IMG/VR virus record: IMGVR_UViG_3300042304_000641
Coordinates: 1-32,234 of that record
Source: a virus
DNA: 32,234 nt
Reading direction: 5' to 3' (one strand)
Shown: in pieces, positions 1-32,234 of the stretch
Position numbering within the stretch: position 1 is the stretch's first letter
How the letters are laid out: each line of letters starts with the position of its first letter
The notes under the pieces: generated by a model
The model's database searches: none
What the model was told of the DNA's origin: nothing
What the model saw: only the letters and a program-made list of their open reading frames with translations
Made by a program: the position numbers and the translations under genes

Positions 1-1049
1 ATATGCTCCAAGACGCAACAATGCGGACAATTAATCAGCTGGGAGAAGAGCTAGAAATAATCAAGGAGAAATGGAAGCAACCGCCCCGGCTCGTCTTATC
101 AAATGGATCAGAAATTATCTTCCGTTCCGGTGACGATCCAGACAAGCTACGGGGGCCGAACATTAGCGGAATCTGGATGGACGAAGCATCCATCATGGAG
201 GAAGAAGTATTCAACATTTGCATTGGGCGTTTACGGGAAGGGGGGCGGGCTGGATGGCTAACATCGACCTTTACGCCCAAGGGAATGAGCCATTGGACTT
301 ACAATGTATTTGGTAAAGGGGATCGTGAGAACACGGAGCTATTCAAATCCAAGACCTCCCAGAACCCTTTCCTCGCTGGAGAGTTCATTAAGGCAGTTGC
401 CAAGCAATATTCTGACAAGCAAGCTAATCAGGAATTAGATGGTGAATTCGTCGATCAAGAGGGCGCAGAGTGGCCATCCGCCCATTTCGGTGAACATATC
501 TGGTTTGAAGAGTGGCCCAAAAATTCCAACATTAAAATCAAGACTATGTCAGTTGACCCGTCCAAGGGGAAAGATGCACGGCATGGGGACTATACGGCAA
601 TTATCAAGTTGGCCCGTGATAATAACGGGATCATCTATTGCGATGCAGAATTGAAGCGCATGGATGCTGAGACGATGGTAACCAAGGTGGTTGCAGAGGC
701 TGAAGCATTTGAGCCGGATGGCCTTGGAATTGAAACGAACCAATTCCAGCATCTACTAGCTACGCAAATACTTGAAGAATCAAAAAGGCAAGGAAATGCT
801 ATTCCAATCATGCAAATCTATAATAATATAAATAAAGATGTGCGTATTAGGAGGCTGGGGCCATACCTCGCCAATAAACTAATTCGATTCAAGCGTAGTG
901 AAGGCACTCGCCTCCTTATTGCACAGCTGCGTGAGTTCCCGCTTGGGAAGCATGATGATGGTCCTGATGCCTTGGAAATGGCATTACGGACTATGATTTC
1001 CATCTGGAATGGCAAGCGGGCTCCCTTGGCAAGAAGGATAATCGCATGA
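1..1049 (+). CDS. terL: Terminase large subunit, 5'-truncated by the window edge
   Basis: DNA-packaging motor: the ATPase translocates DNA into the prohead and the nuclease cuts concatemers. The frame is open to the left edge, so the N-terminus with the Walker A motif lies outside. Counting from the ATG at position 3 (348 residues), Walker B is the hydrophobic run ending in D60-E61 (IWMDEAS). The RNase H-like nuclease domain follows, with D185 (SVDPS), E244 (GIETN) and a final acidic cluster D318-D319/D322 (HDDGPDA) placed as the metal ligands of TerL nucleases. The gene overlaps the portal start by 4 nt (ATGA), the usual terminase-portal order. The small terminase subunit is presumably upstream of the window. 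Family assignment is confident; the true start is not visible. Confidence 0.93.
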   Translation, partial: MLQDATMRTINQLGEELEIIKEKWKQPPRLVLSNGSEIIFRSGDDPDKLRGPNISGIWMDEASIMEEEVFNICIGRLREGGRAGWLTSTFTPKGMSHWTYNVFGKGDRENTELFKSKTSQNPFLAGEFIKAVAKQYSDKQANQELDGEFVDQEGAEWPSAHFGEHIWFEEWPKNSNIKIKTMSVDPSKGKDARHGDYTAIIKLARDNNGIIYCDAELKRMDAETMVTKVVAEAEAFEPDGLGIETNQFQHLLATQILEESKRQGNAIPIMQIYNNINKDVRIRRLGPYLANKLIRFKRSEGTRLLIAQLREFPLGKHDDGPDALEMALRTMISIWNGKRAPLARRIIA

Positions 1050-3181
1050 ATACTTGGCAAAAAATAATCAATTTCCTTCTTCCGCCAAAACCGTCAGAGG
1101 AGCATGGGAAGCGTGTCAAGAGGAACTTGCGTGAAAATGTACTCACGAATGATTTTTGGCTTGGTAATTATGTCGATCTTCTTGACCGTTTCCGTGATGG
1201 AGGCGTGTTCGCTTATCCAATCTCGAATCCACAAGATAGGCGTTACGGGTCAAATTTCCCATTCTGGTATTCAGAACAACAGCTATCCATTATTAGGGCT
1301 CAAGCCCGATTGGTTACCACTACGAATCCAAATGCAATTGGACTCCTTAATGGATTATGCAGCTATGTCATTGGTAGCGGATTCAATTATCGTGTTGCCC
1401 CCAAGGGTACAATTGAAATTGACGAATCCACAGTGCGTCGATGCCAAGATGTACTCGACAGATTCCTGAATGAGAATGAATGGGATCTGATGGAGGATGA
1501 GATATTCAAGCGTTCTCGCACAGATGGCGAATGCTTCCTCCGTCTTTTCCCTCAACCTTCTGGACGGTTATTGGTTCGCACAATTGAACCGGAACAAGTT
1601 TATCAGCCACCCGGCGAAGACTTTGCCCATTGGTCATATGGAATCGAAACTGATCCAGATGATGTATTCAACATAATAAGCTATTACATCGACTATAACG
1701 CTCCAAAGGGCGAAGAGGAGCGAGACGCTACTGCTGGAAATGTAAATGGGGAAATGGTCCAAGCCGATAGGATTATCCACATCAAGTGCAATGTTCCAAA
1801 GGCAATTAAGAGAGGATTGTCCGATTTCAGTTACGATACGCTAGATACATTTTCTACTTCGGCTAAACTACGCAAGAATTTGGGAGAAGGGGCATCAGTT
1901 CAATCGGCCATTGCTGCCGTGCGTCAACATGATGCAGCGTCTGCTGCTCAAGTGGAATCGTTTGTTGATGACATGGTTGACTATTCTGTAAACAATGTGC
2001 CAAGTGGAAGGCAGACGGATTATCAGCGTATTGAGCCGGGTACATTCCTTGACATTCCAAAGGGGATGAATTATGTGAAACCACCCGGAGCAGATAGTGC
2101 AAGAGATCATCTAGAGATCTTCCAATCGCTACTTCGCTCAGCTGGCAATCGACACAATGCGCCAGAGTGGTTGTCTTCTGCCAATGTGGCTGGGGCCAAC
2201 TATGCTTCCAGTTTGACGGCTGAATCCCCATTCCTTCGCAACTGCGTTAGGATGCAGACTTTTTATCGACGATACTTTTTGCGGATTGCCCGTGAAGCAA
2301 TTCGTACTGCTGCTGAAATGGGCCAATTGCCAATTAACATCTTGGATGTAATTGATGTTATGGTAACTCCTCCAGCAGTGGAGGCCCGTGACAAGATTGC
2401 CGATTCTCAAGCCAACCAGACTTATATGACTATGGGGATTAAATCTGCACAGACCGTCACCCAAGAGCTTGGCCTTAATTTTGACGCAGAGCAGCGCAAT
2501 ATTGAGCAGCAAGCTGAGAAGATGGCATCTGAAATTGCACCCGGTCAAGAGGATTCGTCTCAAGTGTCTGATTCTGCGCTAAATGGATTACAAATTGAGA
2601 ATCTGGTTGGCATCGTCATGAGGGTAGCAACTGGGCAGATTCCAGTTGAAGTTGGCAGATCAATTGCATCTGCTGCATTCCCGCTAATGCCTCAAGATCA
2701 GGTCAATGCTATTTTCCCTGAATCATTGCACGGGACACAGGAGTTGCCTCCTCACTCCTCTGGACGGTCAGATCCAACGGGTCAAGATCCAATGGCTCAA
2801 GAGCCTGAAGATCCATTAACAGTTGCGCCTGTCCAAGAATCTAGTGGCGATGGTAAATATGGCCACATAACTTTCACGCCTCCTGATTCTGTTCGTAAAG
2901 CTGCTAAGCGTGGACTTGAGCTAAGGAAGAAATACAATAGGGGCGGAACTGCCATAGGGGTGGCCCGTGCAAGGGATTTGATGAATGGTGCAGAACTCTC
3001 TCCATCGACCATCAAGCGCATGGTAAGTTACTTTGCCCGTCACGAAGTGGACAAGAAGGGCGAAGGATGGGGAGTTGATTCTGCTGGCTATATCGCATGG
3101 CTATTGTGGGGTGGAGATTCTGGCAAGTCTTGGGCTAACAAAGTAGCCAATCAAATGGATTCGGCGGACAAAAAGAAATGA
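1046..3181 (+). CDS. Portal protein, lambda gpB-like, with extra C-terminal domain
   Basis: Forms the dodecameric ring at the capsid vertex through which DNA enters and leaves. It has 711 residues. The region of roughly residues 30-500 follows the lambda-type portal pattern: the NPNAIGLLNGL helix near 94-104, the RTDGECFLRLF strand near 158-168, IEPEQVYQ near 180-187, and an HIKCNVPKAIKRGLSDF segment near 245-261. A Q/P/S-rich linker (about 550-600) leads to a separate basic domain at about 604-711 containing GGTAIGVARARD, MVSYFARHEVDKKG and AGYIAWLLWGGD. I recognise that module as one recurring in phage structural proteins, but I cannot name its function. The start overlaps terL by 4 nt, and the stop overlaps the next ATG by 4 nt. 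Confidence 0.9.
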   Translation: MNTWQKIINFLLPPKPSEEHGKRVKRNLRENVLTNDFWLGNYVDLLDRFRDGGVFAYPISNPQDRRYGSNFPFWYSEQQLSIIRAQARLVTTTNPNAIGLLNGLCSYVIGSGFNYRVAPKGTIEIDESTVRRCQDVLDRFLNENEWDLMEDEIFKRSRTDGECFLRLFPQPSGRLLVRTIEPEQVYQPPGEDFAHWSYGIETDPDDVFNIISYYIDYNAPKGEEERDATAGNVNGEMVQADRIIHIKCNVPKAIKRGLSDFSYDTLDTFSTSAKLRKNLGEGASVQSAIAAVRQHDAASAAQVESFVDDMVDYSVNNVPSGRQTDYQRIEPGTFLDIPKGMNYVKPPGADSARDHLEIFQSLLRSAGNRHNAPEWLSSANVAGANYASSLTAESPFLRNCVRMQTFYRRYFLRIAREAIRTAAEMGQLPINILDVIDVMVTPPAVEARDKIADSQANQTYMTMGIKSAQTVTQELGLNFDAEQRNIEQQAEKMASEIAPGQEDSSQVSDSALNGLQIENLVGIVMRVATGQIPVEVGRSIASAAFPLMPQDQVNAIFPESLHGTQELPPHSSGRSDPTGQDPMAQEPEDPLTVAPVQESSGDGKYGHITFTPPDSVRKAAKRGLELRKKYNRGGTAIGVARARDLMNGAELSPSTIKRMVSYFARHEVDKKGEGWGVDSAGYIAWLLWGGDSGKSWANKVANQMDSADKKK

Positions 3182-3387
3182 CGCTACTTGTCAATGCTGA
3201 GCATGATCCGCTTGATCTATGCGCCCTAACTGTAACTTTTATGCTACAGTTAGGGACAGTGAATGAAATTGTTAAGCATCAACCGAATAACTCACAAGCC
3301 ATTGAGAAGAAGCAGTATTTAGAGAGTGGATTAAAAACCCACATAGCTGAATGCGAGAGATGTAGGAATTCACTAAAGGATTTTTGA
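3178..3387 (+). CDS. Small protein with HxxxCxxC zinc-binding-type tail
   Basis: A 69-residue protein whose ATG overlaps the portal stop codon (ATGA), so it is probably translated by coupling. Its C-terminus carries H-x3-C-x2-C (HIAECERC), the core of the ZAS-type zinc motif of anti-sigma factors. Upstream there is only a short helical region and no membrane segment. It could be a minor head-assembly factor, or a small regulator co-expressed with late genes. I do not recognise a named family. Position between portal and the ParB-like gene is the only functional context. The coding call rests on tight packing and strand consistency. Confidence 0.7.
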   Translation: MTLLVNAEHDPLDLCALTVTFMLQLGTVNEIVKHQPNNSQAIEKKQYLESGLKTHIAECERCRNSLKDF

Positions 3388-3388
3388 T

Positions 3389-4663
3389 ATGGATTTCAAA
3401 GATAGGATCAAAGAGTTTAGGCGCATAAAAGCCAGTGATCTACTGGCTAATCCGCTAAACCATAGGGTCCATCCAGAGAAGCAGCGCAAGGCATTACGCA
3501 AGACTCTAAAAGAGATTGGTTTTGCTGGAGCGTTATTGTGCCGTGAACAGGATGGCAAGTTAATCCTGATTGATGGGCATATGCGGGCAGCTGAGTGTGG
3601 TGATGCCGAAATTCCAGTCTTAATTCTTGATGTGAATGAGGCTGAGGGTAACAAGATTCTCGCCTCGTATGATGCCATCGGATCAATGGCAAGAATTGAC
3701 GAGAAGATTTTAAATGATCTGATGGATTCATTCACTAGCGATATTGGTGATGTATTCGGTGAAATGAGTTCATCAGGAAATATTTTTGAGGAAGACGAAG
3801 AGAAACAAAGGAAAAAAGAGGAGGAGGAAAACGAATTAAAGGAAAAGGAGCAAAAGGAAGATAAGGCAAGGAGAGAGCGGATAAAGAGTGGCGAAGAACT
3901 ACTTGGAGTTAAGCCGGGAGAACTGTGGAAAATTAGGGATGGATCTTACATCTACTGCGGTAGTTATAAGGACAAGATTTTCACAGATATGTTTATTGAG
4001 ATGGCGAATTTTGGCGCAAAGTCCCGAACATACTACAAAGTTATGTTAAACGCTCCAAGGGCGACAACTGCGGAATATGGTGCATTTGATTTTCTATCCA
4101 ACCTAATTGAATTAGACGAAGGTTGGACATTTACAAATAACGATCCGGCTCTTCTCGCCTCTCTGCTGGACAGTAACAGTGTCAAGGGGCTATATACATT
4201 TTCCAATGGTGATTTTTCGCAAATAACAACATTTCACCATAAGAATAAATCTGAACCTATTTCCCATATGAAGAATCATTTCAATGAGGAAACTGACAGG
4301 GATAGGGGAAGGCATCTAACAGCGAATGTCGAAGCATTCCCTCCTCCGGTCAATGGTGCAAGAGTTCATAGATTTGCATTAGAAAAACTTATTGCCAAAA
4401 CTAAGAGACACGCATCAGCACAAGAAAAAACTGTTCCATTTCTAATTATCCCATGTTCAAACACTGGACTAATTACACGAATTGCCCTATCCAGCCACCA
4501 TTGCAAAATATTGGCAGCTGAACCAGACCCAAATTTGGTAGAGTACACTCTTCAAAACTTTTTCGCTTTTCCGGCAAGACATAACGAAAACCGGGAAACT
4601 ATGCCTCCACCAAAGAGGATAATTCGATGGAAGCAGCAACTAGGCGATTTAACGAACTCTTAG
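3389..4663 (+). CDS. ParB-like domain fused to a degenerate N4/N6-type DNA methylase
   Basis: 424 residues. The N-terminal ParB/sulfiredoxin-like domain (about 10-110) contains the diagnostic DGHMRAAEC segment at 62-70 followed by EIPVLILDVNEAEGNKILASYD. A highly charged E/K stretch (about 134-170) is likely coiled coil. The rest follows the layout of ParB-methylase fusions (PGELWKI at 176-182, then YCGS at 189-192). However, the catalytic D/N-P-P-Y position reads NAPR (221-224), and the SAM-binding loop usually like DPFxGSGT reads IPCSNTG (354-360). The later AAEPDP (376-381) still matches the acidic SAM-ribose position. The protein is therefore probably catalytically dead as a methylase. 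An AAAGGA ribosome-binding site lies 8 nt before the ATG. The gene overlaps the next by 37 nt. Confidence 0.8.
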   Translation: MDFKDRIKEFRRIKASDLLANPLNHRVHPEKQRKALRKTLKEIGFAGALLCREQDGKLILIDGHMRAAECGDAEIPVLILDVNEAEGNKILASYDAIGSMARIDEKILNDLMDSFTSDIGDVFGEMSSSGNIFEEDEEKQRKKEEEENELKEKEQKEDKARRERIKSGEELLGVKPGELWKIRDGSYIYCGSYKDKIFTDMFIEMANFGAKSRTYYKVMLNAPRATTAEYGAFDFLSNLIELDEGWTFTNNDPALLASLLDSNSVKGLYTFSNGDFSQITTFHHKNKSEPISHMKNHFNEETDRDRGRHLTANVEAFPPPVNGARVHRFALEKLIAKTKRHASAQEKTVPFLIIPCSNTGLITRIALSSHHCKILAAEPDPNLVEYTLQNFFAFPARHNENRETMPPPKRIIRWKQQLGDLTNS

Positions 4664-5709
4664 CTGCAAAGGTTGGAATTGAGCAGATAGAAGCACTACA
4701 TGATGCAGATATTGTTTCAAGGAAATTGCTTGGACTAATATCTCAACGGCAAAAATTGGCAACAAATGCCAAGGATCTCAACGACTACACTTCAATCCAT
4801 TTTAATTTGGAATGTATTTATTTGGAAATGAACAGTCTGGTAAACAGATTGTGCCCAAAAATACTTGAGGATCACTCAAGACGACTCAATGCAATTATGG
4901 CAGACCTACTTGTAGGAAACGATTTACAGGAGTCAAAGCGCACAATTGCCCGTGATATTTTTCCCGGCATTCCAAAGAATTTAATTCTTGAAATAATTCG
5001 CAACAGAAATATTCCTCAGCGAATTATGCAAAAAATGTCTCGTACCCGGATGAATCCAACTGCTGTAGCGCAACTGGTGGCAATCCAAAAAGATCCGTTA
5101 ATCCGGTCTTCAATGGTTACCCAATATTTTCAAACTATGCGGAATAATGCCTATATGATTGCCCGGACGGCAATTAGTTCAATGATGGGCCAAGTTGCAC
5201 GAAATACATATTCGGCATTGCCCAAGGAATTGGTGGGTTTCCAAATCCATGCCATTCTGGACAGTAGAACAAGACCAGCACATCGTGAACGAGATAAAAC
5301 GGTTTATTACAAGAATCCTCGCTATGACAACCTTGGTTTTGACCAGATGCCAAATCCTCCGCTTGAGGCGGATGGATCAACTGCATTCAATTGCAGGTGC
5401 TGGCTAACGCCAATCTTGAATATGGAACCAACCAAATTTTATGATTTCAAGGGCAGAATTATTCCAGATGCCAAAACTTTTAGCCAATGGTTTGGGTCAA
5501 GTACAAAAGATAAGCAGGTATTGGCAATCGGGATTAAACGGCATCAGATGGCTTCAAAGCGTTTAAAGAAGGGCGAAACGCTCCAGTGGTGGCATCTGCT
5601 AGACCCAGATTCTGGAATGTTACTAGATTTAGATGAAATAAAATCAGAATCTCCGCAAAAAAGGGCAGGAAGAATTAAAAAAGCAAAAAATATCATATTC
5701 AAGCCTTGA
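4627..5709 (+). CDS. Mu F-like minor head protein (head morphogenesis)
   Basis: 360 residues. The helical N-terminal two-thirds precede the Mu gpF-like signature: LDSRTRPAHRERD at 211-223, then NCRCWLTPI at 255-263, the Cys-x-Cys end typical of this domain. Members are minor capsid proteins encoded next to the portal and involved in head assembly or early DNA delivery. The C-terminal 80 residues contain a WFGSS...KQVLAIGIKRHQM segment often seen after the gpF domain, and then a basic tail. GAGG lies 8 nt upstream of the ATG. The start sits inside the end of the ParB-like gene, so expression is probably coupled. Position between portal and capsid protease supports the call. Confidence 0.85.
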   Translation: MEAATRRFNELLAAKVGIEQIEALHDADIVSRKLLGLISQRQKLATNAKDLNDYTSIHFNLECIYLEMNSLVNRLCPKILEDHSRRLNAIMADLLVGNDLQESKRTIARDIFPGIPKNLILEIIRNRNIPQRIMQKMSRTRMNPTAVAQLVAIQKDPLIRSSMVTQYFQTMRNNAYMIARTAISSMMGQVARNTYSALPKELVGFQIHAILDSRTRPAHRERDKTVYYKNPRYDNLGFDQMPNPPLEADGSTAFNCRCWLTPILNMEPTKFYDFKGRIIPDAKTFSQWFGSSTKDKQVLAIGIKRHQMASKRLKKGETLQWWHLLDPDSGMLLDLDEIKSESPQKRAGRIKKAKNIIFKP

Positions 5710-5741
5710 CACAATTTTATATTGCTATCAATATATCCAAT

Positions 5742-7082
5742 ATGCCAACTAATCTTTCGCTTCTAGAAGACCTCAACTCTATTATTCCACTTAGCCAATG
5801 GTCAAGTGGGAAAGAGGCTTTGACGGTTGATCGTGAAGCCGGGATCATCAAAGGCATCAAGATTCTTGGGTTCACATCCCAGAATGGTAGGCGGTATACG
5901 CCTGAAGCCTGCAAAGCTGCAATTTCCTTGTACGAAGGAAAAAAGGTCAATATTGACCATCCAGAAAAAGGCCCAACCCAGCAGCGTTCAACATACGACC
6001 GCTTTGGAAAGTTTATCAATGTAAGATTCGTCGAAGGCGATGGTCTTTTCGGTGATCTCCTCTACCTCAAAAGCCATGAGATGGCTGAGAGCGTATGCGA
6101 AGCTGCTGAGCGCAAAGAACTAAATGATGTATTTGGAATGAGTCATAATGCTCAGGGCGAAGGATCTGTAGATAAACAGGGTATATTCGTTGTCTCAAGG
6201 ATAACGGAAGTGCGCCATGTCGATCTCGTCGCAGACCCGGCAACGACACAATCGCTCACGGAATCAGCGACAGCAAAGCAGAAAACAGAAGAAGCAGCGT
6301 ACTCTGGAGTTTATCGAACGAGTAAAAAACGCTCTCCTAAAGCGAGGAGGGGATTCGTGAAATCTAAGAGTAAAAGCGCAAACAAGCCTACTGGAACTAT
6401 TAAAGAGAGTGAAGACGAGACTAATCCAGTAGCTAATGAAAAAGAGGCGGGTAGAAAAGACTTACACCACCGGATTATGCAGATCATTACCCGTGATGAT
6501 ATGGCTGATGATCGTAAAGCTGATGCTGTTCTTGATTTCCTTATGGATGAAATGGGGGACGAAGAAATGGATGCAACTGAGGCTATGGATCGTATTGATG
6601 ATTCAAATAAGGATCAGAAGGGCGATATGCCAGCTGATTCAGGATCGGATGATACCGAAGAGGCGAAGGACACTAAGAAGTGTGCTAAGTGCGGTTGCGA
6701 TTGCCAAGGCAGCATGGAGGCTGAAGAGGGTAGTTGCAAAGAAGGCGAAGAAGAAGATGGTGGCGAAGATAAATATGCAGATAAGAAGGAGCGCATGAAG
6801 CCTGTAAAAGAATCTAAAGATCCTAAAGAAGAATTGAAATACTTGAGAGCTAAGGACAACATTCGCAACTTGTGTGAGCAAGCTGGAATTAAGTTTGAAG
6901 ATTCTCTCGTAGAAGACCTTTCGAGTCTTTCGGCTTCTTCTCTGGAGCGTCAGATCAAGCGAATTGCTGCTTCTGAAAAAGCTGCAAAGCCCAAATGCCC
7001 ACCAATCAATGCCCCACTTCAAGAGAGTAAGGGTAGTGGTATTCCTGAAGGTGATTCTTTGTTCCGTTGGTTGCAAAACTAA
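5742..7082 (+). CDS. Capsid maturation protease fused to acidic scaffold-like domain
   Basis: A 446-residue protein when started at ATG 5742. A TTG at 5706, overlapping the previous stop, would add 12 residues; neither start has a good ribosome-binding site. The first about 175 residues look like a phage prohead protease of the Mu I/T4 gp21-like type: NIDHP with H73 and FGMSHNA with S134 are the candidate His/Ser catalytic pair, followed by VDLVADPATT. A basic linker (about 195-225) leads to a long, very acidic, Asp/Glu/Lys-rich region containing a CAKCGCDC cluster, and a helical C-terminus ending in FRWLQN. Protease plus scaffold in one polypeptide is a known arrangement. The region lies directly before the decoration and capsid genes. 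Confidence 0.82.
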   Translation: MPTNLSLLEDLNSIIPLSQWSSGKEALTVDREAGIIKGIKILGFTSQNGRRYTPEACKAAISLYEGKKVNIDHPEKGPTQQRSTYDRFGKFINVRFVEGDGLFGDLLYLKSHEMAESVCEAAERKELNDVFGMSHNAQGEGSVDKQGIFVVSRITEVRHVDLVADPATTQSLTESATAKQKTEEAAYSGVYRTSKKRSPKARRGFVKSKSKSANKPTGTIKESEDETNPVANEKEAGRKDLHHRIMQIITRDDMADDRKADAVLDFLMDEMGDEEMDATEAMDRIDDSNKDQKGDMPADSGSDDTEEAKDTKKCAKCGCDCQGSMEAEEGSCKEGEEEDGGEDKYADKKERMKPVKESKDPKEELKYLRAKDNIRNLCEQAGIKFEDSLVEDLSSLSASSLERQIKRIAASEKAAKPKCPPINAPLQESKGSGIPEGDSLFRWLQN

Positions 7083-7097
7083 AAAGGGGGTACGACG

Positions 7098-7637
7098 ATG
7101 AGTACGACTTTTGGCGGTGGAAAACTCTATAAACCAGCAAGCGATACGGTGATGAGCCTCGCTAGCGCAGCGTCAACTGCCATCAGTGTGGGAGATCTGC
7201 TTTACTGGGACAGCACCAACAAAGTGCTGAAGCCCTTCGATGCTTATGTAGCAACTGGGACGGTTAATACCGATCAAGCTGCAATTCGTGCAGTTTTCGC
7301 TGGAGTAGCACTTCAAGGTAAATTGGCAGCTGATACCAGTGCGGGCTATCCAGCCTTCAATGGTGAATCAATCACCTTTGCCCCTGATGCTTTGTATGAA
7401 GCAACTTGTGCAGCTACCACTTTTGAGCCCGGTGATCTAGTTGCAGCTTCGGTTGCAGCAACTGCTGGTGCTGGGAATGTTGCAGCGCAAACACTCGTAA
7501 AGACCACCGATTCTGGTGAGGCACTTGGTTATGTAGTTGAGCGTTATGCATCGAATACCACATCGGTGCGAGTGCGGTTGATTGGGCGATGGTCGCCTTA
7601 CAACTTCGCTGATTACAACACCATCACCTCAGCCTGA
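7098..7637 (+). CDS. Probable capsid decoration (cement) protein
   Basis: 179 residues, rich in Ala, Thr, Gly and Ser and apparently all beta. It sits between the protease and the major capsid gene, where head decoration or stabilising proteins are usually encoded. The sequence alternates strands with segments such as VGDLLYWDS and EPGDLVAAS, a pattern seen in DUF2190-like capsid cement proteins. A G-rich Shine-Dalgarno (AAGGGGG) lies upstream of the ATG. No signal peptide or membrane segment is present. The role is inferred mainly from position and composition. An alternative is a head fibre or minor head protein. Confidence 0.6.
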   Translation: MSTTFGGGKLYKPASDTVMSLASAASTAISVGDLLYWDSTNKVLKPFDAYVATGTVNTDQAAIRAVFAGVALQGKLAADTSAGYPAFNGESITFAPDALYEATCAATTFEPGDLVAASVAATAGAGNVAAQTLVKTTDSGEALGYVVERYASNTTSVRVRLIGRWSPYNFADYNTITSA

Positions 7638-7667
7638 TCCACAACACAATAAGAAAGGTACTGATCC

Positions 7668-9008
7668 ATGAACACGATGAAACTTAGAAATCTGTACGAG
7701 TCCCGAACCAAAGAAACCAACGGTCGATGGCGTTTCCTAACCGAAATGCGCCAAGGCCTTGGTCTTTGCGACAAAGAAGGGAACGACAACAAGGACTTTG
7801 CTGGCAACCGCATCTTGAAGGACCGTAGCGTCCGTCCAGAGCAGTTCAGCCTGCAAGAGCTTGCTGAATCCATTGTTGGGCCAAGCTGGAGGCAGATCTT
7901 TAATCCTGAATCTGGCACAATGAATCAGTACACCGTAGCTCGCTCGCTGGTGGAAACTGGTTTCCCCAATGAGCAACGGGCACTGGTTGAGGCCACTGGT
8001 TTTGGCCTTGATCCTTCAGCCTTTCTGAACATCAATACTTTCACCTCCATCGTTGGTGGACTGGTTGAAGTAAAGATTTTGGAAGCATTCCAGAATCCTG
8101 CTCTGATTGCTGATCGTCTGATGCCTGTTGAGTCCACAAAACTCAATGGTCAGAAGATTATCGGTCTTCAGAACATTGGTGATCGTGGGCGTAGGCGGGC
8201 TCCCGGTGAAACTCATCCTCGTGCCCAATTCGGGGAGCGTTGGATCGAGACTCCAGAAACCCGTGAAAATGCCTTGGCACTTGATGTTCTCAAGGAAACG
8301 GTTTTCTTTGATCTGACTGGTGCAATTCTCCAGCAGGCATCTAGTATCGGCACTGAGTTGGCATACCGTAAGGAACTTGAAGTAATTGATACCTTCCTTG
8401 GTATCAACAACTCATTCAAGTACAACGGTACTGCTTACAATACTTTCCAGACGAGCCGAACACTTGGCTATCTGAATGCCCATACGAACCAGCTGGTGGA
8501 TTGGACTTCGCTCCAGTCTGCTTATCTGCTGTTCACTCGCCAAGAAGATCCTCATACGGCAAAGCGTTTGCTCATTACGCCGGATACCATTTTGGTCAAT
8601 CCAGCGAAGATGGCAACCGTCAATCTAATCATTGGAGCATCCTCCACTGATCGCCGTACCACTCCGGGTTCAACTCAGGCTACTGCTTCTGAATTGAACA
8701 TTGCCAGCACTCCGGGCAATCCTTACAGTGGCCAGTTCAATGTTGTTACCAGTCCGCTTGTTGAGCAGCGATGCTTGGCATCGGATGGTCTGAACTTGAA
8801 TCAGGCTAACACTGATGGCTTGTGGTTCATGATGCAAGCTGGTAAACCATACCGCTATATGCAGAACTTCCCGCTGACTGTAACCCAAGCAAGCCCAAGC
8901 CAGTACGAAATGCTGGATCGGGGCATCGTAGCATCCTACTTCGCTGAAGAGCGAGGTATCCCAAGCGTCTGGAGTCCTTGGCACATCGTCAAGAACAACA
9001 ACGCTTAA
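7668..9008 (+). CDS. Major capsid protein, HK97 fold
   Basis: 446 residues that build the icosahedral shell. The order protease, decoration, this gene is the standard capsid cassette. The sequence has features expected of Mu-like/HK97-fold shells: a helical N-terminal region, a central GRRRAPGETHPRAQFGERW E-loop-like stretch (about residues 170-190), a spine helix around ELAYRKELEVIDTFLG, and a C-terminal P-domain/A-loop-like part with ILVNPAKMATV and FPLTVTQASPSQYEMLDRG. An AAAGG ribosome-binding site precedes the ATG. Codon use is somewhat richer in G/C-ending codons than in the flanking small tail genes, as expected for the most highly expressed virion protein. Confidence 0.85.
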   Translation: MNTMKLRNLYESRTKETNGRWRFLTEMRQGLGLCDKEGNDNKDFAGNRILKDRSVRPEQFSLQELAESIVGPSWRQIFNPESGTMNQYTVARSLVETGFPNEQRALVEATGFGLDPSAFLNINTFTSIVGGLVEVKILEAFQNPALIADRLMPVESTKLNGQKIIGLQNIGDRGRRRAPGETHPRAQFGERWIETPETRENALALDVLKETVFFDLTGAILQQASSIGTELAYRKELEVIDTFLGINNSFKYNGTAYNTFQTSRTLGYLNAHTNQLVDWTSLQSAYLLFTRQEDPHTAKRLLITPDTILVNPAKMATVNLIIGASSTDRRTTPGSTQATASELNIASTPGNPYSGQFNVVTSPLVEQRCLASDGLNLNQANTDGLWFMMQAGKPYRYMQNFPLTVTQASPSQYEMLDRGIVASYFAEERGIPSVWSPWHIVKNNNA

Positions 9009-9024
9009 TAACTGAGGCATACAG

Positions 9025-9225
9025 ATGAAACCCACCACATCTGATAAGCCTGTTGTTGCTACGCCAATGATGAAGGCATGGGAAGTTGCTTATGGCGATT
9101 TACCCCGTGCCTTCATCAAGGCTTATGGCAGAGAACAGGCCAAGAACGAATATCGAATTCGTTACCATCTGCACGAAAGTAGACAACCAATCGCATTGGA
9201 GATGAAAGATGTCAGCGGAAACTGA
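9025..9225 (+). CDS. Small post-capsid protein, unknown
   Basis: 66 residues, beginning 16 nt after the capsid stop with GAGG upstream of the ATG. The protein is basic and amphipathic, with a central segment (AWEVAYGDLPRAFIKAYGRE) that looks helical. No zinc, membrane or signal features are seen. The stop lies within the start of the next gene (17-nt overlap). Small proteins in this position are often head-completion or capsid-associated factors, but nothing here identifies the role. Confidence 0.65.
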   Translation: MKPTTSDKPVVATPMMKAWEVAYGDLPRAFIKAYGREQAKNEYRIRYHLHESRQPIALEMKDVSGN

Positions 9226-9427
9226 TCTAGATCAGGCAATCGCAAACATCTCTTCAGCGATCAAGGAAATAACTGCTAGTCCCAAGCCCAATTACACGGT
9301 CGATGGTCAGACCGTGGCTTGGGGGGACTATCTCGATACATTGACAACCAAACTGGCATCATTGATAAAGACCAAGCAGCTTATTGGTGGTCCTTATCAA
9401 CGAATGACAAGGATGAAATCAAGATGA
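9209..9427 (+). CDS. Small post-capsid helical protein, candidate head completion protein
   Basis: 72 residues. The N-terminal helix (DLDQAIANISSAIKEI) is followed by a PNYTVDGQTVAWGDYLDTLTTKLASL segment and a short basic tail. The pattern of helix, loop with GQ-V-W, then a long helix recalls small conserved proteins placed just after capsid genes in many siphovirus-like genomes. I suspect a head-tail joining or capsid-associated role without being able to name a family. It overlaps the preceding gene by 17 nt and the following ATG by 4 nt (ATGA), so it lies inside a translationally coupled set. Confidence 0.65.
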   Translation: MSAETDLDQAIANISSAIKEITASPKPNYTVDGQTVAWGDYLDTLTTKLASLIKTKQLIGGPYQRMTRMKSR

Positions 9428-9741
9428 AATACGCAGTTGTTAATGCTTCCGCATCTGGATTAAATACAGTTGTTGCAGCAGTTGCGAACAAAAGAATTCG
9501 TGTCCTTTCCTATGTTTTCATTGCTGCTGGCGATGTGACTGTTACTTGGCAATCGGCCTCAACGGCAATTAGTGGCCCAATGGCACTAGCTGCAAATGGT
9601 GGTGCTGCTCCTTCTGCTGGACAGTCAGTTCCAGCTGGTCTAATTGGTCAATTTGAAACCAATCAAGGCGAAGCACTTACTATGAATCTTTCTGCTGCAA
9701 TCGCAGTTGGCGGACATCTAACATACACTGTAACGGACTAA
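9424..9741 (+). CDS. Beta-rich virion protein, unknown
   Basis: 105 residues when started at the ATG that overlaps the previous stop. The frame is open further upstream, but that part would lie inside the preceding gene. The sequence is Ala/Val/Thr-rich with alternating hydrophobics (KRIRVLSYVFIAAGDVTVTW) and no charged core, as in small beta-sandwich decoration or fibre-base proteins. There is no signal peptide. It ends 5 nt before the next gene. Position between capsid and connector genes suggests a head-surface or connector-associated structural protein. The function is unproven. Confidence 0.65.
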   Translation: MKYAVVNASASGLNTVVAAVANKRIRVLSYVFIAAGDVTVTWQSASTAISGPMALAANGGAAPSAGQSVPAGLIGQFETNQGEALTMNLSAAIAVGGHLTYTVTD

Positions 9742-9745
9742 TAAA

Positions 9746-10351
9746 ATGGCATTTTTCCCTGTATTATCAATACGATACAAGGAAGAACCTACGCAACAGG
9801 TTATTTCTAAACGCCAAAAAGTCGAAGAAAAGCGAACAGCAATAACCGATTTGGCTAGAACAATAGTCTGGTCAACGGTTAAATTTTTCAATTCAGTAGT
9901 GAACTTTCTTAGCGGAAGACCGTATAACCCAGATGAATTGCCGTACGAATATTCTTCTAATACATCAGAAGAAACAATTGTTGAAGATGTTCCAATTGAC
10001 AAAAAGTTGGCCCGATTTGAGCTAAAAGAAACTGCTAGATACATTGTTGATAAACACAAGGAATTATTAACCAATAGGACTTTTCCACCAGCATCAAAGC
10101 GTGGACAATACCCTAGTACACGAACTGGATTTCTCGCTAAAAGCATTAGCTTTAAAGAACGATCCAACGAACTTATATATGATATTGGCTATAAATCAAT
10201 GAGAGGACCAACAGGGAATCCAGCTGAATATTCGCAAGTACTTGTTGATTGGGGAAGGAAAAGCATCCCAGATACGACAAGGGCACTCTCTCCAATTTAC
10301 TCCAAGAATAATTACTTAATTGAGGTTAGGTATGATGGGAGTAGTTTCTAA
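9746..10351 (+). CDS. Probable head-tail connector protein (HK97 gp10-like)
   Basis: 201 residues. The N-terminal half is basic and helical. The C-terminal half contains FPPASKRGQYPSTRTGFLAKSI, which resembles the P-x-K-T-G-x-L-x-x-S-I element of HK97 gp10-type neck proteins, followed by beta strands (ELIYDIGY, NNYLIEVRYDG). Neck proteins of this type connect the portal/adaptor to the tail. The stop overlaps the next ATG in a TAATG junction. Length is longer than the usual gp10 (about 110-150 residues) because of the N-terminal extension. The family match is weak and mainly motif plus position. Confidence 0.5.
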   Translation: MAFFPVLSIRYKEEPTQQVISKRQKVEEKRTAITDLARTIVWSTVKFFNSVVNFLSGRPYNPDELPYEYSSNTSEETIVEDVPIDKKLARFELKETARYIVDKHKELLTNRTFPPASKRGQYPSTRTGFLAKSISFKERSNELIYDIGYKSMRGPTGNPAEYSQVLVDWGRKSIPDTTRALSPIYSKNNYLIEVRYDGSSF

Positions 10352-10758
10352 TGCTTAACATAGCTGACGATTATGTAATATTTGACAACAAGGAAACAAT
10401 TACTTTCCAGAATCAGGGCGATATTGTAATCACAATTACAGATGTAACTAGAAGGCCAGCTGTAATAGCTACAGAATTAGCCTCTGGCACAACATATTAC
10501 GCTACGGGGATAGAATTCTTAATTTGGAAAAACTCAGTTCAGACGGCTTATATGGTGGATGGGAATGGTAACGATGTTGTAGGTGATGATGTATATACAA
10601 ACATAGATCTTGGATCATCCGAGTTTACACCAAGATTAAATGCAACTATTATTGATAAAAATGGTAAAAAGTATAATGTCGATTTAATTGATGATGGTGT
10701 TCTTCGCTCTAGGTGGAGCGTGAAGGCTACCTCTCAAGCTGCTGAAGGCATAAATTAA
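10351..10758 (+). CDS. Neck-region structural protein, unknown
   Basis: 135 residues, mostly beta by its alternating hydrophobic pattern (DYVIFDNKETITFQNQGDIV near the N-terminus). It lies between the gp10-like and tail-terminator-like genes, joined to both through TAATG overlaps. Phages of this layout normally encode a head-completion stopper or adaptor at this point, so this is a candidate stopper. I do not recognise the family, and no catalytic, zinc or membrane features are present. Confidence 0.55.
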   Translation: MLNIADDYVIFDNKETITFQNQGDIVITITDVTRRPAVIATELASGTTYYATGIEFLIWKNSVQTAYMVDGNGNDVVGDDVYTNIDLGSSEFTPRLNATIIDKNGKKYNVDLIDDGVLRSRWSVKATSQAAEGIN

Positions 10759-11198
10759 TGGCTAGTTCAGTATTCTGGGAAACATTGATATACACCAAGC
10801 AGCGTCTTGAGGCGATTCCAGCCATACCAACTGTAAAAATCAGGAAGAAACCTGTACTGCTCCAAGAGGACACGATCCCGCTTATCCTTGTCACTCCGGG
10901 TAAGGAAAAGGTTGGGATAGAAGCATTTGAGCGGGTAGTCGAATATATCTACGAAATTCAAATAACCATGATACGGCCCGGTAATCGTATATACGAAGCA
11001 GATGTTGAATCGTTCTTAAAATTACGCCAATCTATTAGAAATAGTCTCTACCAGCCAAATCTTCCCGGTGCAAACACAGTAATTGATGCAATTATTGAAA
11101 CAACCGCACCTTTTGATGTTGTATCCGGCGATGCAGGCAATTATGATATATCTGGTTTAATTATTAGATATAAAAGTATTGAGGAGCGAGTTAGCTAA
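10758..11198 (+). CDS. Probable tail terminator / tail completion protein
   Basis: 146 residues. It starts with a helix (VFWETLIYTKQRLEAI), then strands (PLILVTPGKE, YIYEIQITMI), then a helix (FLKLRQSIRNSLY) and strands ending in SGLIIRYKS. This alpha-beta order and the position immediately before the tube genes match tail-terminator proteins of the gpU/HK97 gp10-neighbour type, which cap the tube and join it to the head. It begins and ends in TAATG junctions. Assignment is by predicted topology and gene order, not by a diagnostic motif. Confidence 0.5.
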   Translation: MASSVFWETLIYTKQRLEAIPAIPTVKIRKKPVLLQEDTIPLILVTPGKEKVGIEAFERVVEYIYEIQITMIRPGNRIYEADVESFLKLRQSIRNSLYQPNLPGANTVIDAIIETTAPFDVVSGDAGNYDISGLIIRYKSIEERVS

Positions 11199-11680
11199 TG
11201 GCACTGAACTCTGCTTCGACATCACTGAGTTTATCTTGGGACCAGCAAAAAGCGGTTACTGGATTTGATTCTGTAAGTCAAGGTCCAGATGCTGTATCGC
11301 TATCAGTGTCCCCAAATCTAACTGGAACTAATCCAGTAAATATCGTATTCGCAGAGCAGCGAACCTTGGCAGCTGCTGGATCATATACCTACGACATGAG
11401 TACGGGCCTAACCGATCTCCTTGGTAATTCAATCGCATTGGCTCGAATTTTCGCCGTAGCCATTACTTCTTCTGCTGGAACAGTTGTATATGCTCCCGGC
11501 GCAACAAACGGTCTAGAGTGGTTCCTTGGCGGAACAAGCCCAACTATTAGCATTCCAGCTGGGGCAGGTTTTATATTTACGACTCCCACTTTCCAAGCAG
11601 TTAGTGGAACCGACAAAACACTGACTCTTTCTAGTTCCGCTGGTGCTACTTATAAAATTGCATTTTTAGGAGGTCAGTAA
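11198..11680 (+). CDS. Beta-rich tail-region protein, unknown
   Basis: 160 residues, very rich in Ser, Thr, Gly and Ala, with repeated beta-strand patterns and few charged residues (SLSLSWDQQK, SITSSAG-like turns, FIFTTPTFQAV). There is no signal peptide or Cys. It sits directly before the tube gene, with a TAATG junction behind it and a 1-nt gap ahead. It could be a tail-tube decoration, a fibre-base or an accessory virion protein. Nothing in the sequence identifies a family. Confidence 0.55.
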   Translation: MALNSASTSLSLSWDQQKAVTGFDSVSQGPDAVSLSVSPNLTGTNPVNIVFAEQRTLAAAGSYTYDMSTGLTDLLGNSIALARIFAVAITSSAGTVVYAPGATNGLEWFLGGTSPTISIPAGAGFIFTTPTFQAVSGTDKTLTLSSSAGATYKIAFLGGQ

Positions 11681-11681
11681 T

Positions 11682-12116
11682 ATGGCTTATTACGCTGGCA
11701 AGACAGGGTTCCTTAAAATCGCTACTGTTGCTCAGCCATTAGAGGAATGGAGCTTAGAACTTGAAACTGAAGAAGTAGAATTTACTAATTTTGAATCGTT
11801 TGGGATGAAATCAATTCTTGGTGGTATTCGTGGTGGCACTGTTTCTGGATCGGGAGTCATGGATAGCGTTGCTGGTGCAGCAGTCTTGACCAGCTTTTCT
11901 ACAGCAGCTACATCAGGAACAATCATAGAGGTTGAGTGTGGTTTTATTAAAACCGGCTCAATTGGCATAACTGTCAAAGCAGTCCTTACTAGCTTGACAA
12001 TTGGGAACAATGTAAAGGAAAAGGCAACTTTTGAGTTTAGTGGAACATTGAGCAATATGGATTCCGCAACCACACTCCCAGTTGAAGCGCAGAATTCTCC
12101 ATTAGTTATTGCTTAA
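11682..12116 (+). CDS. Tail tube protein (major tail protein)
   Basis: 144 residues. The start (YYAGKTGFLKIATVAQPLEEWSLELETEEVEFTNFES) matches the tube-protein pattern: a Gly-containing first strand, a Val-x-x-W-Ser-Leu strand, then a helix-turn carrying Phe residues. Next come GGIRGGTVSGSGVMD and a final strand set with KATFEFSGTLS. Tube proteins stack as hexameric rings around the tape measure and conduct DNA. The length is typical of short siphovirus tube subunits. The next gene resembles it at its N-terminus, so there may be two tube-like subunits. Confidence 0.65.
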   Translation: MAYYAGKTGFLKIATVAQPLEEWSLELETEEVEFTNFESFGMKSILGGIRGGTVSGSGVMDSVAGAAVLTSFSTAATSGTIIEVECGFIKTGSIGITVKAVLTSLTIGNNVKEKATFEFSGTLSNMDSATTLPVEAQNSPLVIA

Positions 12117-12132
12117 TAAATAGGAGCAAACC

Positions 12133-12636
12133 ATGCCCTTCTATCTTGGTAAGGGTTCTGGTGTTGTCTTCACTTCTGAGACTCGACCGGGAACCGTCCT
12201 TAAACTCTTTGCCGATGAATGGGGCATTGAGATTAAGGACGAGTCCATTAATATTACAAGCATAAAACCACTTCGTGATAATAATGTCATAGATGATCTT
12301 GCAGCTGTTCCAGACTGGAAGAACTATGGCATTCCAATGCAAATGCTTAATGGCGGACTTCGTGAAACAGTAATTACCATTCACGGATTTGTATTTTATG
12401 ACAACAGTGTAAGCGTTAATGATGGGGCAAGAATCCCAATCATAAACGAGCGTGGAAAAATTGAAATAAAATATAGTAATTTAGCTGGATTGAAAAAGAA
12501 CCTATTTAAAGCAGACAGCGTTGTTGTAATTAGTTCAAAATTTGATATGTCAGTGACTGGTGCTTTGGAATATGATATAGAGTTCAATGCTCTGACTACT
12601 GACATTGATTATGTAACCCACCCAGCGAAGGTTTAA
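12133..12636 (+). CDS. Second tail tube-like protein
   Basis: 167 residues with an AGGAG ribosome-binding site. The N-terminus (PFYLGKGSGVVFTSETRPG, then WGIEIKDESINITSIKPLRD) parallels the neighbouring tube protein: an aromatic pair, GK, a strand, and then a W-x-I-E-I-x-x-E strand. This suggests a divergent paralogue or a second ring-forming subunit such as a tube initiator. The C-terminal half has further strands (YDIEFNALTTDIDYV). It lies directly before the tail assembly chaperone. The resemblance is by eye; a structure comparison would settle it. Confidence 0.5.
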   Translation: MPFYLGKGSGVVFTSETRPGTVLKLFADEWGIEIKDESINITSIKPLRDNNVIDDLAAVPDWKNYGIPMQMLNGGLRETVITIHGFVFYDNSVSVNDGARIPIINERGKIEIKYSNLAGLKKNLFKADSVVVISSKFDMSVTGALEYDIEFNALTTDIDYVTHPAKV

Positions 12637-12638
12637 TC

Positions 12639-13082
12639 ATGGGAATCAATACGCTTTCTGACTCTCTTGGACAGTCTGGCGGATCAATTGAATGGACTTG
12701 CTCCAAGGGAAATAAATACAAGATCTCGTTAATGACGCTTGAAAAGCAGTCAGAATTTGAGCGGGCATTAGAGAAGCGGGCAATTGAGAAAGTAAGAACT
12801 CTGAAGGATGTTCTTGACAAGGATGAATATTCAGCAGAAATATCCAAGACAATCGAATCAATTAAAGATGGTCACTATATTTTCGGTGGCCCAACTGCAT
12901 CTGACGCATTAAGAACTCTTTGGGGAATTTCCAATTTAATGGCAATCCTAATCGGGGTATCTCCCAATGATGCTAGCATTATTATTGCTGAGAATAATGA
13001 TATTGGCGAAATCATGGAAATGGTAATTGAAAGGTCATTCCCGGTGGCATCGGGAAAGGGGAAGAAGGGGGAGGGCCAGTAA
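12639..13082 (+). CDS. Tail assembly chaperone, upstream frame (lambda gpG-like)
   Basis: 147 residues, mostly helical, ending in a Lys/Gly-rich tail. Gene order (tube, this gene, overlapping short frame, tape measure) is that of lambda G-T. Near its end the frame contains G GGA AAG at 13052-13058, the same heptamer used by lambda for -1 frameshifting. The downstream open frame lies in -1 and begins before this stop codon. The chaperone binds the tape measure and recruits tube subunits, and is not part of the mature virion. GAAGG lies 8 nt before the ATG. The unshifted product stops at TAA 13080-13082. Confidence 0.8.
   Translation: MGINTLSDSLGQSGGSIEWTCSKGNKYKISLMTLEKQSEFERALEKRAIEKVRTLKDVLDKDEYSAEISKTIESIKDGHYIFGGPTASDALRTLWGISNLMAILIGVSPNDASIIIAENNDIGEIMEMVIERSFPVASGKGKKGEGQ
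13052..13058 (+). other. Programmed -1 ribosomal frameshift site GGGAAAG
   Basis: Zero-frame codons here are TCG GGA AAG, giving the X XXY YYZ heptamer G GGA AAG identical to the lambda G-T site. The -1 frame is open from here through 13354, whereas the zero frame stops at 13082. Shifting joins residue 140 of the upstream frame to 98 further residues, for a product of about 238 residues. The GGGG-rich bases that follow (13058-13075) could help pause ribosomes. Confidence 0.8.
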
Positions 13083-13354
13083 GGCCAAATTGGCCCCAGC
13101 TTGTCGCTGGTTTAATTGATGAGCCATATTGCCTGACAATGGATCAGGTAGCAAAACTAACCATGCGACAAGTATCGCTGATTTACTACCGGGAGCGTGA
13201 CAAGAAGACTGGTGTTCCAAAGAAGATAAATCCAAGCTGGGATAATAATGTAGACAATGCTTACCAGCAGTTTATTTCGTTAGGCCTCTTCTTTGGAAAG
13301 TCCATAGAAGAACTACAGGCGGAGTGGGACAAAGCAAATGCAAACTCCAGCTAG
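13058..13354 (+). CDS. Tail assembly chaperone, -1 frameshift extension (lambda gpT-like)
   Basis: An open frame in -1 relative to the upstream chaperone gene, with no good independent start before ATG 13139, where the conserved-looking sequence is already under way (PNWPQLVAGLIDEPYCLTMDQV). It is best read as the C-terminal part of a frameshifted G-T-type fusion. It has 98 residues after the slip, mixed helical, with a YYRERDKKTG basic patch and an acidic-amphipathic end. By analogy with lambda, the extension contacts tube subunits while the common part binds the tape measure. It overlaps the tape measure gene start by 17 nt. Confidence 0.75.
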   Translation, partial: GEEGGGPVRPNWPQLVAGLIDEPYCLTMDQVAKLTMRQVSLIYYRERDKKTGVPKKINPSWDNNVDNAYQQFISLGLFFGKSIEELQAEWDKANANSS

Positions 13355-14957
13355 TAATCTAGAATTGATGGTAGGATTTTTAGAAAAAATCTCTACAATT
13401 GCTTCAAGCATTGAATTAAAGTTTTCAGCTTTAATAACAGCAATTAAAAACATCAAAGTTGTCAATCCGGCAGCTGCTTCAGGTGGTGGTACAACTGCTG
13501 CTGGTGGTGGCGGTAAAAAGAATAAAAAGCAAGATGATGCTGCAAGCAATTTTGAGCAATCATCAAATTCAGCATCAGATTCTTTTTCAAAAATTGAAAC
13601 AGCAATTGTAGCAGTTTCAGCAAAAATTGAGTCTATGGGAACGAGCATAGACATAGTAAGCAACAGCATAATTGAATTCGGTAGTCTTTTTTCTCAATGG
13701 GAAGATAATTTAAATTCTTTTGCTCAAGAAGCATCTAAAGGTGTTCCACAGATTGAAGGATTTGGGAATGAACTTGCAAAATATGGGAAAATAGTTGATT
13801 CAACTGGGAGAGGAATAATTGAATATGGCAGTCTTAATTCCCAATGGGAAGATGCTAGTAGAGACATAACTGAATTTGTTCAAGTTGTCCAAGGTTCTTT
13901 TTCAGAAGCAACAAGCGCACTTGATTCTGCTACCAGAAGTATCGGTGATAAAAGTGGAGGAGGCGGAGGAGATCGAGAAGGTCAAGCAGATGATTCAATA
14001 TTTCAATCACTAATGATGATGGTTGTTCCAGCATTAAAAAGTGCGCTAGGTGGATTAGTTGGACTTATTGGAAAGGTGGGATCTGGACTATATAGTCTTG
14101 CAAATACTTTAATTTCATTGCCCGGTATGTTCATGCGTTTAGTAAAGTCAGTCTCACCGTTTGTTAGGGCACTTGATCCAGCATTGATGCAGCAACTTGA
14201 ATTAGCATTTTCCAACTTACAAGCAGTAATAGGAGTGGCATTAACTCCAATAATTTCGGCAGCAGTTACGATTTTTAGCATGATGGCAGATCAGCTAAAA
14301 CCAGTAATGGAATTCCTTATGCCATCTGTAGAAAAACTTGCTTTAGCGATAATAGATGAAGCTGTTCCATATGTTCAGATGATGGCTTATGCTTTAGCGG
14401 AAATGGGCCCAGTAATTGATAATTTAACTGCCGTAATGCAACCACTCGCAGCAATGATAATGCCATTGGTTATTGCTGGTTTTAGAGGAATTGCAGCAAT
14501 ATTAAATATGCTTATTGGAGTTTTTAATTATGCTATTGCAGGAGTGTACGGTTTAATTGGCGCATTTGATAAAGCAGCTGCATGGCTAACCAGCTGGGTT
14601 AGCAAAAGTAGTGCAAAATCATTGGACAAAAGCGCAGAAGAAGCATTCGCTAATATGAAAAAGTATAGCGATCAAGGATCAAAATCATTTTCAGATGCTT
14701 TTTCAGATATTAGCCAAAAAGTTGCTCCAGCTGTAAAAGGTGGCGGGGCTGGGATGGCAGCAAAGCAAGCAAGTTACGCAGGAATATCTGACCTTGGTAA
14801 GAGCATGATGCAAGCTGCATTTGGTTCAAGCAAAGCAAGCGTAGCTAATCAGCAACTGGAACAGCAAAAGCGGGCAGCTGATGGAATTGACAAACTTATT
14901 GGCCTTGGATTAAGGCAAGATGTTGGAAATAGAAGGCAAGCTGGAGTCCGTGGATAA
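13338..14957 (+). CDS. Tape measure protein (short)
   Basis: 539 residues following the chaperone pair, as in all lambda-like tails. Helical and Ala/Ser/Lys-rich at both ends. A Gly-rich linker (about 48-63) precedes a related repeat pair, IIEFGSLFSQWED at 111-123 and IIEYGSLNSQWED at 160-172. The middle (about 220-400) has several hydrophobic helices (VVPALKSALGGLVGLIG, LISLPGMFMRL, MIMPLVIAGFRGIAAIL) suited to membrane insertion during DNA ejection. The C-terminus is basic, ending in RRQAGVRG. If length scales as in other tails (about 1.5 Angstrom per residue), the tail would be about 80 nm. The call rests on position, composition and hydrophobic core. Confidence 0.75.
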   Translation: MQTPASNLELMVGFLEKISTIASSIELKFSALITAIKNIKVVNPAAASGGGTTAAGGGGKKNKKQDDAASNFEQSSNSASDSFSKIETAIVAVSAKIESMGTSIDIVSNSIIEFGSLFSQWEDNLNSFAQEASKGVPQIEGFGNELAKYGKIVDSTGRGIIEYGSLNSQWEDASRDITEFVQVVQGSFSEATSALDSATRSIGDKSGGGGGDREGQADDSIFQSLMMMVVPALKSALGGLVGLIGKVGSGLYSLANTLISLPGMFMRLVKSVSPFVRALDPALMQQLELAFSNLQAVIGVALTPIISAAVTIFSMMADQLKPVMEFLMPSVEKLALAIIDEAVPYVQMMAYALAEMGPVIDNLTAVMQPLAAMIMPLVIAGFRGIAAILNMLIGVFNYAIAGVYGLIGAFDKAAAWLTSWVSKSSAKSLDKSAEEAFANMKKYSDQGSKSFSDAFSDISQKVAPAVKGGGAGMAAKQASYAGISDLGKSMMQAAFGSSKASVANQQLEQQKRAADGIDKLIGLGLRQDVGNRRQAGVRG

Positions 14958-16036
14958 TGGCAATTGCAGCATCATCCAAAGAGTTATATGAACTCCTTGA
15001 TAGGACTTCTCCATCAAAAGCCACATTCCAAACGGATGGTGGCTCAGCGACAATGGATTTTATTATCGAGCGTAAAAAAGTTGGCTATGTAATTGAGGAT
15101 ATTCTTGGAAGCGTCTTTAAAGCTGGCGATGGTACTGGTAGGCTCATCCGTAAATTACCAGCAGCACATCCATATTATGATTGGCTATTTGCTTCAAAAA
15201 TAAACAACATTGAAGGTATTCGCCCAATTGGCAGAGAGCTTGGCGAGACATACCAAAAAGATCCAAGTCTAAATTATATTTATGACTTCGTTACTTACGA
15301 ACAATACAAGGTATCTGTTCAGTTTGAACCTCGTCCTTACCTGATGATAAACGATACAGATTTGAAGGGAAAACAAGAACAAAAGAAATGGTACTACAAT
15401 CTTGCCGAAGACTTCGTTAATTTTACTGATCCAAAAGAATACTTGCGATTCGTAGATGTTGAATGCGAACCTGCTGCTGAATTTCTTTCAAGTCCTCAAG
15501 GTCAATTCCGATTCAAGACTTCGGACAATACTCCTCCCGGTGGTCCGCCTCCTAATGGTGGTAGCTCAGTTACAAACCAAAATGGTGGTGGAATTAATCT
15601 GCTAGTAGTTAAGCGGAAGATAAAATTTACTTGGTTCTTTGTTCCATACGAAGTCATATTTGCCGAAAATGTAACTTCAGGATTTGGAAAAGTCAATCAA
15701 TATAGTTTCTATGGTTTCCCTGCCGGTTCTCTCCTACTGGAGGGGACAGAAGTGAAGCGTTATCCACCTCCTGAACAGATGATTAAGCCAGACCCAGTGA
15801 ATACTGGCCCAGTTGCTCAGAAGTTGTGCGATATTACATTCGTATTCAATTGCCTTATGCAACCAGAGAAAGACTTGAGTACGAAGATCCCGGCAAGCAC
15901 TGGGTTCAAAAAAACATATGGGCACAACCTTCTTCCCCGTGCAGGAGAATTGAAATATTATTATGTGGAAGGTGATTTCAATAGCAGACCAGTCTACGAG
16001 TCTTATCCAATGGAGAGACTTTTTCAGGTGATATAA
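14957..16036 (+). CDS. Distal tail-region protein, unknown
   Basis: 359 residues, starting in a TAATG junction with the tape measure stop. The protein is mixed alpha/beta with many Tyr and Phe, and has a central Pro/Gly/Asn-rich flexible segment (about 193-215) separating two folded halves. The second half has strong strands (KRKIKFTWFFVPYEVIF) and a YSFYGFPAGSLLLEG turn. Immediately after the tape measure one expects distal tail or tail-hub proteins, so it is a candidate Dit or hub component. I do not recognise a family signature. Confidence 0.55.
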   Translation: MAIAASSKELYELLDRTSPSKATFQTDGGSATMDFIIERKKVGYVIEDILGSVFKAGDGTGRLIRKLPAAHPYYDWLFASKINNIEGIRPIGRELGETYQKDPSLNYIYDFVTYEQYKVSVQFEPRPYLMINDTDLKGKQEQKKWYYNLAEDFVNFTDPKEYLRFVDVECEPAAEFLSSPQGQFRFKTSDNTPPGGPPPNGGSSVTNQNGGGINLLVVKRKIKFTWFFVPYEVIFAENVTSGFGKVNQYSFYGFPAGSLLLEGTEVKRYPPPEQMIKPDPVNTGPVAQKLCDITFVFNCLMQPEKDLSTKIPASTGFKKTYGHNLLPRAGELKYYYVEGDFNSRPVYESYPMERLFQVI

Positions 16037-16037
16037 A

Positions 16038-16448
16038 ATGCCAATGCAAGATGTAAGAAATATTGGCGGGAAAAATCAGGTTGTAACACCTGAATGGTTC
16101 GTCGCACGAATTACAGAGGTTGGTGCAAGTCAGACTGGAAGCGGAACCTGTATTGGCTATCCTCATGGATGGATTGAACAGAGTGTTTGCAAAAATGCAA
16201 TTGGTTATGAAGACGCACCAGTTGAGTCAGCAGATACAGGAACATTGACCGATAGCGACAATCTTGCCTACATGATTGGTGGTGGTCAGGCAACAGTTGA
16301 TGATCTTGTTCTAATGCGAATTAAAGCCATTGATACTGATGGGAAAACTGTATACGAATTTCAGCCAAGGGGTGGTGGGGCGGGTGGAACTGGATATGTG
16401 ACATCAGTTCAATGTACAGGTGGATATTTAATTGTGAGTTATGATTAA
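16038..16448 (+). CDS. Small virion protein, unknown
   Basis: 136 residues. The N-terminal half (EWFVARITEVGASQTGSGTCIGYPHGWIEQ) followed by an AY...G.ATVDDLVLMRIKA segment resembles a small structural protein type I associate with tail regions of planctomycete-related prophages: a strand with F-x-A-R-I, an aromatic E-Q strand, then a V-x-x-x-VxxR strand and the words YEFQP. The C-terminus is a Gly-rich turn followed by YVTSVQCTGGYLIVSYD, a likely beta-hairpin interaction tag. It is joined to the next gene by a TAATG overlap. The function is unknown. Confidence 0.55.
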   Translation: MPMQDVRNIGGKNQVVTPEWFVARITEVGASQTGSGTCIGYPHGWIEQSVCKNAIGYEDAPVESADTGTLTDSDNLAYMIGGGQATVDDLVLMRIKAIDTDGKTVYEFQPRGGGAGGTGYVTSVQCTGGYLIVSYD

Positions 16449-16897
16449 TGGCAACGCTTGACTGTAAGACACTGGCTCCCGGCCTAACTTATAATCCTGC
16501 ATATTTTCCATGCTGGGGGCTAAGAGCATTACCTTCAACCATGTCTTTTTCTGCTGGACCGTCAACGCCAATTCCACCAAATACCTCATGTAATACAGGA
16601 TGGCCAACAACGGTTATCACTGGAACACTTACGAGAACTGGCCCATGTGATTTTGCGTGGGGCTATTCAACTGGATCATTTGGCATTCTCTTCGCTTGGA
16701 CAGTTGGCGGACCCCCGTTAAGTTGCTCAATCAACCAAGCTGAACTTTTTCCCAACTGGTCATTAGACAATGTAACCGGAACCCCTACAGGTTCATGCAG
16801 TCAAGATCCGACAACCGGAATTGTGACGATGACATTCACAGGTATAATCAGCGATGGCTTTTGTGATTGCCCGGTAACTGTAACTTTTAGTGGGTGA
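16448..16897 (+). CDS. Cys-containing beta-rich virion protein, unknown
   Basis: 149 residues with about nine Cys, many Pro, Thr and Gly, and alternating beta strands; it ends in CDCPVTVTFSG. No signal peptide is present, so the cysteines are more likely zinc ligands or buried residues than periplasmic disulphides, unless they are oxidised in the released virion. It starts in a TAATG junction. It belongs to a run of three consecutive Cys-rich proteins (16448-19448) in the distal tail region, which suggests a shared structure or assembly. I recognise no family. Confidence 0.5.
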   Translation: MATLDCKTLAPGLTYNPAYFPCWGLRALPSTMSFSAGPSTPIPPNTSCNTGWPTTVITGTLTRTGPCDFAWGYSTGSFGILFAWTVGGPPLSCSINQAELFPNWSLDNVTGTPTGSCSQDPTTGIVTMTFTGIISDGFCDCPVTVTFSG

Positions 16898-16900
16898 CGC

Positions 16901-17995
16901 ATGGCCACTCACGGACCAGTTTATCAGCTTTCTGGAAATTGCGTAGTAACGCCAACTCGCTTATGTATGCCATTTAAAGAGTTTTGCATCCATACGCTGA
17001 TGCACTCACCAGCAATTGGTCAACCCACTGATCCAGAGGCTGGGGCATTTGGCTGCATGGCAAGTCCATATACAGCGAATCTTGGGACTCAATTCCTACC
17101 TCAGCCAAAGATTCCAAGCAATATTAATCGTGCGCCAGTATATGGGCGAACATCTGATAATTTAACTCTCGATTTTTACTATCAAATAGCAGACCTTGCC
17201 CCTTGGAGATCAAGGAAGGTACTAGGCGTTTCCGATCCATACAACAAAAAGACTTCGGGGCCAGCTGTATACCAAGGGCATATGGTTACAGAGGTCAGAC
17301 GGAGACTACGAGGAGCATCTCCTAATAACGCCAACTATGTTGGCCGATACTCGCATTATTTTACTGACTCAAACGCTCCAATAAATGGCGAAGCAGACTG
17401 GTTGCGATTCATGCACCCAGCCGGATTATTTTGGACAAATAAAGGACTTTCTGAGCCATTCAAGGCAATTGATTACTATGAAGAGACTGACCAGTATCCA
17501 GTATTTACGGACAACTACAATCAATATTTCATTCCGTTCTGTTCTCCTCTAAATGTCTATAACGAAATTGGCCAGCTTATTGGCCAGCACATTGGCTACA
17601 CGATGATATTTGAGTTTGGATTCGCATACAATCGAGTTCCAACTAAGCCAAACTTGCCAGAAGACTATTACATTGATCCTCAGCCTATTCCGCCAATAAA
17701 GGTGACTCCTGAAAACCAATTCATGTCACTGGACTGTCATCTTTTCATGGTTAGTGCGCCAGTTGGTGGTGGGGGCGGAGCAACTGAAATAAGATCTCCA
17801 CTCCTGAATTCAGTGCGCTATTGGTTCTACAATAAGCCAACATCGACATACAACATTTGTGCCCCATACATATATTTGAGTTGTGGTCAGACGACAACGG
17901 AATGGAAATTTGATGTAACATTCAACCACTATGGAGGCGGAAGCGAAGTAATAAAGTTTGGAATATCCAACCTACAAATTTATGTGACTCCATAA
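16901..17995 (+). CDS. Large distal tail-region protein, unknown
   Basis: 364 residues beginning 3 nt after the previous stop. Mixed strands with many aromatic residues (FYYQIADLAPWRSRK, ADWLRFMHPAGLFW, YYEETDQYPVFTDNYNQYF) and a Gly5 linker near residue 289, before a C-terminal beta domain ending in FGISNLQIYVTP. It has about eight scattered Cys. The size, aromatic surface and position among distal tail genes are consistent with a baseplate or receptor-binding component. No catalytic motif or named family is evident. Confidence 0.5.
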   Translation: MATHGPVYQLSGNCVVTPTRLCMPFKEFCIHTLMHSPAIGQPTDPEAGAFGCMASPYTANLGTQFLPQPKIPSNINRAPVYGRTSDNLTLDFYYQIADLAPWRSRKVLGVSDPYNKKTSGPAVYQGHMVTEVRRRLRGASPNNANYVGRYSHYFTDSNAPINGEADWLRFMHPAGLFWTNKGLSEPFKAIDYYEETDQYPVFTDNYNQYFIPFCSPLNVYNEIGQLIGQHIGYTMIFEFGFAYNRVPTKPNLPEDYYIDPQPIPPIKVTPENQFMSLDCHLFMVSAPVGGGGGATEIRSPLLNSVRYWFYNKPTSTYNICAPYIYLSCGQTTTEWKFDVTFNHYGGGSEVIKFGISNLQIYVTP

Positions 17996-17996
17996 A

Positions 17997-19448
17997 ATGC
18001 CAACCATTGAAGTAAATCCAGCATCGGCAACAGTTACGGCAACAACAAATATTACTGTTGCCACTAATGTGTGTGGCGAATTGCCATCAACAATTCCAGT
18101 CAATATCGACTGCTCATTATGCAATATTGGATTTCCGCAATTTGGTGGGCAAATTTCAATTAATTTCTATGGCCCAATTTGTCCTCCGGCTACAACTCCC
18201 AGCCCAAGTTTTTGGCTTGGATCAGCAGCAAAGGGAGCGCAATGGCAATGTCCTAATCCGGGTATGAATGCTGAGCCTAATCCAAATAAATGGGTGGCTA
18301 CTGGATACTTTGGGGGAATTGCATCTGGATCATGCGCCAATCAATACAAATTTGAAGCGGAATTGAATGCGCTTAATTACACGCAAATTAGTGTATCCGT
18401 AAATGTATATGTCTTAGTTCCAGCAACTGGTGGTGCTACTTGGTCATTGTATGCAGCATTTAGCGAAACAATGACTGAGACGGCAAGCGTAGATACGACT
18501 CTCTACAGAAGCAGGGCGTTTCAATCTCCAACTTATATGGCATTGAGCGTAAATCAAAATGGAGGAAAAGGAGATCCAGTTAGCTTTTACAAAATGGTTG
18601 TTGGCACTGAGAGTATGAGGGTTGGTTGTGGAGATCCATCCGCAACTGGAAATGCTGTTCCAGATGTATGTGGAATGTGGGATGGTTCGCAATGGCTCAG
18701 CTGTATGCGTGGATTCATAAAATCAACCGGCAATACATCAATCAGGGAATTTACTCAGCTTGGCTTTAATCCATCTGGTTGTGGAGGAGTTGGTGGAACT
18801 CCATGCGAATGTGACACAATAACGCTAACTGCAACTTCTCCACCAACTGGAACTACGACATACAATCTAGATCCATCTTTTGTGACGAGTTATGGGGTGC
18901 TTGGCATAGCAGGTGGAATTGAAGCAGTTGGCGCACGGCAGCAGCTGCAAATTGGCAAGGGAACTGATTGTGGAATAGCAGTAGTTGTTAAGCAAATAAA
19001 CAATGGGACGATTTACATTTGTACTAATGACAACGGGGCTGGGTGGATTTGTTCTGCTGCAACATTGGCCCAAGCAAATAGCCCCCACATATTAACGGCA
19101 TCCCGGTCAACCTTTGTTGTTTATCTGTACTCGCTTAATTTCCCAAATTCTGAACTGCTTTCAGTGGAATGCTACACCCCTCCAGCTGAAGGATTTATTC
19201 CGTTAGAAGTGCCAATACAGGCGGAAGTAGTACAAGAGTCAATTCCAGAGGATCAGTCTCAAATCAAGATGCTGAGACGGATGAAATTAAACTGCATCCA
19301 CCTTGGAGAAGTAATTCCCAATTCAAATCGAGGCGGTTGTGGATCATGCTCAAAATACAATTGCGCCATTCATGGAGAATGTAGGAAAATAGATAATCTA
19401 AATGAAGTTAAGCAGTGTATTACTTGCGAGGATTATTCCAATGGCTAA
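17997..19448 (+). CDS. Virion protein with C-terminal Cys/His zinc-type domain
   Basis: 483 residues. The first about 410 are beta-rich and Thr/Gly/Asn-rich with numerous Cys, like an adhesin or fibre. The last 55 residues (429-483) form a compact Cys/His domain: C433-x-H435, C448-x2-C451-x4-C456-x2-H459-x2-C462, C474-x2-C477-x-D479-Y480. I recognise this arrangement (C-x-HLG ... C-x2-C ... C-x2-HG-x-C ... C-x2-C-x-D) as a tail segment seen on various planctomycete and phage proteins, probably zinc-binding. Its function is unknown to me. The gene overlaps the next start by 8 nt. Confidence 0.6.
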   Translation: MPTIEVNPASATVTATTNITVATNVCGELPSTIPVNIDCSLCNIGFPQFGGQISINFYGPICPPATTPSPSFWLGSAAKGAQWQCPNPGMNAEPNPNKWVATGYFGGIASGSCANQYKFEAELNALNYTQISVSVNVYVLVPATGGATWSLYAAFSETMTETASVDTTLYRSRAFQSPTYMALSVNQNGGKGDPVSFYKMVVGTESMRVGCGDPSATGNAVPDVCGMWDGSQWLSCMRGFIKSTGNTSIREFTQLGFNPSGCGGVGGTPCECDTITLTATSPPTGTTTYNLDPSFVTSYGVLGIAGGIEAVGARQQLQIGKGTDCGIAVVVKQINNGTIYICTNDNGAGWICSAATLAQANSPHILTASRSTFVVYLYSLNFPNSELLSVECYTPPAEGFIPLEVPIQAEVVQESIPEDQSQIKMLRRMKLNCIHLGEVIPNSNRGGCGSCSKYNCAIHGECRKIDNLNEVKQCITCEDYSNG

Positions 19449-19863
19449 TTTCGTATACAATAGTTTTTGCTATGATTTATGCTATAATACAATAAAAATA
19501 CCAACAGATGTATTCTACATGATGCTTGTTACATCGGCATACACTCCAGACAGGGCGCATTCTAAAAGGAGTTCAATAACGAATGAGGTATCAGGGGCGG
19601 GTTATACAGCTGGTGGAAAACAGGTTACCATGCTGCTCCAGACAGTAGATAATACGAATAACGATGTTGAAATTTTCTTCGATACTGTAACTTGGTCCTC
19701 TTCCTCCATCACTGCCCGTGGAGCAGTCATTTACAAGAGGCGAGGCAGTTTTTCATATTCAGATGAACTTATCCAATATATAGATTTTGTAACAGACAAA
19801 ACAAGCAGTTCAGGCGATTTTATCGTCGCAATGGACGATTCACTTAAATTTCAATATATATAA
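19441..19863 (+). CDS. Conserved phage virion protein, tail-associated
   Basis: 140 residues starting at the ATG inside the previous gene's end, with GAGG 8-12 nt upstream. Further upstream the frame is open only as overlap. The sequence shows a pattern common in phage structural genes: DVFYMMLVTSAYTPDRA, then EVSGAGYTAGGKQV, then VTWSSSSITARGAVIYKRRG, DELIQYIDFV and a final GDFIVAMDDSLKF. Proteins of this type sit among tail-fibre genes and are probably minor virion components. The mixed beta topology has no membrane or signal features. The family recognition is fairly secure; the biochemical role is not known. Confidence 0.72.
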   Translation: MANFVYNSFCYDLCYNTIKIPTDVFYMMLVTSAYTPDRAHSKRSSITNEVSGAGYTAGGKQVTMLLQTVDNTNNDVEIFFDTVTWSSSSITARGAVIYKRRGSFSYSDELIQYIDFVTDKTSSSGDFIVAMDDSLKFQYI

Positions 19864-19882
19864 GTATTGCATGACTTATATT

Positions 19883-19923
19883 TCTCAATTATATTGAATC
19901 AATAATCAATATTGAATTTGAGA
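19883..19923 (+). other. AT-rich imperfect hairpin in intergenic gap
   Basis: TCTCAA (19884-19889 region) and TATTGA (19892-19897) pair with TCAATA (19906-19911) and TTGAGA (19918-19923), giving two 6-bp helices separated by an internal loop and capped by an 8-nt loop. There is no T-run after it, so it is not a classical terminator. It fills most of the 71-nt gap between the tail gene and the holin-like gene, where an internal promoter or processing site could lie. Confidence 0.3.
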
Positions 19924-19934
19924 GATCATACTGC

Positions 19935-20210
19935 ATGGACTGGCTCAAATTTGTCGAGCAGTATGGACTTGCCTCAGCCGGGCTAGTTGCCGTGTTCTGG
20001 TATGTAATTTTACCGCTAAAAGACAGGCATATTAAGTTTCTGGATACAACGGAAGAAACTAACAAGTCCTTGGCTAAGACGATTGAAAAGCAGGCTGAAA
20101 TACTTGAAGGTGTGCAGACTGGCTTAGATCGTATGAATACTAAAATAGATAAAATGGAAGAAGTGGTAGAGAAATTAAGTGTTGTTACACAACATCTGAG
20201 GATGCCGTAA
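19935..20210 (+). CDS. Holin-like / XhlA-like membrane protein
   Basis: 91 residues: one N-terminal hydrophobic segment (about 12-29, GLASAGLVAVFWYVILPL), then a basic hinge and a long coiled coil (about 36-85) full of heptad Leu, Ile and Met. This single-span plus coiled-coil plan is that of haemolysin XhlA-type and some holin-associated proteins that sit at the inner membrane during lysis. It stops one base before the start of the fibre gene. An alternative is a small membrane anchor or superinfection-exclusion protein. The membrane segment is clear; the lysis role is inferred. Confidence 0.55.
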   Translation: MDWLKFVEQYGLASAGLVAVFWYVILPLKDRHIKFLDTTEETNKSLAKTIEKQAEILEGVQTGLDRMNTKIDKMEEVVEKLSVVTQHLRMP

Positions 20211-22712
20211 ATGTCCCTACCCTTAACCCATGCTGGTGGATCAGTCGATGGAATTTCAGCGGCCTTGGATCTTCGATTCGCATCCAGCCTATCGCTAACC
20301 AGCACCAGCGGGATTACGCCATCGTTCAGCAGGGCATCAACTGGAACAGTTACTAATTCGTCTGGCGTACTCACCTCAGCAGCAGTAAACGCTCCCCGCT
20401 TCGACCACACCTACAACGGCACTAGCTGGGTGAGTAAAGGATTGCTGGTGGAGGAGCAGAGGACGAATTTGCACTTGTATTCTCAGCAGTTTGACAATGC
20501 GGCATGGATTAAATTTGACTCTACAATATCTGCTGATTTTGCCGCAGCACCAGATGGTACAACAACAGCGGACAAGAATATCCCAAATACATCGAACGCA
20601 GCTCACGGAGTGTATAACAATGCAGCTGCAAGTATATCATCAGGAGTAAAATACACTGCTTCTGTTTATGCGAAAGCAAGTGGATACAACTTTATTTTTG
20701 TTGTCGGCAATGTCAATGGCTCTTCTACTTTAGGCGGTGTATGTGTAAACCTTACCAACGGTAGTCAATCTAACGGCGGGGCAAGTGGAACTTATTCAGT
20801 TACTAATGTTGGCAATGGTTGGTGGCGAATTTCTTGCTCAGTAACTTCAGTGGGAACAAATGGATATATTGAAATTTTCCCTCGTTCCACCGCAGGTAAT
20901 AATGCTTCATTTGCAGGAAACGGAACAGACGGGGTGCTAATCTGGGGAACACAATTAGAGCTTGGAGCATTCCCCACCTCCTACATCCCCACCACCACAG
21001 CAGCGGTGACAAGATCGGCAGATGTATGTCAGATTACTGGGACGGAATTTAGTGGATTTTGGAATGCGAGTGAGGGGAGTTTAGTTTACGAAGCTGACTC
21101 ATCTAGCAATGTTATAGGTAATCATTTTGTATTTCTTGTTTCCGATGGGACTTTTAACAACCAATACCAATCCTCTCGTAGCCAAAATAATGCCTACACG
21201 GATGTTGGTTTTTGGGTTAAAAATGGAAATGTTTGGCAAGCCTTAATTAACACTTCTGCTGGCGCATGGTTGCAGGGAGCAACAAGCAAGGACGCAATGG
21301 CATATAAAGTTGACGATTTTGCTTTTAGCGACGATGGATCGGCAGTACTGACTGACGCATCTGGAACATTGCCAACGGTAAACAGGATGGAAATTGGTGG
21401 TTCTAGCTTGATAAGTGCAGCACTTAACGGTCACATCGCCCGCCTACGCTATTTCAATTCACGCCTTACCAATCAGCAATTAGAAGACCTATGCAAGCCT
21501 GAACAGCAATTAAAATTAGATCTAAATTTCAGCAGCAATTTATCGCTCACGCCGACTGTTGGCCCGACTCCAAGTTTTAGCAGGGCATCTACTGGAACCT
21601 ATTTTAATTCGGCTGGTGTATTGACTTCAGCAGCAATAAACGCTCCACGATTTAATCATGTCTACAACGGGTCTAGCTGGGTGAGTAAGGGGCTGTTGGT
21701 GGAGGAGCAGAGGACGAATTTAAATCTGTATAGTGAGCAGTTTAATAATGCTGCTTATTCAATCAACCAAGGAACAATTGCAACAAATCAGGCAGCAAGT
21801 CCAGATGGAACCACAACAGCCGAAAGTCTAACTGCTTCTGCTGGTACGGTAAACCCTTACGCTTACCAAGCCGTTACAACCGTCAACAGTTCTGTTTACA
21901 CATTTTCTATTTATGTAAAAAAGAATACACACGATTTTGTGCAAATTGTGCTAAATGGTGTGGCAAATGGTTTTGCCAATTTCAATATTAGCAGTGGGGT
22001 AGTGGGTACGCTTGGTGCAGGTGGGTCTGCCACATCATCAATAGTTAATGTTGGTAACGGATGGTACAGGTGCATAATTACATACACAGCAGCGGGAACG
22101 ACATCTGCCGGATACATTAACCTAATTGGCTCGGCGACAGCAGGGCGTGGAGCAACATTCACTGCTGCTGGAACGGAATCTGTCTACCTGTGGGGCCAGC
22201 AACTTGAGCTTGGCGCATTCCCCACCTCATACATCCCAACCACCACAGCAGCGGTGACAAGGTCAGCGGATGTTTGTGAGATAACTGGGACGGATTTTAG
22301 TGGGTTTTGGAATGCGACAGAAGGAACATTTGTTGCCGAGTGGGATTTTATAAAGACCACAGGTGGCACACCATTCACGGCACTTTCAACAGTATCATCT
22401 TTTATACAAATTTACAGGTCAGGTACGCCAGATCTGCGGTGGTTTGTTTATAACGGAACAACTCAAGCTGATTTTACAATTGGAAATGTGGCTTCGGTAA
22501 ATCGTGCTGCTGTTGCATATAAGGCAAATGATTTTGCCGGTTCATCTCTTGGTGGCGTAGTTGCAACAGATACATCCGGTTCTGTTCCGACAGCTAATAA
22601 ATTAAATATTTTGGTTGATGAAAATAGTGCTGCAGTAAGCGGCCACATCTCCCGCCTACGCTACTACGCTATCCGCCTTCCAAACCGATTACTAATCGCC
22701 AAGTCTACTTGA
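20211..22712 (+). CDS. Tail fibre / receptor-binding protein with tandem duplicated domain
   Basis: 833 residues in two related halves offset by 417 residues (about 19-435 and 436-833). Each half begins with SLSLT/SP-type strands, then TPSFSRASTGT, APRF-H-YNG-SWVSKGLLVEEQRTN, a beta-sandwich segment with W-R-x-S and GYI elements, FPTSYIPTTTAAVTRSADVC, a SGFWN-EG strand and a closing GHI-RLRYF. The parts look like carbohydrate-binding and LamG/concanavalin-type jelly rolls found in phage head spikes and fibres. Each half is probably one host-glycan-binding module. GAGGA precedes the ATG. It is the largest gene in the window. Confidence 0.75.
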   Translation: MSLPLTHAGGSVDGISAALDLRFASSLSLTSTSGITPSFSRASTGTVTNSSGVLTSAAVNAPRFDHTYNGTSWVSKGLLVEEQRTNLHLYSQQFDNAAWIKFDSTISADFAAAPDGTTTADKNIPNTSNAAHGVYNNAAASISSGVKYTASVYAKASGYNFIFVVGNVNGSSTLGGVCVNLTNGSQSNGGASGTYSVTNVGNGWWRISCSVTSVGTNGYIEIFPRSTAGNNASFAGNGTDGVLIWGTQLELGAFPTSYIPTTTAAVTRSADVCQITGTEFSGFWNASEGSLVYEADSSSNVIGNHFVFLVSDGTFNNQYQSSRSQNNAYTDVGFWVKNGNVWQALINTSAGAWLQGATSKDAMAYKVDDFAFSDDGSAVLTDASGTLPTVNRMEIGGSSLISAALNGHIARLRYFNSRLTNQQLEDLCKPEQQLKLDLNFSSNLSLTPTVGPTPSFSRASTGTYFNSAGVLTSAAINAPRFNHVYNGSSWVSKGLLVEEQRTNLNLYSEQFNNAAYSINQGTIATNQAASPDGTTTAESLTASAGTVNPYAYQAVTTVNSSVYTFSIYVKKNTHDFVQIVLNGVANGFANFNISSGVVGTLGAGGSATSSIVNVGNGWYRCIITYTAAGTTSAGYINLIGSATAGRGATFTAAGTESVYLWGQQLELGAFPTSYIPTTTAAVTRSADVCEITGTDFSGFWNATEGTFVAEWDFIKTTGGTPFTALSTVSSFIQIYRSGTPDLRWFVYNGTTQADFTIGNVASVNRAAVAYKANDFAGSSLGGVVATDTSGSVPTANKLNILVDENSAAVSGHISRLRYYAIRLPNRLLIAKST
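20265..21515 (+). repeat. Copy 1 of tandem internal duplication in fibre gene
   Basis: Copy 1 (1251 nt) of the two-domain repeat. It shares several nearly identical DNA blocks with copy 2, for example around 20430-20470 and 20965-21065, while the stretches between them have diverged strongly. Confidence 0.75.
21516..22712 (+). repeat. Copy 2 of tandem internal duplication in fibre gene
   Basis: Copy 2 begins at a TTAGATCTAAATTTC segment matching the start of copy 1 and runs to the stop. Blocks conserved with copy 1 lie near 21680-21722 and 22215-22315. The spacing between blocks differs by about one codon from copy 1. Confidence 0.75.
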
Positions 22713-22720
22713 GGTGAACC

Positions 22721-23059
22721 ATGATTGACATCCTTTTAAAATTCGATTCCCAACAGCAAGCCGGTTTAATCGGTGAGCAGCTTGGCTATACAACCCGTGA
22801 TCCTGAAACGGGCGAATTCCAAACCACACAAGCCACACTCACGCTAGCTATTTGCGTGATCGGTGTGCATTACTATCCAGATGGAACGACCACCGAAGGC
22901 TCGAATGGTGAGCAAGTTCCTAATCTGGTAGCTGACAATCAATACTGGGTGATGGTGCGGTCGCTAGTCGATCTGGAATTGCCCCCTGAGATTTTACCGT
23001 TTGTGGTAGAGCGCAATCCGGAAGATCCAACTCAACCCCAGCAGAGGTGGGCAGACTAA
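22721..23059 (+). CDS. Fibre-associated small protein, unknown
   Basis: 112 residues with GAGGTG 6 nt before the ATG. Strand-rich N-terminus, a helix-like QQQAGLIGEQLG segment, then a YYPDGTTTEG loop and an acidic Pro-rich end (PEDPTQPQQRWAD). Small proteins directly after fibre genes are often fibre chaperones or assembly factors, but this one has no recognisable family. It is packed 8 nt after the fibre stop and 1 nt before the next gene. Confidence 0.6.
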   Translation: MIDILLKFDSQQQAGLIGEQLGYTTRDPETGEFQTTQATLTLAICVIGVHYYPDGTTTEGSNGEQVPNLVADNQYWVMVRSLVDLELPPEILPFVVERNPEDPTQPQQRWAD

Positions 23060-23060
23060 T

Positions 23061-23702
23061 ATGACAGCTAAAAAGATCAGCGAGTTGACTGCAAAAACTC
23101 CAATAACATCCGATGTTTTGCCGGTGGCAGATCCGTCTACGGGGATTGCTGGCAAATCAACCTGCAATCAAATAATCGCATCTGCTGCCGGGTTTACTAA
23201 TAAAACTCCAGCTGTTGGTGATTGGATTCCGGTAGCAGATACAGCTACACCATCTGTCGCATGGAAAACTAGACCTTACTCGATAACTTACACGGGTCTT
23301 GCGTCATGGTCGAAATTTACCACCTATGGCTCATTTGCTTTTCAGTCTTACACCGTAAATATTTCGACCAACACAAACAATCTTCAAATTGGTGTGTTTG
23401 GATTAGTTAAATTGAACTGCACAGTTAATTCCGATTTGACAGGATTGGTTTCTGAAGATGTTCGTTCTAACGAAGTGGTAATTCCGGGTGGATCAGTAAC
23501 AGCAGCATTGGACGGCCAAGTTGTTTACCTGTTGAATGTAGGAACAAATAGCGTTTCCATTAAGAGCGACGACTCAGCGAGTACCGCAGCAAATAGATTT
23601 CTCACTCACAACGGTGGGAATTTGGCATTAGCTGCAAATCACATGGCAATAGCCCTGTATGATACGGGTGTTTCCCGGTGGCGTGTTTGGAATTTGACAT
23701 GA
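23061..23702 (+). CDS. Tail spike/fibre-like protein
   Basis: 213 residues. The N-terminus KKISELTAKTPITSDVLPVAD followed by a second TPAVGDWIPVAD segment matches the short K-I-S-E-L-T ... D-x-x-P-V-A-D repeats at the head of many phage tail fibre and spike proteins, where they act as virion-attachment modules. The rest is a beta-rich domain rich in Asn, Ser and Thr, ending GVSRWRVWNLT, which may form a small trimeric tip. It closes the structural block; the next 140 nt are non-coding and foldable. Confidence 0.65.
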   Translation: MTAKKISELTAKTPITSDVLPVADPSTGIAGKSTCNQIIASAAGFTNKTPAVGDWIPVADTATPSVAWKTRPYSITYTGLASWSKFTTYGSFAFQSYTVNISTNTNNLQIGVFGLVKLNCTVNSDLTGLVSEDVRSNEVVIPGGSVTAALDGQVVYLLNVGTNSVSIKSDDSASTAANRFLTHNGGNLALAANHMAIALYDTGVSRWRVWNLT

Positions 23703-23723
23703 TGACATAAACAGACAATTGAA

Positions 23724-23820
23724 ATATCCGGGGCAGGGCGGGGTTGTTTTTGCTGTTTCCTGACACGCCTCACGCCACTCCAGAAGATGAACAGCGTCAT
23801 GGAGTGGTTGCCCCGGCTAT
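23724..23820 (+). ncRNA. Candidate structured RNA element in intergenic gap
   Basis: The 142-nt gap between 23702 and 23845 contains nested pairing. An outer helix CCGGGGCA (23728-23735) pairs with TGCCCCGG (23809-23816), extended by ATA/TAT past one mismatch. An inner helix CCACTCC (23775-23781) pairs with GGAGTGG (23801-23807), and ATGA/TCAT (23787-23790/23797-23800) closes a 6-nt loop. A third possible helix GGGCG/CGCCT (23736-23740/23766-23770) would make a three-way junction. No poly-T follows, so a simple terminator is unlikely. It may be an independent RNA, a leader or an mRNA-processing element. The strand is chosen from neighbouring genes; an inverted repeat alone would also suit DNA binding. 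Confidence 0.45.
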
Positions 23821-23844
23821 CTCTTCCTTTACTGGAGAGTCTAA

Positions 23845-24696
23845 ATGGATTGGTCAATTCGACAAACTGATCCCCATGCCTATCGCTTAGACTTTACAGG
23901 ATTAAAGGACAGGGATTGGAGGCGTGTCATGCTCCTATCTGATCTGCACTGGGATTCCGCTCAATGTAATCGAGAACTGCTCAAGAGAGACTTGGACGAG
24001 GCATTAAAAACGGGAACTCCTGTCATTCTGGTTGGCGATACATTTGATATTATGCAGGGCAAATTTGATAAGCGGAAATCGGCCAAATCACTTCGACCAG
24101 AACACCAAACAGACAATTATATTGACACAGTTATTGATGACGCAATAGACTGGTTTACCCCTTACAGGGATGTTCTAGCCCTTGTCTCAAAGGGAAATCA
24201 TGAGACATCTTGGGAAAAATATCACGACACGGATGTATGCGCCCGATTTGTATCTGGATTGAGGCGCAATAAATCCTCTGTACTTCTTGGAAAGTATTGG
24301 GGATTCGTGCAGATCGGAATGATTGAAAATCCAAAGAATCGAATATCAAAAACATTATTTTTTCACCACGGAGCAGGTGGTGGTGGAGAAATTACAAGAG
24401 GCCTTATAGATAACTCTAGAACTAGAGGTATGTATATGGCAGATGCTTTCATATCTGGACATATCCATAGACGAAATTTAGATGAGAATATAGTATATCA
24501 TTTAAACAACTTGGGAACAGTCTGTGCAAGGCAACAGCTATTCCTTCGCAGTTCGACCTATAAGATTGAGGATGATGGGTATCACGCAGAAAAAGGACGG
24601 GGGCCAAGGCCTCTGGGTGGATGGTGGCTTGAATTGCGCTATCTACGGAATTCAGATGTTGGGACTGATTGCAATATGAGGGCTTATCAGACATGA
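23845..24696 (+). CDS. Calcineurin-like metallophosphoesterase
   Basis: 283 residues with the full dinuclear metal-site set in order: D33-x-H35 (SDLHWD), G64-D65-x2-D68 (GDTFD), G117-N118-H119-E120, H174/H175 (FFHHG) and G205-H206-x-H208 (GHIH). The fold hydrolyses phosphoesters; substrates range from DNA ends to cyclic nucleotides and nucleotide polyphosphates, and nothing here fixes which. There is no signal peptide, so it should act in the cytoplasm. It is the first gene of a four-gene cassette and overlaps the next start by 4 nt (ATGA). Its place after the fibre genes is unusual, since phage metallophosphoesterases more often lie with replication genes. Confidence 0.88.
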   Translation: MDWSIRQTDPHAYRLDFTGLKDRDWRRVMLLSDLHWDSAQCNRELLKRDLDEALKTGTPVILVGDTFDIMQGKFDKRKSAKSLRPEHQTDNYIDTVIDDAIDWFTPYRDVLALVSKGNHETSWEKYHDTDVCARFVSGLRRNKSSVLLGKYWGFVQIGMIENPKNRISKTLFFHHGAGGGGEITRGLIDNSRTRGMYMADAFISGHIHRRNLDENIVYHLNNLGTVCARQQLFLRSSTYKIEDDGYHAEKGRGPRPLGGWWLELRYLRNSDVGTDCNMRAYQT

Positions 24697-25409
24697 TTAC
24701 CACCACTCTTGGACTGTTAATTCTGATTGCGAATCAGCAACCAAAGCTGACTTTTCCAGCAAGACTGCAAGGTTTGCCGGGATCGTTCATCGTTGTCAAG
24801 CCTATTCAGATTGACGGCAAATCAGTCAAATACTTCACTCCGTCACCCGGCTTGAATCTATTCCCAGCTGACCTTCTATCGGACAAGACGGCAACGGTTG
24901 CAACTGCCAATTTGCCGGGTAAATACCTTGTCTACGGGTATACGGCACTGGGCGACATTCCAAGCGATCCAGCATCAATTGAAATCATTATTGGTGATCC
25001 CGGTCCAACTCCATTCCCTCCTAAGCCTCCAGCCCCAAATCCTCCTGATCCTGATCCTACTCCTTCTCCAACTGATCCTTTATCAGAAGCATTGGAGGCT
25101 ATTTGGGGCGCACTAGACGAGCCTAACAAGGTTCAATCCAGAGCCAAACTAGCTCAAGTCTATCGGGAATCAGCCAAGGTCTGTAAAGATCCAGCCTTCT
25201 TAACTGTTGGACAGGCTTTTGCACGATCCAAGGAGATCGGTAGGGCTACACTACCAGATTCATCATTATCTTCGCTCAGATCGAGGATCAGCGAGGAATT
25301 GAGGTCTGTGGTCCCAATTGATCCTTCCGTTATTCTGAGCGCAGAATTGAGGGCAAAGATCGCATCTCAGCTGGATCGTATGGCTAACCTTGTGGAATCC
25401 TTGAGGTAA
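24693..25409 (+). CDS. Planctomycete-type protein with beta domain, Pro-rich linker and helical C-terminus
   Basis: 238 residues from the ATG overlapping the previous stop (GAGGG lies 9 nt upstream). A short hydrophobic N-terminus (TTTLGLLILIA) could be a signal or anchor but lacks a clear cleavage region. An Ig-like beta segment follows (SFIVVKPIQIDGKSVKYFT ... LPGKYLVYGYTALGD), then a Pro-rich linker (about 103-129) and a helical domain (SEALEAIWGALDE ... MANLVESLR). I associate this beta/Pro-linker/helical layout with proteins from planctomycete phages and prophages. Possible roles are a periplasmic or tail-associated factor working with the adjacent peptidase. Confidence 0.55.
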   Translation: MITTTLGLLILIANQQPKLTFPARLQGLPGSFIVVKPIQIDGKSVKYFTPSPGLNLFPADLLSDKTATVATANLPGKYLVYGYTALGDIPSDPASIEIIIGDPGPTPFPPKPPAPNPPDPDPTPSPTDPLSEALEAIWGALDEPNKVQSRAKLAQVYRESAKVCKDPAFLTVGQAFARSKEIGRATLPDSSLSSLRSRISEELRSVVPIDPSVILSAELRAKIASQLDRMANLVESLR

Positions 25410-25413
25410 TAAC

Positions 25414-26319
25414 ATGGAAGACCAATTTTACAAGCCGGGATGGGAAGATCGACCAGAAGAGGTTGTAGCGATTGCTGACCTCCAGCCTATGCCTGTATTC
25501 GGTGACACTCCAGCAGGGCAGGCTGATATTGTTCTGCCTAAAACCTGCTACTTTTGGAAAGTCCATGAGAAGGTTACTGGGCAAAAGCCAACCCCATATA
25601 ACCAACTAAAGGTGGGCAGCTGCGTTGGCTTTGGAGCAGTTTCGGCCATTGAGGGCACAATGGTCAATGAGATCATGCGTGGAGAGAAAGAGGAATTCCG
25701 TCCTCTCTGCCAAGAGGTCAGTTATGCCGGTTCACGAATTGAAATTGGCAAGGGTAGGCTTGGTAGAGGCGATGGATCAATTGGCGCATGGGCAGCTGAA
25801 TTTGCTTTAAAGTATGGTTCTATTGATCGTGGAGTTCATGGCAAATACGATCTCAGAAAATACAGTGAAGAGCTATGCCGGGAATGGGGAAATTCTGGTG
25901 TTCCAGATGATCTTGAACCTACTGTCAAGAAGTATCCCGTAAAGGGGATTACGCTAGTCAAAAATTGGGAAGATGCCAAGAAGGCATTGGCTCAAGGCTA
26001 CGGGATTAGCGTTGCATCTAATCAGGGTTTCACCATGTCCCGTGATGCCAAGGGAATGGCACAGCCCAAGGGGCGATGGATGCACCAAATGTGCCTATGG
26101 GGCTACTCCACAGAAGGCAGTGAAAAGGGCTGGATTAGAAATAGTTGGGGCGCAAATGCTCATACTGGCCCAGTAGGTGAAGGTGGTCCACCCACTAGCG
26201 GATTCTGGGCCGATGCCGAAGTTATCTCTAAAATGCTAAGCCAAGGTGATTCTTGGGCCTTCTCTGGACTGTCTGGATTCCCAGCCAAAGATGTAATCAA
26301 TGTCGATTGGAATCTCTAG
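25414..26319 (+). CDS. Papain-like (C1 family) cysteine peptidase
   Basis: 301 residues with the papain triad in order: Q64 (oxyanion hole) and C70 in NQLKVGSCVGFGAVSAIEG, H224 in MHQMCLWGYS, N243 in IRNSWG. The segment after Cys70 and the I-R-N-S-W-G motif match C1A-type enzymes closely. No signal peptide or long inhibitory propeptide is visible (about 60 residues precede the catalytic region). Phages rarely encode papain-like enzymes. Possible roles are lysis of a proteinaceous wall, cleavage of virion proteins, or attack on a host factor. AGGTA precedes the ATG. It lies between the Pro-rich protein and a small membrane protein. Confidence 0.85.
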   Translation: MEDQFYKPGWEDRPEEVVAIADLQPMPVFGDTPAGQADIVLPKTCYFWKVHEKVTGQKPTPYNQLKVGSCVGFGAVSAIEGTMVNEIMRGEKEEFRPLCQEVSYAGSRIEIGKGRLGRGDGSIGAWAAEFALKYGSIDRGVHGKYDLRKYSEELCREWGNSGVPDDLEPTVKKYPVKGITLVKNWEDAKKALAQGYGISVASNQGFTMSRDAKGMAQPKGRWMHQMCLWGYSTEGSEKGWIRNSWGANAHTGPVGEGGPPTSGFWADAEVISKMLSQGDSWAFSGLSGFPAKDVINVDWNL

Positions 26320-26328
26320 GAGTTAGTT

Positions 26329-26667
26329 ATGTCATTGCTTCCCTACCCAGTGGTTTTCCCTCAAGAAGCACTTCTGATGATGCTCGACAAGTTTCGAGGT
26401 AGAGAGGTATCTACCCCAGATCTCGTCAATGCTGCATGGAATGTAGCAGGTTATGCACTTGGACAGTCACTTGGTGGTGGTCAAATGGTTGCAGGTAATT
26501 TGCCTCAACTGGACTCTGGTGAAATCAACGAAGCCGATCTGATTGCATCCGTATTGCAACAGAATGGTTCTCAAGTTGATGGCGCAGAGAAGGCAATTAC
26601 CTTCACCATTATCCCGTGGGTTGTTTTGGCCAAAGTTGCTATTAAGCTGCTTGCCAATCTTCTTTAA
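26329..26667 (+). CDS. Small protein with C-terminal membrane segment
   Basis: 112 residues with an AGGAG site before the ATG. The first about 85 residues are soluble and helical (PQEALLMMLDKFRG, PDLVNAAWNVAGYALGQSLGGG). The last about 23 form a hydrophobic helix (ITFTIIPWVVLAKVAIKLLANLL), so the protein is probably tail-anchored in the membrane. Following a peptidase and preceding a hairpin, it could be a holin-type partner or a membrane-targeted adaptor. I recognise no family. Confidence 0.6.
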   Translation: MSLLPYPVVFPQEALLMMLDKFRGREVSTPDLVNAAWNVAGYALGQSLGGGQMVAGNLPQLDSGEINEADLIASVLQQNGSQVDGAEKAITFTIIPWVVLAKVAIKLLANLL

Positions 26668-26675
26668 CGAACCAA

Positions 26676-26737
26676 GGGGTTGAGCAGGTAATTGGCTATC
26701 TGTGTTGGATTGCCAAGGTGGGGGCTTGCTCAACCCC
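26676..26737. other. 11-bp perfect inverted repeat, possible terminator or RNA switch
   Basis: GGGGTTGAGCA (26676-26686) and TGCTCAACCCC (26727-26737) are perfectly complementary. The 40-nt loop has a second small helix TTGGC/GCCAA (26692-26696/26712-26716). It sits in the 82-nt gap between the membrane protein and the HNH gene. No T-run follows, and the 3' arm ends 12 nt before the ATG at 26750, so it could cover the translation start or stop transcription with help from a factor. Confidence 0.5.
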
Positions 26738-26749
26738 AAGGATACTTTA

Positions 26750-27097
26750 ATGCTATCAGACATTATTAGCTTTGGTCAGCGTATCTGGGGTGAGATTCAG
26801 CGTTCATCCCGTTGGCCATCCGTTAGGGCTAAATTCTTAAAGGGGAAATCCTGCTCAGCCTGTGGGACAAAGAAGAATCTGGAAGCGCATCATGTTATCC
26901 CACTAGCTCATGGTGGAGATGAATTAGAGGAATCAAATCTAATTGGACTATGCCGTAATTGCCATTACTTTATTGGACATCTCCAAGACTGGACAAGTTT
27001 TAATTGTGATGTCCATGCTGACTCTGCATCGTATTTACAGAAGCATAATAATCGACCAAAACTCATCAAGCCGGAAGAAGATACGCCACTTATCTAA
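26750..27097 (+). CDS. HNH endonuclease
   Basis: 115 residues from ATG 26750. An upstream GTG at 26702 is open but would run through the hairpin arm. Motifs: C35-x2-C38 (CSACG), H47-H48 (LEAHHVIPLAHGGDE), N63 (ESNLIGLC), C68-x2-C71-H72 (CRNCH). This is the ββα-metal fold with an additional zinc site. Phage HNH proteins assist terminase cutting or act as mobile nicking enzymes; here it stands alone at the end of the + strand block, far from terL in this linear view, but possibly near it if the genome is circular or permuted. The stop overlaps that of the convergent - strand gene. Confidence 0.85.
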   Translation: MLSDIISFGQRIWGEIQRSSRWPSVRAKFLKGKSCSACGTKKNLEAHHVIPLAHGGDELEESNLIGLCRNCHYFIGHLQDWTSFNCDVHADSASYLQKHNNRPKLIKPEEDTPLI

Positions 27098-27519
27098 TGC
27101 CGGATACAAGTCTTACTTTTCGGCATTGCTTTGGATTGGCAACCTTTAGCTGCACAACGACCATTGGCAATTTTATCTTTCATTATTTGCAAATCTTGTT
27201 CTTTTTTAATCTGAGGCAATCGGCAACTCCTACATAAAAGTCTTGGTCTAATTACATAACAGTCTCCGCATCTCTGACACTTCTCTCTCCTCTTACCTCG
27301 TTTAGATGGATGCTGTTTACATCGAAAGCAAATGCCAGTTTTATCTAGAGTTGGCCAATTGCATTTCTTGCACTTTGACTTTCCATCTAAATCTTTATCC
27401 CTTTTAGGAACAGGCTTTTTCTTTGATTCTGATTTAAATAGCTCTTGCCGTCTCCTGTTCCTTTCAGCTGCCTGTTGCCGAATAAACTCTAAATAATCAC
27501 CAGCATAATACTCATCCAT
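27094..27519 (-). CDS. Basic protein with three zinc-type Cys modules
   Basis: 141 residues from the ATG at 27519. A TTG at 27540 would add 7 residues and lacks a better site. A basic helical N-terminus (about 1-45, Arg/Lys/Gln-rich) precedes three Cys modules: C50-x2-C53/C64-x2-C67, C81-x2-C84/C96-x2-C99, and C122-x4-C127/C138-x2-H141. The arrangement resembles small zinc-ribbon proteins that bind nucleic acid or RNA polymerase. It is the last gene of the - strand operon, and its TAG overlaps the convergent TAA of the HNH gene. No named family is recognised; a regulatory role in late expression is a guess. Confidence 0.65.
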   Translation of the reverse strand: MDEYYAGDYLEFIRQQAAERNRRRQELFKSESKKKPVPKRDKDLDGKSKCKKCNWPTLDKTGICFRCKQHPSKRGKRREKCQRCGDCYVIRPRLLCRSCRLPQIKKEQDLQIMKDKIANGRCAAKGCQSKAMPKSKTCIRH

Positions 27520-27521
27520 TC

Positions 27522-27611
27522 TTATCTCATCCTCACCCAACTAGCCATTTCTTCGTCTAGAAAATCGACAATTTCAACAACAAGCAAAATCCAGTTAATT
27601 GGGTTTAGCAT
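27522..27611 (-). CDS. 29-residue membrane micro-protein, candidate
   Basis: A 30-codon frame starting at an ATG that follows the repeated GGGAGGTG motif with 5-nt spacing, the same set-up that precedes two other starts in this operon. The peptide is hydrophobic in the middle (NWILLVVEIVDFL) and acidic-basic at the end, fitting a small single-pass membrane peptide. It begins inside the end of the winged-helix gene and stops 2 nt before the next ATG, so it fits the coupled layout exactly. There is no homology evidence. Confidence 0.45.
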   Translation of the reverse strand: MLNPINWILLVVEIVDFLDEEMASWVRMR

Positions 27612-27987
27612 CACCACCTCCCGGCAGCGGATAACCACTCAATTTATGAGCTTTTTCAATAAGATCTTTAGTTGGTAGATATGGAATAATCAATGAGATA
27701 AATTCCATCAATTCCATACACCGATCCTTGGAACAAATCTTTTTTCTTTCTTTCAATTTTTGACGCATAATTCTTTGCGTTTCCCTATCTTGTCTTGCTG
27801 ATTGAATTATCGTTACAACAGCTAAAAATGCTTGTGGCGGATAAACCCATTTCTGAGGAGAAATTTGTAGTGGTGCTGGAATACGCCCAGAATTAATAAG
27901 TTTCCAAATTCTTTGTTTGGAAAGTTTTACTTCAAGACATAAATCACGAACTGATTTCGGTTCAAATTCTGGAAAAGGCATTTTCAT
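27595..27987 (-). CDS. Winged-helix / excisionase-type DNA-binding protein
   Basis: 130 residues from the ATG at 27987; a GTG one codon upstream has poorer spacing to the GGAGG site. Residues about 12-50 (SVRDLCLEVKLSKQRIWKLINSGRIPAPLQIS followed by KWVYP) follow the MerR/excisionase-like helix-turn-helix pattern: helix, turn, recognition helix with R-I-W-K-L-I, then wing G-R-I-P. A long basic helix (about 60-90) and a C-terminal helix follow. It may be a repressor or activator of early/late switching, or an excisionase. The C-terminus carries PLPGGG followed by six residues, encoded by the repeated junction motif. Confidence 0.65.
   Translation of the reverse strand: MKMPFPEFEPKSVRDLCLEVKLSKQRIWKLINSGRIPAPLQISPQKWVYPPQAFLAVVTIIQSARQDRETQRIMRQKLKERKKICSKDRCMELMEFISLIIPYLPTKDLIEKAHKLSGYPLPGGGDAKPN
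27615..27630 (-). repeat. 16-nt junction repeat, copy C
   Basis: CCGCTGCCGGGAGGTG on the - strand, identical to copies at 27992-28007 and 28461-28476. It encodes PLPGG near the end of the winged-helix protein and supplies GGAGG 5 nt before the ATG at 27611. Confidence 0.85.
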
Positions 27988-28304
27988 CACTCACCTCCCG
28001 GCAGCGGTTTAATAATTTTGTTTATGTACTGAACTCTTATATCTTCATTTTTGAACACAAAAATTGCCGTGGAAATTAAGAAAAACGCAACAACAACGAC
28101 CACGCTCCAAGCTGCAAACTTCAGCCAGAACATCAAAGACTCCTTCCAGCTTTCGATTGCGGTAACACGCTTTCGCACCTCGTGCAATTCGTGATATCTG
28201 CGCTCGGCATCGCCGTAATAGTAATCCAAACGGCCTTTATTTTCCGCAAGTTGGTGCTGGACATTTTTCCAGTCATCAGCAGAGATATTGATCGACTCGT
28301 TCAT
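27987..28304 (-). CDS. Coiled-coil plus single-span membrane protein
   Basis: 105 residues. The soluble helical part (about 1-52) has heptad-like spacing and charged residues. One strong membrane segment follows (about 58-84, FWLKFAAWSVVVVVAFFLISTAIFVF), then a short tail ending PLPGGE. The plan resembles XhlA-like, holin-accessory or superinfection-exclusion proteins. The ATG overlaps the stop of the preceding small gene (ATGA), and its stop overlaps the next start (TGATG). GGAG lies about 9 nt upstream of the ATG. No family is assigned. Confidence 0.6.
   Translation of the reverse strand: MNESINISADDWKNVQHQLAENKGRLDYYYGDAERRYHELHEVRKRVTAIESWKESLMFWLKFAAWSVVVVVAFFLISTAIFVFKNEDIRVQYINKIIKPLPGGE
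27992..28007 (-). repeat. 16-nt junction repeat, copy B
   Basis: Identical CCGCTGCCGGGAGGTG on the - strand, encoding the final PLPGG of the coiled-coil membrane protein and giving GGAGG 6 nt before the ATG of the winged-helix gene. Confidence 0.85.
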
Positions 28305-28456
28305 TGCCCATCTCCAGTCGCATAGTGAATGAATGCCTTAACGACTGGCCACAGCCATCGAGCCAGCAGTCCAGCCGCAATTCCGGAGCCAAATATCAGC
28401 ACTGCGACGATGAACGCTTGCCGAGCTATTTCTCTACTTAGATCGTTGCCGGTCAT
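28301..28456 (-). CDS. 51-residue single-span membrane protein
   Basis: A short frame of 51 residues. Its ATG overlaps the stop of the upstream gene (TAATG) and its stop overlaps the next ATG (ATGA). One hydrophobic segment (about 13-36, AFIVAVLIFGSGIAAGLLARWLW) is preceded by a small charged N-terminus and followed by a short basic-aromatic tail. The start has GGAGG with 6-nt spacing supplied by the junction repeat. A holin-like or membrane-anchoring function is possible. Confidence 0.65.
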   Translation of the reverse strand: MTGNDLSREIARQAFIVAVLIFGSGIAAGLLARWLWPVVKAFIHYATGDGQ

Positions 28457-28629
28457 TACCCACCTCCCGGCAGCGGGTTAATAGCCAACCACAATTCCTC
28501 GTCATAAAAAGCTCCACGATATTCTGACATGGCCTGTTTATGCTTTAGAATTGCTGCACGGAGCTTGTCAATTTCAGCCCTTGCCTCTTGCAATTCAGTC
28601 AAGGTATGTTCTGCATCACGGTCGCCCAT
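28456..28629 (-). CDS. 57-residue coiled-coil protein
   Basis: A short frame with GGAG 7 nt upstream of the ATG. Residues about 5-38 (HTLTELQEARAEIDKLRAAI and on) have regular Leu/Ala/Ile heptads, a likely coiled coil. The C-terminus ends INPLPGGG, encoded by the junction repeat. The stop and the following ATG overlap as TAATG. It has the size and composition of small phage membrane-complex or assembly partners. The function is unknown. Confidence 0.65.
   Translation of the reverse strand: MGDRDAEHTLTELQEARAEIDKLRAAILKHKQAMSEYRGAFYDEELWLAINPLPGGG
28461..28476 (-). repeat. 16-nt junction repeat, copy A
   Basis: CCGCTGCCGGGAGGTG on the - strand at the end of the 57-residue gene: it encodes PLPGG and provides GGAGG 6 nt before the ATG at 28456. 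Confidence 0.85.
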
Positions 28630-28657
28630 TTAATTACTCCATAATTGTAAAACCATT

Positions 28658-28822
28658 TCACCCCCAAGGAATCGAACCCCAGCGCACACAACCAGCGGAT
28701 GAACAGAAAGTAGCATCAAAAAGACCATATTCTAAAATAGCCTTAATGATTTCCGATACCCATAAGGTTGCCGTCCTTATCACTCCTCCCGGTTTAATAT
28801 CCCTAATCGCACGGGAGATCAA
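28658..28822 (-). CDS. Small candidate ORF, weak start
   Basis: Up to 54 residues from a TTG at 28822, or 41 from a GTG at 28783 that has GGGAGGA almost touching it. It fills the otherwise empty 215-nt stretch between 28629 and 28845. The read-through includes IRDIKPGG in the same frame as the repeated PLPGG junction motif, at a place where DNA resembles copy B with a 6-nt deletion. This is the main reason to think it coding. The C-terminal half is Trp/Cys/Gly-containing (FCSSAGCVRWGSIPWG). A long opposite-strand frame also exists here; I favour the - strand because the rest of the operon runs that way. Confidence 0.35.
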   Translation of the reverse strand: MISRAIRDIKPGGVIRTATLWVSEIIKAILEYGLFDATFCSSAGCVRWGSIPWG

Positions 28823-28844
28823 TTAGGTTTTCCACTCAAGTGGC

Positions 28845-29303
28845 TTATCGTGCGATTGAGCATGGAGCGCAAATAGCCTGATCTTTAGGTATACATCTAG
28901 TACCACAGTCAAAGCAAACATTGTCAACACTATCCAGATCAGAGTGAGACTTGCCATCTTTAAGCCAAAAGAATATTTGGTAATACTCTTCTTTGCCACC
29001 CCACAAATCATAGGTAGCTTTATCAAGCACTAATTTCATTCTATTGTTCAAATCGTGATTGCCAACCCGATTTAAAATGACAAATTTAACTTCATCTCCA
29101 GTTCCTATATCAACGCCATTTTTCTGGACAGTAACCTTGGGAATTTCGCCAATTAATAATTTAGAAAATGATTCCCGTGATATTCTGTATGGCCCAGTGG
29201 TAACGCTATCTGGCCCCCATCTAGTTGGGCTAGTAGGCTTTGGCTTAGACATGAAATCAATCATTTGAATCAGATTACAATCTTGCGCTGTAAGCAATTC
29301 CAT
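28845..29303 (-). CDS. Unknown protein with C-terminal zinc ribbon
   Basis: 152 residues with an AAAGGA-type site before the ATG. The first about 120 residues are mixed alpha/beta and charged, with no recognised family. The last 25 carry C130-x2-C133-x3-C137 and C145-x2-C148, a short zinc-ribbon or knuckle. Small phage proteins ending in such a ribbon often bind nucleic acid or assemble with RNA polymerase, but this one gives no further clue. It is the first gene after a small hairpin at 29334-29361. Confidence 0.6.
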   Translation of the reverse strand: MELLTAQDCNLIQMIDFMSKPKPTSPTRWGPDSVTTGPYRISRESFSKLLIGEIPKVTVQKNGVDIGTGDEVKFVILNRVGNHDLNNRMKLVLDKATYDLWGGKEEYYQIFFWLKDGKSHSDLDSVDNVCFDCGTRCIPKDQAICAPCSIAR

Positions 29304-29333
29304 ATCCTTTTCCTTTCACATAAAACCCAACCA

Positions 29334-29361
29334 GAGGGGGGATTGTGCGGTTCCACCCCTC
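29334..29361 (-). terminator. Short hairpin, possible weak terminator or leader structure
   Basis: On the + strand GAGGGG (29334-29339) pairs with CCCCTC (29356-29361), a 6-bp helix with a 16-nt loop. On the - strand it lies downstream of the secreted-protein gene and upstream of the 152-residue gene. Only GGTTTTA follows it, so termination would be weak. A leader structure is an alternative. Confidence 0.3.
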
Positions 29362-29375
29362 CAGCTGGATAGAAC

Positions 29376-29708
29376 TTAGCGGTAACGAACTACTGCAATC
29401 CAAGTGCCATTTGACATTTGAGCGGTCCCAATGTCAACAGCATTACGCCTGCCCCAAAAGCAGCAATTTTGAATTGCTCCCTGCTGAGTCGATCCCATGC
29501 CGATCCCCTCAAACAGTCCAGCAGGATGGCCATTATGGCGGAATCGACCAGTTTGAACAATTAGCAATGCTGCATTCTGAGCAGTCGATGTATCACCTTT
29601 AACAGCTACAGGAGCAGCTGTAACTACCCGTGTCTTACGAAATACACCAGCATCAGAAGACTGTACCAAGCCAAGGCAAACAGCAAGGCCAAGAGCAAAT
29701 CGACGCAT
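29376..29708 (-). CDS. Small secreted protein, CAP-like fragment
   Basis: 110 residues from the ATG at 29708, chosen because GGAG lies 6 nt upstream; ATGs further upstream lack this. The N-terminus is a clear signal peptide (RRFALGLAVCLGLVQSSDA). After a short linker come QNAALLIVQTGRFRHNG, GLFEGIGMGSTQQGAI and CCFWGRRNAVDIG...GTWIAVVRY. These align by eye with the later part of secreted CAP/SCP-type domains and with short planctomycete exported proteins. It is unusual for a phage early region. Possible roles include surface modification or superinfection exclusion. The CAP relation is tentative. Confidence 0.55.
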   Translation of the reverse strand: MRRFALGLAVCLGLVQSSDAGVFRKTRVVTAAPVAVKGDTSTAQNAALLIVQTGRFRHNGHPAGLFEGIGMGSTQQGAIQNCCFWGRRNAVDIGTAQMSNGTWIAVVRYR

Positions 29709-29721
29709 AAAGAACTCCATT

Positions 29722-29940
29722 TCAAAATCGGACTTCATCCCTCTCATATTCCTCAACTACTCGTTCGAGGAATCCAAGCTCGACGACAAGAATCTTGATT
29801 AGTTCTATCAATTTCTTCGTGTCATCGTAGTTTACTATATGCGGAACTTGCTCTATCCTGTTGATGATGCTCAGAAATTCTTTTCGAGTCATCCTTGATT
29901 TATTAGGCCAAAACTCTGGCCATACATCATCCTGATTCAT
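29722..29940 (-). CDS. Small helical protein, unknown
   Basis: 72 residues from the ATG at 29940, which has GGAG at 7 nt; two ATGs upstream in frame are less well spaced. Mostly helical, with KKLIELIKILVVELGFLERVVEEYERDE near the end as an amphipathic or partly hydrophobic helix. There are no Cys or signal features. It overlaps the previous gene by 14 nt. The function is unknown; small early proteins of this kind are often host-takeover factors. Confidence 0.55.
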   Translation of the reverse strand: MNQDDVWPEFWPNKSRMTRKEFLSIINRIEQVPHIVNYDDTKKLIELIKILVVELGFLERVVEEYERDEVRF

Positions 29941-30271
29941 TGCCATTCTCCGGTTCGATACTATCAATTTCCTTCTTAATACGCTTCATCTCATGCACCA
30001 AAGATGCAAGCAATCCACCAGCCCGCTTTAAATGCTTGATGCTCTCATCGTAATTCTTCTTTGGACGAGCTATATAATGAATGATGCTAAATGACATATA
30101 CATAAAAATGAACTTGTAGCGCAATGAGCAAAAATCTGGAATTAACTTTTCGGAATCCAGATGATCTATTCCTTCGCCAGCATCGAGTAATTTGGATACA
30201 CGGATAATATCGTCATACTCAAAATCAGCATCAATAGAATCGTCTATAAATTCCTCAAATTCGCTGCTCAT
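29927..30271 (-). CDS. Small helical protein, unknown
   Basis: 114 residues with an acidic N-terminus (SSEFEEFIDDSIDADFEYDD) and a helical rest. A hydrophobic-aromatic stretch (FIFMYMSFSIIHYIA, about 54-68) could be buried or membrane-associated. A basic helix follows (KKNYDESIKHLKRAG). The start lies 2 nt after the primase stop, and the gene overlaps its downstream neighbour by 14 nt. No family is recognised. Confidence 0.6.
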   Translation of the reverse strand: MSSEFEEFIDDSIDADFEYDDIIRVSKLLDAGEGIDHLDSEKLIPDFCSLRYKFIFMYMSFSIIHYIARPKKNYDESIKHLKRAGGLLASLVHEMKRIKKEIDSIEPENGNESG

Positions 30272-30273
30272 TG

Positions 30274-32234
30274 CTACCTCAACCGGGCAAATTGTACTCC
30301 ATTTACAGGAGCAATTACTGCCATATCGTTTAAGCTGGCTTGTACTTCAGTAACATTATATCCACAATTGATGGCATCACGGATGAGCAAATCAACTAAT
30401 TTTCTTCCAGTAGATAGATACGAACCAATCCACCAGCGAATATCCATTGTTGGCGCATTCTGGACTTGACCGGGAACAACATAGTCATTACCAGAATTCC
30501 CCATGCGAACATCCAGTTCAGCAGGTATAACGCTATTCGATTTAGACACGAATAGCCGACGATTATTGCTATTGGCCGGTTCGCCATCCACTCTGGACAA
30601 GTTAATCATTTGACGACATTGGCCAACAATACGCCTGCCCAGTGCTTCTCCACCAGAAGACAAATGCGTCACCATGATAATTGATGTATTGGTTCGCTGG
30701 GCAATCTCAGCCAATGGTCTGAAATACTTAACACCATCCTCTGGACGCATCGTATTGTGACTCGTGCTGTTCATGACAGTATCAACAAACACCAGACTAA
30801 CTCCAATTCGCTTTATACGATCCTCAAGCATCTTGAATTGTTCGGCCTTATCCAGCATGGTTCCTTCCGTTGGATCGTCATTCCAGCCATTCAAATAAAT
30901 AGCATCAGCTGGAATTCCAAACTGTTCAGGAAATTGAGCTATTTCGCCCCATTGATTGTCACAGCATAACCACAATACTTTTGATCCTTTATCCAGTGTT
31001 GGAGCAGTCCCATCCGGCCAAGGCATATGGTTGTGAACACGCCTCGCCAAATCAGCACACAATCGAGTTTTACCCGCACCCGGTTCAGCTGCTATGCCAA
31101 CTAGCACACCTCGCTGAATCCAACCGGGCCAAATCCACTGCATGGACTGTCCAAGGCGGATGAGGTCAGCAACAGTTGCATCGCTCTTATCTGCTGGAAC
31201 AGTTTTAGTTGATTCGGAAATCGTCTGCTTTTTAAGCAAACTGCCAATTTTCGATTGGTCGATTTTTCCAGCAGCAGATGAAATTTTATGGGCTAAATCG
31301 CTATCGCTCCAAGGTGGTTGGCATCCCTGATTCCATTCACGAATAGCTGCAAGTGCATCTGGTTCGCTTAAACCAAAACCCTCCAGTAGGATGGAAGCAA
31401 CCCGATAAGTCTTATTGTGACCACTCTGTCCTGATACGGCAGGTTCAATATTTGAAATATACTTCTTAGCCAAATCTAATGGGCTTTTGATTGTATCTTG
31501 ACTAGACGAATAAGCATTCTGCTCACGCCATGCTTCAACTAATTTCTGAATAGATTCAGTATTGGCCTTCCTCGCCTCTGGACTGGTATCACCAACAGAT
31601 ACTATTCCAGTGCAACGCCAAGGCCTCTCAGCTGTAGAGTCACCTTTTCGAGCCATTGTGCCATATACACGAACCATTCGCTGAACATCAAATGTTACCT
31701 TGTCAATCTTTGCGCCAGAAGATATGCACCTTCCGCTTAACTCAGAAAGGAATTCCTTTATAAGGTGGTCACTTGCTTTGTTGGCGGGCATATCTACTGG
31801 GTAGAGCAGATGGCAACCATTGCCAGAATCGGCCTTAATTGGCTCCCTGAAGCCAAATGCTTCCAATGTGGCCATTGCATCGTCTGCAAGCTCAAACGCT
31901 TTGCTACGCTCAAATTCAGTGGCGGAAACATCACTTGGCCGATTTGAATCGCAGTCAATAAATAACCATCGGCGTGAAATTGTTTCTTTTGAACTACTGG
32001 ACTTGATCTTGGTCAGGAATGGCTTGCGCCAAACAGATTGATTTAAATTGGCCAGATCTGGATTGACCGGGTTAGAAACAAGATAGATTCCAACGCATTC
32101 GTCCTTTGCGTCGATCTTATGAACATCGGTAGCAACTGATTCAGCATCACGACCAAAATAGTATTGGTTACGGCATATGCGGGAATCTTCATTCTGCGGG
32201 GAGCGAAGAAGGGCCCGAACCTCAGTGAGAGATT
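30274..32234 (-). CDS. AEP primase-type domain fused to RepA/DnaB-like ATPase, N-terminus outside window
   Basis: The frame is open from 30274 to the right edge, so the N-terminus is missing; 652 residues are visible, counted from 32232. The N-terminal part follows archaeo-eukaryotic primase/prim-pol order: a YLVSNPVNPDLAN strand, the catalytic D93-x-D95 (FIDCDSNRP), GNGCHLLYP with H141, and KIDKVTFDVQRMVRVYGT. A PriCT-like linker domain follows (GHNKTYRVASILLEGFGLS), then an ATPase with Walker A AEPGAGKT (382-389), Walker B LVFVD (D484) and a THLSSGG sensor-like loop. Such proteins prime and drive phage DNA replication. It is the first gene of the - strand operon in this window. Confidence 0.85.
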   Translation of the reverse strand, partial: SLTEVRALLRSPQNEDSRICRNQYYFGRDAESVATDVHKIDAKDECVGIYLVSNPVNPDLANLNQSVWRKPFLTKIKSSSSKETISRRWLFIDCDSNRPSDVSATEFERSKAFELADDAMATLEAFGFREPIKADSGNGCHLLYPVDMPANKASDHLIKEFLSELSGRCISSGAKIDKVTFDVQRMVRVYGTMARKGDSTAERPWRCTGIVSVGDTSPEARKANTESIQKLVEAWREQNAYSSSQDTIKSPLDLAKKYISNIEPAVSGQSGHNKTYRVASILLEGFGLSEPDALAAIREWNQGCQPPWSDSDLAHKISSAAGKIDQSKIGSLLKKQTISESTKTVPADKSDATVADLIRLGQSMQWIWPGWIQRGVLVGIAAEPGAGKTRLCADLARRVHNHMPWPDGTAPTLDKGSKVLWLCCDNQWGEIAQFPEQFGIPADAIYLNGWNDDPTEGTMLDKAEQFKMLEDRIKRIGVSLVFVDTVMNSTSHNTMRPEDGVKYFRPLAEIAQRTNTSIIMVTHLSSGGEALGRRIVGQCRQMINLSRVDGEPANSNNRRLFVSKSNSVIPAELDVRMGNSGNDYVVPGQVQNAPTMDIRWWIGSYLSTGRKLVDLLIRDAINCGYNVTEVQASLNDMAVIAPVNGVQFARLR

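Follow-up and report, generated by a model that had tools for sequence, protein, structure and literature searches.

The packaging RNA (pRNA) of phage phi29 is a phage-borne three-way junction with two complementary hairpin loops that pair between molecules, and purine riboswitch aptamers are three-way junctions with an L2-L3 kissing contact, in which the conserved bases lie in the junction. ROOL, GOLLD and OLE, which occur naturally in bacteria or phages, assemble into homo-oligomers, and for ROOL intermolecular kissing loops have been described (PMC12286853). CyVA-1 (Rfam RF02965), for which the Rfam model is 77 nt long and covers one unit, was found as an RNA of low abundance in halite cyanobacteria (PMC7002113), the only paper to name it among those recovered in our literature search. 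Here we analyzed a virus record of 32,234 bases (IMGVR_UViG_3300042304_000641; in full, the window), a tailed-phage fragment with genes for a terminase large subunit and a lambda-type portal, in which a 142-nt gap between two genes (23703-23844) holds a structured RNA with three stems (P1, P2 and P3) around a three-way junction and a 97-nt core. We think it fairly probable that this element is a single-unit, divergent, phage-borne relative of CyVA-1 with L2-L3 kissing, which would likely form a homodimer and act as a stand-alone RNA or ribonucleoprotein (RNP). It resembles phi29 pRNA in carrying complementary loops on a three-way junction, but Rfam scans of the element gave no match to a pRNA family, the phage has an ordinary terminase large subunit (Terminase_6N/6C, Terminase_3), which does not point to a phi29-like packaging motor, and RNAs of the CyVA-1 type also occur in bacterial genomes, beside housekeeping genes. 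With purine riboswitches it shares both the junction and the L2-L3 kiss, whereas its conserved bases lie in the loops and Rfam reports no match to them; ROOL, GOLLD and OLE differ in being far larger and of other structures, again with no Rfam match for the window element.

A preliminary description of this DNA had proposed a structured RNA built of nested inverted repeats, and folding and covariation bear this out. The gap length was given correctly, and the outer helix (CCGGGGCA 23728-23735 / TGCCCCGG 23809-23816), its ATA/TAT extension (23724-23726 / 23818-23820) and the inner helix (CCACTCC 23775-23781 / GGAGTGG 23801-23807) all lie exactly where they had been placed (Table 1). The inner helix, P3, gains an eighth pair, A23782-T23800, which competes with a 4-bp ATGA/TCAT cap that the same description had drawn; the cap is not conserved, reading ATGA/ACAA in two relatives (L010 and L012) and other letters in the rest of the family. 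Positions 23724-23820 fold at -41.5 kcal/mol (z = -3.03), a value that none of 200 dinucleotide shuffles matched, while the whole gap gives z = -2.13 and its reverse strand z = -1.93; when the gap was dinucleotide-shuffled 20,000 times, nested perfect arms of 8 and 7 bp arose in 80 cases (0.4%). None of 50,697 phage records was related at the nucleotide level to the stretch from 22700 to 24700, and a search for nucleotide matches to the element in phage or plasmid records returned none that was convincing.

Table 1. Positions of the structured RNA, its parts and flanking genes in the window, and of second units in cyanobacterial loci.
Feature	Position	Strand	Partner or evidence
CyVA-1-like structured RNA, single unit, three-way junction	23724-23820	+	RF02965 match 23730-23814 and model R1 match 23724-23825
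P1 5' strand: ATA, one mismatch, CCGGGGCA	23724-23735	+	partner 23809-23820; double changes in 4/11 pairs, window clade
P1 3' strand: TGCCCCGG, one mismatch, TAT	23809-23820	+	helix at sequence level; window-clade covariation
P2 5' strand: GGCG; T23744; G23746, internal loop	23737-23746	+	partner 23760-23769
P2 3' strand	23760-23769	+	window-clade covariation
Loop L2 TTTTTGCTGTTTC; kissing bases GCTGTT 23752-23757	23747-23759	+	near-invariant in 30 single-unit elements
P3 5' strand CCACTCCA	23775-23782	+	partner 23800-23807; 3 pairs double-changed in window clade
P3 3' strand TGGAGTGG	23800-23807	+	window-clade covariation
Loop L3 GAAGATGAACAGCGTCA; kissing bases AACAGC 23790-23795	23783-23799	+	family motif GAAGnnGAACnnCGUCA; kiss covaries
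Upstream flank: tail-region ORF, 213 aa, without family match	23061-23702	+	
Downstream flank: calcineurin-like metallophosphoesterase, 283 aa	23845-24696	+	PF00149 E 3.9e-5; phrog_7339 E 3e-17
Second unit of cyanobacterial tandem, extra hairpin in L3	L036 3618-3729; L038 6350-6438; L074 1633-1746; L076 1644-1754		

Although Rfam at default thresholds returned no match for the gap element, its sensitive mode aligned RF02965 to it from end to end (model positions 1-77 of 77) with 31.1 bits and E 1.4e-5, below the gathering score of 41.4, which other phage copies exceed (L021, 65.9; L028, 53.9; L017, 45.0 bits). From 19 CyVA-1-like sequences, mostly above the gathering score and none from the window clade, we built a covariance model (R1), which found the window element at 23724-23825 with 52.6 bits (E 2.3e-12) and six relatives of its clade with 49.0-54.4 bits. 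Because the Rfam model aligns over its full length and R1 scores 52.6 bits, the window element is a divergent phage-borne relative of CyVA-1, and not a listed member by the Rfam cut-off. Common to both are the three-way junction, the L2 motif UUUUnCnGUUU, the L3 motif GAAGnnGAaCnnCGUCA and a short junction before the 3' strand of P1; the shared loop letters read UUUU-C-GUUU and GAAG-GAAC-CGUCA, and UUUUnCnGUUU and GAAGnnGAACnnCGUCA are both present in the window element. The window clade differs in falling below the gathering score and in a longer P2 with an internal loop, and two of its members (L010 and L012) read GACA where GUCA stands. A loop-based pattern search added numerous viral contigs, together with ten good loci in bacteria, and constrained folding gave a three-way junction of the same layout in nearly all pattern loci and in 0 of 5 chance matches; these five (L034, L035, L039, L041 and L047), in which the structure does not form, were dropped as probable chance matches, although two of them, with R1 scores of 20.1 (L039) and 19.2 bits (L041), may yet be relatives. 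With screening filters that miss weak copies, e.g. those of the window type, RF02965 hits occurred in 3 of the 199 genomes of a phylum-level sample centered on an Acidobacteriaceae genome, in 17 of the 194 of a cyanobacterial sample and in 53 of the 148 from a single cyanobacterial order.

Compensatory changes, for which the preliminary description had proposed a covariance analysis, were found in its outer and inner helices and also in the third arm it had suggested, P2, supporting the three-way junction. In the window clade alone (alignment A5, 7 sequences), 8 pairs had changed on both sides, compared to 2.6 in shuffles, spread over P1, P2 and P3 (12 double-change cells vs 2.8), with, e.g., T23744-A23763 of P2 replaced by A-T in L009 and L010. 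In the alignment of 19 sequences (A1), the structure including the kiss had 84.0% of cells paired (shuffles, 59.6%; slid controls, 41.8-51.6%) and 142 double-change cells vs 53.7 in shuffles. On a further alignment (A3), in which MAFFT misplaces P1 and P2 owing to their variable length, RNAalifold found no more than P3 and a single pair within L3, and the evidence for P1 and P2 was taken from A1 and A5.

The two hairpin loops, L2 of 13 nt and L3 of 17 nt, share a conserved contact of 6 bp between GCUGUU (23752-23757) and AACAGC (23790-23795), with 99.4% pairing across 30 single-unit elements. The third pair of this helix is U-A in 16, C-G in 8 and G-C in 6 of these, and in L059 a G-C of the helix is also replaced by A-U; within the window clade the kiss is invariant, and its covariation support comes from the wider family. 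Covariation thus shows three variable stems holding two nearly invariant loops, and base pairing of L2 with L3. The earlier proposal that CTGTTT (23753-23758) takes part in a loop contact was right, with a different partner: the sequence it pairs with is AACAGC in the inner hairpin loop, rather than AAACAG at 23709-23714. The latter falls outside the element, and none of the six clade relatives has it in the 30 nt that precede their own element, so that the pseudoknot first drawn between AAACAG and CTGTTT does not stand. Contacts to a protein or another RNA might be made through conserved parts of the loops, namely GAAGnnG/GUCA and the U-rich stretch; no partner protein for the RNA was found.

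In cyanobacterial copies, a second three-way junction lies 3' of the CyVA-1 unit. R1 reaches this second unit at about 25-33 bits in many cyanobacterial loci and RF02965 touches some second units at ~30 bits, while an Rfam scan of two loci (L036 and L038) gave no match to it at E <= 0.1. RNAalifold on 38 tandems (A2) predicted the stems of both units and an extra hairpin inside L3 of the second, with double changes in 30 of 31 predicted pairs. In Baaleninema simplex PCC 7105 (L036), L2 of unit 1 (GCUGUU) pairs with L3 of unit 2 (AACAGC), and L2 of unit 2 (GUCGUU) with L3 of unit 1 (AACGAC). Across the 38 loci the cross-unit pairing is 96.7% paired, with double changes in 9 of 12 pairs and 76 double-change cells vs 20.3 in shuffles, as compared to 82.0% and 30 vs 15.9 for within-unit pairing in the same sequences on the same tree; the six-base registers behind these figures were set on L058 alone and read from alignment columns for the other tandems, MAFFT having placed a small gap inside the register in both L3 loops, and L078 ends at its last loop base. 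When 26 distinct loop sets were permuted, the observed pairing was reached in 0 of 20000 permutations for both cross pairings, and in 1369 and 3173 of 20000 for the within-unit ones. L2-L3 pairing within a tandem unit is no better than chance. Comparison shows cyanobacterial CyVA-1 to be half of a tandem, with two units that interlock by two reciprocal L2-L3 pairings, an arrangement that is new as far as could be checked.

Two junctions of this kind can dock by two reciprocal kisses, and a single-unit RNA with complementary L2 and L3 can do so with another copy of itself; we give even or somewhat better than even odds to the phage RNA being a homodimer. Its self-complementary loops would then hold two copies together through two L2-L3 kisses, like the pair built into the cyanobacterial tandem; the RNA would be made from, or cut out of, a late transcript and would act as a stand-alone RNA or RNP, rather than switching any single gene. 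The same RNA could instead be a monomer with an intramolecular, purine-riboswitch-like L2-L3 kiss, the cyanobacterial tandem having arisen by a later domain swap. Covariation in single-unit RNAs is compatible with either kind of kiss, and the self-complementarity in 30 of 30 single-unit elements fits an intramolecular contact equally well, as do the long loops, but tandems keep the cross-unit contact and lose the within-unit one, i.e. the junction geometry supports kissing between units, and we regard the monomer as rather unlikely. For the class as a whole, the evidence leaves us evenly balanced on whether CyVA-1-type RNAs are natural RNAs of ~100 nt that assemble in pairs, as homodimers in phages and some bacteria and as two diverged, fused units in cyanobacteria.

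The genomic neighborhood bears on the remaining alternatives. The window element lies 24 nt 5' of the start codon of the metallophosphoesterase gene, in the same direction, and in five records (the window, L002, L005, L007 and L009) it is found before this gene, just 5' of its ribosome-binding site, whatever the upstream gene, which differs among them. This would suit a cis-acting leader, riboswitch-like or for translational control, yet such a leader is improbable: metallophosphoesterase homologues in L003, L004, L006 and L008 have no element, L010, L012 and further carriers have other neighbors, and crude ORF calls at 37 cyanobacterial loci put the closest downstream gene in antisense orientation at 22 and the closest upstream gene in the same direction as the RNA at 25. 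As a general role, a gene-specific leader was rejected on account of these differing neighbors and of the close homologues lacking the element. Among 54 ORFs flanking cyanobacterial copies, a Pfam scan found no family in more than 3, and thus no shared neighbor, and bacterial copies also adjoin housekeeping genes. The preliminary placement between the last fibre gene and an enzyme cassette is true of the window and is no rule, other carriers having different neighbors. Since neighbor genes differ between carriers, the RNA probably acts on its own, and the cyanobacterial gene orientations suit a leader less well than an RNA that stands alone or derives from a 3' end. If the element acted only as DNA, with no RNA role, a mobile palindromic insertion (MITE-, REP- or attC-like) would explain why some close phage relatives have it in front of a given gene and others have that gene without it, and could account for the TATCC found at both element borders in L002 (4879-4984) and L005 (3778-3883), where the homologous sites without the element in L003, L004 and L008 have CATATCC once; these borders may reflect target-site duplication or mere coincidence. 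We consider such an insertion highly improbable, as the stems keep pairing, the loops are fixed, the loop-loop pairs covary, including G-U pairs, and copies are few: one clear copy per phage record (records possibly being fragments), with no clear second copy found with R1 in the window or its phage relatives, and usually one to four per genome. An ordinary terminator, or inverted repeats by chance, has next to no probability, although the hairpins are rich in GC and separate a tail gene from an accessory cassette: a search for a stem-loop followed by a T run found no terminator-like site in the element, as the preliminary description had maintained, the fold has the z-score given above, and family-wide covariation refutes this reading.

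These results extend the CyVA-1 family to many phages, add a second tandem unit that Rfam does not report in the two loci tested (L036 and L038), and give a testable architecture of reciprocal loop-loop pairing between units. If the single-unit RNAs dimerise, they would represent a compact natural RNA assembly of ~100 nt per unit, which would be an easy target for cryo-EM, SAXS and RNA design, as well as a way to learn what an orphan class of RNAs does.

Several further features were seen near individual copies. Directly upstream of the element, L010 (7224-7553) and L012 (5247-5597) have an ORF that by eye resembles the HNH endonuclease of the window, the gene for which lies at 26702-27097, about 2.9 kb downstream of the element; the accessory cassette of the window also encodes a papain-family cysteine protease (25414-26319), near the metallophosphoesterase gene. 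On the reverse strand of L043 (Alsobacter metallidurans), from about 6.3 kb, the element lies upstream of DNA methyltransferase-like and GIY-YIG-like genes, read by eye as a possible restriction-modification pair. A tRNA gene (2463-2536) lies ~400 nt from the CyVA-1 copy of the phage contig L020, on the same strand, and one contig (L061) carries two near-identical CyVA-1 elements (1490-1583 and 2216-2309) ~730 nt apart, which suggests a recent duplication.
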